A stretch of DNA of 64,000 nt from Candidatus Zixiibacteriota bacterium (GTDB lineage Bacteria; Zixibacteria; MSB-5A5; GN15; PGXB01). The DNA is taken from assembly GCA_026397505.1 (NCBI GenBank), contig JAPLUR010000052.1, forward strand, positions 1 through 64,000, given 5' to 3'. Numbering within the stretch: position 1 is the first letter of the stretch; each line of letters opens with the position of its first letter. The position numbers and the translations under genes were made by a program. The notes below the pieces were generated by a model. That model was given only the letters and a program-made list of their open reading frames with translations. It was not told the DNA's origin and ran no database searches. Shown here in pieces: positions 1-64,000 of the stretch.

Positions 1-92
1 CAACCGTCTCAACTCCCTCAAACTCATCCTGATAACGTCCTCTCCGACCATAAACCTCCCCAACTTTTTGGGGAGCATTATAGCCTCTCAAT

Positions 93-134
93 AGGACATT
101 TCTATCTTGCTCAAAGAGGACATTACTACTTTGC
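93..134. repeat. Pair of 18-bp direct repeats, possible IS end
   Basis: Positions 93-110 and 117-134 are direct repeats (AGGACATT-CTA-TTGC core, 15 of 18 bases identical, period 24). Paired internal repeats of this kind occur near the termini of some insertion sequences, and IS481-like ends came to mind, but this is memory and not a search. The stretch 1-92 contains no recognisable transposase remnant; short open stretches in two plus frames stop by position 168. From 135 to 251 I see nothing more. The window edge cuts whatever lies to the left. Confidence 0.3.
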
Positions 135-251
135 GGGAACATCAAAAAGATTGGGGCTTTCATAGATAGATAACCAGGAACTCATCATATAAAGATATTC
201 CCAGCAGGGGGATAGAGCTAGCGATGCTTAGTCGAGTGAGAAAGAGTCTAA

Positions 252-869
252 TCAGGATTTTGTTGAGGTCAATTCCTGCTCGAGCGTGCGGCCGTTGCCG
301 ATCACACGGTCAGGAGGCACATTGGTCTTGTTTGGTTTGATATTGACCGGACGGCCGTTGAGACGAGTGATATACCCCGGCGTTCCGACGACCGTGGCAT
401 CGGCCGGGATATCAACCATATAAAGGAAAGTATTGGCGCCGATATTGACGTTATCGCCCACAGTGAGCGGCCCCAATAATATAGCGCCGGTGCCGATCAC
501 AACGTTATTTCCGATGGTGGGATGCCTTTTGCCGCCATGTTTTCCGGTCCCGCCCAGGGTAACATTATGAAAGAGAACACAGTTCTCCCCTATTTCAGCC
601 GTTTCGCCGATAACAATGCCCGCACCGTGGTCAATAAAGAATCCCTGGCCGATTTTTGCACCCGGGTGAATTTCCACCATGGTAAAAAAGCGGGAGATCT
701 GAGATATCAGGCGGGGGATGAAGGGAATCCCTATTTTATAAAGAGGGTGGACAAACCGATGCACAAAAACGGCGTGGAATCCCGGGTAGAGAAGAAATTC
801 GATATTCTTCGCCGCCGGGTCGTTTCGGTAAATGGCCCTAATATCCTCAAATATGGTCTTGAAAATCAT
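252..869 (-). CDS. cysE: Serine O-acetyltransferase (short EpsC/CysE type)
   Basis: A 205-residue acyltransferase that makes O-acetyl-L-serine from serine and acetyl-CoA, the first committed step of cysteine synthesis, in the cytosol. An N-terminal helical part (about 1-65) is followed by left-handed beta-helix hexapeptide repeats (about 66-170) with the family signature DHGAGIVIGETAEIG, the catalytic-type histidines in that motif, and HNVTLGGTGKHGGKRHP. It is the short form lacking the long N-terminal extension of E. coli CysE. It ends the minus-strand run, 43 nt downstream of the AsmA-like gene. The cysteine desulfurase at 5334-6506 lies in the same neighbourhood, so cysteine is both made and used nearby. 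Confidence 0.93.
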   Translation of the reverse strand: MIFKTIFEDIRAIYRNDPAAKNIEFLLYPGFHAVFVHRFVHPLYKIGIPFIPRLISQISRFFTMVEIHPGAKIGQGFFIDHGAGIVIGETAEIGENCVLFHNVTLGGTGKHGGKRHPTIGNNVVIGTGAILLGPLTVGDNVNIGANTFLYMVDIPADATVVGTPGYITRLNGRPVNIKPNKTNVPPDRVIGNGRTLEQELTSTKS

Positions 870-912
870 GGTATTAGTAATACGTATCGGCCATATTTTT
901 CGATAATTAATA

Positions 913-3357
913 TTACTTCTTCTTCAAGAGATTCTGTATGGCCGAGTCGAATTTCCCTTTCAGGTTATCCTTCATCTTGTCTTTGACGCTCAAATCGAGG
1001 TTTACTCTGGGATTAGAATAGCTCCCCCCCAGCCGGAATGGAACCTTGACCCGTCCGGTCTGTGATTCCTTGAACAGACCGGCAAAGCTGGAAACCAATC
1101 CGGATTGCGACATCAGATTGGTTGACACCGACTGTGAAAGGAGGACTTCACCCATGTAATCGAGCGTGCCATCAAAGCCGACCGAGCCGGCCACATTCCA
1201 ATCGCCGATACTGGAAAGGAATTTCAGGCCATCGAATACAATCCGTCCCCTCTCGACTTTGAATTTGGAGACCACCTCTTTGATGACCTCCTCGTCGGCC
1301 GCCTTGAAATTGAAATTCTGCGCCAGTTGCTTCAGAAGGTCAAAATTGACCAGCTTGGCTTCATTTATCGTCGCCAGACCGTCCATGCTGAGTGAATTTA
1401 TCAATGCCTCGGGCTCCCATCCGGTCGCGGCAAAATCGCCGGTCATATTCAATTTGCCGAACAGATGCCCGCCGAATTTGGTGAACCGCGTCAGGAAATC
1501 ATTGGCCTCAACCTGAGTGGCGTCATACTTCCCGGCATATTTCGGATTATCGAAATCATTCAAATCGATTTCGGCCTCGCCGGTGACCCGCCCGCTATAA
1601 ACGTTGCCGTTGGCACCGGTGACAAAAACCTTCCGGTCCTTTATTGCGATATCCCCTGTGATTTTAGTGAATTCCACCTTCGAGTAGATGAGGGTATCGA
1701 TGACGGCATCGCCGGTGCCGTTGATATCGGGAAGCAGAAGAGTCGGAAGAGAATCGAGCGGTACGGCGGTCGGATTGATTCCGGAACCGGGAACGGCGGC
1801 GGGGAATAGTTTATCGGTATCGAATCGCCGCGATTTCATTTTAAAATTCAGATCCGGCTTCACACCATATTTGGCGTACTTCGGTAAAATATATGGGAAA
1901 GGATCAGTCATGGTACCGGTCAGGGCAAAATCCGAAGAAGGAAATTTCATATTCAGGCTGTTGATGGTCATACTTTCCGGGGTCATCCTGACATCCATCG
2001 AAAAGGATTCAATTGGCTCAGGCAGAGTTGTGGAACTATAGGCGGCATTTGTTATGGCCAGTGTCCCGGCCAGTTGCATTTTGGTCAGATCCTTTACCGA
2101 ACCGCGGGCGCCGATATCAAATTGCATGTCCCCGGAAACCTTGGGGCTGCCGGTTTTCGGCAAAAATGGATTGAGGAAAGCCAGGTTGACCCGGCCCTTG
2201 AAACGGCCGACCACCTGCGGATTGGAGAAATCGCTGATGGCAAGTGTCCCCTCAAGTGGGTTGTTGTCAAACGAGCCTTTTTCGATATCAAACTTGAGAT
2301 AATTGTTTCGAAATTCAGTGCGGGCGGAATTCAATACCAGCTCTCCCGCGATTTCGCGCTGGGAAAGCTTCAGGTCGGTGAAAGCGGCTTTGCCATCGTA
2401 ACTGACGGCCGGAATCCCTGCTTTATTATATTTGGCGGTGCCGCTCAAAGCCACCTGCCCGGAGACTTTGTAAGGTGCAAGCAAAGCCTTGGCCGTATCC
2501 GGCAGGAGAGAGAGCAAATTGGAGATATCAGTTTTGTCTGCAACCAGTTCGGCATTAATGAATTGCATGGTCTTCAGGTTGGGTATGCCGGCGGCAACTT
2601 TCAGTTCGACGCCATTAATAGTGATTTTCGTCTGCGAGACAACCAGATTTCCGTCCTGAAGGTTCGCAACGGCACGATAGTCGGCGGCGATATTGAGAGT
2701 CGGGAATTTTGCCTTGGGGGTGGCAATATGCAGAGAATCTATCCCGATCGTTCCGGAAAAATCGTATACCTTGTCGCGCGGCATTTTCATACGGGATTTG
2801 GTGGATAGACCGAGCATTGTGATTTTCATCCCTGAAGAATCATCAATATAATCAACTCTCCCGTTCTGCACATTGAGATTATCATAGGAGATGGCCAGCG
2901 CCGCCATTTTCGATTCCTCGGACATTTTGCCGGCCACTTCTTCGGGCGCCGCCTGTCCGGCCGCGCCAAATTTGAAATTACTTGAGCCGTCGGGTAATTT
3001 ATGAAGAAAAATCCGGGGTTCTTTCAGAATCAGGCGGCTGATCTGTACTTCCTTTTTCAGCAGAGGAAAGATGGCCACTTTGACATCAAGCGCCTCAGCA
3101 GATAGAAAGCCGGGGCCGGAAAACCCGGGGGGATTGGGAATCTTGATTCCTTCCAGGTAAATACCCAGACCGCCCCAGAAAGAGAGCGAGACGTCATCGA
3201 TTGCCACCTTGCGCTCCAGAGCGGCTGAGATTTTTTCTATGGCCATCGCTTTAGCTTTCTCTTTCGGGAAGAATAATGACACTCCCGCGATAAGAATTAT
3301 GATTAGCCCCACGATAACTATCAGGCTCCAGAGAATAATTTTCTTCAGGCGATTCAT
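913..3357 (-). CDS. AsmA-family envelope protein
   Basis: An 814-residue protein with one N-terminal membrane helix (about residues 7-30) and a long beta-rich periplasmic body. The start (ages ~31-120) has the AsmA pattern (KAKAMAIEKISAALERKVAIDDVSLSF, given here in part as KISAALERKVAID), and the C-terminal third holds an AsmA-like module ending in a Lys-rich tail. AsmA/TamB-type proteins are thought to bridge inner and outer membranes and move phospholipid or help outer membrane biogenesis. Family membership is seen in the sequence; the lipid role is from the family. It sits with another AsmA-clan protein (TamB-like, 8530-12063) in the same minus-strand run. The start has an AAGGAGC Shine-Dalgarno just upstream. 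Confidence 0.85.
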   Translation of the reverse strand: MNRLKKIILWSLIVIVGLIIILIAGVSLFFPKEKAKAMAIEKISAALERKVAIDDVSLSFWGGLGIYLEGIKIPNPPGFSGPGFLSAEALDVKVAIFPLLKKEVQISRLILKEPRIFLHKLPDGSSNFKFGAAGQAAPEEVAGKMSEESKMAALAISYDNLNVQNGRVDYIDDSSGMKITMLGLSTKSRMKMPRDKVYDFSGTIGIDSLHIATPKAKFPTLNIAADYRAVANLQDGNLVVSQTKITINGVELKVAAGIPNLKTMQFINAELVADKTDISNLLSLLPDTAKALLAPYKVSGQVALSGTAKYNKAGIPAVSYDGKAAFTDLKLSQREIAGELVLNSARTEFRNNYLKFDIEKGSFDNNPLEGTLAISDFSNPQVVGRFKGRVNLAFLNPFLPKTGSPKVSGDMQFDIGARGSVKDLTKMQLAGTLAITNAAYSSTTLPEPIESFSMDVRMTPESMTINSLNMKFPSSDFALTGTMTDPFPYILPKYAKYGVKPDLNFKMKSRRFDTDKLFPAAVPGSGINPTAVPLDSLPTLLLPDINGTGDAVIDTLIYSKVEFTKITGDIAIKDRKVFVTGANGNVYSGRVTGEAEIDLNDFDNPKYAGKYDATQVEANDFLTRFTKFGGHLFGKLNMTGDFAATGWEPEALINSLSMDGLATINEAKLVNFDLLKQLAQNFNFKAADEEVIKEVVSKFKVERGRIVFDGLKFLSSIGDWNVAGSVGFDGTLDYMGEVLLSQSVSTNLMSQSGLVSSFAGLFKESQTGRVKVPFRLGGSYSNPRVNLDLSVKDKMKDNLKGKFDSAIQNLLKKK

Positions 3358-3426
3358 ATCGGCTCCTTCCTATATCTGCTTAGAGACTTTGCGAAGCGGT
3401 CTTTCCATTAATCGGATGATAATTAA

Positions 3427-4107
3427 TTAAGCCTCAACCGATTCTCCCGGCTTAATAATGACTACTTCAGTAAAAGAACCCTTAAGTTTAGCGGCGAATT
3501 CGGCTGGCTCGGTATCGATCACCGACCATGTCTTATAATGAATGGGTACTACTTTCCTGGGATGAAGGAACTCGACCGCCTTGACGGCATCGTCGATACC
3601 CATGGTAAAATTATCGCCAATGGGAAGAAAAGCCAGATCGATCTGGTTCATCTCCCCGATCAGCTTCATATCATAGAAAAGGCCGGTGTCCCCCGGATGG
3701 TACATTGTTTTTCCGCCCATGGTAACCAGAAAGCCGCAGGGATTGCCGGCATATTCGAGTCCCTCGCCGGCGGCCGACCCGTGATGCGCAATTGTCAGTT
3801 TTACCCGCCCAAAGGGGAAATTAAAAGCGCCGCCGATATGCATATTATGAGTCTGGGCTCCCTGTTTGGAGACATAGACCGCCAATTCGTTGGGGGCAAT
3901 GATAGTCGCCTTATTTCTTTTCGCAATCGGGACAGCATCACCCAGATGGTCGCCGTGGCCATGCGTTACCAGGATATAATCAACTTTGACCGCATCCGCC
4001 GACAATTTTGCCTGCGGATTGCCAGTCAGAAAAGGATCAATGATTATATTATATTTGCCGTCGGTGGCCATTACGCAACTGTGACCAAGAAATGTCGCTT
4101 TGAGCAT
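3427..4107 (-). CDS. UPF0173 metal-dependent hydrolase (metallo-beta-lactamase fold)
   Basis: A 226-residue metallo-beta-lactamase-fold protein of the UPF0173/YtkL family. The metal-binding motif THGHGDHLGD lies near residue 50, followed by AHHG (about 110) and HPGDTG (about 138), and HYKTW near the C terminus, all typical ligands. The substrate is unknown for the family. The length matches the family (about 225-230). It is transcribed from its own promoter with an 18-bp palindrome over the predicted start site (see 4129-4174), so it is probably regulated by a repressor. The start has a GGAAGGAGAGG Shine-Dalgarno. Confidence 0.9.
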   Translation of the reverse strand: MLKATFLGHSCVMATDGKYNIIIDPFLTGNPQAKLSADAVKVDYILVTHGHGDHLGDAVPIAKRNKATIIAPNELAVYVSKQGAQTHNMHIGGAFNFPFGRVKLTIAHHGSAAGEGLEYAGNPCGFLVTMGGKTMYHPGDTGLFYDMKLIGEMNQIDLAFLPIGDNFTMGIDDAVKAVEFLHPRKVVPIHYKTWSVIDTEPAEFAAKLKGSFTEVVIIKPGESVEA

Positions 4108-4128
4108 AAATCGCCTCTCCTTCCATTT

Positions 4129-4146
4129 TATCTCATTAATGAGATA
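4129..4146. promoter_or_regulatory. 18-bp perfect palindrome, candidate operator
   Basis: TATCTCATTAATGAGATA is a perfect 18-bp inverted repeat with no spacer. It lies immediately downstream of the predicted -10 of the promoter at 4146-4174 and upstream of the Shine-Dalgarno of the UPF0173 hydrolase gene, covering the expected transcription start. This is where a dimeric repressor would act. The regulator is not identified. Confidence 0.6.
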
Positions 4147-4174
4147 TATTAAGAAGATTAATAGAGAGGTTCAA
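4146..4174 (-). promoter_or_regulatory. Promoter of the UPF0173 hydrolase gene
   Basis: On the minus strand TTGAAC (4169-4174), 17-nt spacer, TAATAT (4146-4151). The -35 overlaps the stop codon of mnmA, so the hydrolase gene has its own start within a compact array. Confidence 0.55.
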
Positions 4175-5283
4175 CAGTTTTTTTCTTTTTCGATTATTCC
4201 CCCTCCAAGGAGAATATCCCCATCATGGAAAACCGCCGATTGCCCCGGTGTAATCGCCCGCTGGGGCCGCTCAAATGAAACCTCGGCGATATTTCCCTCA
4301 CGCAAAGAGACCGTGGCGGGTGCGGCATTGTGAAGATAACGGATTTTCACGGTTGCTTGAAAGGGGGCGACCGGTTTATCAATCGATACCCAGTTAATCC
4401 GGCTGACAGTCATTTTATTAGAGAGCAGCTCTTCATCTTCTCCGACAATAATAGTATTCGCCTCAACATCGATATCCAGGACATAGAGCGGAGTGTGGTG
4501 AGTGATGCCGAGACCTTTCCTCTGCCCGATGGTATAGAAAGCAATTCCCTCATGCCTCCCCAGAACCCGACCGTTTTTCTCAACAATATCTCCGGGCTGG
4601 AAGGAACGCCCCTCTTTTTCCTCCCATTCTCGAAGAAATCGATGGTAATCGTCATCGGCGATAAAGCAGATTTCCCGCGATTCCGGTTTCTCCGCGTTTT
4701 TCAAACCGAGGCGACGGGCTATTTCCCGGATTTCCGTTTTATGATAACCGCCCAGCGGCAGAAGCGTTCGGGAAAGAGCCTCCTGGTTTAATCCCCAGAG
4801 AGCGTAAGACTGGTCGCGGGTGGCATCAACCCCTTTTTTGAGTATATATCTTGACCCGGCGTGATTGTAAGCGGTGATGGCATAGTGCCCGGTAGCGATA
4901 TAATCGCAACCGATTTCGCATCCTTTCTGCAGGAAATCCGACCATTTCAAATGAGTATTGCAGAGGATACAGGGATTTGGTGTATGCCCGGCCCGGTACT
5001 CGGAAACGAAATTTCCTATGACTGTCTCCCGAAATTGTCGGGAAAAATCGAGGACATAGAAGGGAATTTCTAGTCGATTGCAGATAATCCGCAGGTCGTT
5101 AATAGATTCCAAGGAGCAGCAGCGGCCATCGCTATAGCTGTCGCCACCCACGTCGGCATAGTCCCAGAGCTTCATATGCGCCGCCGCCACTTCATATCCC
5201 TGTTCTTTCAAAAGGAGAAGGGCGGTGGAAGAATCAACACCGCCGGAAACAGCCACCAGAACTTTCTTATTCATATCGCGCAT
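4171..5283 (-). CDS. mnmA: tRNA-specific 2-thiouridylase MnmA
   Basis: A 370-residue enzyme that installs sulfur at C2 of wobble uridine 34 of tRNA-Lys/Glu/Gln, using ATP and sulfur relayed from a cysteine desulfurase. Visible are the PP-loop AVSGGVDSSTALLLL near the N terminus, the first catalytic cysteine in NPCILCN (about 108), the second in SREICFI (about 207), and the C-terminal beta-barrel part. The next gene upstream is a cysteine desulfurase, the expected sulfur donor. Two start codons are possible, 5283 and 5274; the second (MNKKVLVAVSGG) matches relatives better, and neither has a clear Shine-Dalgarno. A hairpin with a short U tract directly abuts the start (see 5285-5308). Confidence 0.95.
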   Translation of the reverse strand: MRDMNKKVLVAVSGGVDSSTALLLLKEQGYEVAAAHMKLWDYADVGGDSYSDGRCCSLESINDLRIICNRLEIPFYVLDFSRQFRETVIGNFVSEYRAGHTPNPCILCNTHLKWSDFLQKGCEIGCDYIATGHYAITAYNHAGSRYILKKGVDATRDQSYALWGLNQEALSRTLLPLGGYHKTEIREIARRLGLKNAEKPESREICFIADDDYHRFLREWEEKEGRSFQPGDIVEKNGRVLGRHEGIAFYTIGQRKGLGITHHTPLYVLDIDVEANTIIVGEDEELLSNKMTVSRINWVSIDKPVAPFQATVKIRYLHNAAPATVSLREGNIAEVSFERPQRAITPGQSAVFHDGDILLGGGIIEKEKNC

Positions 5284-5284
5284 G

Positions 5285-5308
5285 AAAAAGGGTCGGAAAA
5301 CCGACCCT
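5285..5308 (-). terminator. Hairpin terminator or attenuator before mnmA
   Basis: On the minus strand AGGGTCGG-TTTT-CCGACCCT is a perfect 8-bp stem followed by TTTTC. It lies between the cysteine desulfurase stop and the mnmA start, with only one base between the T run and the first possible ATG. A second small inverted repeat (CTGATC-N5-GATCAG, 5307-5323) touches it. A TGATATATT extended -10 candidate lies at 5328-5336, which would put this hairpin inside an mnmA leader. Confidence 0.6.
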
Positions 5309-5333
5309 GATCTTCCTGATCAGTGAAAATATA

Positions 5334-6506
5334 TCATCTGTCTCTATTATACAGCGGCGACATCGCTCGGAGACGATCAATTATTTCCGGCAATACGGAA
5401 ATGGTATATTCGAGATCTTCTTTGGTGGTGAACCTGCCCATAGAAAAACGAATCGACCCCTGCGCCAATTCCGGAGGGACATCCATGGCGGTCAGCACGT
5501 GCGATGCCTCAAGCGATCCGGATGTACAGGCGGAACCGGAGGCTACTCCGACTCCCTTCATATCGAGCGAAAGGATGATTGATTCTCCCTCGACCGCCTG
5601 AAAGGAGAGATTGACGGTGGAAGGAATCCTCCTGTTGTTATCGCGGGGACCATTCAGGTGAACATCGGAAATCTTTGACTGAACCTGGCTGATAAAGAAA
5701 TCAGCCAGTCCGGCCAGACGGGCATGTTCGCTTTCGCGGGTCGATACCGCCAATTCGAGGGCCCTGGCAAATCCAACAATACCGGCGACATTCTCGGTGC
5801 CAGCGCGTCGCCCTTTCTCATGATGACCACCATGCAGCAGGGGTGCGATTTTAATTCCTTTACGAATGAAAATGGCGCCAATACCTTTCGGTCCGCAAAT
5901 CTTGTGGGCGGTCAGCGAAAGTAGGTCGACCTCAAGTTGCCTGACATCGACTTTGATTTTGCCGACCGACTGAACCGCGTCGGTATGGAACAGTGCCCCT
6001 TTTTCATGGGCGATATCCACCAGCGGGCGAATATCCTGAACCGTTCCCACCTCATTATTGGCATGCATTATCGAGACGATGGATGTACGATCGGTAAGTT
6101 TCTCCTTCAATTCCGGGGGTGACACGAATCCTTCCCTGTCCGTGCCAAGATAATCCGCCTTGAATCCATTTTTCTCCAGATATTTGGCGGTTGTCAGAAC
6201 GGCATGATGCTCAATGGCGGAAACAATCAGATGATCCTTCTTGGCCTTTCTGGCATACCCAATTCCTTTCAGGGCGAGATTATCCGACTCGGTGCCACCG
6301 GAGGTAAAATATAATTCTGCCGGTTCGGCGCCGATTAAAGCGGCCATCTTTTCCCGCGCCTCTTCGATACCGGCTTTGGCCTCGCGGCCGAAGTTGTGAA
6401 GCGAACTGGCATTGCCGAACTTTCCTTTTAAGTAAGGAAGCATGGCTTCAAGTACCCGTTCATCCAACGGGGTGGTACTGTTATAATCGAGATATATCTG
6501 TTTCAA
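5334..6506 (-). CDS. Cysteine desulfurase (NifS/IscS type)
   Basis: A 390-residue PLP enzyme that releases sulfur from cysteine as an enzyme-bound persulfide. Visible are the N-terminal YLDYNSTTPLD motif, HTDAVQSVGK, the PLP lysine in TAHKICGPKGIG (about 200), and the active-site cysteine in ASGSACTSGSLE (about 325). It is followed by mnmA, so it probably feeds tRNA thiolation; no iscU or other scaffold gene is next to it. I chose the TTG at 6506 (MKQIYLDYN) because an AGAGG Shine-Dalgarno lies 8 nt before it; a second TTG six bases further upstream is too close to that site. Confidence 0.93.
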   Translation of the reverse strand: MKQIYLDYNSTTPLDERVLEAMLPYLKGKFGNASSLHNFGREAKAGIEEAREKMAALIGAEPAELYFTSGGTESDNLALKGIGYARKAKKDHLIVSAIEHHAVLTTAKYLEKNGFKADYLGTDREGFVSPPELKEKLTDRTSIVSIMHANNEVGTVQDIRPLVDIAHEKGALFHTDAVQSVGKIKVDVRQLEVDLLSLTAHKICGPKGIGAIFIRKGIKIAPLLHGGHHEKGRRAGTENVAGIVGFARALELAVSTRESEHARLAGLADFFISQVQSKISDVHLNGPRDNNRRIPSTVNLSFQAVEGESIILSLDMKGVGVASGSACTSGSLEASHVLTAMDVPPELAQGSIRFSMGRFTTKEDLEYTISVLPEIIDRLRAMSPLYNRDR

Positions 6507-6550
6507 AGCCAAAACCTCTGTGTATGATAAGTTCCATTAAAATATATATG

Positions 6551-6578
6551 AAAATAGTCAATTTTCGCCAATTGTCAA
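6551..6578 (-). promoter_or_regulatory. Candidate promoter of the cysteine desulfurase gene
   Basis: On the minus strand TTGACA (6573-6578), 16-nt spacer, TATTTT (6551-6556), in an AT-rich 115-nt gap after the Omp85 gene. A 6-bp inverted repeat (6582-6600) just upstream could end the preceding transcript weakly. Confidence 0.4.
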
Positions 6579-6627
6579 TAATTGGGAAAAAGTCTCCCAA
6601 GCTCAATAGTAATCTACGATACGTAAC

Positions 6628-8517
6628 TCAGAAAGCATAAAGAATTGTGAAATGGAAGCGGTGACCGGAATCGATGGTCTTGGTTCTTACCCGGCGGGCA
6701 TAATCAACCCGGATCGGTCCGGCCGGGGAAATGAATTGCAGCCCAATGCCATAGGCGATAGCCAGGCTGGTCGGCTTGATATCCGCCCAATCCCGGAAAC
6801 CATTGCCGATATCGGAAAATAATGAACCCCAAAATTTGCCGATGATGGGATAACGAAATTCCTGGTTGGCAATCAGCAGAACATTGGCTCCCTCCGGAGT
6901 GCCGTCCTTGGATTGGGGCCCCAAACCGTTTTCGACAAAGCCACGAATGCTGTTGGCCCCGCCGGTATAGAACCTGACATCAATCGGCACTGACTTTGAG
7001 GCACCAAATTCTCTGACATACCCGATCTTTATCCTGGTGGCCAAAATCCAGCCCGGCCAAAGTTTTTGATAGCGACCCCAGCTGGTTTCCGAATAGACAA
7101 ACGATTCATCGCCCCCCAGGAAGCCGCCTGCATATTCGAGCCGGAATCCGGTCAGAGAGCCGGCGGCAGGCACAAAAGGATGGTCACGCGCATCACGGCT
7201 GATATTAATATATAACTTGCGTCGCACAGTAATCCCTCTTTCCTGCCGTAGCTTGATTTGGTCGGCCAGGCTCAGGCCATAGATGTTTACCGATTTATAC
7301 TCGAGCCCGGTGTAGATCTTGAATCGATATTGCGGCTCCCAGTTTGTCTCCAACGAAACTGACCAGGTCTGGATGCGATACGGCTGGACCGCCGATCGAA
7401 CACCGGGCTCTATCCGGCCAGTTAATGTCATCGGCATGCGCAATCCCAGGAACCATGGTTCGGTGACCTGCAGACGATAGCTGTGATTAAGAACACGCCA
7501 TTCAGTAAAGACAACAAAAGATGAGCTTGTCGATATTTCCAGACGGCGGGAACGCAGGAAATTTCTTTTGCCCCATGCCAGCGAGAAATCCCAGATCAGA
7601 TCCTTATAAGGATTTTGCCCGGCGCCGGTCTGAATCGAAACATATTGAGCCTTCTTTTCTTTCAGGTTGAGAATGAAATCAGGGTGGAGTCGCCGGGCCA
7701 CATTGGCAGTATCTTTTTCGGCCGCATAAAGCTGTAGTGTTAGGTAATTTCCGGTAATGAGTAATCGTTTTTGAGACTCAATAATATCACGACGGCGATA
7801 TATCTCGCCGCTCTTGATGGTTAATCCGCGCCGGACCAATGACGAATCGTATTCGCCTACCCCGATCAGGTGCACCCGACCGAAGTGAACCAGTGAATCG
7901 GAACTGACTATGAATTCCACGGCCGCTGTAGAATCCCCGAGAGTAGTGTCAATGCGGCAGTCGGCCGCGGCATACGGATATCCGTTGTTGGCCAGAACGG
8001 ATTTGCAGTCGTAGAGCGCCTGTTTCAGTTTGAAGGGGTCGGCCGGTTGATTCGCCTTGAATCGTGAGGTTATACCGAACAGTTCGCGCTTAAAGCTGAC
8101 ATCATAAGGACCACTCAAGGTAATCTTGCCGTAATAAAAGCGGCGTCCTTCATCTATTGTTATTTTCACCAGGGCACCGGAATCGGGCGGAATCGGCTCG
8201 AACGTCTCTTTGATCCTGATCCCCAGAAATCCCGAGGATAGATAAATATATTTCACTTCGGACGTATCATGGATGATTGTTTCTCGTTGTACCCTGCGGC
8301 GGCGGTCCGACTTTATCGTCCGAAGGATATTCCCCTTTCGCGAGAACATGACGCTTTTGATTTTTGAATCAGGGAAGTAATTGTTGCCTTCAACCTCAAT
8401 GGCCGAGATAACCGGTTTCTTCTTGAGCCAGCGGTTCAGGGCGGCATCATCGGTAAACTGAGCAAAAGCCGCGGATGCGAGCAGGAAAACGAATATCAAA
8501 AGCAGACTTTTTCTCAC
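6628..8517 (-). CDS. Omp85-family outer membrane protein, TamA-like
   Basis: A 629-residue protein with a signal peptide (about 1-19, cleaved after AFAQ), POTRA domains (about 35-290, first one starting VISAIEVEGNNYF) and a C-terminal beta-barrel (about 300-629) with the Omp85 signature VRFYTGGANSIRGFVENG and a final aromatic residue (ILYAF). Omp85 proteins insert or translocate outer membrane proteins. The gene directly follows a tamB-like gene (12 nt gap), the order of TamA/TamB systems, and is separate from the true bamA at 52651-55113. It is therefore called TamA-like and not a second BamA, though the family call rests on context. Confidence 0.85.
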   Translation of the reverse strand: MRKSLLLIFVFLLASAAFAQFTDDAALNRWLKKKPVISAIEVEGNNYFPDSKIKSVMFSRKGNILRTIKSDRRRRVQRETIIHDTSEVKYIYLSSGFLGIRIKETFEPIPPDSGALVKITIDEGRRFYYGKITLSGPYDVSFKRELFGITSRFKANQPADPFKLKQALYDCKSVLANNGYPYAAADCRIDTTLGDSTAAVEFIVSSDSLVHFGRVHLIGVGEYDSSLVRRGLTIKSGEIYRRRDIIESQKRLLITGNYLTLQLYAAEKDTANVARRLHPDFILNLKEKKAQYVSIQTGAGQNPYKDLIWDFSLAWGKRNFLRSRRLEISTSSSFVVFTEWRVLNHSYRLQVTEPWFLGLRMPMTLTGRIEPGVRSAVQPYRIQTWSVSLETNWEPQYRFKIYTGLEYKSVNIYGLSLADQIKLRQERGITVRRKLYINISRDARDHPFVPAAGSLTGFRLEYAGGFLGGDESFVYSETSWGRYQKLWPGWILATRIKIGYVREFGASKSVPIDVRFYTGGANSIRGFVENGLGPQSKDGTPEGANVLLIANQEFRYPIIGKFWGSLFSDIGNGFRDWADIKPTSLAIAYGIGLQFISPAGPIRVDYARRVRTKTIDSGHRFHFTILYAF

Positions 8518-8529
8518 ATATCACCCAAC

Positions 8530-11500
8530 TCAATAATCCCAATAGAAATTCAGCAACAGGTGGTACAGATTTTCCTGATCCCGACGCCCCTCCACCAGAA
8601 GGAACCGCTTCAGCCGATATTCAAAGCCGACCTCCTGTCCGGCCACACCTGAAATGGACGATCGCCCATAGATATAGAGATTGGGGTGCGTATAGAAGCC
8701 AACTGTCAATCTTGTCCCCAGCGGATTGAATTTGTCGCCATATACCGGATCAATTTCGAAAGTCTCAACACCCAGTGTGCGCGAGCCGATTTGAGCCATC
8801 TGACCGCTTAAAAAGCCGGAAATGCCGGTGGTCAATCTATCTGTCCCGGCCTTCAGCTTATTGCTGCCCGCCTGATAGTAGTCGGTAAATATCAATGGAA
8901 TAATTTCCTCGTTGGTAAACTGCGGGCCGCCCCCGCTTCCTTCGGCGGCGCTGATTATCGGCTCCTCCAGCGTGCCGGTGATATGGACCCGTAAATCATA
9001 AGTCGGTGCTTCGGTGGTCGCACCGGATTGACTGGTTGCGGCTCCCCGAATTTTCGTGGAGGCATAAATATCCAGCCGCGGATTGGGGTATTCAATATCC
9101 TCGTAGTTAATAGTCCCCCCGGGCTCGATACGAAACACCCGGTCAGCCATAAAACCCTTGCCCCTCAGAATTTCCAAGGTGCCGATATATCGATAGTTGC
9201 CCTTTTCCCGAATGAAATTCAGTTTGCCGGAAAACTCGGCGTCAATATCATCATTCTTTATCCACAGGTTGGAGGCGATATCCGCATTAAGATTAAGATC
9301 CCAGGTCTTATCCCCCTGCAATGAGGTCAAGATGGTCCAGCCGTCGGTTTCTTTGGCAAAGTTCTCCCGATATAACGCGGAACGAATGGTCACGTCTCCC
9401 CTGACAGTTGGCGGCGTAATCCCTTCAACACTCAAGTCGGCATCAACTACCGCCGAAACATCCCCCAGTTCATACCTTGCAGGAAAATCCTCCACTTTTA
9501 TTTTGAGTCCATACTTGAACTGGTCGATTGAATTGATTACGATTTGCCCGCCACCGCTGACCTTTCCGTTATTGCGCTCTTTATCGGAACACTCGGCAGC
9601 AATTTCTTCCAGATAGACGGTCTGGTTAACCATCCGCATGGCGACACGAAGCCTCTCCAGCGGAAGGGCCAGTTCATAAGGTTTCAGAATTCCATTTTCC
9701 AGGCTGATGCGTCCATCCACTTTCGGCTTACGCGGTGTGCCGGTCAACTTGAAATCAGCTTTGAGATCTCCCTTAAAGCTTTCCACTTCCTCAAGAAACA
9801 GGGTGACAGCATCAAGCCGGGTATCGCGGGCGGTAATGGCGATATTCTGCTCAGCATCGGGGAAACGATCGGCCACTTCCTGGAATGATAAATCAATCGG
9901 GAAAGTCCCGCGGGCAACATAATACCCGGTATGACTATCAAGGGTCACCGAGTCAATTAAAATGTTTTTTTCGGAGTAATCGAAATCTGCAAGGAGGTCA
10001 CCGAGCAGCAACTTTTCATAGATGAGGGAATCGATTCGGCCCTGAAAGCTCATCAGGGGCGAAGCGAAAGTTCCCCCTATGTGGGATTTCCCTGATAAGG
10101 CGCCGCTGAATTGGAAAGTATCCGCTACCAGCTTAATTAAAGGAACAATGTCTATTTTCTCCAGATCAATATTGAAGTCCATTGATTCATCATAATTTAT
10201 TCTGCCGGCGCCCCGAATGTACCCGATCGGACGAAGCAGACGGCACCGCAGAATATCATAACCCGAAGAATCGATGCTGAATACAACCGAACTGTCATTG
10301 TGAAGCGTCAGGCCCATCATGTCAACGGCAACTTTATTAAAATCGAGTTTCTGCGGATAGGAAAGATAGTCGAGTATTCCCTTTCCCCCCAGCCCAGAAA
10401 ATCTGTTGCGAATATCGGCGCTCTTTATGAAAACAAACTGCGAATCAACGTCCATGTTCAAATGAAGAGAGTCGAAGGGGAATTTGTATGCCGCTCCGCT
10501 ATCGAGATGAACTAGAACCGTGCCATTCCGGTCATAAAGAAAATGCTTCACATCAAAATCAATATTGGCTTTCCGCGAATAAACATCATACAACCAGAGA
10601 GAATCAGAACGAAGCTGCCCCGCAATGCTGGGGTTTTTTAGTGCGCCGGTGATTTCAAAGACGGCATCAGCTCTCCCCCCCATGCGTTCCATGAATGTCT
10701 GCCCGTTGAAGGCCGAGAGGTTTTCAAAACGGGCGGTACCGGTGACATTGATATCGCCGCTATATTCGAGATTACCGGCAACAAAAAAAGTGTTCTCATG
10801 GTAGGAGACGACAAATTCATCCTGAAGCTGAATGCCTCTGGTCGTGATATTCATGATTCCTGTTGCCTGATAAGGATGATAACGGTCAAACCATGATTCA
10901 TCAAGATCGGCAATTATATCAAGCGACAGGCTCTCGCTGCTGAACCCCTGCCCGCTCAAATCAATTCTGCCGTTAAGATTCGATTTATAGGAATCTCGAA
11001 CCAGTCCCTCAAGATTAAAGCCGCGCACTTCGCCTCGCAGATGATATTCCTCCGGCTGTTTGGAGAAATCGATTCCTCCTTTGCCCTGCAACCCGCATCC
11101 ACCAAGAATTGTCCCATCAAGGGTGTCAAATTCAAGCCGGTTGTTATGAAACCTAAAATCGGTGTTAAGGGAATCAAAGTAGTGTTCTTCAAAAGTGCCG
11201 GTCAGGGTCACCTTTCCGGAAATGACATCATCCCGGTATTTAATGTCTCCCAGGACAGATATCTTTCCTCTGAGTTTGATTTTTAGGAAGGAAAAGGCCT
11301 CAGCCAGATTCAGAGCAGGAGCTTCAATAACCGCCTGCCACTGGAGACTCGGAGATAAGATTGCCTGTCCGCTCGCTTTCAATTCCGAAGAATCAGTAAC
11401 AACCTGAAAATCCTGCAGCATTAAATTGTCGCCCGTCAGCGTGATTTTCCCCGAGGCGGATTTGAGACCGAATCGGCGGTCGGAGGAGCTGTAATTAAGA

Positions 11501-12063
11501 CTGTCGATATTGGCCGAATAGGTATTTTCCGAGGATTGAACGGCCCCTTTCAGGGAACAGTCGCTGAAGCGGAGGGTATCGCCGGGCATGAGCAGATTCA
11601 GGCTGAGATTTCTAAGCCTCAGTTCCTTGATTTCGAAATTTAATGTGCCGCCTTTTTGAACCGATTCCCCCGGCGGTCGGGGAATAAGCCATTTCTTGTC
11701 GGCTGTCTTCACCAGCTTGAATGCGGCTGAATCCATTTCGATGCTCTGGAAAATCAGATCGCCGCGCCAGAGATTCGATAGAGAATATTCGATTGTGAGA
11801 CGGGGAATATAAGCCATTGTATAATCATTGCTGCCGTCATCATAGGAAACATCAAGATTCAGCAGAACCAGCCTGGAGTAATAATCGCCGCTGATTCTTC
11901 CTATCTGCACTTTCACCGGGAGATTTTGGCCGATCATATTTTGTAGTTTTCGATTTACCATATATTCCAGAAGTCCGAACTGGAAAAAGGCCAGGTACAC
12001 TCCCACCAGCAGGACCAGTGCGGTGCTGAGAAGGATAAGAGGGATTTTATATCTCAGCCGCAT
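8530..12063 (-). CDS. TamB-like translocation and assembly module protein
   Basis: An approximately 1177-residue protein with one N-terminal membrane helix (about 5-30) and a very long beta-rich body, ending in a DUF490/TamB domain (about 830-1177) with the family-like stretch FTNEEIIPLIFTDYY and the final barrel-contacting segment EYRLKRFLLVEGRR. TamB proteins span the periplasm and work with TamA in outer membrane protein or lipid delivery. I chose ATG 12063 over the TTG 12 nt upstream because ATG is followed directly by the membrane anchor (MRLRYKIPLILL). It overlaps the end of the upstream gene by 17 nt, indicating translational coupling, and is followed by the TamA-like gene. Confidence 0.88.
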   Translation of the reverse strand: MRLRYKIPLILLSTALVLLVGVYLAFFQFGLLEYMVNRKLQNMIGQNLPVKVQIGRISGDYYSRLVLLNLDVSYDDGSNDYTMAYIPRLTIEYSLSNLWRGDLIFQSIEMDSAAFKLVKTADKKWLIPRPPGESVQKGGTLNFEIKELRLRNLSLNLLMPGDTLRFSDCSLKGAVQSSENTYSANIDSLNYSSSDRRFGLKSASGKITLTGDNLMLQDFQVVTDSSELKASGQAILSPSLQWQAVIEAPALNLAEAFSFLKIKLRGKISVLGDIKYRDDVISGKVTLTGTFEEHYFDSLNTDFRFHNNRLEFDTLDGTILGGCGLQGKGGIDFSKQPEEYHLRGEVRGFNLEGLVRDSYKSNLNGRIDLSGQGFSSESLSLDIIADLDESWFDRYHPYQATGIMNITTRGIQLQDEFVVSYHENTFFVAGNLEYSGDINVTGTARFENLSAFNGQTFMERMGGRADAVFEITGALKNPSIAGQLRSDSLWLYDVYSRKANIDFDVKHFLYDRNGTVLVHLDSGAAYKFPFDSLHLNMDVDSQFVFIKSADIRNRFSGLGGKGILDYLSYPQKLDFNKVAVDMMGLTLHNDSSVVFSIDSSGYDILRCRLLRPIGYIRGAGRINYDESMDFNIDLEKIDIVPLIKLVADTFQFSGALSGKSHIGGTFASPLMSFQGRIDSLIYEKLLLGDLLADFDYSEKNILIDSVTLDSHTGYYVARGTFPIDLSFQEVADRFPDAEQNIAITARDTRLDAVTLFLEEVESFKGDLKADFKLTGTPRKPKVDGRISLENGILKPYELALPLERLRVAMRMVNQTVYLEEIAAECSDKERNNGKVSGGGQIVINSIDQFKYGLKIKVEDFPARYELGDVSAVVDADLSVEGITPPTVRGDVTIRSALYRENFAKETDGWTILTSLQGDKTWDLNLNADIASNLWIKNDDIDAEFSGKLNFIREKGNYRYIGTLEILRGKGFMADRVFRIEPGGTINYEDIEYPNPRLDIYASTKIRGAATSQSGATTEAPTYDLRVHITGTLEEPIISAAEGSGGGPQFTNEEIIPLIFTDYYQAGSNKLKAGTDRLTTGISGFLSGQMAQIGSRTLGVETFEIDPVYGDKFNPLGTRLTVGFYTHPNLYIYGRSSISGVAGQEVGFEYRLKRFLLVEGRRDQENLYHLLLNFYWDY

Positions 12064-12736
12064 ACTTGCTCTCAATTCTGGAGATTATTCTATCGGCCAT
12101 TTTCCGGCGATTCTGTCCGGTGAGGGGCGCAACATCGTCATTGACCTTTCTTACCAGAGATATCGACGCACCGACATTGAGACTTCCAAAGACATGCGAT
12201 ATCAATTGTCTTTCCCGCCGGTCAACAATCAGGGCGGCCACCTCGGCCAGTTCTCTTTCGATCCGGCTCATGCCCGGACGGCTGAGAACTTTACCATAAC
12301 CTTCCATGACCATCCATTCAAAAAACTCCGGGGCAACTTGAGTGAAACGCCGCCGCAGAGCATCATAGTTTTTCCCATATACGATGCGGCAGAGGGCGTC
12401 GCCGTCAGATCGCCATTTTCGGATATTTCGATCGACTTGCTTCCTGATGCCAGAGGGACGTCCTATCTCGAAGAATACTTCTTCAAAAATGATTATTCCC
12501 TCAATCGCCCGGGGGAATCCAAGAAAAAGGTAACTCTGAAGGATGGTCTCATATATCGCCGTTTTCTCCATTCTGCGTTTTCTCAAATAAGTCAGAATCG
12601 CCCGGGTCAAGCGGGGGCGACAGAGCGCTAAGGCGGACGATAAAATGGCCAGCAGTCGCACGCGGCGGGTACGGCCAGAGAGTTTTAGCGAATCAAGATA
12701 ATCGGCTATTTCTTCAGGTTTAACCATAATCTCCAT
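12047..12736 (-). CDS. Carboxymuconolactone decarboxylase-like protein lacking the redox cysteines
   Basis: A 229-residue soluble protein. The two halves resemble the CMD/AhpD fold: AIYETILQSYLFLGFPRAIEG (about 60-82) and GYGKVLSRPGMSRIERELAE followed by SHVFGSLNVGAS (about 145-195) match conserved CMD family stretches. The CxxC pair of AhpD peroxidase-like members is absent, so it is unlikely to be a thiol reductase. It overlaps the tamB-like gene and so may be co-translated with it; a link to envelope assembly is only inference from position. A GGAG lies just 3 nt before a second ATG (12727), leaving the start uncertain. Confidence 0.7.
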   Translation of the reverse strand: MEIMVKPEEIADYLDSLKLSGRTRRVRLLAILSSALALCRPRLTRAILTYLRKRRMEKTAIYETILQSYLFLGFPRAIEGIIIFEEVFFEIGRPSGIRKQVDRNIRKWRSDGDALCRIVYGKNYDALRRRFTQVAPEFFEWMVMEGYGKVLSRPGMSRIERELAEVAALIVDRRERQLISHVFGSLNVGASISLVRKVNDDVAPLTGQNRRKMADRIISRIESKYAAEI

Positions 12737-12878
12737 TATAATTGCTTTACTTCAATATTGGCAACCCTAATCTCTTGCCCATCCGCGGGGGTTGCGGCGC
12801 CGACATGATAAAAAAATACCGCCGGAAAAATGTCAACGTGAAGCTTCCAGCGGCATCTGTAGTTGATATAAGCAATTA

Positions 12879-13580
12879 TCAATAAGTTTGATTGGCCGTC
12901 CTTGTCTGCGGAGCCGATTCGGGACGAATGATCGGTTGACCGCTCAAAGGTATCTCAATAAAGATTCCGGGACCGAGAAGCATATGAGGATTTCCGGTAA
13001 CCGGAGGCGCATAGGTATTAAAAGCACCTTCACTGGCGAGGCTATTCATTAATCCGCGAATCCGATTGGCCCGGGCCACCTGTTTCTGGAAAGTCCAACC
13101 GGAATTGGTGTGCTGGGCGAAAGTCCGATTGGCCTGAGGCTGAACGGTCATGTAGCTGTTATCCATTCCATTGTCCTGGCTTTGTTCCACCTGAGCCGTC
13201 ATGGCCGATTCGTTAGTATGAATGAATAGATTCTTCACTCCGCCCGCAAAAACGAAAGCCAGCACAAAGCAGGCCGTAGCCATAATCGGCACCGCCCGAC
13301 CCCAATTGACCAGCGGTACACGTTTAGGAAAGAAAGCCCTGGTCCGAGTTTCGTGAAATCTCTCAGCGGCTATACGATTCAGAAGTCTGGTATTGAAGTC
13401 CGCCGAGACGTCACAACGCGGCAAACCTTTTGCAGCCCCGGCCATCTCAACCTGGACCGCCTCTTCACGACGACACTCCGGGCAAATTTGAAGATGCGCT
13501 GCAATTGCCTTACGCTTTCCCCCCGGCAGCTCGTCTCTACAATAGGCTGACAGGTAATAGCGTGCCCTTTGACAACGCAT
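12879..13580 (-). CDS. Anti-sigma factor with zinc-binding ZAS domain
   Basis: A 233-residue membrane protein. The N-terminal cytoplasmic domain has the H-x3-C-x2-C anti-sigma motif (His29, Cys33, Cys36 in AHLQICPECRREE), followed by one membrane helix (about 93-112) and a periplasmic Gln/Asn-rich part without a recognised domain. It would hold the partner ECF sigma factor inactive until an envelope signal arrives. Its start lies inside the sigma gene (44-nt overlap) with a good GGAGG Shine-Dalgarno, so the two proteins are translationally coupled. Confidence 0.88.
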   Translation of the reverse strand: MRCQRARYYLSAYCRDELPGGKRKAIAAHLQICPECRREEAVQVEMAGAAKGLPRCDVSADFNTRLLNRIAAERFHETRTRAFFPKRVPLVNWGRAVPIMATACFVLAFVFAGGVKNLFIHTNESAMTAQVEQSQDNGMDNSYMTVQPQANRTFAQHTNSGWTFQKQVARANRIRGLMNSLASEGAFNTYAPPVTGNPHMLLGPGIFIEIPLSGQPIIRPESAPQTRTANQTY

Positions 13581-14139
13581 TATATTCCTCCATTCTTGGT
13601 TTCAATTTCTCTCTTAAAATGGCTCGGGCACGGTTAACGCGCGATTTCACCGTCCCCAGAGGTATATTCATAATCTGGGCCACTTCCTCGTAAGGAAGTT
13701 CCTGGACATCACGAAGCAAAAAGGCTGTCTTGTATTTTTCCGGCAGATTCTCCATGGCCCTCTCCAGAGCTTGCGGTAAATTGGAAGGCAACTTCATTTC
13801 CACCGCGATTTCAGTTTCCTTACCCTGCATGTCGAAAATGTCGAAGAACTTGAATCGCTTCCTCTTCCGCAGTTCGTTGCGAGCCAGATTCAGGGCAATG
13901 GTATAAAGCCAGGTAGAAAAACAGTGGCGAAAATCAAAGGAATTACGATGTTGATAGACTCTCAAAAAAGTCTCCTGAACGATATCTTCCGCCTCCTCCG
14001 AGCTCTGAATCATGCGGAAAATCACACTCATAAGGCGATTCCTGTACTTTTCAACAATCTGATTAAAGGCGACCATATCGCCATTTTTTATCCTCTCCAT
14101 GAGTCGGTAATCAGATTGCTTTTCTAACTCTTTTTCCAC
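13537..14139 (-). CDS. ECF (sigma-70 family, RpoE-like) RNA polymerase sigma factor
   Basis: A 200-residue extracytoplasmic-function sigma factor. Region 2 carries EEAEDIVQETFLRVYQHR (about 45-62) and region 4 carries ELPYEEVAQIMNIPLGTVKSR (about 145-165), an intact helix-turn-helix. There is no region 1.1 or 3. It begins with GTG. The overlapping downstream gene is its anti-sigma factor. The promoter at 14170-14198 looks like an RpoE-type site, suggesting that it drives its own gene. Targets cannot be read from this window. Confidence 0.93.
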   Translation of the reverse strand: MEKELEKQSDYRLMERIKNGDMVAFNQIVEKYRNRLMSVIFRMIQSSEEAEDIVQETFLRVYQHRNSFDFRHCFSTWLYTIALNLARNELRKRKRFKFFDIFDMQGKETEIAVEMKLPSNLPQALERAMENLPEKYKTAFLLRDVQELPYEEVAQIMNIPLGTVKSRVNRARAILREKLKPRMEEYNALSKGTLLPVSLL

Positions 14140-14169
14140 GAGTCACCCGATCACTTTCATTATTTACTA

Positions 14170-14198
14170 TTGATACACGGGAACATAACCAAAGTTCC
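14170..14198 (-). promoter_or_regulatory. ECF-type (autoregulatory) promoter of the sigma gene
   Basis: On the minus strand GGAACTT (14192-14198), 16-nt spacer, TATCAA (14170-14175), close to the RpoE-type consensus with a GGAAC -35. The -35 is part of a 6-bp inverted repeat (GGGAAC-N9-GTTCCC, 14179-14199). The expected transcript starts about 25 nt before the GTG. Confidence 0.5.
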
Positions 14199-14256
14199 CT
14201 GCTTTCTTTATCGGCATCCGGGCTAAGGCCGTAAATGCCAGTGGATTCAAAGTCTT

Positions 14257-15477
14257 TTAAAACAGGCTCCACGGATAACCAGTAAAATATAATACGAGTC
14301 CGGCCAAAAATAGAATGGAAAGAGGGATAAATAACATTTTATAGATTTTGCCAAGATTTGAACGGAAATATTCATTGGTTAAAACCAGGCAGAAGTGTGT
14401 GGGGGACAAAATCATCCCCATATAGCCGGATAGGAAGCTCAAGAAGATATTGCCCATATTAATATCGGGCTTATAAAGATATCCGGCCAGTAGAGGGTAA
14501 GATAGTCCCACAAAGGCATTCACCATGCCGGTCAGAAGGCCGACGGTGAAGGTCAACGCAAAAATAATTATTGCCGGGGGGAACCCATATTCGGTTGTCA
14601 ATCTGGGAATTGAGCTGATGGCGCCGGTTACTTCCAGCATCTGTTGGAAAGCGATTATCCCAAATACAAGGGTGAATAATCGCGGTGAGAAAGCCTCTTT
14701 GGCCACCGGCATCAGCTTACGAAATGACGGTCTTTCCAGAACCAGCAGTATCCCCAGAGAGATCAGGACGGCCCATAGAAGTTTGACAGAAAAGATTACG
14801 GAAATGGCAATGGCCAGAATTATGGGCCAAACGGCACTTAGTATCTTTATTCCGGGCAATAAGATAAGGCCTCGCCCATCACCTTTCTCTTTAATCTTAC
14901 GGATAAAAAAGAAGATCCCGATGGGAATCATAATCAGGGTTAAGGGAATCTGCAACAGGGACACTTTGCCTACCGAAAGCGAGGTTATGGCGGCGGTCAT
15001 GATCAGCCCGGGATAGACGGGCCAAAAAAATTCAACCACGTGACGGGACCAATAATTCACGGTCGTCAAGAATTCCGGCGAATATTTCCCTTTGGGCAGA
15101 ACCTCGGCGACGAGCGGGGCCGATAGCAGGGCTCCACCCGGCATCGGCATCAGCCCCACCAGAGCCGGCAAAACAGCCGCGGCAGTTCGGGCGCCGCCAA
15201 TCAATCTTCGGCTGGCATCAACGAGACGATCCATATACCCGATTTCCTTAAGAAGTCTGCCCAGAAAGGTAATCAAGATGATGATCCCATATAGAGACAG
15301 AAACCGCTCCGAAAAGAGAGCATCCTTGTAAGTTTCCAGCACATCGCCGACCGGGAGGAGATAGAGAATTGCCAGCGCCAACCCGGCGCCAAAGAGGGTA
15401 TAGCCGACAAATACTTTTTTGCGTATGGCGAAAACAATCGCCAGAAAGATTAGCGCCAGTTTCCATAAATCATTCAT
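14257..15477 (-). CDS. DUF401-family integral membrane protein (permease-like)
   Basis: A 406-residue polytopic membrane protein with about 10-12 predicted helices. The conserved part contains GLMPMPGGALLSAPLV (about 108-123), NYWSRHVVEFFWPVYPGLI and, near the C terminus, YMGMILSPTHFCLVL, which are features of DUF401 within the ion-transporter superfamily. The substrate is unknown. Promoter position suggests an almost leaderless mRNA (see 15487-15514). It is divergent from the class IV aminotransferase gene. Confidence 0.82.
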   Translation of the reverse strand: MNDLWKLALIFLAIVFAIRKKVFVGYTLFGAGLALAILYLLPVGDVLETYKDALFSERFLSLYGIIILITFLGRLLKEIGYMDRLVDASRRLIGGARTAAAVLPALVGLMPMPGGALLSAPLVAEVLPKGKYSPEFLTTVNYWSRHVVEFFWPVYPGLIMTAAITSLSVGKVSLLQIPLTLIMIPIGIFFFIRKIKEKGDGRGLILLPGIKILSAVWPIILAIAISVIFSVKLLWAVLISLGILLVLERPSFRKLMPVAKEAFSPRLFTLVFGIIAFQQMLEVTGAISSIPRLTTEYGFPPAIIIFALTFTVGLLTGMVNAFVGLSYPLLAGYLYKPDINMGNIFLSFLSGYMGMILSPTHFCLVLTNEYFRSNLGKIYKMLFIPLSILFLAGLVLYFTGYPWSLF

Positions 15478-15486
15478 AAACTGCCC

Positions 15487-15514
15487 AATATATACGACTC
15501 CCCTGTCATGTCAA
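15487..15514 (-). promoter_or_regulatory. Promoter of the DUF401 gene, leaderless type
   Basis: On the minus strand TTGACA (15509-15514), 16-nt spacer, TATATT (15487-15492). Only 9 nt separate the -10 from the ATG, so transcription should start within a few bases of the start codon and no Shine-Dalgarno fits. Confidence 0.6.
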
Positions 15515-15533
15515 CAAAACTTGGGTGCGGTTA

Positions 15534-15561
15534 TTGAATATTCAGATTCTTTTAGTATATT
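15534..15561 (+). promoter_or_regulatory. Promoter of the aminotransferase gene, leaderless type
   Basis: TTGAAT (15534-15539), 16-nt spacer, TATATT (15556-15561), then 11 nt to the ATG at 15573 with no Shine-Dalgarno. It is back to back with the DUF401 promoter. Confidence 0.55.
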
Positions 15562-15572
15562 GGCCGTAATTT

Positions 15573-16412
15573 ATGAGAATAAACTGCTTCATAGACGGCA
15601 GGGAAGTGGCCGGGAATCGGGCCAAAATTTCGGTCTTTGATAATTCCCTCTTCTATGCCGACGGTCTTTTCGAAACCTTGCTGGCAATCGCCAAGCGAGT
15701 GGTTTTCCTGGATGGTCACCTGAAGCGCCTGGAAAAAGGAGCGCGATTAATCGGTTTGAGGCTGCCGGTTTCGCTGCCCACGCTCAAAAGATGGATAATC
15801 AGCGCGGCAAAGAAAAATCCCGCGCCGATAAAAAAGATTCGGCTCACGGTCACAGCGGGTGAGACGGCCTTTTGGGCGGGTAAGGCGACCAAACCGAAAG
15901 TGATCATTATCGTCACCGAATATGCGCTTCCCGAACGAACTTATCGCCTGACAGTCTCCCCTTTTCGCATTATTGAGAACTCCCCCTTCAGAAATGTCAA
16001 GACGCTCTCATTTGTAATTGAGATGACTTCGCGCAAGCGCGCTTATAAATCGAAGTATGATGACGCCATACTGGTGAACCGCGCCGGCTTTGTCGCCGAG
16101 GCCACCTCGGCCAATATCTTTTGGGTTAAGAAGGGAAAACTCTATACGCCGCCGCTGAACGCGGGTTGTCTGGAAGGTATGACCCGGAGGCATATATTGG
16201 CACTGGCGAGGAAAAACGGCATGCCGGTATATGAGAAAAATATCAGGCTGGAAGATTTCCTCAAAGCGGATGAGATATTCATCACTTCATCATTGAAATT
16301 GATATTGCCGGTGACGACTGTAAAGAGTGATAAGATATTTCGGTTTCAGGTCGGAACGGTAACTACGAGGCTTCAAGAGCTTCTTAAGAATCTGATTTTC
16401 ACGGGAGGATAG
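15573..16412 (+). CDS. Class IV PLP aminotransferase
   Basis: A 279-residue fold-type IV PLP enzyme. Seen are VFDNSLFYADGLFETL (about 20-35), the PLP lysine in FRNVKTLSFVIEM (about 139), the EATSANIFWV motif (about 193) and GCLEGMTRRHIL (about 210). Fold-type IV includes branched-chain aminotransferases, D-amino acid aminotransferases and 4-amino-4-deoxychorismate lyase (PabC); length and motifs do not decide among them. The downstream nitroreductase gene follows after one base, so they share a transcript. Confidence 0.85.
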   Translation: MRINCFIDGREVAGNRAKISVFDNSLFYADGLFETLLAIAKRVVFLDGHLKRLEKGARLIGLRLPVSLPTLKRWIISAAKKNPAPIKKIRLTVTAGETAFWAGKATKPKVIIIVTEYALPERTYRLTVSPFRIIENSPFRNVKTLSFVIEMTSRKRAYKSKYDDAILVNRAGFVAEATSANIFWVKKGKLYTPPLNAGCLEGMTRRHILALARKNGMPVYEKNIRLEDFLKADEIFITSSLKLILPVTTVKSDKIFRFQVGTVTTRLQELLKNLIFTGG

Positions 16413-16413
16413 A

Positions 16414-16929
16414 ATGGAATTTTTTGACGTCATCCTCAAACGCCGCTCTATCAGGGCATATCAGCACAAAGAGATTCCCGAAGATATTTTTCTTCGGATT
16501 CTGGAATCGGCCCGGCTGGCCCCCTCGGCCAGCAATCTCCAACCATGGAAATTTATAATCATCAAAGATGAAGAGCATAAAAAAGAGGTAGCCAGAATCT
16601 GCAAGGAACGAATGTGGATTGCCGGGGCCTCGGTTGTTATCGCGGGAGTAGCGACAAATCCGGACTACCGGATGGGTTCGGGGCAATCGGCCTCACAAAT
16701 CGATATCTCCACCGCTTTCGCTCAGATGACCCTGACCGCAGTCAGCGAAGGGCTTGGAACCTGCTGGATCGGGTCGTTCTATATGGAAGAGGCAAAGAAA
16801 TATCTCGGGATTCCGGACAAGTATCCGCTGGTCGGTTTTCTGACGATCGGCTATCCGGCAGAAACACCCGGCCCCAAGGAAAGAAAGAAACTTGAGGAAA
16901 TTACCTGCAGTGAGAGATGGTCGGAATAG
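16414..16929 (+). CDS. Nitroreductase-family FMN oxidoreductase
   Basis: A 171-residue protein of the nitroreductase family, which bind FMN as dimers and reduce diverse electrophiles with NAD(P)H. The N terminus has the signature ILKRRSIRAYQHKEIPED with the FMN-contacting RRSIR, then APSASNLQPWKFI (about 35-47), and the C-terminal GTCWIGSFYMEEAKKYLGIP. It is on the short side, typical of the small subfamily. Start ATG 16414 follows a GGGAGGA Shine-Dalgarno. The 230 nt after it, before the next gene, contain only weak AT-rich promoter-like boxes. Confidence 0.88.
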   Translation: MEFFDVILKRRSIRAYQHKEIPEDIFLRILESARLAPSASNLQPWKFIIIKDEEHKKEVARICKERMWIAGASVVIAGVATNPDYRMGSGQSASQIDISTAFAQMTLTAVSEGLGTCWIGSFYMEEAKKYLGIPDKYPLVGFLTIGYPAETPGPKERKKLEEITCSERWSE

Positions 16930-17158
16930 ATTAAGTGCATAATCGGGATAAGCGGAACAAAAATTGTGCGTCCAATTCCGGCCGTTTACTGCTAAACTGT
17001 TAGCTTTCATCCGAATTTACTTCTCAGTCAGTTTTGGAATGAAAATTGCATTGATTTTACCTGAGTGATGTATAAACAGTTTTATATTGATTAGCCGCAG
17101 GCAAAAGGATATTATCGCCGGTATGAAAAGAGACAGCAATTTTATCTTGGAGGGTAAA

Positions 17159-17950
17159 ATGCATCGACTTATAAGAGTCGCCTTTTGGGCCGGCTTGATG
17201 TTTTTATTAATGGGCCCGTTATATGCCCAGCAGAAGGAGGTAGCGCGATCGGTCTTCGATATCCCGCCGCGGAATCTAATCAACGCCCCTACCGCGGGAA
17301 CTCTTCCCCGCGGCTGCTTTGATGTCGTCCTCCGGGTTTATCCGAATGGAGGAATTATGGGGAGCACTTCTATCGGACTTTCCAACCGTTTCATGGTCGG
17401 GCTGTCGTATGGGGCCGAGGGAATAATTGCGGAAAGTGAACCGAACTGGAATCCCCGGATCGAGTTCAATATCAAATTGCGTCTTATCGATGAGGGATTT
17501 TACATGCCGGCGCTGTCGCTCGGATTCTGTTCTCAGGGTTACGGTTCGTACAGCAGTGAATGGAAGCGGTACACCTATAAATCAAAAGGATTTTACGGCG
17601 TTATCAGCCGTTCATTTGCGTTCTATAATTCCTCGGTCGGCGGCCATTTCGGAATCAATTACTCAATGGAGCATGAAGTCGATAAGGATAATAGCCCGAG
17701 TTTCTTCTTTGGTTTTGACACCCAGTTCAATTACAATGTGGCTTTTCTATTCGAATATGATGCCGCGTTGAACGATGACGGTTCCAATGAGCTCTCCGGC
17801 AAGGGGCGGGGGTATTTGAATATGGGGATAAAATGGCTCTTTTCGGAGAATCTGGAATTGGAGGCGGTGTTTGAGAATCTTCTTAATAACCGCCGGGGAG
17901 TCAATTCCTTCGGACGAGGATTACGTTTTACTTATATAGAATTCTTTTAG
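17159..17950 (+). CDS. Predicted small outer membrane beta-barrel protein
   Basis: A 263-residue exported protein of unknown function. A signal peptide ending LYAQQ (about 1-25) is followed by a short conserved-looking segment (FDIPPRNLINAPTAGTLPRG) and then alternating beta strands rich in Gly and aromatic residues to the end, finishing in RGLRFTYIEFF. This is the look of a small outer membrane barrel. I chose ATG 17159 because a GGAGGG lies 4 nt before it and it opens the signal peptide. It is the first gene of a cluster with the CxxCH lipoprotein (30 nt downstream) and the FadL-like barrel. Confidence 0.65.
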   Translation: MHRLIRVAFWAGLMFLLMGPLYAQQKEVARSVFDIPPRNLINAPTAGTLPRGCFDVVLRVYPNGGIMGSTSIGLSNRFMVGLSYGAEGIIAESEPNWNPRIEFNIKLRLIDEGFYMPALSLGFCSQGYGSYSSEWKRYTYKSKGFYGVISRSFAFYNSSVGGHFGINYSMEHEVDKDNSPSFFFGFDTQFNYNVAFLFEYDAALNDDGSNELSGKGRGYLNMGIKWLFSENLELEAVFENLLNNRRGVNSFGRGLRFTYIEFF

Positions 17951-17979
17951 AGATATTATGATTGGAGGTCTTGAGACCC

Positions 17980-18531
17980 ATGAGAAAGTTTTTTACCCTC
18001 CTGATACCTTTGTGTATAGCCATTCTTACTCTGGCCGGCTGTTATACGATTCTTAAACATCCGGAAGTGCAGGAAAATTATACGTCGACCGATTATCAGC
18101 ATGATTGTGTCCGCTGCCATGCGGACTATCAAGAATATCCCTACGGCTATTTCTACGGCGACTATCCGGACTACTGGTGGTCGGCGCCGCGCTGGGGTCA
18201 TTATTATGCTTACCCTTGGTGGTGGGATAATTATTGGTATGATAATGATGACATCGAGCAGAGCCGCAATGATAACAGCCCTCGGCCAAATGAAGGTGAA
18301 AAGGCGGTGCGGCGCAATTCTCTTCGCCCGCCCTACAGCACGGAACTGCCGTCCCCCGGAGTTCCATCTATTTCTCCGCAGCAACCCGGCGGTTCTCAGC
18401 CGGCGACAGTAGGCGGCAAGGCGAACCCACCCGAGAGCGCCACCGATGATAAGAAAAAGGCCGAACAGAAGAAAGAAGAGAAAAAGGAGAGCAAGAAAGC
18501 TGAGCGGCGAGACGGAAAGGAAGGAAGATGA
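17980..18531 (+). CDS. Lipoprotein with a CxxCH motif and Tyr/Trp-rich segment
   Basis: A 183-residue lipoprotein of unknown function. The signal peptide ends in the lipobox LAGC with lipid-bearing Cys21. Residues 43-47 are CVRCH, a perfect c-type heme attachment motif, though a metal site is also possible. Residues about 50-85 are extremely rich in Tyr and Trp (YGYFYGDYPDYWW, WWWDNYWYDND). The tail (about 150-183) is a Lys/Glu-rich segment. I chose ATG 17980 because GGAGGT lies 10 nt upstream and it starts the signal peptide. The stop overlaps the start of the FadL-like gene (ATGA), so they are co-translated. CcdA, which serves cytochrome c maturation, is encoded 3 kb away. Confidence 0.65.
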   Translation: MRKFFTLLIPLCIAILTLAGCYTILKHPEVQENYTSTDYQHDCVRCHADYQEYPYGYFYGDYPDYWWSAPRWGHYYAYPWWWDNYWYDNDDIEQSRNDNSPRPNEGEKAVRRNSLRPPYSTELPSPGVPSISPQQPGGSQPATVGGKANPPESATDDKKKAEQKKEEKKESKKAERRDGKEGR

Positions 18532-19910
18532 TGAAGCGATTTATTCTCCCTGTTGTTCTGGTGCTTTCTCTGACAGCCATTTCGACGGCGTGGTGTCAAT
18601 ATATTGAAAGTGTTGAGGAGATCACGGCCGGCAATTTCTTTGGCTATGGCGCTCGACAGATGGCCATGGGGGGTGCCGGACTGATGACCAATGACGGCAC
18701 GGCTCTTTTCTATAATCCGGCCAACCTGGCCCGGATTCCGCGGATTGAATTCCTGCTGGGGATGTCTCATCAAAAGTACCGTGATGAAGCATCATTGCGC
18801 CCTATTCGCAAGATCGTCAATTTCAACAGTGTCATTCCTGAAGTCGATGTTTTTAGCGGCCGGTTTGAGTCTTTCGTACCGCTTTCGGGAAGCGTGGATG
18901 ATTCCAAAACCAACACTCGCCTTAACTCGGCGATAATTTCCATTCCCTATCCGACCTATCGCGGCTCGCTCGTTCTCGGAATCGGGGTGGTCAGAACCGC
19001 CGACTTTGACCGAATCTTCAGCCTGTATCACCGCGATACTTCCGCCGCCGGGTCGATAACCGCCTCGGCCAAGGAGTTCCAGTCGGGCGGGCTGTACCAG
19101 TGGGGTTTTGGAGCGGGCATGGATCTCTCTCCCAAAATTTCATGCGGTGCGACCGTTTACCTTTACACCGGCAAACATGAATATAATTGGGAGTACAATC
19201 TGGATTCGCTTCAGGCTTTGACCTACCACAGTCAGCAGTACATCGAGGATTCCTATCTCGGAATTGGAGGCAAGGTGGGTCTGGCAGTGCAAATGTCACC
19301 ATATTTCGGCCTGGGTCTGGCTATGGAGACACCGGCTGTCCTGAGCGTGGATGAAAATTCCAACAGCTCATTCACCCTTGAAGATACCGGCTACGTCTCC
19401 GAAGAGACGGCCAATTATGTTGAGTATGATGTTAAGAAGCCGTTTGTATTTTCCGCCGGATTGATGTCGCGTTTTAAGGACGCCACTCTTGAAATGGATA
19501 TTGATTACACCGATTGGAGCCAGCTGTCCTATGGTGGTAATGTCGAGATGGAAAAGGAAAACAGCAAGATAAAGAGTTATTATCGTGACGCGCTCAGGTT
19601 TCGTGCGGGCTGCGAGTATGTTTTTCCTGCGCTGGGCTTATCGCTTCGCGGCGGGTATTTTACCGACCCGCTTCCCTTTAAAGAGGAATTTCAGAACAAG
19701 AGTCGCTTTGGTTACACCTTTGGATTGGGTCTGCTTATCGATCAGGTGATGACCATCGATCTGGCCTATATGCACGGCTCCTACGGCCGCAATTCCGATT
19801 TTCTCTACTCGACTGTATATAATAATGAGGCCGGCCGATATCACTACCTCGTCGTTGACGAAGATATAACTTATAATAGATTATTTTTGACCGCAGCTTA
19901 CAGATTTTAG
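18528..19910 (+). CDS. FadL/OmpP1-like outer membrane barrel protein
   Basis: A 460-residue outer membrane protein. The signal peptide (about 1-23) is followed by the family-typical opening GYGARQMAMGGAGLM and NDGTALFYNPANLARIPR (about 42-75), then barrel strands to the C-terminal aromatic FLTAAYRF. FadL-like barrels carry hydrophobic compounds across the outer membrane; PorV of type IX secretion has a similar fold, so a secretion role is an alternative. The start has AAGGAAG just upstream and overlaps the lipoprotein stop. A strong bidirectional terminator follows at 19931-19958. Confidence 0.78.
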   Translation: MMKRFILPVVLVLSLTAISTAWCQYIESVEEITAGNFFGYGARQMAMGGAGLMTNDGTALFYNPANLARIPRIEFLLGMSHQKYRDEASLRPIRKIVNFNSVIPEVDVFSGRFESFVPLSGSVDDSKTNTRLNSAIISIPYPTYRGSLVLGIGVVRTADFDRIFSLYHRDTSAAGSITASAKEFQSGGLYQWGFGAGMDLSPKISCGATVYLYTGKHEYNWEYNLDSLQALTYHSQQYIEDSYLGIGGKVGLAVQMSPYFGLGLAMETPAVLSVDENSNSSFTLEDTGYVSEETANYVEYDVKKPFVFSAGLMSRFKDATLEMDIDYTDWSQLSYGGNVEMEKENSKIKSYYRDALRFRAGCEYVFPALGLSLRGGYFTDPLPFKEEFQNKSRFGYTFGLGLLIDQVMTIDLAYMHGSYGRNSDFLYSTVYNNEAGRYHYLVVDEDITYNRLFLTAAYRF

Positions 19911-19930
19911 AGATTGTCGCAAAATGAAAA

Positions 19931-19958
19931 GAGGCGGTCAGGCGACCGCCTCTTTTTT
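19931..19958. terminator. Bidirectional intrinsic terminator
   Basis: GAGGCGGTC-AGGC-GACCGCCTC, a perfect 9-bp stem with a 4-nt loop, followed by TTTTTT on the plus strand and preceded by an A-rich run on the same strand. It ends the envelope cluster on the plus strand and the creatininase transcript on the minus strand; it overlaps the creatininase stop codon. Confidence 0.92.
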
Positions 19959-20685
19959 ATATCGCTTCCCACTGCTTTAATACCACCCGGATAAATTCCT
20001 CGATTTTCTTGAAGACTTCCGTCTGAAATCTCTTGGCCCTATCCAGGTCAAAATCGGGATATCCCTGGTTTTCGGTATAGAGCAGAATGGAACCTGGAAT
20101 CGGGTAAATATCGGCTCCGGGTTGAACATAATAAGCGAGGCTGGAATTATAGAGGCTCCTGTCAACCAGAGCGGGATCAATTGCCTGCACCAGTGCTGTC
20201 TCATCGAGGGCGGCATGACCACCCGCCTCGCCATAGAATTCCTTAACCATTTCGGCGCAGAGCACCCACCAGTGAACCACGGCGATTTTCACTTTATGAT
20301 TATAAAAGAGCAGCTGAGCCGTTTCCTTGAGGGCCGCGTTGTTGCCGCCATGGCCGTTGAGCAGAATTATCTTACGGAAGCCGATATGAGAAAAAGAAAC
20401 GAGAATATCATCAATGTAATTTCTGAAACTGGTCTCGCCCACAGTCACCGAGCCGGGGTAACCATAGAGCGAGCGGGTGATGCCATAATTGACCGTGGGG
20501 GCAATAAGAGCATTGATCTTATCCGCCAGATATTCGGCTATCGATTCCGGGATAAAGTTATCGGTTCCCAGAGCTGAGGTCCCATGCGCTTCCACCGTTC
20601 CGACCGGAAAAATCAGAGTGTCGGTCTTATCGGGAACTAGCCCCTTGATATTCTTCCATGAGAGTCGGTGCAGTTTTCTTTCCAT
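19957..20685 (-). CDS. Creatininase-family metal-dependent amidohydrolase
   Basis: A 242-residue protein of the creatininase/MftE superfamily. Metal-ligand motifs are visible: PVGTVEAHGTSALGTDN (about 27-43), LLNGHGGNNAALKE (about 107-120) and GHAALDETALVQ (about 155-166). Superfamily members cleave creatinine, formamides in riboflavin/F420 metabolism, or the mycofactocin peptide; the substrate here cannot be decided. No mycofactocin genes are nearby. It follows the DUF2064 gene by 8 nt and is probably co-transcribed. Confidence 0.85.
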   Translation of the reverse strand: MERKLHRLSWKNIKGLVPDKTDTLIFPVGTVEAHGTSALGTDNFIPESIAEYLADKINALIAPTVNYGITRSLYGYPGSVTVGETSFRNYIDDILVSFSHIGFRKIILLNGHGGNNAALKETAQLLFYNHKVKIAVVHWWVLCAEMVKEFYGEAGGHAALDETALVQAIDPALVDRSLYNSSLAYYVQPGADIYPIPGSILLYTENQGYPDFDLDRAKRFQTEVFKKIEEFIRVVLKQWEAI

Positions 20686-20693
20686 AGATTTTT

Positions 20694-21437
20694 CTATCGG
20701 TTAAGGATTCTTTCCAAGACAAGCTCGGTTTCCTTGGCCGAGATTTCATCCTCCTCCAGTCGAAACTGATTGATATCGCGAACCAGATATTCAAGGTCTT
20801 CGGGATGCTCCACGGCATACCAGATCTCCAATTCCGACCAGGAGAGGTTTTTCTGACGAAAAGTGTTTGCCACTTCGGCGTAGATATTGGGAGAGCACCA
20901 ATCGAAGGAAGCCAATTCCACATTATACTGCTCCGACATGCCGATCAGGTAATATCTTCCCTCCACGGTCGGCCCGAAGACGGCATCCGACTTCTTGAGG
21001 AGTTTCAGGGCCAGCTTCAGCAAGTCTTCTTTCAGCGTGGGGGTGCGACTGCCAATAAGCAAGACATGCTTGTAACCTTCATCGAAACATTGTTTGAAGG
21101 CGGCCTCCATTTTCATACCCCATCTTTCTGTCGAAAGCGGAGTAATCTTCAGCCCGTCCGCCAGAATTTCCGCCTTCTTTCCTTTCAACTTCTTTGATAA
21201 ATAATTCAGAATGGTATTGACCGATTTCCTCGTATCCGGAAAATCGGCATAAAAGAGAGTGAAATCGACTCCCTTTATATCCAGAATATTCACCAGCGTA
21301 TCGGCAATGAATGCCTGGTGCAGGAACCTGATATCCTCGGCGCTGAAGTTATCGCCGATATTCAATTCGGAACCGTCCTCGGTTACCTCCTGAATGCAGA
21401 TCGCCAAAACGGCGTCATTCTTTCTTGAACCGGTCAT
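20694..21437 (-). CDS. DUF2064-family glycosyltransferase-like protein
   Basis: A 247-residue protein with the fold of a GT-A nucleotide sugar transferase of the DUF2064 family. The core is HVLLIGSRTPTLKEDLL (about 120) followed by DAVFGPTVEGRYYLIGM (about 150). In most relatives these read GSD-P and DGGYYLLG; here the metal-binding Asp of the first motif is Arg and the second motif is EGRYY, so nucleotide-sugar binding may be altered. The start is preceded by a promoter (21478-21506). It pairs with the creatininase-like gene. Confidence 0.65.
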   Translation of the reverse strand: MTGSRKNDAVLAICIQEVTEDGSELNIGDNFSAEDIRFLHQAFIADTLVNILDIKGVDFTLFYADFPDTRKSVNTILNYLSKKLKGKKAEILADGLKITPLSTERWGMKMEAAFKQCFDEGYKHVLLIGSRTPTLKEDLLKLALKLLKKSDAVFGPTVEGRYYLIGMSEQYNVELASFDWCSPNIYAEVANTFRQKNLSWSELEIWYAVEHPEDLEYLVRDINQFRLEEDEISAKETELVLERILNR

Positions 21438-21477
21438 ACGATATGGTCAGTCTTTTCTTTATAGTTCAATTCTGCCC

Positions 21478-21506
21478 AATATAAAAAAGCCCGTCGGGCG
21501 AGTCAA
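21478..21506 (-). promoter_or_regulatory. Promoter of the DUF2064-creatininase operon
   Basis: On the minus strand TTGACT (21501-21506), 17-nt spacer, TATATT (21478-21483). The spacer holds the 3' arm and T run of the ccdA terminator, so the promoter and terminator are interlocked. Confidence 0.55.
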
Positions 21507-21524
21507 GAGTCGGCGGGCTTTTTT
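21483..21524 (-). terminator. Intrinsic terminator after ccdA
   Basis: GCCCGCCG (complement of 21111-type arm at 21511-21518) pairs with CGACGGGC (21489-21496), an 8-bp stem with one G-U and a 14-nt loop, flanked by six A and six T (21483-21488 and 21519-21524). On the minus strand it ends with TTTTTT and lies 16 nt after the ccdA stop. Confidence 0.85.
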
Positions 21525-21539
21525 CGCATTTGCTTTGGG

Positions 21540-22283
21540 TTATCCGATATTGAGCGAGGGAAACAACTCGAGAAGATAATTGGCCAGGTATTGAAGGATA
21601 TTGAAGAAAATCAGTATGCCTATAAGCATCAGCAGTCCGCCGGAGATAATTTCGATGGCGCGGAAGTGCCGCTTAATGAAGCCGAAAAATCCAATCAGGA
21701 AATTGAAGAGTAAAGCGGTCAAGATAAACGGAATGCCCAGTCCGGCCGAATAGAAAGTCAGCAGGATTATCCCCTGCCCCACCGTGCCCTGATTGGCCGC
21801 CAGAGTCAGGATGGAACCGAGAATAGGACCAATGCAGGGAGTCCAGCCGAAGGCAAATGCCATACCGATGAGCACCGAACCGGCAACGCCGAACTTCCTC
21901 TGGCCGGTATGTATTCTCTTTTCATAATTAAGCGCTTTAATTCTAACCAGACCGGAGACATGCAGACCGAGGAGAAAAATTACGACGCCGGCGACTTTGT
22001 TGAAAATGCCGATATTCTGGAAAAGCCATTTGCCGATAAACGATGCCGAGGCGCCCATAGAAATAAAAATCAAAGAAAAGCCGAGAACGAAGAAAATTGT
22101 GTTTATTGCCACCCGATAAAGATGACGTGAAGCTTTTTCTTTATCGGTCAATTCCTCAAGAGAAACACCCGATATAAAGGAGATGTATCCCGGGATAAGA
22201 GGAAGCACGCAGGGAGAAACAAATGAGAGCCCCCCCGCCAATAAAGCGCCGAGATAGCTTACCGATGCCGATGTTTCAAACAT
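21540..22283 (-). CDS. ccdA: CcdA/DsbD-like thiol-disulfide transmembrane electron carrier
   Basis: A 247-residue membrane protein with about 6 helices. It starts with GALLAGGLSFVSPCVLPLIPGYISF, in which the conserved Cys lies in SPCVLPL (about 25), and the second conserved Cys lies in AFGWTPCIGPILGS (about 148). The two move reducing equivalents from cytosolic thioredoxin across the inner membrane for cytochrome c maturation or periplasmic thiol reduction. No dedicated periplasmic thioredoxin or cytochrome c synthase gene is adjacent, but a thioredoxin gene lies at 25148-25474 and a CxxCH lipoprotein at 17980-18531. Confidence 0.92.
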   Translation of the reverse strand: MFETSASVSYLGALLAGGLSFVSPCVLPLIPGYISFISGVSLEELTDKEKASRHLYRVAINTIFFVLGFSLIFISMGASASFIGKWLFQNIGIFNKVAGVVIFLLGLHVSGLVRIKALNYEKRIHTGQRKFGVAGSVLIGMAFAFGWTPCIGPILGSILTLAANQGTVGQGIILLTFYSAGLGIPFILTALLFNFLIGFFGFIKRHFRAIEIISGGLLMLIGILIFFNILQYLANYLLELFPSLNIG

Positions 22284-22344
22284 ATCAATCCTTAATGCTA
22301 TTATTTAACGCGCTAATATAAGGGAAAGCTGGGAAGAAATGGAG

Positions 22345-23583
22345 CTATTTTTTATCTGCCAACATGGTCGCCAATTCGTCCTTGACCATGCGATATATCT
22401 CTTCGGCATTGATCTTATCGATTATTTGTTTGGCCAGCTTTTCCGCCAGAAGCTCCACCATGTAATTGCTGAAATGTCGTAATTCGTCATCATCAGCGGC
22501 CGCCATGGACTCCGAATGGGATTTCTTGGCTGGTGTCGGCGTCTCTGCCGAAACCGCAGCTTGCAACGGAGCAGATTCGGAAGTGGAATCGATTTTCTCC
22601 ATTTCCTTTTTAAATTCCGCGATGAATTCATCCACGCCACCGGCGATAATTTCGGGGGTTTCAGGAGCGTTTCCAGGCGTTTCCGACAATGCCTTGGCAG
22701 GCGCCGGAGGATTTATCGGCTCAATGAACTCATGATTGACCGACAAATGAAGACTGCCGGTATCCGATGGCAATTGCAGACCCGCTGCTTCTTTCTGCAT
22801 TTCCTTGATAAACCAGTTATAATCATGCGGAGAATGCTTGCTTTCCATCTCGTGAATTTTATCAGGCTCGATCAAGCCGTACTGGTCAGAGGCGATCTCA
22901 ATTTTGGAGGAAGCTGAAAGCTTACTCGCTTCCGTCTCAGGCGGCGAAGTAGAACTCCCCTCTTCTCGAATCATGAGCGATTCCACTTTCTGGCTGTCAC
23001 TCTTTCCGGCCGTTTCATCAAATTCGGGATGATGAATAGCAAAACCGTTCCCTTTCTCGGAAGGAGTGGGCATCTTGATCTTACCGGTTACCCATTTCTT
23101 GTCGACAACTTCAGATGATTCAACATCAATATTGTCTATTCCCAGAGCGGCATCCAGAAACTCATCATCGACCGTTCCCATGGCAAAGGGGTCAGCCGTT
23201 GTTATCTGCTCGACCGCGGGTTTCTCGATCCCACCGCCGACAAAGAGCCGGACCTTTTCTATAAACTCTCTGGGGTCAAAGGGACGGGTCAGAATGACCT
23301 CATCCGGATACGGGAGAGATCGCCCCTCCGGGTCGGCTATCAGAAGAAGCGGTATGGATGAAGTAGCCGGGTTTTCCTCAATCGAATCATATAAATACTT
23401 GTCCGCGGGATCCTTGAGATCGGCCCCTACAATCAGCATATTTGGCTGAGAGGTGATAATAAGCTCTTTAGCCTTTTCAGTTGATGAAGCGCTGATGACA
23501 TCATAGCCATTCTGATGGAGAAGTGATTCGGCTATTGCTCTAATAGCGTCTGATTTTTCAGCCAGGAGGATTTTTTTTGGCAT
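22345..23583 (-). CDS. Receiver-domain protein with long low-complexity linker
   Basis: A 412-residue protein. Residues 1-115 resemble a response-regulator receiver: KKILLAEKSD at strand 1, putative phospho-acceptor Asp55 (IVGADLKDP) and LTRPFDPREF in place of the usual KPF. The acidic pair is reduced to one Glu and the conserved Lys is Arg, so phosphorylation may be impaired. Residues about 125-350 are a linker rich in Glu, Ser and Pro with no fold I recognise, and the last 50 residues form a helix (HFSNYMVELLAEKLAKQII). It has no DNA-binding output domain. The gene follows the rhomboid gene with no gap. Confidence 0.65.
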   Translation of the reverse strand: MPKKILLAEKSDAIRAIAESLLHQNGYDVISASSTEKAKELIITSQPNMLIVGADLKDPADKYLYDSIEENPATSSIPLLLIADPEGRSLPYPDEVILTRPFDPREFIEKVRLFVGGGIEKPAVEQITTADPFAMGTVDDEFLDAALGIDNIDVESSEVVDKKWVTGKIKMPTPSEKGNGFAIHHPEFDETAGKSDSQKVESLMIREEGSSTSPPETEASKLSASSKIEIASDQYGLIEPDKIHEMESKHSPHDYNWFIKEMQKEAAGLQLPSDTGSLHLSVNHEFIEPINPPAPAKALSETPGNAPETPEIIAGGVDEFIAEFKKEMEKIDSTSESAPLQAAVSAETPTPAKKSHSESMAAADDDELRHFSNYMVELLAEKLAKQIIDKINAEEIYRMVKDELATMLADKK

Positions 23584-24420
23584 TTATCTGTCAACCTTGG
23601 TGCTGTTGTCGTTTCTGGATAAAATATGGCTGGCTTCCTCAAGAAATTTCCGGTCTTCCCGGGAAATGTTCTCAAGGCCTACCTCATTTATCTTATCCAG
23701 TATAGCATCAACCTTTCTCATTATTTCTTCGGCTTTTTGGCGGTTTTTCTCCAGTTTATTTGTCTTTCTTTTGAGCCTCAACGACTTCAGCCGGTGTCCC
23801 AGGCTGAAAAGTCGCCAATCAAGCTTAATATAGGCCAATCCCATAACAGCCCCGCCCAGATGTGCTAAATGAGCCACATTGGGGCCGGAGGCGACAAAGT
23901 TCAGCAACGCAAACAGCGGAATAGCCCAGCGGACGCGCATCGGAAAGATGAAGAATATCAACAGATATCGCTCGGGGAACATCAGCCAATAGGCTACCAG
24001 AACGCCATAAATCGCTCCGGAAGCACCAATTATCGGATTATTAAGACCATAGTTGAAGGCCAGCGAAAAAAGGGCACCGCCCAATCCGCAAAGGAGATAA
24101 TAACGGAGAAAGGACTTTGAACCCCAGGAGTATTCAATTTCCGTCCCAAACATCCAGAGAGTCAGCAGGTTGAAGAGAATATGAAAGATCCCGGCATGCA
24201 AAAAGATATAAGTTAGGGGCTGAAAAATATATTTCGGGAACTCCCGCAGGAAAAGAGCCGGGGTCAGGCCAAAAGTCAATTCCAGAGGGTAGGTTGACAG
24301 TTTCTGAATGACAAAAAAGCCGGCAGTGAAAATCAGAAGATATTTGATAACCGGGCTAACGGAACCGGGGCCAATTCGGAATCCGCTCGGCTCACCCGCA
24401 TAATTGTCGTACCGCTTCAT
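23584..24420 (-). CDS. Rhomboid-family intramembrane serine protease
   Basis: A 278-residue membrane protease with 6 helices. The catalytic Ser lies in GASGAIYGVLVAY (about 130) and the catalytic His in AHLAHLGGAVMGLAY (about 183); the oxyanion-side histidine region HAGIFHILFNLLTLW (about 76) is intact. The C-terminal tail (about 200-278) is Lys/Glu-rich, cytoplasmic and probably helical (RKTNKLEKNRQKAEEIMRK). Rhomboids cleave membrane proteins within or beside the bilayer; the substrate is unknown. It is followed immediately by the receiver-like gene. Confidence 0.9.
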   Translation of the reverse strand: MKRYDNYAGEPSGFRIGPGSVSPVIKYLLIFTAGFFVIQKLSTYPLELTFGLTPALFLREFPKYIFQPLTYIFLHAGIFHILFNLLTLWMFGTEIEYSWGSKSFLRYYLLCGLGGALFSLAFNYGLNNPIIGASGAIYGVLVAYWLMFPERYLLIFFIFPMRVRWAIPLFALLNFVASGPNVAHLAHLGGAVMGLAYIKLDWRLFSLGHRLKSLRLKRKTNKLEKNRQKAEEIMRKVDAILDKINEVGLENISREDRKFLEEASHILSRNDNSTKVDR

Positions 24421-24507
24421 TATTCAACCTATCGGCATTCGAAATATACCTCTTAATTAAGGTTTTGAAGGGGCAAAGTCAACCTCTTCATAAAGAATCT
24501 TACAATT

Positions 24508-24690
24508 TTAAGGTAGTTCCGGTTCGGAGGAAGCAGGATCTTCTTCTTTATTCTTGCTCTTTTTACCCAACTGGGTATCGCAGGCGGAACTCATTCATGT
24601 CCGGATACCTAATTTGGGAAAAACAATAACCGTCAACAGGAACCAGAGTAAGAGAAATACTGAAATCGAGACAATATCATAGATGTCCAT
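24508..24690 (-). CDS. Candidate small membrane selenoprotein (in-frame UGA)
   Basis: Read through one TGA (24595-24597), this frame gives 60 residues. An N-terminal membrane helix (about 6-24, SISVFLLLWFLLTVIVF) is followed by PKLGIRT, the TGA at codon 32, then MSSAC with Cys37, and a charged tail (KKSKNKEEDPASSEPELP) ending in TAA. If the TGA is selenocysteine, the U-x4-C pair sits just outside the helix. A SECIS-like hairpin follows at 24564-24577. The ATG is 11 nt after the CoA-binding gene stop with an AGGA before it, so it is the third gene after thioredoxin. Without recoding it would be a 31-residue helix. I recall no named family and did not search. Confidence 0.5.
24564..24577 (-). 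promoter_or_regulatory. SECIS-like hairpin after the in-frame TGA
   Basis: On the minus-strand mRNA UACCC-AGUU-GGGUA forms a 5-bp stem with a 4-nt loop whose second base is G. The loop begins 23 nt after the UGA at 24595-24597. Bacterial SECIS elements are known to have a small apical loop with G at position 1 or 2, placed about 16-37 nt after the UGA, so this fits. The lower stem is weak. Confidence 0.45.
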
Positions 24691-24701
24691 GGGTGCAAAT
24701 C

Positions 24702-25145
24702 CTATAGTTGAATCAAACGAACATGCTCCTTATAAATGCAACGATCCATTACCATTATAAGCCCGGCTTCCTCACCCCTCATGAAAGCGTCGGTGGAGAC
24801 AACCGACTCCTGCAACCAGACGGCGGCGGCGCCGATGGCAATCGCTTCTTCTGTGATAGACAAAGCCGCGTCTGGGCTACGAAAGACATCGACAATATCC
24901 ACCGGAACCGGTATCGATTTGAGGTCGTGATAGGCCTTCTCGCCGAGCACTTCTGCCTCTTTCGGGTTTACGGGAATGATATGATAGCCATGTTCCTGAA
25001 GGTAGCGGGCCACGCCATGGCTGGCTCTTTCCGGGTTGGAGGATAAGCCGACCACGGCGACAGTTTTTGCCTTCTTTAAAAGCTCACGCAGCTTATCGGG
25101 CGAGGGGTTCTGCCATCCCTCCCCACTATTATTATATTCGGACAT
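24702..25145 (-). CDS. CoA-binding domain protein (YccU-like)
   Basis: A 147-residue Rossmann-fold protein with VAVVGLSSNPERASHGVARYL (about 29-49) and the conserved VNPKEAEVLGEKAYHDLKSIP segment (about 58-78), followed by DIVDVFRSPD and a conserved Cys in MDRCIYKEH near the C terminus. The fold matches the succinyl-CoA synthetase CoA-binding domain; the family role is not established. It starts 2 nt after the thioredoxin stop and is followed 11 nt later by the candidate selenoprotein, so all three form one operon and point to thiol redox chemistry. Confidence 0.9.
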   Translation of the reverse strand: MSEYNNSGEGWQNPSPDKLRELLKKAKTVAVVGLSSNPERASHGVARYLQEHGYHIIPVNPKEAEVLGEKAYHDLKSIPVPVDIVDVFRSPDAALSITEEAIAIGAAAVWLQESVVSTDAFMRGEEAGLIMVMDRCIYKEHVRLIQL

Positions 25146-25147
25146 AT

Positions 25148-25474
25148 TTACCCGATGACTTTGGCCAGGCGATTAACAAGTTGAGCTTTCGGGATTGCCC
25201 CAATAACCTGATCGACAAGTTCGCCGTTTTTGAAAAGGAGCAAGGTTGGAATCGACATAATACCGTATTGGGAAGCAACCTTGGCATTGGCATCAACATC
25301 AATTTTGACTACTTTCAGCTTACCGTCATATTCAGTCGCTACCTCTTCCAAAATAGGGGCAATCATCTTGCAGGGACCGCACCAGGTAGCCCAGAAATCT
25401 ACCAGTACCGGTTTATCCGATTTGATTACTTCCTGATCAAAAACGCTGTCCGTTATCGCAACTGGCTTGCTCAT
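25148..25474 (-). CDS. trxA: Thioredoxin
   Basis: A 108-residue classical thioredoxin, with active site WCGPCK at residues 32-37 ([13 protein letters not shown]), the cis-Pro in SIPTLLLF, and the usual glycine before it. It reduces protein disulfides and can feed CcdA. It heads an operon with a CoA-binding protein and the candidate membrane selenoprotein. A promoter candidate lies at 25498-25527. No thioredoxin reductase is in the window. Confidence 0.96.
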
Positions 25475-25497
25475 TACTTTCTCCAGAAATTTGAAGT

Positions 25498-25527
25498 TAT
25501 TTACGACTCAATTAAACAATATGTCAA
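25498..25527 (-). promoter_or_regulatory. Candidate trxA promoter
   Basis: On the minus strand TTGACA (25522-25527), 18-nt spacer, TAAATA (25498-25503), directly after the DUF885 stop. A CTGGAG Shine-Dalgarno precedes the ATG at 25474. Confidence 0.4.
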
Positions 25528-27183
25528 TCAAATTGTTCCCATCATGCCCCGGCGAACCAGGGACACGGGAATGGATCCATATGATAATAAACGATTATGA
25601 AATTCTTTTAAAGAAACCTGTGGGGATTGCCGGCGAAAATCAGCCGCCAGTTTCTCTATTTCGATTTTTCCTATCAGATAACTCATCGGCTGGGTGGGAC
25701 TTTGCGAATAGCGGCGCACTTCCGCCTCGGCATTGGGTCGCTCCAGATGAGCAATATCGATCAACATTGCCACCGCGTCATAGAAACTGAATCGGCCCGC
25801 ATGCAGCCGGACATCGATCACCACCCGACAGGCGCGCCAGAGCTGGTCTTTCAATTGTATCAATTCGGTCCTGCGACCGGAATAATACCCTTTCTGTCTC
25901 ATCAAATCTTCACAATACAGAGCCCATCCCTCAACAAAAACAGGTGTCCCATAAATCCGGCGTACTTTGGATTTATTACGATTGGCCAAACATAATTGAA
26001 GGTGATGACCCGGATAACCCTCGTGCAAGGTCCTTACCTCTATCGCCGCCCGGCTATGGCCCAAAAGCTGCTCTTTCGCCCTCTCCGGTGAAGTACCGCT
26101 GTCAATCGGCGTAACCCAGAAAAAGCCGCGCTGCGGTTCTTCAAATGGAGCCGGCGCCATATAGGCGGCGTATGGAAGAGTTGCCCGTTCCGAAACAGGG
26201 GTTTCCATTATTTCCAGCATTTCATTTCTGGGCAGATCAATAAAATCCTGCTTTATTACAAATTCCCTTGTTCGATTCATCTCGAGGCGATAGGCTTCAA
26301 GCAATTCCGATGCCGCCGGCGTGTCCGATTTTATCTCCTCAAGCAGTTCAAACAGATCCCGGCCGGGGGCAATCTCGGAGGCAATTGATTTCATCTGCTT
26401 CAGGGTCAGATCGATATATTCAATTCCGATCGCCTCCAGTTCTCTCGGACTATAAGGGAGCAAATGATACTCTTTAAGCAGAAGGCCAAAGTACTCCTCC
26501 CCACAGGCAAAAGATCCCGAGGCTTTCCGGGATAATTCCTCGTTGAGAAACTTTAGATAATCGTCAAATGCTTTTGAAGCCAGAGTCGCGGCGGCCAAAA
26601 TATCATTCTTGAGAGGCTGTAACTCCATGGCCGTCCGGGTCATTAACTGTGTAAAAAACCTCTGCCCCGAATGGGCCATTTCCACAGCCATGTCGCGCCA
26701 GAGCTCGGGAATCGTCGCATTCATGCGCAGGTTGCTCTTGCCTTCGGCCAGATAACGCGGAATTTCCTTTAAACGCGAAATAAGAAAGCGATATCTTTCT
26801 TCCCTGGATAGAAAATCGCGGATGAGAAATATCAGGCAGGCAAAAATGGCATTATTGGGATAAAAGGAGGGGTCGTTACGAAGCCGGTTGAACATTCGCT
26901 CTGAGGCAATATCTTTTCGAATATTGGCGGCCAGCATTTCCAAGTCAAGTTTGCATTCTGCAGATAATTCGTTCGCCTTCTTGAATTCCCCCAGCAGTGA
27001 TAGCCAGTTTTTCTCCTTTCTCAGATAATCATTTCGCGAAATCTCATCGACATGATCCAATTGGCCATCATATTGATGTATTCCCGCAAAGGTGGCCGAA
27101 ATGGGCGAGAACTTCCAGGTTTCTTCCAGTATTTCATCGACCAATGCTTCCCATGCGAGGTCGCGGTCGCTAGAGTGCGTCAT
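25528..27183 (-). CDS. DUF885-family metallopeptidase-like protein
   Basis: A 551-residue protein of the DUF885 family, with no signal peptide, so probably cytosolic. The zinc motif HEGYPGHH lies at about residue 386 (RTLHEGYPGHHLQLCL), followed by VEGWALYCEDLM (about 417), whose Glu is the likely third ligand. The N-terminal portion is helical. Some family members act on small peptides, but the substrate here is unknown. Its start overlaps the stop of the activase-like gene by 4 nt (ATGA), so the two are co-translated. Confidence 0.85.
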   Translation of the reverse strand: MTHSSDRDLAWEALVDEILEETWKFSPISATFAGIHQYDGQLDHVDEISRNDYLRKEKNWLSLLGEFKKANELSAECKLDLEMLAANIRKDIASERMFNRLRNDPSFYPNNAIFACLIFLIRDFLSREERYRFLISRLKEIPRYLAEGKSNLRMNATIPELWRDMAVEMAHSGQRFFTQLMTRTAMELQPLKNDILAAATLASKAFDDYLKFLNEELSRKASGSFACGEEYFGLLLKEYHLLPYSPRELEAIGIEYIDLTLKQMKSIASEIAPGRDLFELLEEIKSDTPAASELLEAYRLEMNRTREFVIKQDFIDLPRNEMLEIMETPVSERATLPYAAYMAPAPFEEPQRGFFWVTPIDSGTSPERAKEQLLGHSRAAIEVRTLHEGYPGHHLQLCLANRNKSKVRRIYGTPVFVEGWALYCEDLMRQKGYYSGRRTELIQLKDQLWRACRVVIDVRLHAGRFSFYDAVAMLIDIAHLERPNAEAEVRRYSQSPTQPMSYLIGKIEIEKLAADFRRQSPQVSLKEFHNRLLSYGSIPVSLVRRGMMGTI

Positions 27184-30100
27184 TTCCGCTTCTCTCCGAG
27201 TCTCTCTTCTTGGCGGGCATGCATATTCCTGACCTGATCGACAAAGGCCTCCAAACGTGTTTCCTCGCCGGTATCCTGCAGACCTTCATAACTGATATTA
27301 AGCCAGGGGACTTCCCCCAGATCGTGGGCAACGCGGCGCGAAAGAGAAGTCACTATTGTACCCGGCATGCAGTTAAACGGCATGCAGTTGATGATACCCG
27401 AGGCACCATGATGCACAAAATTGATCGCTTTGCCGATGGAAAGAACTGCCTCTCCCCTGACATCCACCGGAAGATACGGAGCGGCCAACCGCACGACTTC
27501 GCTGATGGGCAATTCATGGTCTATGGGGAAGTGCCTCGTAAAAGCCTTTTCGATATGATATTCATCCTTATTCTGCAGATAGGTCTGAAGAACGGCTTTC
27601 AGGATGCCCTTCCATGATTTCTTATAAAGGGAATCGAGTTTGAAAGTGTAGGTCGTATAGTTGACCCATTCGGCAAAAGTAGCCAACTGGACTTCAATCC
27701 CCAGCGCTTCCACTTTGGCTATCAGATGATTATTTGAAAAGCGATTGTTCCGAAGATATATTTCCCCGACCAGCCCGATCCTCGGTTTCCCTTCGGGATT
27801 CCGTTTTATCCGACTGAATTCCCGAGCGGCCTCGTCGCCCAATGCTGTTAAGTCGCCGCCCTCGATAACTGTCTCTTCCATCTTTTTCAGATATTTCCGA
27901 TATGTTTTCTCGGCGGCACCTTCTTCAATTTCATACGGTCTGGTCTTAAGCAAAATTTTAATGAGGCAATCGACAAAGACAATTCCACGCCAGCCCAGCC
28001 GTCGAAATGGTGTTTTCTCCAAACCAAAGTCGGCGTAGGAAGTCCTGGAATTGGGGGAGTATATCGGTATATTTCGATATCCCAGTTCATCCAATATGAT
28101 GCGATGAAACTGGCTGTACAATCCGAAACGACAGGGACCATCGGCTCCCGGCATGAAGAACACCGAACGTTCCGGGTCAAAATCGGGTGAATTTATTTTT
28201 CGCAACATATCTCCTGTGGTCACCACGCAGGGGAAACATTCCTTGCCGGATGTGAATCTTTTTCCATAAGTGAGACTTTCCTCATCCGGTTCCTCCATAA
28301 CTTCGGCTTTAATGCCGCATCGCACAAAAGCGGCTCGCACTGGATAGGCATGATCACACATGTTGGGAATGAAAATGGTTTTATCGGCCGGTGAAAAATT
28401 GCGGTCGGCGGGAGTGAACTCGTAAAGAGGTGGCGCATATTTATAGAATCTCAATGAATCAAGGAATGCCTCCACGCGCGTAATGGCGCCGGCATCGGCC
28501 GAATGCTCATCCAGTTCCAACTGGAGATAAGGTTTGCCGGACATCTGGCGGCGGAAAAAATGAGTTATGAAGGAATCGGGACCGCAGCCGAAGGCGCTCA
28601 AATATACCGCATAGAGATTAGAGTGCTTGCGGATGAAGTTGGCCGCGGAGAGGATTTTCCGGCCATACAACCAGTACATTTCCGAAAGTTCTTCGGTATC
28701 CAGTTTCATGGGAAGAAAATCGATATGAATCGTTTTCAATCCCATTTTGCGGATTTTGTCCGGTATTTCCAAAGAAAGATGCCGGTCAAAGCCGTTATAT
28801 GGTCGACTGACAATAACGATGCATTTTTCGTCACGTTCAAGACTTTCGAGTATTTTCTTGCCTTCCGCCTCCATGTTTCTGCGGAATTGGTCGTAAGCCG
28901 ATATGCCGTTGGCCAGCGCTTTTTTGACTTCACTCTCAGGCAAACCCATTACTTTAACTAATTGCGCTAATTCTATGAGCATTTTACTATTATCGCGCTG
29001 CAATTTTAAGGGATGGCCGATAAATTTGATCCCTTCGGCGGCAAAGTCAAACTTGGAGGCAACGGTATTGCCTATCGATTGAACATAGGGACAGATATAG
29101 CTGCCATAATCATCATAGTTGTCCTCGGTAAAACTTATTATGCCGGGCAAAAAGATATAGTCGACTTTCTTCTTTATCAGATTGTCCATGTGGCCGAAAG
29201 CCATTTTGACCGGGAAACAGGTCTCGGCGGCGAATTTCTCGAGAGCCGCATCGACTATGGCATGATTAGACAGGTCGCTGTTTACCACTTCAAAGCCAAG
29301 CGTCTCGAAAAAGGCTTTCCAGTAGGGATAGTACTCAAAGAAGTGGAGTATTCGGGGAATCCCAACTCTCCCCCGGCTACTCTCTTTCCTCTCAGCATTA
29401 ATATATCTCTTCATCAGCAACTGCTGACGGAGATTAAAGTAGTCGGGAAGAAGGGAGCCTTTTTCGGCCCGGTTGACATCATATTTTTCGCAGCGACTGC
29501 CGTAATACAGCGGCTTTTCCCCTTCAACATTGACCGTCCTAATCTCACACATATTGGAGCAATCCTGGCAGGTGAAAGTATCCAGAGTATATTTCTTTTT
29601 GGAGAGGTCAAATCCTTTGAATTTGGAGCCGTTTCCCCGATCGAATTCCATGGCCAGAATGGCGGCTCCGATGGCGCCGGTGACATCATGATGCGGCGGA
29701 ACCGTGACTTTCCTTCCGGTGAGCTTCTCGAAGGCGGCCACCACTCCCTTATTCCAGGCTACGCCTCCCTGGAATAAAATGTTATCGCCGATCTTTCTAT
29801 CGCCGACCACCTTGGTCAGATAATTGGCGGCAATGGAATAGGCCAATCCGGCAATGAGATCATTTGTCCCGGCGCCGGCCCGCTGGTGGCTCACCAAATC
29901 CGATTCCATGAAAACGGTGCAGCGCTCACCGCAACCGACCGGGCACTCGGCGGAAAGGGCACGGTCGCCGAATTCCCGCTCAATATTTATGTCCAGCTTT
30001 TCGGCCTGCTCTTGAAGGAAAGAACCGGTTCCGGCGGCACAGGCTTTGTTCATCTCGAAATCAATGACAGTCTGATTGTGGAGGGAAATATATTTGGAAT

Positions 30101-31376
30101 CCTGTCCCCCGATTTCAAAAATGGTATCAACCGTCGGGTCGAAATTTATGGCCGCCGTGGCCTGGGCCGTTATTTCATTCTTGACAATATCGGCCCCAAC
30201 AAAATCCCCGGTCAGATAACGCCCCGAACCGGTCGTGCCGACCCCGATGACTCTGACTCTCCCAGCCACTTCAGCGCCTATCTCCGCCAGACCGCGTCTT
30301 ACCGCTTCAATCGGGCGGCCTTCGGTCATCAAATAGCGGCGAGCGACAACATTCTTGTTCCGGTCTATCAGCACCAGGTTGGTGGAAAGAGAGCCGACAT
30401 CGATTCCAAGGTAAACATCCAGATGATCCAGCGTCCCCCGGTATTGCCTGGCCGTCACAGCATAGAACTTGGAATCGGGAAAATCAAAAGTCAGCCTTTC
30501 CCGTCCGGTGCGGGGCACACCTCGGAATTGGAGATAGCCGGATATCTTTTCAGTATCAATGCTGACAGGCGCGACTCCTGTGGCCTTGGTCGCCAGAAGA
30601 GCGGCCCCAATAGCGCCCATGACATTGTGATACTTCGGAATGATCAATTCCTCCCGGCCGATCTCGAGAATTTCGGCAAAAGCCCGAATCATTCCGGGAT
30701 TGGAGGCTACGCCGCCCTCAAAGGCGACTGGAGACAGAAATTTCTTCCCCCGGGCAATAGCGCTTTTGAAGTTGCGGGCCACTGCAAAGCAGAGCCCGGC
30801 CACGATATCGTAATCGGGGGTGGCAATTTGCTGGAGGTGGATCATGTCGGACTTGGCAAAAACCGAGCACCTTCCCGCAATACGAGGGGGATTCTGGGAT
30901 TTAAGGGCCAATTGCCCAAATTCCTCATCAATTGATATCTTCAGGCGTCCCGCCTGCTGATCAAGGAAGGAACCGGTTCCTGCGGCGCACAGATTATTCA
31001 TGCTAAAATCGACCACTACCTGTCGTTCGGGATCCAATTGAATAAATTTTGAATCCTCTCCCCCCATTTCGATTATTGTACGCACCTGAGGCACTAGATA
31101 AGCATTAGAGGCGGCAATAGCGGCAATTTCCCCAAAGAAACTGCCCCCAAGAATACTGACCCCGGTCCGTCCGCCTATTCCGGAAAAACCAAGCCTGACC
31201 GGCTGAAGAATCCAATCACCAAACTCGCTATCAAGCAGGTCCTTAAGTGTCTGGTAAGGCCGGCCATGGAACCGACGATAGGCGGTCTTGGCAATCGCCC
31301 CTTTATTATCCAGGACAGCGACCTTGACTGAAACCGACCCGATGTCAACCCCGATTGAATATTCGGCGGACTCCAT
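27180..31376 (-). CDS. Tandem acyl-CoA dehydratase activase-like ATPase fused to DUF2229
   Basis: A 1398-residue fusion. Two BcrAD/BadFG ATPase domains follow each other: GVDIGSVSVKVAV with GGEDSKFI and CAAGTGSFLDQQ (about 8-270), and GIDVGSLSTNLVL with GGQDSKYI and CAAGTGSFLQEQ (about 325-585). The Cys of each CAAGTGSF would bind the shared [4Fe-4S] cluster in known activases. The rest (about 640-1398) carries DUF2229 and an HgdB-like region with conserved Cys (TCFPVKMAFGH, CFPCVVTTGD, GPCRFGLYSQFHR). Such proteins use ATP hydrolysis to drive electrons to a partner; the acceptor here is unknown. I start at ATG 31376, with AGGTG 8 nt before it; an upstream TTG adds 17 unlikely residues. Confidence 0.85.
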   Translation of the reverse strand: MESAEYSIGVDIGSVSVKVAVLDNKGAIAKTAYRRFHGRPYQTLKDLLDSEFGDWILQPVRLGFSGIGGRTGVSILGGSFFGEIAAIAASNAYLVPQVRTIIEMGGEDSKFIQLDPERQVVVDFSMNNLCAAGTGSFLDQQAGRLKISIDEEFGQLALKSQNPPRIAGRCSVFAKSDMIHLQQIATPDYDIVAGLCFAVARNFKSAIARGKKFLSPVAFEGGVASNPGMIRAFAEILEIGREELIIPKYHNVMGAIGAALLATKATGVAPVSIDTEKISGYLQFRGVPRTGRERLTFDFPDSKFYAVTARQYRGTLDHLDVYLGIDVGSLSTNLVLIDRNKNVVARRYLMTEGRPIEAVRRGLAEIGAEVAGRVRVIGVGTTGSGRYLTGDFVGADIVKNEITAQATAAINFDPTVDTIFEIGGQDSKYISLHNQTVIDFEMNKACAAGTGSFLQEQAEKLDINIEREFGDRALSAECPVGCGERCTVFMESDLVSHQRAGAGTNDLIAGLAYSIAANYLTKVVGDRKIGDNILFQGGVAWNKGVVAAFEKLTGRKVTVPPHHDVTGAIGAAILAMEFDRGNGSKFKGFDLSKKKYTLDTFTCQDCSNMCEIRTVNVEGEKPLYYGSRCEKYDVNRAEKGSLLPDYFNLRQQLLMKRYINAERKESSRGRVGIPRILHFFEYYPYWKAFFETLGFEVVNSDLSNHAIVDAALEKFAAETCFPVKMAFGHMDNLIKKKVDYIFLPGIISFTEDNYDDYGSYICPYVQSIGNTVASKFDFAAEGIKFIGHPLKLQRDNSKMLIELAQLVKVMGLPESEVKKALANGISAYDQFRRNMEAEGKKILESLERDEKCIVIVSRPYNGFDRHLSLEIPDKIRKMGLKTIHIDFLPMKLDTEELSEMYWLYGRKILSAANFIRKHSNLYAVYLSAFGCGPDSFITHFFRRQMSGKPYLQLELDEHSADAGAITRVEAFLDSLRFYKYAPPLYEFTPADRNFSPADKTIFIPNMCDHAYPVRAAFVRCGIKAEVMEEPDEESLTYGKRFTSGKECFPCVVTTGDMLRKINSPDFDPERSVFFMPGADGPCRFGLYSQFHRIILDELGYRNIPIYSPNSRTSYADFGLEKTPFRRLGWRGIVFVDCLIKILLKTRPYEIEEGAAEKTYRKYLKKMEETVIEGGDLTALGDEAAREFSRIKRNPEGKPRIGLVGEIYLRNNRFSNNHLIAKVEALGIEVQLATFAEWVNYTTYTFKLDSLYKKSWKGILKAVLQTYLQNKDEYHIEKAFTRHFPIDHELPISEVVRLAAPYLPVDVRGEAVLSIGKAINFVHHGASGIINCMPFNCMPGTIVTSLSRRVAHDLGEVPWLNISYEGLQDTGEETRLEAFVDQVRNMHARQEERLGEKRK

Positions 31377-31417
31377 TTCGCTTTCACCTTTTTCAGGAAG
31401 ATTGTTTTTTGTGCCTG

Positions 31418-31446
31418 ATAATAACAATTTTTTGCCTTGTCTGCAA
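31418..31446 (-). promoter_or_regulatory. Candidate promoter of the activase-DUF885 operon
   Basis: On the minus strand TTGCAG (31441-31446), 17-nt spacer, TATTAT (31418-31423). The leader would be about 35 nt and contains the Shine-Dalgarno. Confidence 0.4.
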
Positions 31447-31456
31447 TCATAAACAT

Positions 31457-31484
31457 TTGATTAAAAGAAGCTTTAACTTATATT
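31457..31484 (+). promoter_or_regulatory. Candidate dtd promoter
   Basis: TTGATT (31457-31462), 16-nt spacer, TATATT (31479-31484). Only 16 nt separate the -10 from the dtd ATG and there is no Shine-Dalgarno between them. Confidence 0.5.
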
Positions 31485-31500
31485 TGCCCTGTCTTAAATT

Positions 31501-31947
31501 ATGCGTTTATTAGTTCAAAGAGTCAGCCGGGCTGAAGTGAGGGTTGAGGGAAAAACCGTCGGAAAAATCGAACGGGGTTTTCTGGTCTTATGCGGTTTCC
31601 GGAAGGATGATCAGGCGGAAAGCTTGAGAAAGCTGGCCGAAAAATGTTTCAACCTCAGGGTTTTTGAAGATGAAGACGGGAAAATGAATCTCTCCCTTCT
31701 GGATATGGGGGGAGAACTCCTGGTTGTCTCTCAATTCACTCTCTATGCCGACTGCCGCAAGGGGCGCCGGCCCGGATTCGACAACTCCATGCCGCCCGAA
31801 GAGGCGGAATCATTCTACAATAATCTGATAACCGAATTCAGGAAATCCGGCCTCAGAGTGGAAAGCGGCCTTTTTGGGGCCAAAATGCAGGTGGAGCTGG
31901 TTAACCATGGGCCGGTGACAATAATGCTTGATGATCATGAAGTTTAA
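31501..31947 (+). CDS. dtd: D-aminoacyl-tRNA deacylase
   Basis: A 148-residue enzyme that hydrolyses D-aminoacyl-tRNA (and Gly-tRNA-Ala), acting as a chirality proofreader in the cytosol. The family motifs are present: SQFTLYADCRKGRRPGFD (about 79-96) and the C-terminal NHGPVTIML (about 137-145), the cross-subunit Gly-cisPro region. It is the first gene of the plus-strand run and overlaps the maf-like gene by 17 nt. Confidence 0.96.
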   Translation: MRLLVQRVSRAEVRVEGKTVGKIERGFLVLCGFRKDDQAESLRKLAEKCFNLRVFEDEDGKMNLSLLDMGGELLVVSQFTLYADCRKGRRPGFDNSMPPEEAESFYNNLITEFRKSGLRVESGLFGAKMQVELVNHGPVTIMLDDHEV

Positions 31948-32557
31948 AGAATTAGATAGACTGTTAAGCAGGTATCGTCTTGTCCTTGCCTCCGGTTCCC
32001 CCCGGCGGGTAAGTCTCTTACGGGCGGCCGGAATCAATTTCAGGCAACTGATTCCGGATATCGATGAGAACAACCATGCTCATCAGGATCCGTCAGCGCT
32101 GGCAGCGCTTCTGGCTCAGAAGAAGGCCCTTGCGGTATGCTGGGAAATTGAGACCGATGAAGTCATTCTGGGGTGTGATACCATCGTGATTCTCAATGAC
32201 CTTGTGCTGGGGAAACCCGAGTCGGAGGCGGAAGCATTTGAGATGCTCTCAGCCCTTTCGGGCAATCGGCATACGGTCTGCTCGGCCATAGCGCTCCTTG
32301 AGCGCGGAGGGTATATGGCAAGCGGATTTGAGTTTACCGATGTCTACTTCAATCCGGTTTCAGCCGCTCAGATCAAAGCATATATCAAGACTGGCGAACC
32401 ACTCGATAAGGCCGGGGCGTACGGTATTCAAGAAGAAGGCGGTTTTTTAGTTGACAGGATAGAGGGAAATATTGATAATGTGATCGGCTTGCCTATGAGC
32501 CTATTGGAAAGGCTGGCCGGGAAATTTATGACGGAAATGAGTTGTTATGGCATATAA
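31931..32557 (+). CDS. maf: Maf-family nucleotide pyrophosphatase
   Basis: A 208-residue protein of the Maf/YhdE family, which hydrolyses nucleoside triphosphates (dTTP/UTP or modified nucleotides) to the monophosphate. Signature stretches are VLASGSPRR (about 17-25), ILGCDTIVIL (about 78) and DKAGAYGIQEEGGFLVDRIEGN (about 160-180), the last given here as a run of motifs. The start is uncertain among TTG 31928, ATG 31931 and ATG 31937; ATG 31931 fits a GGTGA 11 nt upstream. It is followed by an overlap of 11 nt with the rodZ-like gene. Confidence 0.93.
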   Translation: MIMKFKELDRLLSRYRLVLASGSPRRVSLLRAAGINFRQLIPDIDENNHAHQDPSALAALLAQKKALAVCWEIETDEVILGCDTIVILNDLVLGKPESEAEAFEMLSALSGNRHTVCSAIALLERGGYMASGFEFTDVYFNPVSAAQIKAYIKTGEPLDKAGAYGIQEEGGFLVDRIEGNIDNVIGLPMSLLERLAGKFMTEMSCYGI

Positions 32558-33374
32558 ATATAAAGAGATCGGCGAGATACTCAAAAAGCGAAGAATGGAA
32601 TTGGGGAAAAGCATAACCGTGCTGGCCGAGGAAACCAAGGTCCCCGAGAGATACCTTGTCGCCATTGAAGAAGGTGATTTGAAGGAATTTCATTCCTCTG
32701 TGTACTATGATCTTTTTGCCCGGTCATATGCAAGAGAATTGGGTATCGACGATCATGAGCTTTTTGAAAGTGAAAAAGAACCGGAACCTGTTTCCGGAAT
32801 CCCCGGTGCAGTTCACGAAACGGTTGGGCTTCGGGAGGAAAAGAAAACCCGGAATTCCGAACTGAAGGCGTCATTCAGAAACTGGCTCTGGTTAATCGCG
32901 ATCATATTGGTTGGCGGCGGTATCACGGCCTTTATAATGCTCCAAGGCAAGACCCCGAAAGAGAGTGAAAGAGCCGAGGAAATCAAGCCGCAGGTGAATG
33001 CCGAAGTTGTTCTGGATACGGTGGCACCCCCGATAGAGGCCAATGTTGCTGATTCCATCATGGCCAGCACGGCGCAGAATTCTGCCATGAGGTTGGAAGT
33101 CAACGTGAAAAAAACCTGCTGGTTTCTGATTATGGCCGATGATGACACCGCTGCTTTCGGCAGCCTGCAGCCGGGAACCGTCCGGAATCTGACGGCCATG
33201 AATAGATTTGTTATCTCAGCCGGCAATCCCTCCGGCGTTGAATTCAGACTGGATGATACTCTAATGAAACCGCTTTCTCCAGAAGGGAAACCGATCCGCG
33301 GGCTGGAAATCAACCGCGAAAACAAAAGGGGGTTCTACTTCCTCCCCGAGGATACTACCGGTGGCAGGCGTTAA
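32547..33374 (+). CDS. RodZ-like HTH membrane protein
   Basis: A 275-residue protein with an N-terminal helix-turn-helix of the RodZ kind (GEILKKRRMELGKSITVLAE and ERYLVAIEEGDLKEF, about 8-55), a Tyr-rich ARSYARELGID segment, one membrane helix (about 110-132) and a periplasmic C-terminal DUF4115-like domain (about 180-260, WFLIMADDDTAAF). RodZ links MreB to the cell-wall machinery in rod-shaped cells. The gene is in a run with smc and ftsY. It overlaps the next gene by 14 nt. Confidence 0.82.
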   Translation: MAYKYKEIGEILKKRRMELGKSITVLAEETKVPERYLVAIEEGDLKEFHSSVYYDLFARSYARELGIDDHELFESEKEPEPVSGIPGAVHETVGLREEKKTRNSELKASFRNWLWLIAIILVGGGITAFIMLQGKTPKESERAEEIKPQVNAEVVLDTVAPPIEANVADSIMASTAQNSAMRLEVNVKKTCWFLIMADDDTAAFGSLQPGTVRNLTAMNRFVISAGNPSGVEFRLDDTLMKPLSPEGKPIRGLEINRENKRGFYFLPEDTTGGRR

Positions 33375-33939
33375 AGAAATAGTGGCGGGCTTTCGTTTGC
33401 GCTTTCACCTTCGCACCTATCAGGCCTCTCCCATCTCTCTGCCGGAGGATATGCGGAATACTCGAAACGTCATGATCTGTCTTCCCCCTGGCCAGCGCGA
33501 ACTGACAATGATCAAACAGCTCCTGCCGGAACTGGCCCGGATATTTTCGGATTCCGAAATCTACCTGCTGGCCGCCCCGGGCAGCCCGGTCTATGAAATT
33601 TTCCCCCGTAAGGGGTATCGGATATTGACTCCCTCGTCGGATCAATTGACCTGGAGCGGTCTGGCTAAGACCGCCTATATAAATCTTTTGAAGCAGAATC
33701 GCTTTGACCTTATTCTGGATTTGAATCTCTCGCCGAGTCATTTTGTCAAATCGATTTTACTGGCCTTTCCGAGAGCGATCCGGGCCGGCGCCGGCGGCAA
33801 TCTCGGAATCCCCTACTACAATTTGGAAATTAAAAGCGGGTATCTTCGTGATGAGAAGAATATTTACAGATCTATTATTAACATGATTGCCCAACTGCGG
33901 GAAAACAAATCAACCAAATTTGACGAAACAGCCAATTAG
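33361..33939 (+). CDS. GT9-like half protein of unknown function
   Basis: A 192-residue protein starting with GTG. The middle resembles the N-terminal Rossmann half of family 9 (heptosyltransferase-type) glycosyltransferases: RNVMICLPPGQRELTM (about 34-50), SEIYLLAAPGS (about 64-74), RFDLILDLNLSPSHFVKSIL (about 115-135) and GAGGNLGIPYYNL. The C-terminal nucleotide-binding half is absent, so it is probably not an active transferase; I do not know its job. It sits between rodZ-like and smc with overlaps, suggesting co-expression. Confidence 0.6.
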   Translation: MAGVKEIVAGFRLRFHLRTYQASPISLPEDMRNTRNVMICLPPGQRELTMIKQLLPELARIFSDSEIYLLAAPGSPVYEIFPRKGYRILTPSSDQLTWSGLAKTAYINLLKQNRFDLILDLNLSPSHFVKSILLAFPRAIRAGAGGNLGIPYYNLEIKSGYLRDEKNIYRSIINMIAQLRENKSTKFDETAN

Positions 33940-33954
33940 CGTTCCGGAGGAATC

Positions 33955-36900
33955 GTGTACCTTAAGAGATTGGAACTTCTGGGATTTAAATCATTTCCGG
34001 ATAAAACCGTCATAAAACTGACCGGCGGAGTAATCGGCGTCGTGGGACCAAACGGATGCGGCAAAACCAATATTCTTGATTCCATCCGCTGGGTTCTTGG
34101 AGAGCAAAAAGTGTCTCTGTTGCGCGGCACAAAAATGGAAGAGATAATTTTCAACGGCACGCGCGATATCAAGCCTCTCGGAATGGCCGAGGTCACATTG
34201 GTGATACAAAACAGCAAAGGCATTCTGCCCACCGAATACAGCGAAGTGCAGATAACGCGACGGCTGTTTCGCTCCGGGGAGGCGGAATATCTCCTCAATA
34301 AAATTCCCTGCCGGCTGAAAGACATTGCTGACCTTCTGATGGATACCGGCATCGGGGCGCATGTTTATTCGGTCATTCAGCAGGACATGATTGACGCCAT
34401 CCTTTCCGACCGGACAGACGACCGCCGCTTTCTTTTTGAGGAGGCGGCCGGCATTTCCAAATACAAAAATCGCAAAAAGGCCGCTATTCGCAAACTGGAA
34501 GCGACCGAACAGGATTTGCTGCGCCTGAAAGATATCGTGGCGGAGGTCACGGTACAGGTGAATTCGCTCAATCGCCAAATGAAGAAGGCGGAACGGTATC
34601 AGAAAATGGCCGAGGAATTGAAGGGCTGGGAGATTTTCCTTGGCAAGAACGCCTCCGATACGCTCCAGAATGAACGCCGAGCCATATTGACCCGCAGAGA
34701 TTCCCTGCTTGATGCCAGAGTCGCATGTGATGCCGCTATTGACACCCTTTCGGCTCAACAGGAAGAGCAGCGCAAGGAATTGACCGACCTTGACCGCGAG
34801 TTAACGGCGATATCGAATCTGGTCTATGAGAAATCGGAAGCGGCTCATGCGCTCGAAAAGGAAATATCGATTTTGCGTGAAAAAAGGGAGAACGCCCGTC
34901 AACTGCAGGAGCGGAATACATTCGATATTCAGGCCTTTCAGAAACGCAAAGAAATATTGGCCGAGCAGATTGAGGAGACCCGCCGGGAACTTGAAAAGGT
35001 CGAATCGGAGTCGGGCGCCCACGTGGAGGAGGTTGCCCATTCCGAACAGAATCTGAATGAGGCCGATGAGAAAGTTCTTGCCGCCCGCCGGGCCCGCGAT
35101 GAGTTGAGCAAGGAACTCATGGCTCTGGAGGGGCGCCTTTCCGCAGGGAAAAGCGATGACAGCAATCTCAAAGAGCAGGAATCCGACATCAACACTTCTC
35201 TGATTGAGTTGATCAAATTGCATTCTGAAGCGGGCAATAATCGCGATAAGATTGCCGCGCGTCTGGCCGAACTTGAAAGCTCGGGCGTCACGATTGCCGC
35301 GCAGATAAGCGGCCTCCAGAATCAGCAGAATACATGGGAATCGGAAATTCGCGGTTTTGATGCCCGGCTTGAGGAACTCTCGGGCGAGATTTTTGACCTG
35401 ACAGCATCACTCGAGGCGGCCGAGGCCCGCAGGCATCTTCTTAGCGAGATGATCACTCATTACGAGGGATACAGCGCCGGAGTCGTCACCACTTTCGAAA
35501 ATAGGGAACGGTGGCCCGGTCTGATCGGTACCGTGGCCGAGCATTTGACGCCGCACGGAGGTTTTGAGGATGCCATTGAGGCTGCTCTCGGCGAAACAGC
35601 CGAGTTCATGATTTCCAGGGATCGGGAGACCGCTGATGGTGTAATCAGTTTCCTGCGCCAGGAGAAGAAGGGTAAGGCGGGATTGATTATACTGAACGAA
35701 GCTGGTTTCAATACGGGGGTCACCCGACCGGAACTGAACGGCGAGAGCTTTCTCGGCTGGGGCGATCAATATGTCACCGTTTCAGAAGAACTGAAACCTC
35801 TGGCGCACCTGCTTCTATCGCGCATAGCCGTCATAAAGCCGGAGAATAATAAATGCATTCTGGATGCCCTCCCGATGTATTTCGCGGCCGTTACGACCGA
35901 CGGAAAGCTTTTTGAGAATAGAGCCATTGTTTCGGGCGGTTCAAATGAAGGGTTGTCCCTTTTCGGACGAAAAGAAAAAATTGCCGAGCAGGATAGAATT
36001 CTCCAGGAACTCAACGGCAAAATCGCCGAGATCAAAACCGCGAGGAATCAGATTACTTCCGAGCTTGGTTCAAAGCAGGCCGAATTGCACGGCATACTCT
36101 CACAACTGGATAATCTTAAGGAAGAATCCGACCGGGTGCACACGGAATTGACTTCAACCCGGTACGAAATGCAGACGGTTGAAACCGAGATGCGCCGGCT
36201 GGAAAAAGAAAAAAAGGCTTTTTCGGATAAGCTGGAACTCCTTAAGAGCCGCCAATACGATCTTTCCCTTAATTATGACCAGCTTGCCCGCGAAAAGGAA
36301 ACGCTGGTCGGCCGGTTGCAGGAGCACGAGATGGTTATTGGGCAACTGGAGCGGGATTCGGAAGAGGCCCAGAACCGACTATCGTCCGTGCAGATCCGTC
36401 AGATTGAATTAAGGAGCAAAAAGCAGCAGCTGGAAAGTCAGATTCGCCATACCGGCGAGTTGATCGCTGAGATTGATCAGAATGCAACCGCCAAGTCGCA
36501 GGAAATTGTTTCCGCCGAGCAGGAAATCGCCGGCTCGCTGGACAGGATTGCCGGATTGGAGAAGGAATTGAAGCAGTTGTTTGACGCCCGCGCGGTTCTG
36601 GCGGACAAGCAGAACGGTATCCGCAATACATATAGTGGCCTTCAGGAAAGTCTGGTCACGCGCGAAAAGGAAATCAAACAACAGCGCCAGACCCGTGAGG
36701 AAGCCCTGGAGGAACTGCATGCGGCCGAATTGAGAATGACCGCAATTGAGGCCGAGGTCAGGAATATCACCGAGAAAATCCGCAATGATTACGACCTTGA
36801 ACTGGAAGCGATCACGGCCGAGCCTCCCGACAGCAGACTTCCCGAAGAAAAACGCCTGGAGCGTCTGCATGAATTGAAGGATTTGATGAAGAATTTCGGC

Positions 36901-37623
36901 GGGGTCAATCTCCTGGCGCTGGAAGAGTACCTTACTTCGAAAGAGCGGCAGGAATTTCTCAGCGCCCAGATGAACGACCTTCTTAATGCCAAATCGACAC
37001 TGCAATCGACGATTACAAAAATCAATGTCACGGCCAAGAATCTTTTCCTGGAGACTTTTGCCCGCGTGCGCGAGAATTTCAAAAAGGTCTTCGAGGAATT
37101 GTTCACCGGGGGTGATGCTGATATCCGCCTGCTCGATGAAGCCGATCCCCTTGAATCGCCCATTGAAATTATCGCCCGCCCGCGAGGCAAGAAGCTATTA
37201 TCAATCGCGCAGATGTCCGGCGGCGAAAGAGCCCTTACGGCCATTTCCCTGCTTTTTGCCATCTATCTGGTTAAACCATCCCCCTTCTGTATCCTGGATG
37301 AAATCGATGCCCCGCTGGACGATGCCAACATCCATCGCTTCTTGCGGATGATTAAAGCCTTCTCCGATCAGACTCAGTTTATTATCATCACGCATAATAA
37401 GATAACCATGGAAGCGGCTGATGTTTTATATGGCGTTACAATGGAGCAGCCGGGGATTTCCCGAGTCGTCTCGGTCCGCTTCAATGAAGAAGCCGATGAA
37501 AGCCTTATCAACACCTCCATCGCCGAGGCCGATTACACTCCTGTCGCACATCATGCCGATAATGCACGAACAAGAGTGTTCTCCGATTCCGGAAATGAAA
37601 TATCGGATGATCCCGGGGCTTGA
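33955..37623 (+). CDS. smc: Chromosome segregation ATPase SMC
   Basis: A 1222-residue SMC that, as a dimer with ScpA/ScpB, condenses and segregates the chromosome. The N-terminal head has Walker A GPNGCGKTNILDSI (about 32-45) and a Q-loop region; two long coiled coils (about 170-490 and 670-1020) flank a hinge (about 510-640, GLIGTVAEHLTPHGGFEDAIE); the C-terminal head has the ABC signature AQMSGGERALTAISLLFAI and the Walker B FCILDEIDAPLDDAN. It starts with GTG 4 nt after GGAGG. scpAB are not in the window. ftsY follows 20 nt downstream. Confidence 0.97.
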   Translation: MYLKRLELLGFKSFPDKTVIKLTGGVIGVVGPNGCGKTNILDSIRWVLGEQKVSLLRGTKMEEIIFNGTRDIKPLGMAEVTLVIQNSKGILPTEYSEVQITRRLFRSGEAEYLLNKIPCRLKDIADLLMDTGIGAHVYSVIQQDMIDAILSDRTDDRRFLFEEAAGISKYKNRKKAAIRKLEATEQDLLRLKDIVAEVTVQVNSLNRQMKKAERYQKMAEELKGWEIFLGKNASDTLQNERRAILTRRDSLLDARVACDAAIDTLSAQQEEQRKELTDLDRELTAISNLVYEKSEAAHALEKEISILREKRENARQLQERNTFDIQAFQKRKEILAEQIEETRRELEKVESESGAHVEEVAHSEQNLNEADEKVLAARRARDELSKELMALEGRLSAGKSDDSNLKEQESDINTSLIELIKLHSEAGNNRDKIAARLAELESSGVTIAAQISGLQNQQNTWESEIRGFDARLEELSGEIFDLTASLEAAEARRHLLSEMITHYEGYSAGVVTTFENRERWPGLIGTVAEHLTPHGGFEDAIEAALGETAEFMISRDRETADGVISFLRQEKKGKAGLIILNEAGFNTGVTRPELNGESFLGWGDQYVTVSEELKPLAHLLLSRIAVIKPENNKCILDALPMYFAAVTTDGKLFENRAIVSGGSNEGLSLFGRKEKIAEQDRILQELNGKIAEIKTARNQITSELGSKQAELHGILSQLDNLKEESDRVHTELTSTRYEMQTVETEMRRLEKEKKAFSDKLELLKSRQYDLSLNYDQLAREKETLVGRLQEHEMVIGQLERDSEEAQNRLSSVQIRQIELRSKKQQLESQIRHTGELIAEIDQNATAKSQEIVSAEQEIAGSLDRIAGLEKELKQLFDARAVLADKQNGIRNTYSGLQESLVTREKEIKQQRQTREEALEELHAAELRMTAIEAEVRNITEKIRNDYDLELEAITAEPPDSRLPEEKRLERLHELKDLMKNFGGVNLLALEEYLTSKERQEFLSAQMNDLLNAKSTLQSTITKINVTAKNLFLETFARVRENFKKVFEELFTGGDADIRLLDEADPLESPIEIIARPRGKKLLSIAQMSGGERALTAISLLFAIYLVKPSPFCILDEIDAPLDDANIHRFLRMIKAFSDQTQFIIITHNKITMEAADVLYGVTMEQPGISRVVSVRFNEEADESLINTSIAEADYTPVAHHADNARTRVFSDSGNEISDDPGA

Positions 37624-37642
37624 TTGACCAGGTTCTGCTTCC

Positions 37643-38560
37643 ATGTTTTCCGGATTTAAGAAGCTAAAGGAATCGCTGGCAAAAACGCGGGATTCCCTGC
37701 TGGGTCGTATTGGACAGGTGATCTCCGGACGTAAGATTGATGACCAGCTCCTTGATGAAATCGAAGAGATTCTTCTCAAAGCCGATATCGGCGTGGCGGC
37801 AACCGACAGGATAATTGAAAATCTCCGCCAGGAAGCGCAAAGCGCCAAAATCACCGAAAGTGAGGCTGTATTCACGCTTCTCAAGAACAGCATTGCGGAA
37901 ATAATGGACAGGAAAGTCAAAGCGCCCGACTCCAACAGCGATGTTTGGCCGCAGGTCTGGCTGATAACCGGCGTAAACGGTACCGGAAAGACAACGACCA
38001 TCGGGAAATTGGCCCACCATTTTAAGAAAGAGGGGAAGGTCGTTATGATTGCCGCCTGCGATACGTTCCGGGCGGCCGCCGTGGAACAACTGGCGATCTG
38101 GGCGGAAAGGTCGGGCGTGAGTTTTATCAGGGCTCAATCTGGGGCGGATCCGGCCTCCATTGCCTTTGATGCCGCCACGGCCGCCATAACCCGCAAGGCC
38201 GATTATCTGTTGATTGACACCGCCGGCAGGCTGCACACCAAGGCCAACCTCATGGAAGAACTCAAGAAAATACGCCGGGTGGTGGAGAAGATTGTCCCTG
38301 CACAGCAGATTCAGGCCAAGCTGATCATCGATGGAACCACGGGGCAAAATGCTCTGTCGCAGGTAAAGGTTTTTGCCGATGCGGTCGGCTGTGATGGTAT
38401 TATTCTTACCAAGTTGGACGGTACCGCCCGCGGCGGCATCGTCGTGGCCATTGCCGAGGAGTTGAATGTCCCGGTTGATTTTGTCGGCATCGGCGAATCT
38501 ATCGATGACCTGCAGCCGTTCGATTCCCGGGAATTTGTGGAGGCGCTTTTTGAAAGCTGA
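37643..38560 (+). CDS. ftsY: SRP receptor GTPase FtsY
   Basis: A 305-residue GTPase that docks the signal recognition particle at the inner membrane. The helical N domain (about 1-95) is followed by the G domain with GVNGTGKTTTIGKLA (about 112-126), DTFRAAAVEQL (about 142), the DTAGRLHTKANLMEEL element (about 192) and TKLDGTARGG (about 257). The acidic A domain found in some species is absent, as in many bacteria. ffh is not in the window. Confidence 0.96.
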   Translation: MFSGFKKLKESLAKTRDSLLGRIGQVISGRKIDDQLLDEIEEILLKADIGVAATDRIIENLRQEAQSAKITESEAVFTLLKNSIAEIMDRKVKAPDSNSDVWPQVWLITGVNGTGKTTTIGKLAHHFKKEGKVVMIAACDTFRAAAVEQLAIWAERSGVSFIRAQSGADPASIAFDAATAAITRKADYLLIDTAGRLHTKANLMEELKKIRRVVEKIVPAQQIQAKLIIDGTTGQNALSQVKVFADAVGCDGIILTKLDGTARGGIVVAIAEELNVPVDFVGIGESIDDLQPFDSREFVEALFES

Positions 38561-38564
38561 AGAG

Positions 38565-38951
38565 ATGCAAATTGTATCCCACTGCCGCGAAGAACTGATT
38601 GATATCACCGCCTTACTTGAGGCTTTTGTGAATAAAAGCAATCTTGTTGACGGCACTGTCTTGATCTTTGTTCCACACACTACCGCTGCCGTAACTATCA
38701 GTGAAAACGCCGATCCGGATGTCAAGCGTGATATCCTTTATAAATTGAATAAGGAGTTTCCTCCGTCGGATGGCTATCGGCATGGGGAGGGGAATTCCGA
38801 TGCCCACATAAAATCCTCTCTGGTCGGTCCGTCGCTGCAAGTGATTGTATCCAACAAAAAACTCCTGCTGGGCGCCTGGCAGGGTATCTATTTCTGTGAA
38901 TTCGACGGTCCGCGTACCAGGAAGATATATTTGAAATCTGTGGCCGGCTGA
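38565..38951 (+). CDS. YjbQ/UPF0047 family protein
   Basis: A 128-residue protein of the UPF0047 family, small beta-rich homotrimers that bind phosphate or metal and have been reported with thiamine phosphate synthase activity in some bacteria. Conserved stretches are VFVPHTTAAVTISENADPDVK (positions about 29-49, the HTT-AAV core), HGEGNSDAHIKSSLVG and WQGIYFCEFDGPR. The true start is probably ATG 38565, 4 nt after the ftsY stop; the frame open further upstream lies within ftsY. It overlaps rlmH by one base. Confidence 0.85.
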   Translation: MQIVSHCREELIDITALLEAFVNKSNLVDGTVLIFVPHTTAAVTISENADPDVKRDILYKLNKEFPPSDGYRHGEGNSDAHIKSSLVGPSLQVIVSNKKLLLGAWQGIYFCEFDGPRTRKIYLKSVAG

Positions 38952-39418
38952 TGTTCCGAATCGATATACTCGCCCTGGGCAAGAACAAAGACCGCTGGGT
39001 CGATGAGGCAGTTACACATTATATCACCTTACTTAAGAAATTTGCCAAAGTAAATATTATTTATATACCGGACATAAAAGGGGCAAAGAATTTCAATGTG
39101 CAGGAACTGCGGCGGGCCGAAGCGGCCGCCATTGAAAAGAAACTACACTCAGACTATTCTATTGCCCTTTCGGATCGAGGGAAGGCTCTCAGTTCCGATG
39201 AATTCGCGCGTTTTCTGTCCAAAATAATGATGAGAAGCGGCAACAGCGAATTCGTCATCGGCGGAATTTATGGTCTGGACAGCTCTGTCATAGAGAAGTG
39301 CCGCGCGACACTTTCGCTATCCCCCATGACTTTTTCACATCAATTGGTTCGCCCGATATTGCTTGAGCAGCTTTTTCGCGCCTATTCGATTCTTTCCGGC
39401 GGAAAGTACCACAAATAG
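38951..39418 (+). CDS. rlmH: 23S rRNA (pseudouridine-1915-N3) methyltransferase RlmH
   Basis: A 155-residue SPOUT-family enzyme that methylates N3 of pseudouridine 1915 in helix 69 of 23S rRNA using S-adenosylmethionine. Family motifs are present: FVIGGIYGLDSSV (about 97-109) and the knot segment LSLSPMTFSHQLVRPILLEQ plus YSILSGGKYHK at the end. It ends the plus-strand run, followed by a strong terminator. Confidence 0.96.
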   Translation: MFRIDILALGKNKDRWVDEAVTHYITLLKKFAKVNIIYIPDIKGAKNFNVQELRRAEAAAIEKKLHSDYSIALSDRGKALSSDEFARFLSKIMMRSGNSEFVIGGIYGLDSSVIEKCRATLSLSPMTFSHQLVRPILLEQLFRAYSILSGGKYHK

Positions 39419-39420
39419 GA

Positions 39421-39451
39421 CGAGCCGGCCTGAGGGAGGCCGGCTCGTTTT
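39421..39451 (+). terminator. Intrinsic terminator after rlmH
   Basis: CGAGCCGGCCT-GAGGG-AGGCCGGCTCG, a perfect 11-bp stem with a 5-nt loop, followed by TTTT, starting 2 nt after the rlmH stop. The T run is only strong on the plus strand, so it mainly ends the maf-rlmH operon and may assist the convergent giant gene. Confidence 0.85.
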
Positions 39452-39471
39452 GAAGGAAAGAGTACTACCTT

Positions 39472-42400
39472 TTATTTAAGCAGGGTCATTTTCTTCGTAG
39501 CGCAAAAATCACCGGCTTTAATCTTGTAGAAGTAAACTCCCGATGTCACCGGCTGGCCGTCATCATTCTTGCCATCCCAGATAATAGTCATCGTACCCGC
39601 AGCCGCATTACCGCTCATCTGTTTCACAACCCGTCCGTTGACATTGAAGATCGTCATCTGCCACCGGCAGGCGACAGGTATGGTCATGTCAATCGACGTT
39701 GTCGGGTTGAACGGATTGGGGTAATTCTGAGACAAAACGAAAGCTTTGGGTACCGGATCGCCAACCAATCTGGTCACCAGATTCTCACCGTAATAGCCGG
39801 CGAAAGATGTCTCGACCAGCTTGATATTACCGGTGCCGTTGTATCTGATGTTCAACAATTCGCCGTCACCGGGGTCAATCTTATCTCCGGTATCATAGCT
39901 ATAGAGCAGAACTCTTATTTCGGAATCATTAATGACATATTTCAGATCCATCTCCCCTGCTGCCCAGCCAAGCTCCACGGCGCTCGGGGTAAGACCGCTA
40001 TATTTGAAGACCAGAAGCCCGGCGCCGACAGGATTGCCGTTATGCATCGATATACTCAGCTTGCTGCCGTTATTTCGTGTGAACAAGTCAATGGCGGCGG
40101 CTTCGGGCGAGAGCTTGGGTATCGGTGAGGCATCGCCGGTGATCACACGGATAAGATATACCAGGTCGGCGACAGTCAGAACCATACCGTCGGCATTGAC
40201 GTCGGAAGCAGCCGTCTGGCCGTTCACCGAGACTGTGAAAGCTCTCAGGCCATACAGGAAGTAGTTGGTGAAAACAACCGCATCACCAATTTCATACGCA
40301 ACATTATTGAGGTTGAGATCCCCGCGCGCATCTATAGAATCGGGATGCGTGACGCAGATACCACCGTTATGGAAGTAGATACAGCGAATAGGGATGGTCT
40401 TGCCTCCCTTGAGACATGAATCAGGCGCACCCAGACCGTTGATACGATGGTTTTCCGGATAAAGAGCTTCATTAAACTCATCCCATAAGATGTCGCCGGA
40501 ACTATTATATATCCGGGAATCCAGGTAAAGAGAATTACCGCTCGGGTCACTGAAGGCATTGTCGCCGCAGTCGACCCAGTAGAAATTCAGGGGAAGGAAC
40601 TGGCCGCCCAGATTCTGGTCATTGGCAACCTTAAAATTGAGTCGTGCCAGGACGCCGTGGGGAGCCAACTGGTCCTGAGGCGGATGGAACGGCCCATTGT
40701 TGACATCGGCAATGCCGACCAGCCGCAATAAACCGGAGGGGCAGCCTGACCCGCAATCACCTTCATTTCCCAGGCGATAAGTGAAATACTCCCAGCCGTC
40801 TATCGAAAATCCCTTGGAAGCCGTGAAGAACTGCATCACTGATGCATCATAACTGATCAGCAGATCAAAGCCGCCGATGGGATCATTGGTGGTAATTTCA
40901 AGATTCACCGGCACAATGGAACCCACCACAACACACGAGTCGGTCTTGATGGCAATATCGATACAGACGCCGCACAGGGGCGATTGAAAGACGCTCACAT
41001 TCATTGATTTGGTGATGGTTCGGCATCCGTCATTAGCTTCGAAACAGAATTGATAAGTTGTATCGACCCGCAACGGCGTGAAGCAGAGTTTCCCGCTGTC
41101 GGCACGGATCGCCGTGAAGGATCCAAGTCCGCAAGTTTTGGTTATGGTCACCGGATCGCCATCGGGGTCGGTGGCAAAAATACCATCAATGCAGATTTCC
41201 TTCAATTCGTCATTGCATCCCGGAACTTCCTGATCGGCCGGAACTGTAAGCGCCGGGGGCCGGTTATCGCGGACGGTAATATTTAACTTGCAGGTATCGG
41301 CGCCGCAGAGGGTGGAAGCTATAACAGTTACTGGATAAGTGCCCGCAGCCGTGATCGGTATACAGGCCATGCCGCCGCTGTAATGTCCGGACGGCAACAC
41401 ACTGACGATCGCGCCCGAGCCAACGACGTTAACAGGGAAACATATTTCTGAGGTTTCGGCGACACAGACGGTAGTATCAATATCACCCGGGCAGGTGACC
41501 TGCGGAGGTGTTTCCATGGAGACAATAGCCCGAACAATACAGGTATCGGCGCCGCATGGAGCAGAAGCGATAACTATCAGGCGATATGTACCGGCCGTAT
41601 CGGCAAAGAAAGATAACAGATGAGTGGAGAAATTATAGCGCCCTCTCGGAAGAATGGTAACATTGGCAGTCGCGGGCGTTATCGGCAGAGGAATGCGTAC
41701 CGAGTCAGGGCGGCACAGCGAAACGGAAGTCGGCAAATCGGGGCAGATAATGTTGGCGGCTTCATCGAAGCTGACGTTAACTGTTATATCGCAAGTGTCC
41801 GCACCGCAGATGGCGGAGGCGATCGCCCGGATATGATAAGTGCCGGCCGTATCCGCCTGGAAGCAGATTTGACCATTAGCATATGCACCATAGGAGACAG
41901 TCACCTGCGCCGTCGAAGGAGTCACGCTAAGCGGGACGCAAACCTGACCGGGAGTGCAGCGGCTGCGGCTGTAGGGAGAGGTAGCACACTGAATCTGGGC
42001 TGAAGGACCACTGGTAACCGAAATGCATACCGTGTCAACGCCGGTCTTGCCGCAATTATCCTGCGCCGTAACGATCAGGCAATAATTGCCTATACCTGTC
42101 GGAGTGAAACAGATTTCCTTCTTCTCGCTATTATATGTGCCGTTCGGCTTGACTGTCACCGATTGAATATTATTGTCCGGGTCGGATATGGTCACGGGGC
42201 GGCAGATCTGACTGAAGACGCACTGGAAATAGGTGGTATCGTTGCCGGCCCTGACCTTGGGGTCGCCATTTATGGTCACATGAACTCTGAACTGGCAAGT
42301 ATCGGCACCACAGTCGGTACGGGCAATCAACGTCAACAGGTAATTGCCGGTGGTGTCGGCGCGGAAGCCGACAACTCCGTTGCGGTATACGCCGGCCGGA

Positions 42401-45400
42401 AGTACCGTCACCACGGCGGAGGCCGGGCTCACCGTCACCGGTCGGAAGATCGAATCCGCAGAGCAGAGAAATATGGATGTATCAGCCGGACAGGTTACCT
42501 GGGCGGTCTGACCGATGGCGACATTGAAGGAAAGATTACAGGTATCGGCGCCGCATTCGGATGAGGCAATAACTCTTATGTCATATATTCCTGATATATC
42601 AGCCCGGAAACAGAGCTTTCCGTCCGAATAGGTGCCATATGATGCTGTTACCACGGCATTGGTCGGAGTGATGGTAAGGTCGTAGCAAACCTGGCCAGGC
42701 TGGCAAAGGAATTTCTCAATCGGGCTGGTGGGACAGAGAATGTCGGCTCTCTCCCCTAACCGGATCGTAACGTTCATCGTGTCGGAGGCAATCAAGTTGC
42801 AGTTGTCGGTGGCGGTGACAATCATCTGATATATTCCTGCACCGGAGGGCGTGAAACAAACCTTCTTGGTCTGACTGTCGTAAGCGCCAAGATTCGTTTG
42901 AATCGTCTTAATGTTATTATCCGGATCGGTCACAGTGACTGGAATGCATATGGATCCAAGAGCGCATACCGTTATGGAAGAATCGCGCGGCAGGGTTACC
43001 ACCGGCGGTCGGTTCATTATTACCGTTATTTTTGTAGTATCGGCCGAGACGGCACCGCATGAATCAGTTGCAGTTGTTACAAACGAGTAAGTGCCGACTG
43101 CCGAAGCATTGAATGCAACCTGTCCGTTGGAGTATATGGCGCCACCGCTGACTGTCACCTGCGCGAGATTGCTGTCAGGATCGGAAATCCATACCCGGTA
43201 ATAGACCAGCCCCGGTCCGCAAAGAAGAGCCGTGCTATCAGGCGCGGAAATCACTGCCGGCGGGGTATTGAGGGTGACACGAACCATGGTCGTATCAACC
43301 GCTCTCTGTCCGCAATTATCGGTCGCGGTGATTATCAACCGGAAACTACCGGCCGCAGACGGAGTGAAACATACCGTTTTATATTTTGGATCATAGCGAC
43401 CACTCGGCGAAACTGTCACCATTCTGAGTCCGTTATCAGGGTCGGACACCGTAATCGGGAAACAGATTTCGGAAGGGCGGCACTGCGGGGCCTTGATTTC
43501 ATCAGGCGATGCCAGCACCGGCGGGCGATTAAGTACAACGCGGACTTTCATGGAGTCGGTTCCATAAGCACCGCAGGCATCTATGGCCCTTATGGCCAGG
43601 TTATAGTCCCCCTCACCGGTCGGAGCAAAGCAGATCTTACCGGTCACCGAATTGAAGTAGGCGCCCGGAGTCATAACCAGGCTGACGATATTATCATCTA
43701 CATCCGAAATCCCGGCCGGGACACAAACAGAGCCGAGCTCACAGAGGAACATAGTGGTATCGGGCGGCAACAGAACCAGCGGCCGGCTGTTCAAGGTCAC
43801 ATTGGCTTTAAAGACACAGCTATCCTTGGCACAGTTGGTCGCAACCACCACTTTGAGGTTCTTGATTACCGAGCAATTGGTATAGAAACATATCGTACCG
43901 TTGGCACGGTCGTACCAGGCCGAGGCCGGCGTGACCGTCACCGATGCCCCTTCCGGAATACCTCCGATCGACATGCAAATCGTATCCGGTTCACAAATTA
44001 ATAGTGAAGTGTCCTTCGGACAGATCAGTTCAACCGGCTGAGCCGGCTGAATCGTGACAATGGTCGTATCGGCATCACGCGTGCCGCAAGAATCGACCGC
44101 CTCCACAATAATATGATAAACTCCGGCTGACGGGGGCATGAAGCAGACCCGGCCATCGGAATAAGAACCGAGATTGCTCACTACTGTCATCAGATTCCCG
44201 TCAACATCGGTAATAGAGACAGGGATACAGACTTCCTGAGCCAGACACTCGGCAAGGGTCGTATCCGGACCGGTGAGCACCACAGGCGGAGCATTCAAAC
44301 TGACACGAACACAGACTGTCGCGGTATCGGCCCGACAATAATCGGAAGCGGTGACCCGGAAACAGAAGGTTCCCGCAGTATCGGCCATGAAAGTAATCAG
44401 GCCGCTGGTAGGATCAATACTGCCCGGAGTTGAAATAAGGCCGAAGGTAATGGGATCATTTTCGAAATCGGAGGCGCTAACATTATATGTGAACTGGCGA
44501 TGCGGTTCACAGGCAGCTATGACCGTATCTTTTCTGACAATAATAGGCGCATGGTCGTAGAGGACTCTGACTTTGAATCGGCAGGAGTCGGCGCCGCACG
44601 GCAATTGCGCGCGAACTGATATTTCATAAACACCGGCCGTATCCGGCGCGAAACAAACCGTGCCATTGCTATATGTTCCAATCGGTGAGACGGTTACCGC
44701 GGCATTTGGCGGGATAACACCCACCGGGCGGCAAATTGTCTCTGGTTTACAGAGTGTGATAATCGTGTCCGCAGGGCAGCTCAATTGCGCTGACGGGTCA
44801 ACCGTTACAATCACTTCTACAATGCAAGAGTCGGTGCCGCACTCGTTGGACGCCACCACCGTAATCTTCTGATTACCCGGTGCCTCCGGCAGGAAGCACA
44901 GCCTGCCATCTTTCCAAATGGCATTACCCGCGTCCACGCTGCGCGCATTTGCTATCGGCAAGTCGACGCAGACCGTATCCAGACGGCAGAGGGAAATATC
45001 AAAGGGTTCAATGGGACAGGTTATTTCAGGGGCAAGAATGCGGGTGGCGTTTACCTGCACCTGGCAGGTATCGGCGCCGCAACGATTGGCCGCTATAATA
45101 GTATATACCAATTGTCCTGTCGTCGCGACTTCGACACATAGCTGGCCGTTCGACCAGCTGCCGCCGTCGACGGTAATACTATCATAATTGCTTATGGGAA
45201 CATCGATGCAAATTGTCTTTGGCTCGCAGAAGGTAACATCGACCGGACCTTCCGGACAGGAGATTTGCGGCAGACCAACCTCAGTGACATTGACCGTCAC
45301 CTGGCATCTATCGGTGCCGCATTCATTGTCAGCTCTTACATTAAGGATATACTGACCGGCCCCGGATGCATTGAAGCAGAGCTTCCCATCAGACCAGGTC

Positions 45401-48351
45401 GCGCCGTCAGCGCTGACTTCCGTATAATTGGCAATCGGCAGGTCGATACAGACCGGCCCCGGACGGCAGATCGATATGGCAATCGGTTCCGGCGGGCAGC
45501 TAATCACAGGCGTCGGTTTAAGAGCTATATCGAAAACAACATTGAATTCATTTCTGCCGCAGCTGTTATATGCGGTTACGATTACAGTCTTTAAGCCGCT
45601 CTCGGCAGCGGCAATGCATAAGTGGCCGTCAGGGAAAAGCTCACCGTCACTGATTGTGACGGAGTCAGCGCCGCTGATATCAAGCGCGGCGCAGACCGTG
45701 TCGCCCCGGCAGACAGTAGCTTTAACGGTGTCGGGAACAACAATAAATGGCTGATCGATCAATTCCAGATGTACCGGAACGATACAGGTATCCCGCCCGC
45801 AGGTGTTGGCGGCAATGACTTTCAGACCAAAATTATGAATGCCCGGATTCTGGGGGACGGCAAAACAGAGCCGGCCCTTATTCCAGACGGCGTTCTCGGC
45901 CATTACCGTATCCGCTCCCGAGATGGCTAAGTCGATGCAAAGCGAGTCTACTCGGGCGCAGTCTTCGATTCTGATCGTATCGGCCGGACAGGTTATTATC
46001 GGCGCCGGTCCGCTGGTGACAGTCACCGTTGTCGTATCAACGCCTGAGGCGTAACATGAATCCGATGCCGTGATAATAATTTGGTATATGCCGGGTCCGT
46101 TCGGTGTGAAACATACCCGATGCATTATCGGATCATAGACGCCCCGATTGGAAGAAACCGTCTGCAGATTTCCATCGATATCATTGATAGAAACATCAAA
46201 GCAGATTGGATCATCGGTGCATTGGGTAATGGAATAATCTTCCGCTGAAGAGACAATGGGCGGAAAATTTATTATCACATCTATAACGGTCGTGTCGACA
46301 CTGACAAAACCGCATGAATCGGCAACTCTGGCGACTATACGATAAAATCCAGATTGAATCGGGTCAAAACAGACATATCCATTTGAGTAGGTCGCCCCGC
46401 CGTCGACGGTGATCGAGACAACATTGTCATCAGCATCGCTAATCGTAAGGGGGAAGCAAATCGTTTCGGGGCGGCAGAGAAAGACGGTGCTATCCGATAT
46501 TGATTTAATCACCGGCGCCGAATTGAGGATGACATTCACATTTGTGGTGTCGCTGGCCACGGCGCCGCAGGAATCGACCGCCGCAATCACGATTGAATGT
46601 ATTCCGCTCTGGCCGGGCATAAAACAAACATTGCCGGTCTGCGGATTATAAGTCCCGTAAGGCAATACGGTCACCGATTTGATTGGATTATTAGGATCGG
46701 AAATATTGACCGGGAAGCAGATTTCGGCCGGGGCACACTGGTGGACTGCAAAGTCCGGCGCCGATTCCACCACGGGCGGCCTGTTCATAGTGACATGGAG
46801 GTTCAGAGAATCGATTCCAACCGCACCGCAGGCATCGACCGCTCTGACAATTATCTTATGATCGCCGGCTGAAGGGGGCATGAAACAGATTTTGCCGGTC
46901 TTCGAATCATAATGTCCCCACGGAAGAACGGTAATTCCGGTAATATTTCCATTGGCGTCGGAAATGCCGACGGGGAGACAGATATCCTGAGATTGGCAAA
47001 TATAGAGGGACGTATCCGGCGGCAAAATGACCAACGGGGCGGAGTTCAAGGTCACACGGACCGTGAACTGACAGCTGTCCGTACCGCATATGGTCGACGC
47101 CTTAATTTTCAAATTCTTCTCCACCGAGCAATCGGTAAAGAAACAGAGACTTTTCGTTCCCGAATTATACCAGGCCGAAGGGGGTGAAACTGTCACCACG
47201 GCACTATCCGGAATATTCCCCATCGGGATACAGATAGTATCCGGCCGGCAAATAAAAAGAGCGGTATCGCCGGGACAATCCAGCTTCAGGGTCGGGCCGA
47301 CAATGACCGTGATAATCACGGTGTCGAGCGGGAACGGGGGCGTGGCGGCTCTGGCGTGTTCCCCGCGCAGGCAATTATCGGTCACACCATAGATAAAAAT
47401 ATAGTCGGCCGAGTCCACATCGACGGGCAGAAAACAAGTGCGCCCAGAGACATGATCGACCATATCGAAAACGCCCGGGCCTTCAAGCTGAGTAATGACC
47501 AGCGAATCGCCCGGGTCGGGATCATTGGCAATAATGGAAAAACATATGGTATCTAACGCGCAGAGGGTATACTTCTTGATAAAGCCATTGATTTCCGGAA
47601 GAGCGTTGACCGCGACGGTCAGGCAGATATTTGCCATGTCGGTGCCGCAGGTATCGGAAACCTCAATCCCGAAACAATATTTGCCCGTAGTATCCGCGGA
47701 AAAAGATATAACCCCGGTCGGGGCATCAATAGAGCCGAAAGGGGTCAGAAGACGAAACATGAGAGGATCATTTTCAGGGTCGTTCGCTTCAACCTTATAA
47801 GTATAGATTTCACCCGGATAACAGGAATAAAGAGAACTATCGCCAGTGGCGATGGCAGGGGCGCCATTGATAAAGATAACATAGGTTTTTGTGGCCCTGG
47901 CAGTCAGGCCACCGTTATCTTTGGCCTCATAGACGACCTGAAAGCTTCCACTGGAATCGGGAGTGTAACTGTAATATCCATAGGCCGGTGAAGTCGAAGG
48001 TACAGAGGAGAAATCGCCCGGTCCCGAGATCTTGGTTATTGTGATGATTTTCCCGGCAACAGTACTGGTGGCCACAATGGTATCGTAGATGGTTTCGCCG
48101 GGGCAGATATAAAGAGTATCATAAAGAGCGAAGTTGAAGAATTTGGGGGGCCACATTGCCATCGAGACTTCAGTCCCGGCTGGCGAACTCGGCGAAATTG
48201 AGCCTTCGGACTTAAACTCGCCCGGGGTCCCCGTCACGCCAAGGGATAGACCAGGTGAGAGCGAACCTCCATGAGCCAGAGAAGAGGGTAAAGCGGCACT
48301 TAAAACAAACAATGAAACCGCCACCGTCACAAGCAGTTTCAATCTAATCAT
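39472..48351 (-). CDS. Giant secreted Cys-rich repeat protein with cohesin-like, dockerin and type IX-like sorting domains
   Basis: A 2959-residue exported protein of unknown function. After a signal peptide (about 1-26) come about 28 repeats of about 80-90 residues (about 75-2445), each with an opening C-x(5-6)-C pair, a middle vCF and a late D-x-CG; a DxDxN loop suggests Ca binding. The end has a cohesin-like domain (about 2459-2617), dockerin-type repeats with DVNADGMVLTVADLVYLIR (about 2675-2747) and a C-terminal SQNYPNPFNPTTSI module (about 2869-2959) like Por/type IX sorting signals. The repeats recall Ig/cadherin-like folds, and a cell-surface structure or adhesin is likely. No secretion machinery is in the window. 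GGAGGAAAG precedes the ATG. A strong promoter and structured leader lie upstream. Confidence 0.85.
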   Translation of the reverse strand: MIRLKLLVTVAVSLFVLSAALPSSLAHGGSLSPGLSLGVTGTPGEFKSEGSISPSSPAGTEVSMAMWPPKFFNFALYDTLYICPGETIYDTIVATSTVAGKIITITKISGPGDFSSVPSTSPAYGYYSYTPDSSGSFQVVYEAKDNGGLTARATKTYVIFINGAPAIATGDSSLYSCYPGEIYTYKVEANDPENDPLMFRLLTPFGSIDAPTGVISFSADTTGKYCFGIEVSDTCGTDMANICLTVAVNALPEINGFIKKYTLCALDTICFSIIANDPDPGDSLVITQLEGPGVFDMVDHVSGRTCFLPVDVDSADYIFIYGVTDNCLRGEHARAATPPFPLDTVIITVIVGPTLKLDCPGDTALFICRPDTICIPMGNIPDSAVVTVSPPSAWYNSGTKSLCFFTDCSVEKNLKIKASTICGTDSCQFTVRVTLNSAPLVILPPDTSLYICQSQDICLPVGISDANGNITGITVLPWGHYDSKTGKICFMPPSAGDHKIIVRAVDACGAVGIDSLNLHVTMNRPPVVESAPDFAVHQCAPAEICFPVNISDPNNPIKSVTVLPYGTYNPQTGNVCFMPGQSGIHSIVIAAVDSCGAVASDTTNVNVILNSAPVIKSISDSTVFLCRPETICFPLTISDADDNVVSITVDGGATYSNGYVCFDPIQSGFYRIVARVADSCGFVSVDTTVIDVIINFPPIVSSAEDYSITQCTDDPICFDVSINDIDGNLQTVSSNRGVYDPIMHRVCFTPNGPGIYQIIITASDSCYASGVDTTTVTVTSGPAPIITCPADTIRIEDCARVDSLCIDLAISGADTVMAENAVWNKGRLCFAVPQNPGIHNFGLKVIAANTCGRDTCIVPVHLELIDQPFIVVPDTVKATVCRGDTVCAALDISGADSVTISDGELFPDGHLCIAAAESGLKTVIVTAYNSCGRNEFNVVFDIALKPTPVISCPPEPIAISICRPGPVCIDLPIANYTEVSADGATWSDGKLCFNASGAGQYILNVRADNECGTDRCQVTVNVTEVGLPQISCPEGPVDVTFCEPKTICIDVPISNYDSITVDGGSWSNGQLCVEVATTGQLVYTIIAANRCGADTCQVQVNATRILAPEITCPIEPFDISLCRLDTVCVDLPIANARSVDAGNAIWKDGRLCFLPEAPGNQKITVVASNECGTDSCIVEVIVTVDPSAQLSCPADTIITLCKPETICRPVGVIPPNAAVTVSPIGTYSNGTVCFAPDTAGVYEISVRAQLPCGADSCRFKVRVLYDHAPIIVRKDTVIAACEPHRQFTYNVSASDFENDPITFGLISTPGSIDPTSGLITFMADTAGTFCFRVTASDYCRADTATVCVRVSLNAPPVVLTGPDTTLAECLAQEVCIPVSITDVDGNLMTVVSNLGSYSDGRVCFMPPSAGVYHIIVEAVDSCGTRDADTTIVTIQPAQPVELICPKDTSLLICEPDTICMSIGGIPEGASVTVTPASAWYDRANGTICFYTNCSVIKNLKVVVATNCAKDSCVFKANVTLNSRPLVLLPPDTTMFLCELGSVCVPAGISDVDDNIVSLVMTPGAYFNSVTGKICFAPTGEGDYNLAIRAIDACGAYGTDSMKVRVVLNRPPVLASPDEIKAPQCRPSEICFPITVSDPDNGLRMVTVSPSGRYDPKYKTVCFTPSAAGSFRLIITATDNCGQRAVDTTMVRVTLNTPPAVISAPDSTALLCGPGLVYYRVWISDPDSNLAQVTVSGGAIYSNGQVAFNASAVGTYSFVTTATDSCGAVSADTTKITVIMNRPPVVTLPRDSSITVCALGSICIPVTVTDPDNNIKTIQTNLGAYDSQTKKVCFTPSGAGIYQMIVTATDNCNLIASDTMNVTIRLGERADILCPTSPIEKFLCQPGQVCYDLTITPTNAVVTASYGTYSDGKLCFRADISGIYDIRVIASSECGADTCNLSFNVAIGQTAQVTCPADTSIFLCSADSIFRPVTVSPASAVVTVLPAGVYRNGVVGFRADTTGNYLLTLIARTDCGADTCQFRVHVTINGDPKVRAGNDTTYFQCVFSQICRPVTISDPDNNIQSVTVKPNGTYNSEKKEICFTPTGIGNYCLIVTAQDNCGKTGVDTVCISVTSGPSAQIQCATSPYSRSRCTPGQVCVPLSVTPSTAQVTVSYGAYANGQICFQADTAGTYHIRAIASAICGADTCDITVNVSFDEAANIICPDLPTSVSLCRPDSVRIPLPITPATANVTILPRGRYNFSTHLLSFFADTAGTYRLIVIASAPCGADTCIVRAIVSMETPPQVTCPGDIDTTVCVAETSEICFPVNVVGSGAIVSVLPSGHYSGGMACIPITAAGTYPVTVIASTLCGADTCKLNITVRDNRPPALTVPADQEVPGCNDELKEICIDGIFATDPDGDPVTITKTCGLGSFTAIRADSGKLCFTPLRVDTTYQFCFEANDGCRTITKSMNVSVFQSPLCGVCIDIAIKTDSCVVVGSIVPVNLEITTNDPIGGFDLLISYDASVMQFFTASKGFSIDGWEYFTYRLGNEGDCGSGCPSGLLRLVGIADVNNGPFHPPQDQLAPHGVLARLNFKVANDQNLGGQFLPLNFYWVDCGDNAFSDPSGNSLYLDSRIYNSSGDILWDEFNEALYPENHRINGLGAPDSCLKGGKTIPIRCIYFHNGGICVTHPDSIDARGDLNLNNVAYEIGDAVVFTNYFLYGLRAFTVSVNGQTAASDVNADGMVLTVADLVYLIRVITGDASPIPKLSPEAAAIDLFTRNNGSKLSISMHNGNPVGAGLLVFKYSGLTPSAVELGWAAGEMDLKYVINDSEIRVLLYSYDTGDKIDPGDGELLNIRYNGTGNIKLVETSFAGYYGENLVTRLVGDPVPKAFVLSQNYPNPFNPTTSIDMTIPVACRWQMTIFNVNGRVVKQMSGNAAAGTMTIIWDGKNDDGQPVTSGVYFYKIKAGDFCATKKMTLLK
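42745..44552 (-). repeat. Second copy of a seven-repeat block in the giant protein
   Basis: Repeats 15-21 parallel repeats 2-8 (46010-47862) in order and local wording. For example, the atypical repeat 17 (GIPEGASVTVTPASAWYD, TICFYTNCSVIKNLKV) matches repeat 4 (NIPDSAVVTVSPPSAWYN, SLCFFTDCSVEKNLKI), and repeat 15 (FENDPITFGLISTPGSID) matches repeat 2 (PENDPLMFRLLTPFGSID). Block lengths are close, 1808 and 1853 nt. Coordinates are approximate. Confidence 0.75.
46010..47862 (-). repeat. First copy of the seven-repeat block in the giant protein
   Basis: Repeats 2-8 of the giant protein, the partner of 42745-44552. The repeats after each block (9-14 and 22-27) have the shorter NY/IS type with GADTC or GTDSC endings and parallel each other less clearly. 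Coordinates are approximate. Confidence 0.75.
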
Positions 48352-48422
48352 CTTTCCTCCAAAATTACAATAATCTGCGCTTAATAGGTACTATTGGCGG
48401 TGAAGTAACCTAAGGCAGGATC

Positions 48423-48475
48423 TACCCCGTTGGGTAAGCATCTTCTTTTCTCGCGCTCAAGTATGCTCTTGAGCG
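48423..48475 (-). ncRNA. Structured leader of the giant gene with possible pseudoknot
   Basis: In the minus-strand RNA an 8-bp hairpin (CGCUCAAG-AGCAUA-CUUGAGCG, 48454-48475) is followed by a second 5-bp hairpin (UACCC-AACG-GGGUA, 48423-48436). The loop AGCAU of the first can pair with AUGCU (48437-48441), lying between the two, giving an H-type pseudoknot. The leader from the predicted start (about 48521) to the ATG is about 170 nt. It does not match a riboswitch class I know. Confidence 0.45.
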
Positions 48476-48527
48476 ATGTAACCGACAAAATGTAGTAAAA
48501 AGTAGTACTGCAAACAAAACCAATAGT

Positions 48528-48555
48528 AATATATCTTTCTGCTTCATTATGTCAA
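48528..48555 (-). promoter_or_regulatory. Promoter of the giant repeat protein gene
   Basis: On the minus strand TTGACA (48550-48555), 16-nt spacer, TATATT (48528-48533). Both boxes are at or near consensus. Confidence 0.65.
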
Positions 48556-49089
48556 GTCATTTCTAGTTTACAGTTCTACAGCAAACCCCTCTTAAATCAA
48601 GCTCTTAATCAGTTATCCACATCCTTATATGAAACAGTGAGTTCTGGATCCGAACGGGGCTTGAGAGCCTGGAAAAAGAGGCATTTTCGTCCTTCTTGTT
48701 ATGGTTTGCGGCATAATTCCATTCCCCATTCTGCAATTTCCTTGCCCTTTAATTGTCAGTTATCTGGATCCCCATATAGGTTCAAAGTTATGTCCAATTT
48801 TCGTTCAAAAGCATAAGCTTTACATGATTATGACTGAAGTTAAGACTATTCATGGCAGAAAGTTGCCCGGCCCAATTCTGCTCTACTCTCCAGATGCTTT
48901 GTGGAATAGTCCCGAAATCCGGCCAATCAGGTGACTAGATTGAAGAACCCTGACTTCAGCTTATATGCAGATATTTGCGTCAAATTCTTGAAGGGAGCCT
49001 GCTCTTGATTGAAGACGAATCCCTGGGCCAAACGGGCAAATGCCAGGCACAGGCAGGCTGCCGGGGATAAAAGCGGAGTATGCCGCAAG
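48556..49089. other. Non-coding stretch between the possible lipoprotein gene and the giant gene
   Basis: About 530 nt with no convincing gene. The 77-codon open frame at 48701-48934 on the plus strand has no Shine-Dalgarno and no domain. One perfect DnaA-box-like TTATCCACA lies at 48613-48621, but alone it is not meaningful. I see no tRNA, hairpin with U tract, or repeat here. Confidence 0.6.
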
Positions 49090-49989
49090 CTAAATATCAA
49101 CTTTATAAGGAATGAAATAGTCGTTTGTCTTAATCAGGGTCGATTCCGGAACATGATTAACAATTCTGACACTGAATCGACCGGGAAGATCAAAAAGGAT
49201 CAAATGGTAAAATTTGTTTGAGGCCGCTGGGATTCTCCAGCCGGTTCGATGCTGGGAGTTGTAAGGAACGGTATTCAGCGGACCAATTATCGAATCCCCC
49301 TGTTCCACGAATAACAGGTCCCTTATGGAGCTGAGGAGTGTCAGCGAATCGCCCAGAGGAAATTTGGCGATACTGTCTTCCCGAAAATAGAAGGCGTCGT
49401 TGGGATAGGAACTCAAGGGGCTCGGCGGTTCCTTGGGCGGAGGCACAGCCGATATTTTTTTACCGTAAAGGTCATTGATTACACGGACGCCGGGGTTGAG
49501 ATAAGGTTGAAAGACTCCCCCGATGAAACCCCAGAACCGCCAGCCGCGATAATTATAATTGTCACTGTATAATTTCAGAAAATAGGCGAACCTATTGAGG
49601 CTGTCGATCACCTTATAGGCGTGCACCGTATCATCGCCGGTAATACGGTACATATGGCCGTAAAGGACATCTTGAACGCGCGCGAGAGCATCATACACAC
49701 TACTGTATGGATAGATTGCTTTGGGGCTGTCGGCAATGATGACCGAAATCTTTCGTGTCGAGGAATCGAACCGATAATAATATCTCAGGGATGTGCTGTC
49801 GAGAAAGAATGATTCCTCGGTCAAACTGACCGGCTTAAACAATTCCTTACCGTCATTATCGCCGAGTATGAAGCTGGTAATTTCCTCGGTGTAAGTGCTG
49901 TCGGTGACGAATGTTTTCTTTTTGCATTCCGACCCGAGGAAAAGCACCGTCAGGGCCAAAAGCGATAATACTGCCAGAATTCTCTTCAT
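49090..49989 (-). CDS. Exported hypothetical protein, possible lipoprotein
   Basis: A 299-residue protein with a signal peptide (about 1-19) that ends FLGSEC followed by KKK. The Glu before Cys22 departs from a standard lipobox, so lipid attachment is uncertain. The rest contains no family I recognise. Beta-strand segments alternate with loops; there are no membrane helices beyond the signal peptide. It follows uvrB on the minus strand after 2 nt, so it may be co-transcribed, but the function is unlikely to be linked. Confidence 0.6.
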   Translation of the reverse strand: MKRILAVLSLLALTVLFLGSECKKKTFVTDSTYTEEITSFILGDNDGKELFKPVSLTEESFFLDSTSLRYYYRFDSSTRKISVIIADSPKAIYPYSSVYDALARVQDVLYGHMYRITGDDTVHAYKVIDSLNRFAYFLKLYSDNYNYRGWRFWGFIGGVFQPYLNPGVRVINDLYGKKISAVPPPKEPPSPLSSYPNDAFYFREDSIAKFPLGDSLTLLSSIRDLLFVEQGDSIIGPLNTVPYNSQHRTGWRIPAASNKFYHLILFDLPGRFSVRIVNHVPESTLIKTNDYFIPYKVDI

Positions 49990-49991
49990 AT

Positions 49992-52043
49992 CTACTTTCT
50001 GCTACGTTTCTTTTTGAGGTCGGTTTTGATATTTTTTATTTCATCGCGCAGTGCCGCCGCGGTTTCAAATTCAAGATTGTCGGCCGCTTTCTTCATCGCT
50101 TTCAAGAGAAAAGCGATCTTCCCCTCGGCCGTCATATCGGCGAAATAATCAGGTTTTTCAATCTTCTCCGGCTCCTCCGTCTTCGAATCGGCAAAGCGTG
50201 TGGCCTGAAGGATTTCTTCTCTGGTTTTGAATATGGTTTCCGGGTTGATATTATGTTTCCTGTTATATTCCAGTTGTTTCTGGCGCCGGCGATCGGTTTC
50301 CTCGATCGCTTTGCGCATCGAATCGGTGATTTTATCGGCGTAAAATATGACTTCTCCGTTCTTATTGCGGGCGGCACGCCCTGAAGTCTGAATGAGCGAG
50401 CGTTCTGACCGAAGAAATCCTTCTTTGTCGGCATCAAGGATCGCCACCAGCGACACCTCCGGAAGATCCAACCCCTCCCGCAAAAGATTTATTCCTACCA
50501 GCACGTCAAACTCCGCCAGCCGCAGGCCGCGGATAATCTCGGTTCGGTCGATGGCATCGATCTCACTATGTAAGTAACGAACACGTACCCCCAATTTGTT
50601 CAAATATTCCGACAGGTCTTCGGCCATTCGCTTGGTAAGAGTCGTCACCAGCACTCGTTCATGAACGGCCGCCCGGCGCCGAATCTCCTCCAGAAGGTCG
50701 TCAACCTGATGGGCCAGAGGACGAATGGAGATCTTGGGGTCGCAGAGGCCTGTCGGTCGAATAACCTGTTCCACCACTACTCCGCCTGATTTCTCGAGTT
50801 CATAATCGGCCGGGGTCGCCGAGACAAAGATTACATTATCAATCGTAGATTCGAACTCGTCAAAAAAGAGCGGTCGGTTGTCGAGCGCGGAAGGAAGGCG
50901 AAAACCATGCTCCACAAGGACCTCCTTGCGGGAGCGATCCCCGGCGTACATCCCGCGCAACTGAGGCACAGTCTGGTGTGATTCATCGATTATTATTAAA
51001 AATTCACCGGGGAAGAAATCGAGCAGAGTGGCCGGTCGTTCCCCTGGCGCCCGCCCGGTCAGATACCGGGAATAATTCTCTATGCCGCTGCAGTATCCGA
51101 TCTCTTTCATCATTTCCAGGTCATACTTTGTCCGCGATTCCAGGCGCTGGGCTTCCAGCAGTTTCCCTGCGGCCCGAAATTGCTGCAGCCTTTCTTCCAG
51201 TTCAGCCCGGATTGTTTCAATCGCCTGCTCCAGCTTCGGTTCGGTTGTGACAAAATGCCGGGCCGGATAAATTGCCACCTTATTCCTTTCCGAGATAATC
51301 TCGCCGGTCAAGGGGTCGATTTCGGAAATGCGGTCAATTTCATCTCCGAACATTTCGATTCGCAAAGCGGTCTCCTGATAAGCTGGAATCAACTCAATGG
51401 TGTCCCCCCTGACCCGAAAATGCCCCCGGGAAAAATCTATATCATTGCGGCTATAATGAATATCTATCAGCGAGCGAATAAGAGTATCACGATCATGATT
51501 CTGGCCTTTTTCGAGGAAAAGCAGCAAGTCGCGGTAATCTTTGGGTGAACCGAGGCCATAAATGCAGGAAACCGAGGCAATGATGATAACATCTTCCCGT
51601 TCCAGAAGCGAGGCGGTCGCGCGCAGCCGTAGGCGATCGATATCCTCATTCATGGAGGTGTCTTTCTCAATATAGGTATCGGTCGTGGGCAGATATGCTT
51701 CAGGCTGATAATAATCGTAGTAGCTGATGAAGAACTCGACGGCATTCTGGGGGAAAAAAGCCTTCAATTCGCCATAAAGCTGGGCGGCCAGAGTCTTGTT
51801 ATGCGAAATAACCAGGGTCGGTCGTTTGTACTTTTCAATAACATTGGCAACTGTAAAGGTCTTCCCTGACCCTGTCACTCCCAGAAGAGTCTGATATTTG
51901 GCCCCTTTCTTGAGTCCATCCAGCAATTCCGCGATAGCCGCCGGTTGATCCCCGCGAGGTGAATAACTGGAAACCAGCCGAAAACCGGCTGATTCGGTAT
52001 AGTGGCTCTGCATTCGGGTGGCTCGGGTTTCCTCTTTATCCAT
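49992..52043 (-). CDS. uvrB: Excinuclease ABC subunit B
   Basis: A 683-residue DNA repair helicase-like protein, loaded by UvrA to verify damage before UvrC cuts. Present are the Walker [17 protein letters not shown] (about 54-69), the beta-hairpin region [12 protein letters not shown] (about 107-118), DESHQTV (about 355), the helicase motif VI region [24 protein letters not shown] (partial) and a C-terminal UVR domain (about 645-680). Length and motifs match the family. Start ATG 52043, leader about 18 nt from the promoter at 52068-52095. Confidence 0.97.
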
Positions 52044-52067
52044 AAGCTCTCTTTTCCAAAGTGACTC

Positions 52068-52095
52068 AATATAGCCGAAACGGCCCGGTTTTCAA
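52068..52095 (-). promoter_or_regulatory. uvrB promoter
   Basis: On the minus strand TTGAAA (52090-52095), 16-nt spacer, TATATT (52068-52073). No LexA-type box is visible around it. Confidence 0.55.
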
Positions 52096-52227
52096 TCTTA
52101 TTCTACAACTATAAGGCAGCCTAATCGGTTCGGATTTGTTTTATGGAACTGGCCGCTGGCTGAAACGTTTAAGAAATATGCGGACTGATTTTATAAGGTT
52201 ATATTAAATAATAGGTTAAATTTTGTC

Positions 52228-52255
52228 TTGACAGTCTGATGAAAATCGATAATTT
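52228..52255 (+). promoter_or_regulatory. rplU promoter
   Basis: TTGACA (52228-52233), 16-nt spacer, TAATTT (52250-52255), followed by a leader of about 50 nt with a purine-rich GAGGAGGAGG Shine-Dalgarno before the rplU ATG at 52310. Confidence 0.55.
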
Positions 52256-52309
52256 ACTGGATTTATAAAGAAATTGAAATTATTACCTGCTTAGAGGAGG
52301 AGGATTCCA

Positions 52310-52630
52310 ATGTTTGCAGTTTTTGAGTCGGGTGGCTTGCAGTTCAACGCCGAGCTTGGCGCGATTTTGAAAGTACCGTATCTCTCAATCAAGCCCGGAG
52401 AGATGGTGTCTATCGAGAGGGTTCTCCTAGTGAAGCAGGGTGAAAATGCCCTTATTGGCACTCCCTACCTGAATTCGGCCCGGGTCGAAGCCGAGGTTAT
52501 CAGCGAAGGACAGGCGGAAAAAGTAGAAATCTATAAGTTTAAAAAACGCACCAAATATCGGAAGCATCTCGGCCATCGCCAGAAATATTCTGAAATCAAA
52601 ATCATGAAAATCGTTGCGCCGGAAAATTGA
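52310..52630 (+). CDS. rplU: Ribosomal protein bL21
   Basis: A 106-residue 50S protein. It has the family opening MFAVFESGGLQFNAELGAIL (positions 1-20) and the C-terminal signature KKRTKYRKHLGHRQKYSEIKI (positions about 77-97). It binds 23S rRNA near domain V/III contacts in the assembled subunit. In most bacteria rplU is followed by rpmA (bL27) and obg, but here bamA follows, so the usual operon is broken in this window. Confidence 0.95.
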   Translation: MFAVFESGGLQFNAELGAILKVPYLSIKPGEMVSIERVLLVKQGENALIGTPYLNSARVEAEVISEGQAEKVEIYKFKKRTKYRKHLGHRQKYSEIKIMKIVAPEN

Positions 52631-52650
52631 CTCAGGGTAGAAGGAATATT

Positions 52651-55113
52651 GTGTTTTTAATATCAAGAGGAGCGGCTCTCCCCTTTTTGTTCCTTGGATT
52701 ACTCCTGGGGATGATGGCATTGCCGGTGGCCTTCGCCCAATCATTAAATGTGGTCGATGTCAAAGTGGAGGGGAATAAGGCCGCTTCCCCCAGTATCATT
52801 CTTTCGGTAGCGGGAATAAAGAAGGGCGAACAGTTAACATCGACCACGACCCAGGAGGCGCTCAAAAGGCTCTATGGGCTGGGTTTTTTCAAAGATGTTG
52901 AGTTTGACGCCGAAGAGGTAACCGGAGGCATCATACTTAACATTAAAGTACGGGAGCTTCCGCAACTGGCCGGCCTGGAATTCAATGGAAACAAGGCCAT
53001 CAAGTCAAAAAACCTGGAAGAAAAACTCAATCTCAAAGTCGGAGGATATCTTTCGTCCGGCGTCATTTTCGAGAAGAAGAATGCGATTTCCAATCTTTAT
53101 GCCGAAAAAGGGTATTATCTCGTCAGAGTTGAAGATGAGTTGAAGTATTCAGGCGATTCCTCACAGGTTTATCTCAGCTATAAGATAGAGGAGAGCTTCA
53201 AGGTTAAAGTTGCCGGCGTGGTGCTGACAGGAAATGTGAGGGTCTCCTCGAAAGAGATTATCGGCAAGATGAAAAATCGTAAGAAGGGCTTTTTGCGCTC
53301 TTCCACTTTTGACAAGGATAAATACCCGGAGGATAAGGACAAAATCGCTGAATACCTGCACAAGCAGGGATATCTGGATGCTTATCTGAAAAGCGACTCC
53401 CTGGCCATTGATTCCGCCGCCAACATGGTAACCATTTATCTTGACATATATGAAGGGCCGCGCTACTATTTTGGCAAGACTGATTGGAAAGGAAATGAGA
53501 TTTTCGACAAAAAAGCTCTTTCGAGTGTACTTAAATATCGCGAAGGCCAGGTTTTTGACCTGGATAAATTCGATAAGTCGACATACGAGATTTATTTCCT
53601 ATATCAGGAAAAGGGTTATCTGCATGTCCGGGCTGTTGACGATCGCAAAACCCGCGACTCGCTCATTGACGTGACTTTCGATATTGTCGAAGGGCTTCCC
53701 TCCAAAGTCAATCTGGTCAAAATAACCGGCAACACCAAGACCAAAGAGAAGGTCATCCGGCGCGAGATTTCGATGTCGCCGGGGCAGGTTTTCCACCGCT
53801 CCCTTCTGATCCGCTCGGTCCGCGATATTATGCAATTGAATTATTTTGCCAATGTGACGCCCGATATATCGGATCTCCCCTCGGGAGATGTTGACCTCCT
53901 GATCAAGGTTGACGAGAAACCGACCGGGCAGATTTCGGCCGGAGGCGGTTATTCCGGCCAGGACAAATTTGTCGGCACCATCAGCCTGGGCATTCCTAAT
54001 TTCCGGGGAATGGGTCAAAGTTTATCATTTAATATTGATATTGGAAGCCGTCTCAACTCTTATACCATATCTTTTACGGAACCGTGGATGTTTTCCACGC
54101 CGACGCCGGTTGGCGTCGATCTGTACTATACGAATCGCCGATGGTATGATGACTATACCGAAGGTCGGCGCGGAGGGTCATTGCGTATCGGGCGAAGGCT
54201 TAAATGGCCCGATAACTATTTCCGTGTCTATGCCCGGTATCGTTTGGAAGGTGACCGTTTCAGCGATTTCAGCGATCTCTACGGTCAGGCGTACAGCGTG
54301 ATCGATTCGATCAAATACTATATAAGGACTGATAATAGCCGGAAATACGAATATCATTACGGTAAACTTCTTGCAGGCTCACTAAGGGATTATGGTGAGA
54401 AATGGTTCAGCGCGTCCGGGCTGGAGTTGTCGATTGTGAGAGACAGCCGCAATCTTCCCGAGTTTGCCACTTCAGGTTCAATATTATCCTATACATTTGA
54501 GAACACCGGCGACTGGCTCGGAGGATATTGGCAATATCAGAGGCATAAAATAGAAGTATCCAAATTTATTCCTATCTTCTGGAAAGTGGCACTGGCCAGT
54601 AAATTGACATACGGTTTTATCACTTCTCCCGCGGGAGACGACAGGATTTTGGAATCAGATCGTTTTTCACCGGGCGGAACCCAGTATGAAGGAGTGGTCC
54701 GCGGTTATGATGATGCCTCGTTGACTCCGGACAGCGTAACGAGCAAGATACTCAACTATAGTCAGTACGCTGATTCCAATCTCACTATACCTTTGAACAA
54801 TTCATATTTTGACACTGCTTACAGCTACAGCAAAGTACGGGGCAAGTACATGCTGGTCGGGAACTTTGAGCTCCAGATACCGGTAGTCGAAAATCAGCTA
54901 TATACTCTTCTTTTCTTTGATCTGGGGAATTCATGGATGCGTCGAAACGATATCAAATTCAAAGATCTTTATAAAGGAGTTGGAATTGGTTTCCGGCTCG
55001 TTGTTCCGGGGATTGGGACTCTCGGATTTGATTTTGGTTACCCGCTGGATGAAAAGCGCGGTCAGAAGAAATCCTGGCACCCTCATTTCCAGGCGGGTAC
55101 TATTTTCAGATAG
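52651..55113 (+). CDS. bamA: Outer membrane protein assembly factor BamA
   Basis: An 820-residue Omp85 protein with a signal peptide (about 1-33, ending VAFAQS), five POTRA domains (about 40-440, first one starting LNVVDVKVEGNKAA) and a barrel (about 450-820) with the family element ERFSPGGTQ-like DRFSPGGTQYEGVVRGYD and a final aromatic end GTIFR. BamA folds and inserts outer membrane proteins. I start at GTG 52651, 6-7 nt after AGAAGG; a TTG eight codons upstream overlaps the rplU stop and is unlikely. ompH and lpxD follow, the order seen in many diderms. Confidence 0.93.
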   Translation: MFLISRGAALPFLFLGLLLGMMALPVAFAQSLNVVDVKVEGNKAASPSIILSVAGIKKGEQLTSTTTQEALKRLYGLGFFKDVEFDAEEVTGGIILNIKVRELPQLAGLEFNGNKAIKSKNLEEKLNLKVGGYLSSGVIFEKKNAISNLYAEKGYYLVRVEDELKYSGDSSQVYLSYKIEESFKVKVAGVVLTGNVRVSSKEIIGKMKNRKKGFLRSSTFDKDKYPEDKDKIAEYLHKQGYLDAYLKSDSLAIDSAANMVTIYLDIYEGPRYYFGKTDWKGNEIFDKKALSSVLKYREGQVFDLDKFDKSTYEIYFLYQEKGYLHVRAVDDRKTRDSLIDVTFDIVEGLPSKVNLVKITGNTKTKEKVIRREISMSPGQVFHRSLLIRSVRDIMQLNYFANVTPDISDLPSGDVDLLIKVDEKPTGQISAGGGYSGQDKFVGTISLGIPNFRGMGQSLSFNIDIGSRLNSYTISFTEPWMFSTPTPVGVDLYYTNRRWYDDYTEGRRGGSLRIGRRLKWPDNYFRVYARYRLEGDRFSDFSDLYGQAYSVIDSIKYYIRTDNSRKYEYHYGKLLAGSLRDYGEKWFSASGLELSIVRDSRNLPEFATSGSILSYTFENTGDWLGGYWQYQRHKIEVSKFIPIFWKVALASKLTYGFITSPAGDDRILESDRFSPGGTQYEGVVRGYDDASLTPDSVTSKILNYSQYADSNLTIPLNNSYFDTAYSYSKVRGKYMLVGNFELQIPVVENQLYTLLFFDLGNSWMRRNDIKFKDLYKGVGIGFRLVVPGIGTLGFDFGYPLDEKRGQKKSWHPHFQAGTIFR

Positions 55114-55153
55114 GCCAAGGCGCAGAATAAAAATACAAATAAGGAGCATTATA

Positions 55154-55681
55154 ATGAAAGGCAAAGATTCAATTCTGTTGGCGATGCTTTTTGCTGGGGC
55201 CATGATAGGAATATCCTCCACGGCGATGGCGCAAATCGGTAAATTCGGCTATGTCGATTCCGACAAGATATTCTCCGAGTTTAAAGAGTGGTCCAAAGCT
55301 CAGGAGGAATTCAATACCGAATACAAGGCGTGGGATGATAAAGCCAAGGAAATGCAGAAAGAGCTTGAAGATATGATTGCTGATTATGATAAGCAGAAAC
55401 TCATCCTTTCGCCGGAAAAGAAAAAAGAGCGCGAGACGGCTATCGATACCAAGCGGCAAGCCCTGGATACATTTACCAAGGAAATATTCGGTCCCGCCGG
55501 AACGGCTGAAAGAAAGAATAGCGAACTGGTCAAGCCGCTGCTCGAGAAGATCAACGCCGCCATCGAACGGGTGGCCACTGAAGGAAACTACGATTTCGTT
55601 TTCAATTCGACCGGGCTGGCCTACGCCAAGAAGGATTATGACATCACGATCAAGGTCTTGGGTGTTCTTGAAGGCGAATGA
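55154..55681 (+). CDS. OmpH/Skp-family periplasmic chaperone
   Basis: A 175-residue exported protein with a signal peptide ending TAMAQ (about 1-27) and a body that is almost wholly helical coiled coil (about 45-140, EFNTEYKAWDDKAKEMQKEL), ending in the conserved YDFVFNSTGLAYAKKDYDIT (about 150-169). Skp holds unfolded outer membrane proteins on the way to BamA. ATG 55154 has AAGGAG 7 nt upstream; the frame open further upstream lies within bamA. It sits between bamA and lpxD. Confidence 0.9.
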   Translation: MKGKDSILLAMLFAGAMIGISSTAMAQIGKFGYVDSDKIFSEFKEWSKAQEEFNTEYKAWDDKAKEMQKELEDMIADYDKQKLILSPEKKKERETAIDTKRQALDTFTKEIFGPAGTAERKNSELVKPLLEKINAAIERVATEGNYDFVFNSTGLAYAKKDYDITIKVLGVLEGE

Positions 55682-55692
55682 GCTTCTGGTGA

Positions 55693-56706
55693 ATGACCTT
55701 GGGCATCAGGCTTAAAACGCTGGCTGAAATATCGGGCGGTATATTATCCGGCAATGGTGAAATTGAAATCGCTTCCGCCGCCCCCATCGAGACCGCCTGT
55801 GCCGGCCAGATCACATTTGTAGCCAACAAGAAGTATCAGAGATTCCTCGCGACGACCGCCGCCTCGGCGGTCGTTTTGGCTGATGATGTCACTTTTGACC
55901 GCATACCGGTCATTCATCACAAAAACCCCTACTTGGCATTCGCGCTCATACTCGATGCCCTTTATCCCCCGGAAGAGCCAATCCTCAAAGGAATTGACCC
56001 GAGCGCAATAATCGCGGCCAGCGCAAAAATCGGCGGCAATTACTCTATCGGTGCTCTGAGCTTTGTAGGCGAAGATACTCTTATCGGCGAAAATGCCTTT
56101 ATCGCCCCGCAGGTTCATATCGGCAACAGGGTCAAAATCGGCCATGATTGCCGGCTTTATCCCGGGGTGATTCTTCTGGATGACACCAAATTAGGCAATA
56201 ATGTTATTATCCATGGCGGCACAGTTGTCGGCGCCGACGGATTCGGATACGCACGCCATGAGAGAGGCATCAAGAAAGTCAAGCAGGTCGGCTGGGTGGA
56301 AATTGACTCCGAGGTCGAAATCGGGGCCAATTGCACTATCGACCGGGGTGCCCTTGGTCCGACAAAAATCGGACGCGGGTGCAAAATCGACAACCTGGTG
56401 CAGATAGCGCACAATGTTGAATTAGGCGAGAATTGCATCATTGTCTCTCAGGTCGGCATCTCCGGCTCGACCAGACTGGGGAACGGTGTTATTCTGGCCG
56501 GGCAGGTCGGTCTGGTGGGACATATCGAGTTGGGTGATGGCGTCATGGTCGGCGCTCAATCGGGGGTAAGCCACAGTATTCCCGCCGGGAAATCCTATTT
56601 CGGCTATCCTGCCCGCGAAATAATGAGCACGAAACGTATCGAGGCCTGTTTGAGCCGCCTGCCGGAGTTATTCAGACGGGTGCGAGAACTGGAAGAAAAG
56701 AAATAG
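55693..56706 (+). CDS. lpxD: UDP-3-O-(3-hydroxyacyl)glucosamine N-acyltransferase LpxD
   Basis: A 337-residue enzyme of lipid A synthesis that adds the second acyl chain from acyl-ACP. The N-terminal uridine-binding domain (about 1-95) is followed by a left-handed beta-helix of hexapeptide repeats (about 105-310) with the catalytic-type histidine in IAHNVELGENCIIVSQVG (about 240) and HGGTVVGADGFGYA (about 175). Lipid A, and therefore an LPS outer membrane, is implied. The last 103 nt overlap the end of the convergent zinc-ribbon gene. Confidence 0.94.
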   Translation: MTLGIRLKTLAEISGGILSGNGEIEIASAAPIETACAGQITFVANKKYQRFLATTAASAVVLADDVTFDRIPVIHHKNPYLAFALILDALYPPEEPILKGIDPSAIIAASAKIGGNYSIGALSFVGEDTLIGENAFIAPQVHIGNRVKIGHDCRLYPGVILLDDTKLGNNVIIHGGTVVGADGFGYARHERGIKKVKQVGWVEIDSEVEIGANCTIDRGALGPTKIGRGCKIDNLVQIAHNVELGENCIIVSQVGISGSTRLGNGVILAGQVGLVGHIELGDGVMVGAQSGVSHSIPAGKSYFGYPAREIMSTKRIEACLSRLPELFRRVRELEEKK

Positions 56707-57134
56707 CTTCTAGGGGTGCCGAGTGTAAAGTCAGGAAATCCTTCGATAACTCCGAATATATCCTTAATGCTGTAATCGAGAAGAAAAAGATACCATATTC
56801 TCGCAAATGCGGGTCTCTTTTTGCCGAAGTTTTTCTCGCGGCACCATGAGCTTTCATGGCATTGGGGGCATTTGAGCAATTTCTTATCCGGAAAATGAGG
56901 GGAAATAAAGTCAGTCAAAGCAGAAATAACGAAAAGGTGTCCGCATTTGTAACAAAGGTAAGCGCTATTTTCGGCGTGCCAGCGGACAAAAAAGTATAAT
57001 CCAATTCCTACGACAATGAGCCAGAGAATAATTCCGGCCAGCCAGAAGATAATTACAAACACCCCCCCAGCCAGCGCAATGACATAGAGAACGATTAATT
57101 GCCGCTTTCTTGATTGTCCCGATGAGATGCCCAT
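56604..57134 (-). CDS. Membrane protein with a zinc ribbon, 3' end uncertain
   Basis: A 176-codon frame. Two membrane helices (about 12-48) are followed by a CYKC...CPQC zinc ribbon (about 61-95). The last 35 codons or so run antisense to lpxD with composition unlike a protein (serine- and arginine-rich), so the real protein may end earlier by a frameshift or the frame may have lost its stop. The functional part is therefore about residues 1-140. Not a named family to my knowledge. Confidence 0.5.
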   Translation of the reverse strand: MGISSGQSRKRQLIVLYVIALAGGVFVIIFWLAGIILWLIVVGIGLYFFVRWHAENSAYLCYKCGHLFVISALTDFISPHFPDKKLLKCPQCHESSWCREKNFGKKRPAFARIWYLFLLDYSIKDIFGVIEGFPDFTLGTPRSYFFSSSSRTRLNNSGRRLKQASIRFVLIISRAG

Positions 57135-57224
57135 ATTTCAGTCTGTGCAACCAAATCCACCATGAAATGAAGAGGGGCAGGCGACCGGCCTAACCCTTCC
57201 CAATTTCGGCACCAAGATGAATTA

Positions 57225-57647
57225 CTAGAACGGCAGGTCTTCGTCTTCCGAGCCTAAATCATTTACCGGTGGGGCTTCGGTCTGCGCATCAGCTCTCGGC
57301 GGCACTTCGGCTGCCTCGCGGCTGCCCAGAAACTGAACTCTCTGGGCCACAATTTCGGTGGTATACCGCTTGTTTCCTTCCTTATCCTCCCACGACCGCG
57401 TTTGAATCCTGCCCTCTATATAGACCTGTCTTCCTTTGGCAAGATATTCTTTAACCATCTCGGCCATCCGACCCCAGACGATGATATTATGCCACTCGGT
57501 TCGATCCTGAAGGACTCCGCTTTTGTCTTTCCATTTCTCCGATGTCGCCAAGGAAAACGAGGCCACTGCCTGTCCTCCCGGGGTATAACGAAGTTCCGGG
57601 TCCTTGCCCAGATTGCCGATAAGAATAGCCTTATTGATTCCGGCCAT
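57225..57647 (-). CDS. ssb: Single-stranded DNA-binding protein
   Basis: A 140-residue SSB with the OB fold (about 1-108): [34 protein letters not shown] (positions 2-35, family opening), [23 protein letters not shown] and the [14 protein letters not shown] stretch, and a C-terminal acidic tip ending EDEDLPF, which binds repair and replication partners. Tandem promoters lie upstream. Confidence 0.97.
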
Positions 57648-57685
57648 AAAAGATACCTTCCTTCTGCTTTAAGATTATTGCGCCC

Positions 57686-57714
57686 AATATAAAAGCCCTG
57701 TCTTCCCCTGTCAA
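57686..57714 (-). promoter_or_regulatory. ssb proximal promoter
   Basis: On the minus strand TTGACA (57709-57714), 17-nt spacer, TATATT (57686-57691), near consensus. About 35 nt of leader with GAAGGAAGG precede the ATG. Confidence 0.7.
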
Positions 57715-57724
57715 TAACATATCA

Positions 57725-57753
57725 CTTATACCATCTTTTTTGCTTGTTGTCAA
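57725..57753 (-). promoter_or_regulatory. ssb distal promoter
   Basis: On the minus strand TTGACA (57748-57753), 17-nt spacer, TATAAG (57725-57730), just upstream of the proximal site. Tandem near-consensus promoters suggest strong or dual control. Confidence 0.55.
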
Positions 57754-57796
57754 TCACAGGGCGTATTATCTTTTCTGACATTCAGAAAGCGGAAAT

Positions 57797-58606
57797 ATGG
57801 AATTATTGCGTCTAAATGAAAAGGAAGTCGCCGGCCGGCTGGAACAATTTCTGGCTCTGAAGCTGCGCGAATCGGGCCTGGCGGGATATATTGTAGGCCT
57901 TTCCGGCGGGATTGACTCTTCCCTATCGGCGGCGATTGGGGTCAGGGCGGTCGGCGTCACGAAAATTCTGGGCCTGATTTTGCCTTACGCCCGCTCCTCT
58001 CATCAATCCGAAAAAGATGCTCTCGAATTTGCCGCCCAATACGAAATAAAGACGGAGAAGGTGGAAATCACGCCGATGATTGACGCCTATATTGGAGATA
58101 TTCGGAAAATAGACCCGGTTCGGGCCGGTAACAAAATGGCCCGGGAGAGGATGTCGATTCTTTTCGACAAGGCTTTCGAGTATCACCTCCTTGTTCTCGG
58201 GACATCCAATCGAACCGAAATTTCTCTGGGTTATGGGACCTGGTATGGCGACGTAGCCTGTTCCGTGAATCCAATCGGCATGCTTTATAAGTCCCAGGTC
58301 AGGCAGTTAGCGCGCCATTATGAAATATCCGAGGCAATATTGACCAAGCCTCCCACCGCCGACCTCTGGCCCGGGCAGACCGACGAAGGTGAGCTCGGTC
58401 TTGAATATGACCGGGTGGACAATCTGCTGTTCATGATGATAGATCGCGGCATTACCGACCGTAAAAAGCTGAATGCGGCCGGGTTTGATGACCGTTTCAT
58501 CGATCGGGCGGTCACTCTTTTGAATAGATCATATTTCAAGCGGCATCTTCCGGAAATCGCTGATACTGGCTTGAAGCCGATTCCGGATAAAATTATTATC
58601 TTCTGA
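57797..58606 (+). CDS. nadE: Ammonia-dependent NAD+ synthetase
   Basis: A 269-residue enzyme that amidates deamido-NAD+ to NAD+ with ATP. The PP-loop GLSGGIDSSLSAAIGV (about 34-49), TSNRTEISLGYGTWYGD (about 136-152) and PTADLWPGQTDEGELG (about 188-203) match the family. There is no glutaminase domain, so it uses free ammonia. A nadA gene, at the start of de novo NAD synthesis, lies at the right window edge. It is followed closely by rsmI (6 nt). Confidence 0.95.
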   Translation: MELLRLNEKEVAGRLEQFLALKLRESGLAGYIVGLSGGIDSSLSAAIGVRAVGVTKILGLILPYARSSHQSEKDALEFAAQYEIKTEKVEITPMIDAYIGDIRKIDPVRAGNKMARERMSILFDKAFEYHLLVLGTSNRTEISLGYGTWYGDVACSVNPIGMLYKSQVRQLARHYEISEAILTKPPTADLWPGQTDEGELGLEYDRVDNLLFMMIDRGITDRKKLNAAGFDDRFIDRAVTLLNRSYFKRHLPEIADTGLKPIPDKIIIF

Positions 58607-58611
58607 TTCCG

Positions 58612-59328
58612 ATGGAATCTAATAATCATATTCCGGGTAAACTTTTTCTGGTTCCCACGCCCATTGGCAATTTGGGAGACATAACAGCCCGTGCGCTGGA
58701 AGTTCTGGCATCATCAGAAATTATCGCCTGTGAAGATACCCGTCTTTCAGGACGGCTTCTCGCCCACTTTTGCCTGAAAAAGAGACTTATCAGCTATCAC
58801 GATTTCAATGAACAGGCCCGCTTGCCGATGCTCCTGAAAATTCTTCAGGAAGGAGGAGATGTCTCGGTGATTACCGATGCCGGCTCTCCCGGCCTTTCCG
58901 ACCCGGCTTATCGCATCATACGAGCCGCCATCGATAATAATATCACGGTTTCTCCCCTGCCGGGCGCTAATGCCCTCCTTCCCGCTCTCACCGGCTCCGG
59001 CCTGCCGCTCGATCGTTTCTTTTTCGAGGGCTTTTTGCCAAATAAATCGGGCGCCAGAAAAAATCGACTTGAAAAGCTTAAGGAGCTAGAACATACTCTT
59101 ATCTTTTATGAGTCACCGTTTCGAATCGAGCGAACAGTTGAAGATGTCCGGGTGATTCTGGGCGACAGACAGGCCTGTGTGGCGCGCGAAATATCGAAAA
59201 TTTATGAGGAATTCATACGAGGAAGTCTTTCGGAAATTTCATCGAGATTGCAGTCCAAGAAAATTAAAGGCGAGATAGTGCTGTTAGTGGCAGGGGCGGA
59301 TAAGAAAAAGGGGAAAGAAGATGACTAA
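58612..59328 (+). CDS. rsmI: 16S rRNA (cytidine-1402-2'-O) methyltransferase RsmI
   Basis: A 238-residue tetrapyrrole-methylase-fold enzyme that methylates the ribose of C1402 in 16S rRNA. Motifs include LFLVPTPIGNLGDITARALE (about 9-28), CEDTRLSG (about 40), ITDAGSPGLSDP (about 86-97) and FEGFLPNKSGARKNRLE (about 140). Length is at the short end of the family, which usually runs about 270-290. It overlaps the PAP2 gene by 8 nt. Confidence 0.94.
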   Translation: MESNNHIPGKLFLVPTPIGNLGDITARALEVLASSEIIACEDTRLSGRLLAHFCLKKRLISYHDFNEQARLPMLLKILQEGGDVSVITDAGSPGLSDPAYRIIRAAIDNNITVSPLPGANALLPALTGSGLPLDRFFFEGFLPNKSGARKNRLEKLKELEHTLIFYESPFRIERTVEDVRVILGDRQACVAREISKIYEEFIRGSLSEISSRLQSKKIKGEIVLLVAGADKKKGKEDD

Positions 59329-60232
59329 AAAAGCCATTTATCCGTTCGATATCGCCATAATCGCATATATGATGCTTCTCTCGGGATTGATTCTGATATT
59401 CGGACGACCGCTCTCGGGATATTATGACGAACTGCTTATAAACGCCGCCGTTGTAATATTAGTCATCCTGATAGTGCAATTTCTTAATCATAGCGGGAAT
59501 CGTCTTGTCCTCTTCTTCCGCATCCTTTATCCCGGATTGCTTTTTACCCTATTTTATGAACAGACCGGCGGGTTGATGAAATTAATCTTCCCGGATTTTC
59601 TTGACCGTCAGCTGATCGCTTTTGAATCCACGATTTTCGGGATTGATCCGAGCCTCTGGCTGGATAAGAATTTTATCAATATCTGGTTGACCGAGATCCT
59701 GAGTTTCTGCTATTTTTCCTATTATACCATGCTGCCGATTTTTCTTCTCGGTATGTTCCTGCTGAAACGATATGATATTATCAAGCCGGCTTTAACCGCC
59801 ATCTGCCTGACTTTCTTTGTTTCATACTTTCTATTCCTTCTCTATCCTATCGAGGGACCGCGCTGGTATCTTGCCGGGCAGTACACCCATGCAATCAAGG
59901 GCATCATTTTCCGGCCCCTCGTGGATATAGCCATCAACAAAGGCGCGGTGCACGGCGGCTGCATGCCCTCATCGCATGTCGCGGTGGCGCTGGTGATGAT
60001 GTATTACACTGTGCGGGCTTATCCCAGGACAGCCTTCTTCTTAGTAACGATAAATATCGGGCTGGCGTTGGGGACAGTTTATGGACGTTTTCATTATGTC
60101 TCCGATGTGGTGGTCGGCGCCATAATCGGTACTGCCATGATTTATCTGACCATGAAATATTATCATAGATTCGACCGAACAATTCTTCGTAATGAGAATA
60201 TCAAGAAGGAAGCGATAAGTTATGTTTCCTGA
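59321..60232 (+). CDS. PAP2-superfamily membrane phosphatase or phosphotransferase
   Basis: A 303-residue membrane protein with about 7-8 helices. The PAP2 active-site motifs are PIEGPRWYLAG (about 180), CMPSSHVAVALVM (about 218, with PSSH) and YGRFHYVSDVVVGAIIG (about 250), in the PAP2_3 style, near inositol phosphorylceramide synthase and undecaprenyl-pyrophosphate-type enzymes. The lipid substrate is not decided. It overlaps lgt at its 3' end by 11 nt, so it is probably made with it. Confidence 0.82.
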   Translation: MTKKAIYPFDIAIIAYMMLLSGLILIFGRPLSGYYDELLINAAVVILVILIVQFLNHSGNRLVLFFRILYPGLLFTLFYEQTGGLMKLIFPDFLDRQLIAFESTIFGIDPSLWLDKNFINIWLTEILSFCYFSYYTMLPIFLLGMFLLKRYDIIKPALTAICLTFFVSYFLFLLYPIEGPRWYLAGQYTHAIKGIIFRPLVDIAINKGAVHGGCMPSSHVAVALVMMYYTVRAYPRTAFFLVTINIGLALGTVYGRFHYVSDVVVGAIIGTAMIYLTMKYYHRFDRTILRNENIKKEAISYVS

Positions 60233-61040
60233 ACTTTTCAAAATCGGCCCCATCGCGATAAGAGGATATGGCCTGATGCTGACCTTTTCCTTTCTGCTGG
60301 GATTATACTATGTGTACAGGACATCTCAGAAAAGGAAACTTGATTTTGAACCTCTTCTGACCATCGCCTATATTATGATATTCGGAGGCGTTATCGGGGC
60401 CCGCCTGTTTTATGTCCTTTTCCATCTTGATGAGTTCAAGAACGACTGGCTTGCCTCGATAAATCCCTTTCACGCGGGGCAATTCGGAATCGCCGGGTTG
60501 AATCTATATGGCGGTATTCTCACTGCCATTGTTCTTACTCTCTCTTATGTTCGCTGGAAGAGACTGCCGCTACTATCGACATTCGATCTATTCGCCCCGA
60601 CTGTCGCCCTGGGATTGATCTTCACACGCCTGGGATGCTTTCTCAATGGCTGTTGTTTTGGCACCCCGACTAACCTTCCCTGGGGGGTTGTTTTTCCCCC
60701 TGACTCAATTCCCTTTTATGTTTTTGGAGCGGAGAATCTCCACCCTGCACAATTATATAGTTCTCTCTACGGTCTGCTCCTGTTTCTGTTGCTGCACTGG
60801 CGCCTGAAACACAGGCAATTCGATGGCCAGGTAGTCAGCCTGCTTTTTATGGTGGAGGCTATTTTCCGGTATCTAATAGAATATATCCGGTACTATGAGG
60901 CGGAAATGACCTTCGCCTTTTTGGGCATGAAACCGACCTATAATCAAGTCATTTCAATCATGCTCTTTGTGGCCGGTCTGATGATTTACATCACGCAGTA
61001 CCTCAGGAATCGAGCCGTGGCGCGGAATATCACCCGATGA
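60222..61040 (+). CDS. lgt: Prolipoprotein diacylglyceryl transferase
   Basis: A 272-residue membrane enzyme that moves diacylglycerol from phosphatidylglycerol to the lipobox cysteine of prolipoproteins. Seven helices with FGGVIGARLFYVLFH (about 54-68), NLYGGILTAIVLTL (about 93-106), and TRLGCFLNGCCFGTPTNLPW (about 130-149), the family's most conserved region, are visible. Divergent Cys-rich NGCCFG forms occur in several phyla. Lipoprotein genes elsewhere in the window (17980-18531, and possibly 49090-49989) are its likely clients. Confidence 0.93.
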   Translation: MFPELFKIGPIAIRGYGLMLTFSFLLGLYYVYRTSQKRKLDFEPLLTIAYIMIFGGVIGARLFYVLFHLDEFKNDWLASINPFHAGQFGIAGLNLYGGILTAIVLTLSYVRWKRLPLLSTFDLFAPTVALGLIFTRLGCFLNGCCFGTPTNLPWGVVFPPDSIPFYVFGAENLHPAQLYSSLYGLLLFLLLHWRLKHRQFDGQVVSLLFMVEAIFRYLIEYIRYYEAEMTFAFLGMKPTYNQVISIMLFVAGLMIYITQYLRNRAVARNITR

Positions 61041-61924
61041 AATCACAGCGTGCCGGAGATCTGTCTGCTCTGGCCTGCGCTGTCGCCTGCGGTCTGGGGA
61101 ATATTCCCGCCAAAGGGGCGCTCGAGCGCATCAGCCCGGAATTATTCAATTTCTATATGTTTCTTTTTGCGTGGATATTTTCATCGGTGCCGCTCTTACG
61201 TAAACGTGAACGGGATGAAATCCGGCAGGTCAATGTCAAGATATTGGGGCTGACTTTTTTTCTGGCCATTATCTTTGCAATGGCGATGTCTCTGAATATG
61301 ACCGCCCTTAAGCTCATGGAACCGGCCACTGTCTCGTTTTTGTCCCGATTTGAGGTCGTATTAACCGTGGCGTTGGCTTATATGATACTGAAAGAGAAGT
61401 TACTTTTTATTGAGATTCTCGGCGGGGCGGTTGCACTGGGCGGCGTTTTCATTCTCAAATATGGAACCAATCTGACCATATCAAAGGGCGCCACCCTGAT
61501 GGTGCTCTCTTCATTCTTCTTTGCCGGTGCCGAGATAATTATCAAGCACAATATTGCCCGGATCGGCACGGCCTCATTTCTTTTTTATCGCAATCTATTC
61601 CTGATTCCTATCTTCTATATAATAATCGTTTATAGAAAAGAGGCCTTCTTTCTACCCGGGATTGATATTCTTCTATTGACCATGGCGGCGGGGTTGCTTC
61701 TCCCCGTCCTGGCGCGGGCAACATATCAGATGGCCCTCAAGCGCATAAACATCTCGCGGGCGGCACTCATAACACAGGCGACACCGATCTGTACGGCACT
61801 CTTTGCCTTTCTGATATTAAGAACTTACCCGATGCCAGTTGAGTGGCTGGGGGGTGCGTTGATTATTGGAGGGGTTGTCGTCGTAAAATTGGCGGAAGAT
61901 AGGTTCTCGCGCAAGACCAATTAG
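61037..61924 (+). CDS. EamA-family (DMT superfamily) transporter
   Basis: A 295-residue membrane protein with about ten helices in two EamA repeats (about 10-145 and 155-290): KGALERISPELFNFY and MSLNMTALKLMEPATVSFLS in the first, AGAEIIIKHNIARIGTASF and RATYQMALKRINISRAALI in the second. Such proteins export amino acids, nucleotides or metabolites; the substrate is unknown. It overlaps lgt by 4 nt (ATGA). Nothing notable lies between its stop and the convergent dockerin gene. Confidence 0.88.
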   Translation: MKSQRAGDLSALACAVACGLGNIPAKGALERISPELFNFYMFLFAWIFSSVPLLRKRERDEIRQVNVKILGLTFFLAIIFAMAMSLNMTALKLMEPATVSFLSRFEVVLTVALAYMILKEKLLFIEILGGAVALGGVFILKYGTNLTISKGATLMVLSSFFFAGAEIIIKHNIARIGTASFLFYRNLFLIPIFYIIIVYRKEAFFLPGIDILLLTMAAGLLLPVLARATYQMALKRINISRAALITQATPICTALFAFLILRTYPMPVEWLGGALIIGGVVVVKLAEDRFSRKTN

Positions 61925-62004
61925 ACTGCCGGATACAAACAGGAATTCGCCGCAGATAAACCGCTTCCCATCTATCTCAGAAAATGCAATAAGTTGAATT
62001 GCAC

Positions 62005-63312
62005 CTATGGGCAATCGAGAGCCAGGCCATGCTTATAGAGGTAATTTATCAGATAAGTGATATCCTGGATATTCACAACCCCGATGCCGTTGACATTTGC
62101 GGCGTTCATAGGATTTGGAGCCGGGCCCCCTTTATAGAGAAAAGCTATAACAAAGGTAATGTCCTGGATGTTGACCAGGCCGTTCCCATTGGCATCGCCG
62201 CAAATAAAAGGATAAGTGCTTGAATTGAATAGTATGGTGACATTGTCCGAGCCGCCGTTGGCCACCGCCAGGTCTTTATCAGCGTCGCTATCAAGAGCCG
62301 CCAGTATAAGCGCACGGGGATATGTACCGACGGCGAAATTAATCGCCGGGCGAAAGGTTCCATCCCCTTTGTTTTCAAGGAAAGAGACACTATCGCAAGA
62401 GGCATCAGCCGCGACCAGTTCTCTGTCGCCGTCGCCATCGAGGTCGGCCGCTCCCACGGCACGAGGGCCAAAAGCAACTCCGTAGTTAACTGCAATTGCA
62501 AAGGTGCCGTCGCCATTATTCATCAGCACCGAAACATTGTCATCGGTATAATTAGCCACCGTTAAATCAATATCACCGTCATCATCGAGGTCGGCTGGAA
62601 AAACCGACAGAGGATTAGTTCCGACAGGATAATTGACGGCCGCCTGGAAAATCCCGTTGCCATTGTTTTTGAATATACTCACATTATTTGAGGAGTAATT
62701 GGCCACCGCCATGTCAATATCAAGGTCGCCATCAAGATCAGCGGCGGATACTTTTTGGGGATTGTCACCTGCCGGATAATTAACCGGAGTTTGAAAAGTC
62801 CCGTTGCCGTTGTTTAAGAGTATCGAAATATTGTCGGAATAACCATTGGCAGTAGCCAGGTCAAAATCACTATCACCGTCGAGATCGGCCGCCCAGACCG
62901 AATAGGGATTATCACCGGCGGCATAATCCACTTTGGGCAGAAACGTCCCATCGCCATTATTGATTAGAATGGATATATTATCGCTGCCGCCATTGGCCAC
63001 GGCCAGGTCTTTGTCATTATCGCCATCGAAATCGGCGGCAAAAATGCCGTTAGGCCCAATCCCGGCCGGATAATTCACCGCGGCCTGGAAAATTCCCTCG
63101 CCATTGTTTTTCAATAACGAGACATTGCTGCTTGTGACCCCATTATTAGCCACCGCCAGATCGAAATCGCCGTCACCATCAAAGTCGGCTGCGGCGATGC
63201 CGCGGGGATTATCACCAACAGGGTAATCAACCCGACCGCCAAAGAACAGATTGAAACCGATAGCCGCGCCTGCGATGACAATAATGGTTGCCGCAAGCAG
63301 GAAACTTTTCAT
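62005..63312 (-). CDS. Secreted seven-bladed FG-GAP/VCBS propeller with dockerin
   Basis: A 435-residue secreted protein. The signal peptide (about 1-24) is followed by seven repeats of about 49 residues (about 30-370) of the form NYPVGDNP-x-x-AADLDGDGDxDLAVAN, with FG-GAP-like Ca-binding DxDxDGD loops and the SDNVSILxNNGDGTF signature. Seven repeats would close a beta-propeller. The C-terminal 68 residues are a dockerin-type pair (GDANGNGLVNIQDITFVIAF and NGIGVVNIQDITYLINYLY). This is a hallmark of Zixibacteria-like genomes. The protein probably binds surface partners, for instance cohesin-like domains. A consensus promoter lies 137 nt upstream of the ATG. Confidence 0.88.
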   Translation of the reverse strand: MKSFLLAATIIVIAGAAIGFNLFFGGRVDYPVGDNPRGIAAADFDGDGDFDLAVANNGVTSSNVSLLKNNGEGIFQAAVNYPAGIGPNGIFAADFDGDNDKDLAVANGGSDNISILINNGDGTFLPKVDYAAGDNPYSVWAADLDGDSDFDLATANGYSDNISILLNNGNGTFQTPVNYPAGDNPQKVSAADLDGDLDIDMAVANYSSNNVSIFKNNGNGIFQAAVNYPVGTNPLSVFPADLDDDGDIDLTVANYTDDNVSVLMNNGDGTFAIAVNYGVAFGPRAVGAADLDGDGDRELVAADASCDSVSFLENKGDGTFRPAINFAVGTYPRALILAALDSDADKDLAVANGGSDNVTILFNSSTYPFICGDANGNGLVNIQDITFVIAFLYKGGPAPNPMNAANVNGIGVVNIQDITYLINYLYKHGLALDCP

Positions 63313-63442
63313 TGTTCTCAGACACTCCGCAATAGAAAAGTCGCAATTTGAAGTAGAGCTATCACTGGCTCTCAGGATGTCCTAAGCAGAGAAGCCATTT
63401 CGAATAGCGGACTTAACCCCAAAGCCGACTATTTCATTAATC
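63313..63442 (-). promoter_or_regulatory. Structured leader of the propeller-dockerin gene
   Basis: From the predicted start (about 63442) to the ATG is about 130 nt. In the minus-strand RNA an AAUAG-U-CGG...CCG-CUAUU hairpin with an internal CUU/AAG stem (about 63405-63436) is followed by a CUUAGG-ACAU-CCUGAG hairpin nested in GGCU..AGCC pairs (about 63370-63400). No riboswitch class was recognised. Confidence 0.35.
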
Positions 63443-63448
63443 CATAAT

Positions 63449-63477
63449 AATATACTCAGACAGACCACATTTGTCAA
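63449..63477 (-). promoter_or_regulatory. Promoter of the propeller-dockerin gene
   Basis: On the minus strand TTGACA (63472-63477), 17-nt spacer, TATATT (63449-63454), close to consensus. Confidence 0.7.
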
Positions 63478-63586
63478 GAAAGATGGGGCGCCCAATGGGT
63501 AACGCATTGACAAACAATAAAATAAGCAAACCGGTTGAATTGATGCTTCATCTTATAATGAGCTGAATCTGATGAGAGCTTCCTCT

Positions 63587-64000
63587 CTAATGAACTTCCA
63601 GCATCCGTTCCAGAGCTATCAGGGCGTAGGTTTTGGTGTCGTCGGGCACGGTAATAGGTCTGATTTCCTCAAAATTCTCCAGACAGTAGGCCAGATCATT
63701 GATAGTTGTTCGATACATATTGGCGCAAACCGCACAGGTCTGGCCGGAAAGCTCCAGTATTTTCAGTTCCGGATGTTTATGCGCCAGCCGATTAATGAGA
63801 TTTATTTCAGTGCCAATGGCAATCACCGAACCGGGCGGCTGTGATTCCACATATTTGACGATGAAGCTGGTCGAGCCGGCGGCATCGGCCAGCGCCACCA
63901 CCTCGTGAGGACACTCCGGATGAACAACAACCTTCACCTCCGGATATTTCTCGCGGGTTTTATGTACATGCTCGGCCTTGAAATTTGTATGGACATGGCA
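63587..64000 (-). CDS. nadA: Quinolinate synthase NadA (C-terminal part, cut by the window edge)
   Basis: The visible 137 residues start in the conserved CHVHTNFK segment at the window edge and include HPECPHEVVALADAAGSTSF, where the Cys of HPEC and the one at the edge are two of the three Fe-S cluster ligands, and ELSGQTCAVCANMY, which holds the third. Quinolinate synthase makes quinolinate from iminoaspartate and dihydroxyacetone phosphate with a [4Fe-4S] cluster, for NAD. The open frame stays open to base 64000, so the N-terminal two thirds or so lies outside. The stop is TGA-type complement at 63587. Confidence 0.9.
   Translation of the reverse strand, partial: CHVHTNFKAEHVHKTREKYPEVKVVVHPECPHEVVALADAAGSTSFIVKYVESQPPGSVIAIGTEINLINRLAHKHPELKILELSGQTCAVCANMYRTTINDLAYCLENFEEIRPITVPDDTKTYALIALERMLEVH

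Follow-up and report, generated by a model that had tools for sequence, protein, structure and literature searches.

A short membrane selenoprotein of Candidatus Zixiibacteriota and its probable coupling to thioredoxin

Introduction

SELENOK and SELENOS are short single-pass proteins with an N-terminal helix, a disordered cytosolic C-terminal tail and one selenocysteine (Sec); for SELENOS, electrons have been proposed to come from the Trx/TR system, and a selenylsulfide that involves a Cys of the tail has been found (PMC10650576). Among bacterial proteins, the thioredoxin-fold selenoproteins (Trx, Prx-like, DsbA/DsbG-like and TlpA-UGC) combine a redox Sec and a link to thioredoxin with a bacterial SECIS element, and TsoB is a rhodanese/DsbD fusion-like selenoprotein with the motif UxxxxU (PMC13188914 Table 1). 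Why Sec is retained is an open question according to a 2026 review (PMC13188914).

Here we analyze a locus in a 64,000-nucleotide stretch of DNA from a Candidatus Zixiibacteriota bacterium (the window), where the initial annotation had proposed a thioredoxin operon with a gene for a small membrane selenoprotein. The Sec machinery of the host, 100 homologues with TGA, a covarying SECIS element and co-occurrence with selA uphold this core claim, and we consider the gene at 24690-24508 of the minus strand, as judged from comparative sequence analysis, almost certainly to encode a genuine selenoprotein. Its product would share with the thioredoxin-fold selenoproteins a redox Sec, a thioredoxin link and a bacterial SECIS, but it lacks the thioredoxin fold and is built as a helix and a disordered tail, it carries P-x2-G-[VI]-x-T-U rather than UxxC or CxxU, and Cys homologues were not found for it.

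Results

Re-reading of the minus strand returned the frame that had been described, with a helix, PKLGIRT, an in-frame TGA, MSSAC and a charged tail between ATG 24690 and a TAA. In the translation of the window it reads MDIYDIVSISVFLLLWFLLTVIVFPKLGIRT, TGA (24597-24595), MSSACDTQLGKKSKNKEEDPASSEPELP, TAA. The gene and its parts are as follows.

24690-24508, minus: gene for the 60-residue single-pass membrane selenoprotein, ATG 24690 to the terminal TAA
24598-24690, minus: 5' part of the frame, residues 1-31, a single transmembrane (TM) helix (residues 3-23) followed by FPKLGIRT
24595-24597, minus: in-frame TGA, read as Sec32 (TGA in 100 of 101 homologues, CGA in one, Cys in none)
24580-24582, minus: codon of Cys37, at +5 from Sec, a partner thiol that is frequent but not essential
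24564-24577, minus: bacterial SECIS hairpin UACCC[AGUU]GGGUA, loop 23-26 nt past the UGA
24508-24594, minus: 3' part of the frame, residues 33-60, a charged disordered tail, and the stop TAA

The genome from which the window comes contains selA, selB, selC (tRNA-Sec) and selD, the four genes that the initial annotation had named for checking. Its tRNA-Sec scored 71.9 bits, above the cut-off of 47, and was called tRNA-SeC(tca) by ARAGORN, and selA and selB share one contig (C144), with the N-terminal part of SelB at the contig end. The selD gene (L049, G000:C122:8398-9324) has an in-frame TGA of its own and is a second probable Sec gene of this genome; an in-frame TGA, which may be either an error or a case of recoding, also lies within the selA match of another genome (G046:C64:9741-11075).

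To collect homologues, we searched 132 genomes of the phylum by tBLASTn and then with a profile (A1). The profile matched 64 of them in a single copy each, the match in G096 being spurious; 63 genes were extracted, and three more were recovered from the trx-rhomboid gap of genomes that had given no profile match, for a total of 66 phylum homologues. The Sec column is TGA in all 66, and Cys, TAA and TAG do not occur in it. Terminal stops are mixed, both in the selenoprotein genes themselves (27 TAA, 21 TGA and 15 TAG in the 63 tabulated) and at the same loci in trxA (27 TAA, 19 TGA and 12 TAG) and the rhomboid gene (23 TAA, 18 TAG and 9 TGA). Over 386 genomes, profile A1 matched 28 of the 254 outside the phylum, and 27 of these 28 matches have TGA at the shared column together with a SECIS-like hairpin, the residues before the TGA being mostly [FL]P-x2-[LFM]-G-[VI]-x-[TG]. 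A wider profile (A5) added three matches outside the phylum and four within the phylum of G349. Overall, the TGA is shared by 100 members, of which 66 belong to the phylum and 34 do not, and homologues do align across it, as the initial annotation had required; one relative has CGA and none has Cys. The CGA (Arg) copy, in G376 (L193), is the sole non-Sec relative; it meets a stop seven codons on, lacks the hairpin, lies in a selA-positive host and looks like a decayed or decaying gene. One metagenome bin labeled Calditrichaeota CLD4 (QQUK01000287.1, L055) falls in the order of the window and has Zixibacteria-type synteny; its label is probably wrong.

The 31 out-of-phylum matches are spread over 28 GTDB families. 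Among all members, many hosts are metagenome bins, and at least two phyla (Zixiibacteriota and the phylum of G349) are certain. Every one of these 31 hosts is selA-positive, compared with 115 of the 254 genomes overall (P = 1.7e-12), and the gene is thus present in 31 of the 115 sampled selA-positive genomes outside the phylum (27%). Co-occurrence with selA is informative only there, because 121 of the 132 genomes within the phylum are selA-positive.

Cys homologues of bacterial selenoproteins are usual but not defining. The initial annotation had expected them and had listed their absence as a refutation; we found no Cys-for-Sec relative among the 386 sampled genomes or in 72,556 plasmids. 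Given the conserved UGA, the SECIS element and the link to selA, the missing Cys forms point to a Sec-only family and not to a false positive. In six genomes without a homologue (G016, G019, G026, G028, G066 and G071), trxA or the CoA-binding gene is still there along with the rhomboid gene, which indicates that in these lineages the gene was lost rather than converted to a Cys form.

Bacterial SECIS elements place the loop about 16-37 nt past the UGA, with a G at loop position 1 or 2. The hairpin of the window, which had been placed 23 nt past the TGA, is present, but its stem starts at 18 nt and it is the loop that starts at 23 nt; this AGUU loop at +23 fits the rule. Of 200 shuffles of this stretch, 197 fold less well than the native sequence (z -2.5). 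Applied to the members as at least 5 bp, a G at one of the two leading loop positions and a distance of 16-40 nt from the UGA, the rule was satisfied by 92 of 100; of dinucleotide shuffles 23% pass it, and of ordinary stops 43 of 127. In the remaining eight members, the strict rule finds no hairpin of 5 bp or more. An Rfam scan of the region gave no match to a SECIS family. In family f4 (33 sequences, stem at a fixed distance from the UGA), 92.2% of stem cells are paired, double-sided changes number 35 against 10.9 in shuffled alignments (0 of 500 shuffles as high), and the covariation score is 0.44 against 0.05-0.18 for slid partners. The stem of family f1 (12 sequences) likewise has 14 double-sided changes against 5.0 when shuffled, again with 0 of 500 as high.

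These data bear on the reading in which the TGA is an ordinary stop that ends a 31-residue membrane peptide, the run behind it being noise or an independent ORF of 28 codons with its own start (TGA-ATG). An open run of 28 codons is not rare, which is why the initial annotation had left room for chance; frame +1 past the TGA is often open too, and Met follows the TGA directly in 18 of 63 members. Against this, TGA is never replaced by TAA or TAG in the 66 phylum homologues while neighboring stops mix freely, the SECIS covaries at fixed spacing, the gene occurs exclusively in selA-positive genomes outside the phylum, and thioredoxin fusions run across the TGA. Moreover, codon +5 after the TGA specifies Cys in 41 of 63 members through both synonymous codons (TGT 22, TGC 19), which points to selection at the protein level after the UGA. 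A codon-position substitution test on the tail gave the highest value at position 3, but control frames and the 3' sequence were similarly biased, and the test carries no weight in this argument. UGA conservation, the covarying stem and hairpins in 92 of 100 members place the signal far beyond chance, and we reject both the ordinary stop and the TGA-ATG restart, which the codon, SECIS and selA evidence leaves hardly credible.

In the predicted structure, the protein is one helix (residues 3-23), with pLDDT of 90-93 over the first 20 residues and mostly below 50 in the tail, in a model based on a six-sequence alignment and with low pTM. W16 and P25 are invariant in 30 phylum members (alignment A1), and P25, G28 and Sec are invariant across phyla (alignment A5); the family motif is P-x2-G-[VI]-x-T-U. 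Lys/Arg residues average 0.1 over the six N-terminal positions and 1.8 immediately past the helix and so, by the positive-inside rule, the helix is probably oriented N-out/C-in with a cytosolic tail; of the two locations offered by the initial annotation for the thiol pair, cytosol or periplasm, this favors the former. At least 17 residues follow Sec in every tabulated member, and the window tail, in which Sec is residue 32 of 60, has one Gly and mixed charge. The U-x4-C pair that had been proposed, as part of a still hypothetical membrane thiol relay, is common, as the Cys codon at +5 attests, but it does not define the family: Cys is wholly absent from 13 of the 66 members in the phylum and from several elsewhere, and others carry a Cys further along the tail. 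The members without any Cys exclude an obligatory internal selenenylsulfide.

The neighboring genes in the window that concern us here are listed below.

25148-25474, minus: trxA, encoding a thioredoxin with WCGPC, on the upstream side of the cluster (PF00085, E = 4e-36)
24702-25145, minus: CoA-binding protein (CoA_binding_2), between trxA and the selenoprotein gene (PF13380, E = 6e-41)
23584-24420, minus: rhomboid protease, next gene downstream (PF01694, E = 1e-31)
21540-22283, minus: CcdA/DsbD-type membrane thiol-transport protein, further downstream in the same cluster (PF02683, E = 5e-11; synteny)

The upstream thioredoxin and CoA-binding genes and their tight spacing were correctly recognized in the initial annotation: trxA is separated by 2 nt from the CoA-binding gene, which is followed after 11 nt by the selenoprotein ATG, and the rhomboid gene starts 87 nt downstream. 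Within the order of the window, trxA lies upstream and the rhomboid gene downstream in 56 of 56 members, and a conserved CcdA or DsbD gene follows at about 2.4 kb; the CoA-binding gene is kept in most members of family f1 and in f2 and is missing in f4. The thioredoxin-rhomboid adjacency is retained in four members of the order that lack the selenoprotein gene (G026, G028, G066 and G071), and the CoA-binding gene and rhomboid in two others (G016 and G019). Because the neighborhood persists without the gene, synteny inside the order is weak evidence by itself. Two further genes of the window were noted: a 412-residue protein whose N-terminus is receiver-like and which Pfam does not match (22345-23583, minus) is conserved between rhomboid and CcdA/DsbD order-wide, and a 1415-residue BadF/BadG-type ATPase with DUF2229, similar to 2-hydroxyacyl-CoA dehydratase activators (27180-31427, minus), is often conserved upstream of the trxA cluster.

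Outside the order, the link to thioredoxin takes a different form. In-frame TM-Sec-Trx fusions through the TGA occur in five genomes of another phylum (G349, G207, G386, G387 and G388), the fused thioredoxin being a separate domain with its own CxxC; the fusion loci are L203/L204 (G349), L205 (G387), L207 (G207), L208 (G386) and L209 (G388), and the phylum is small. In two other lineages a thioredoxin gene adjoins the selenoprotein gene, trxA upstream in G251 and trx2 downstream in G366, while G199 and G340 have TlpA/Trx-like genes on the upstream side. The gene adjoins a member of OsmC, a family of hydroperoxide reductases, in G113, G115 and G235, and in G188 (L194) it has a rubrerythrin gene on either side and a catalase gene at a distance of about 2.5 kb. 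At several of the loci outside the phylum, no redox gene is a neighbor. In G088 (L152) and G122 (L153), the gene ends what reads from sequence as a fatty-acid oxidation operon, shortly after an acyl-CoA dehydrogenase gene. We conclude that the fusions and the adjacency outside the order strongly suggest thioredoxin as the redox partner.

Discussion

A thioredoxin-coupled redox role of the selenoprotein is probable, and for the window gene we regard the selenoprotein assignment and the thioredoxin coupling as likely to hold jointly. The N-out/C-in helix would bring the selenol of Sec to the cytosolic face of the membrane, some eight residues beyond the helix, where it could attack an oxidized substrate at or in the membrane, such as a hydroperoxide (organic or lipid) or a disulfide in a protein. 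Peroxide may be the main substrate, a suggestion that we make tentatively and for which the OsmC, rubrerythrin and catalase neighbors speak. The selenenic acid or selenenylsulfide formed in this way would then be reduced by thioredoxin, with the Cys at +5 or one further down the tail acting as the resolving thiol where present, and with thioredoxin resolving directly in Cys-free members. These two modes of resolution resemble 2-Cys versus 1-Cys peroxiredoxins.

Other roles can be imagined for a Sec at this position. The selenoprotein could hand thioredoxin electrons to CcdA/DsbD, or to another membrane partner, for extracytosolic reduction, and its thioredoxin linkage and the conserved CcdA or DsbD gene downstream would suit such a relay; however, CcdA/DsbD does not adjoin the gene outside the order, a single helix cannot alone carry electrons across, and no relay is needed because thioredoxin normally reduces CcdA/DsbD directly, so that we consider this unlikely. 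That the selenol is instead a soft-metal or selenium/sulfur ligand, for metal sensing, detoxification or selenium storage, and not a turnover catalyst, would agree with the several Cys-free members, in which Sec alone suffices, and with the YgaP-like TM genes and DUF6132 or FmdB-like ribbons found near a few members. The recognizable neighbors and fusions are mostly thioredoxin- or peroxide-related, however, and the family has no conserved second metal ligand, which makes a ligand role improbable. The adjacent rhomboid protease raises the further idea that the helix is its substrate or partner and that cleavage frees the Sec tail. The invariable position of the rhomboid gene in the order and the suitability of the presumed N-out/C-in topology for rhomboid substrates speak for it, but rhomboid is not an adjoining gene outside the order and is retained where the selenoprotein gene has been lost; we view this idea as very doubtful and prefer the thioredoxin-reduced selenol.

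To our knowledge, almost every selenoprotein described so far has Cys relatives that are more common, and discovery methods based on Cys/Sec pairs depend on them. The authors of deep-Sep note that families lacking Cys homologues may escape their own method (PMC12013277). The present family, tiny, Sec-only and carried by 31 of the 115 sampled selA-positive genomes outside the phylum, shows that such families exist and were overlooked. It also offers a simple protein for asking what selenium alone can do, and the natural thioredoxin fusion makes the partner directly testable.

Searches of NCBIfam (30 + 34 members) and Pfam (30 members) returned no significant family and none over the curated cut-off, and the 119 prokaryotic families tabulated in the 2026 review include no such protein or motif (PMC13188914); membership in a known family was therefore rejected. 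The family is uncatalogued in these three sources, and an earlier description in Deng 2026 or mSystems 2025 e01417-24 is possible. On balance, we lean toward an uncatalogued, Bacteria-wide, Sec-only family in which Sec is irreplaceable by Cys: a minimal counterpart of SELENOK/SELENOS with a thioredoxin-reduced selenol at the membrane surface, which sometimes forms a single-chain TM-Sec-Trx enzyme. If this is true, the family, found in about a quarter of the sampled Sec-decoding genomes outside the phylum, may help to explain why these lineages retain Sec decoding.

With TsoB, the family shares a probably membrane-linked thiol transfer and the five-residue spacing of two reactive residues, but TsoB is by its description a larger multi-domain protein with two Sec, and NCBIfam, which includes a TsoB model, gave no match in the window family. 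Compared with SELENOK/SELENOS, Sec lies here just past the helix (32 of 60) and not second or third from the C-terminus, the window tail lacks their glycine-rich, positively charged segment, the SECIS is bacterial and no Cys homologues were found. Because its Sec position and tail composition fall outside the SELENOK/SELENOS definition, we do not file the window family there; the likeness, for which we claim no homology, lies in the single N-terminal TM helix followed by a disordered C-terminal tail.
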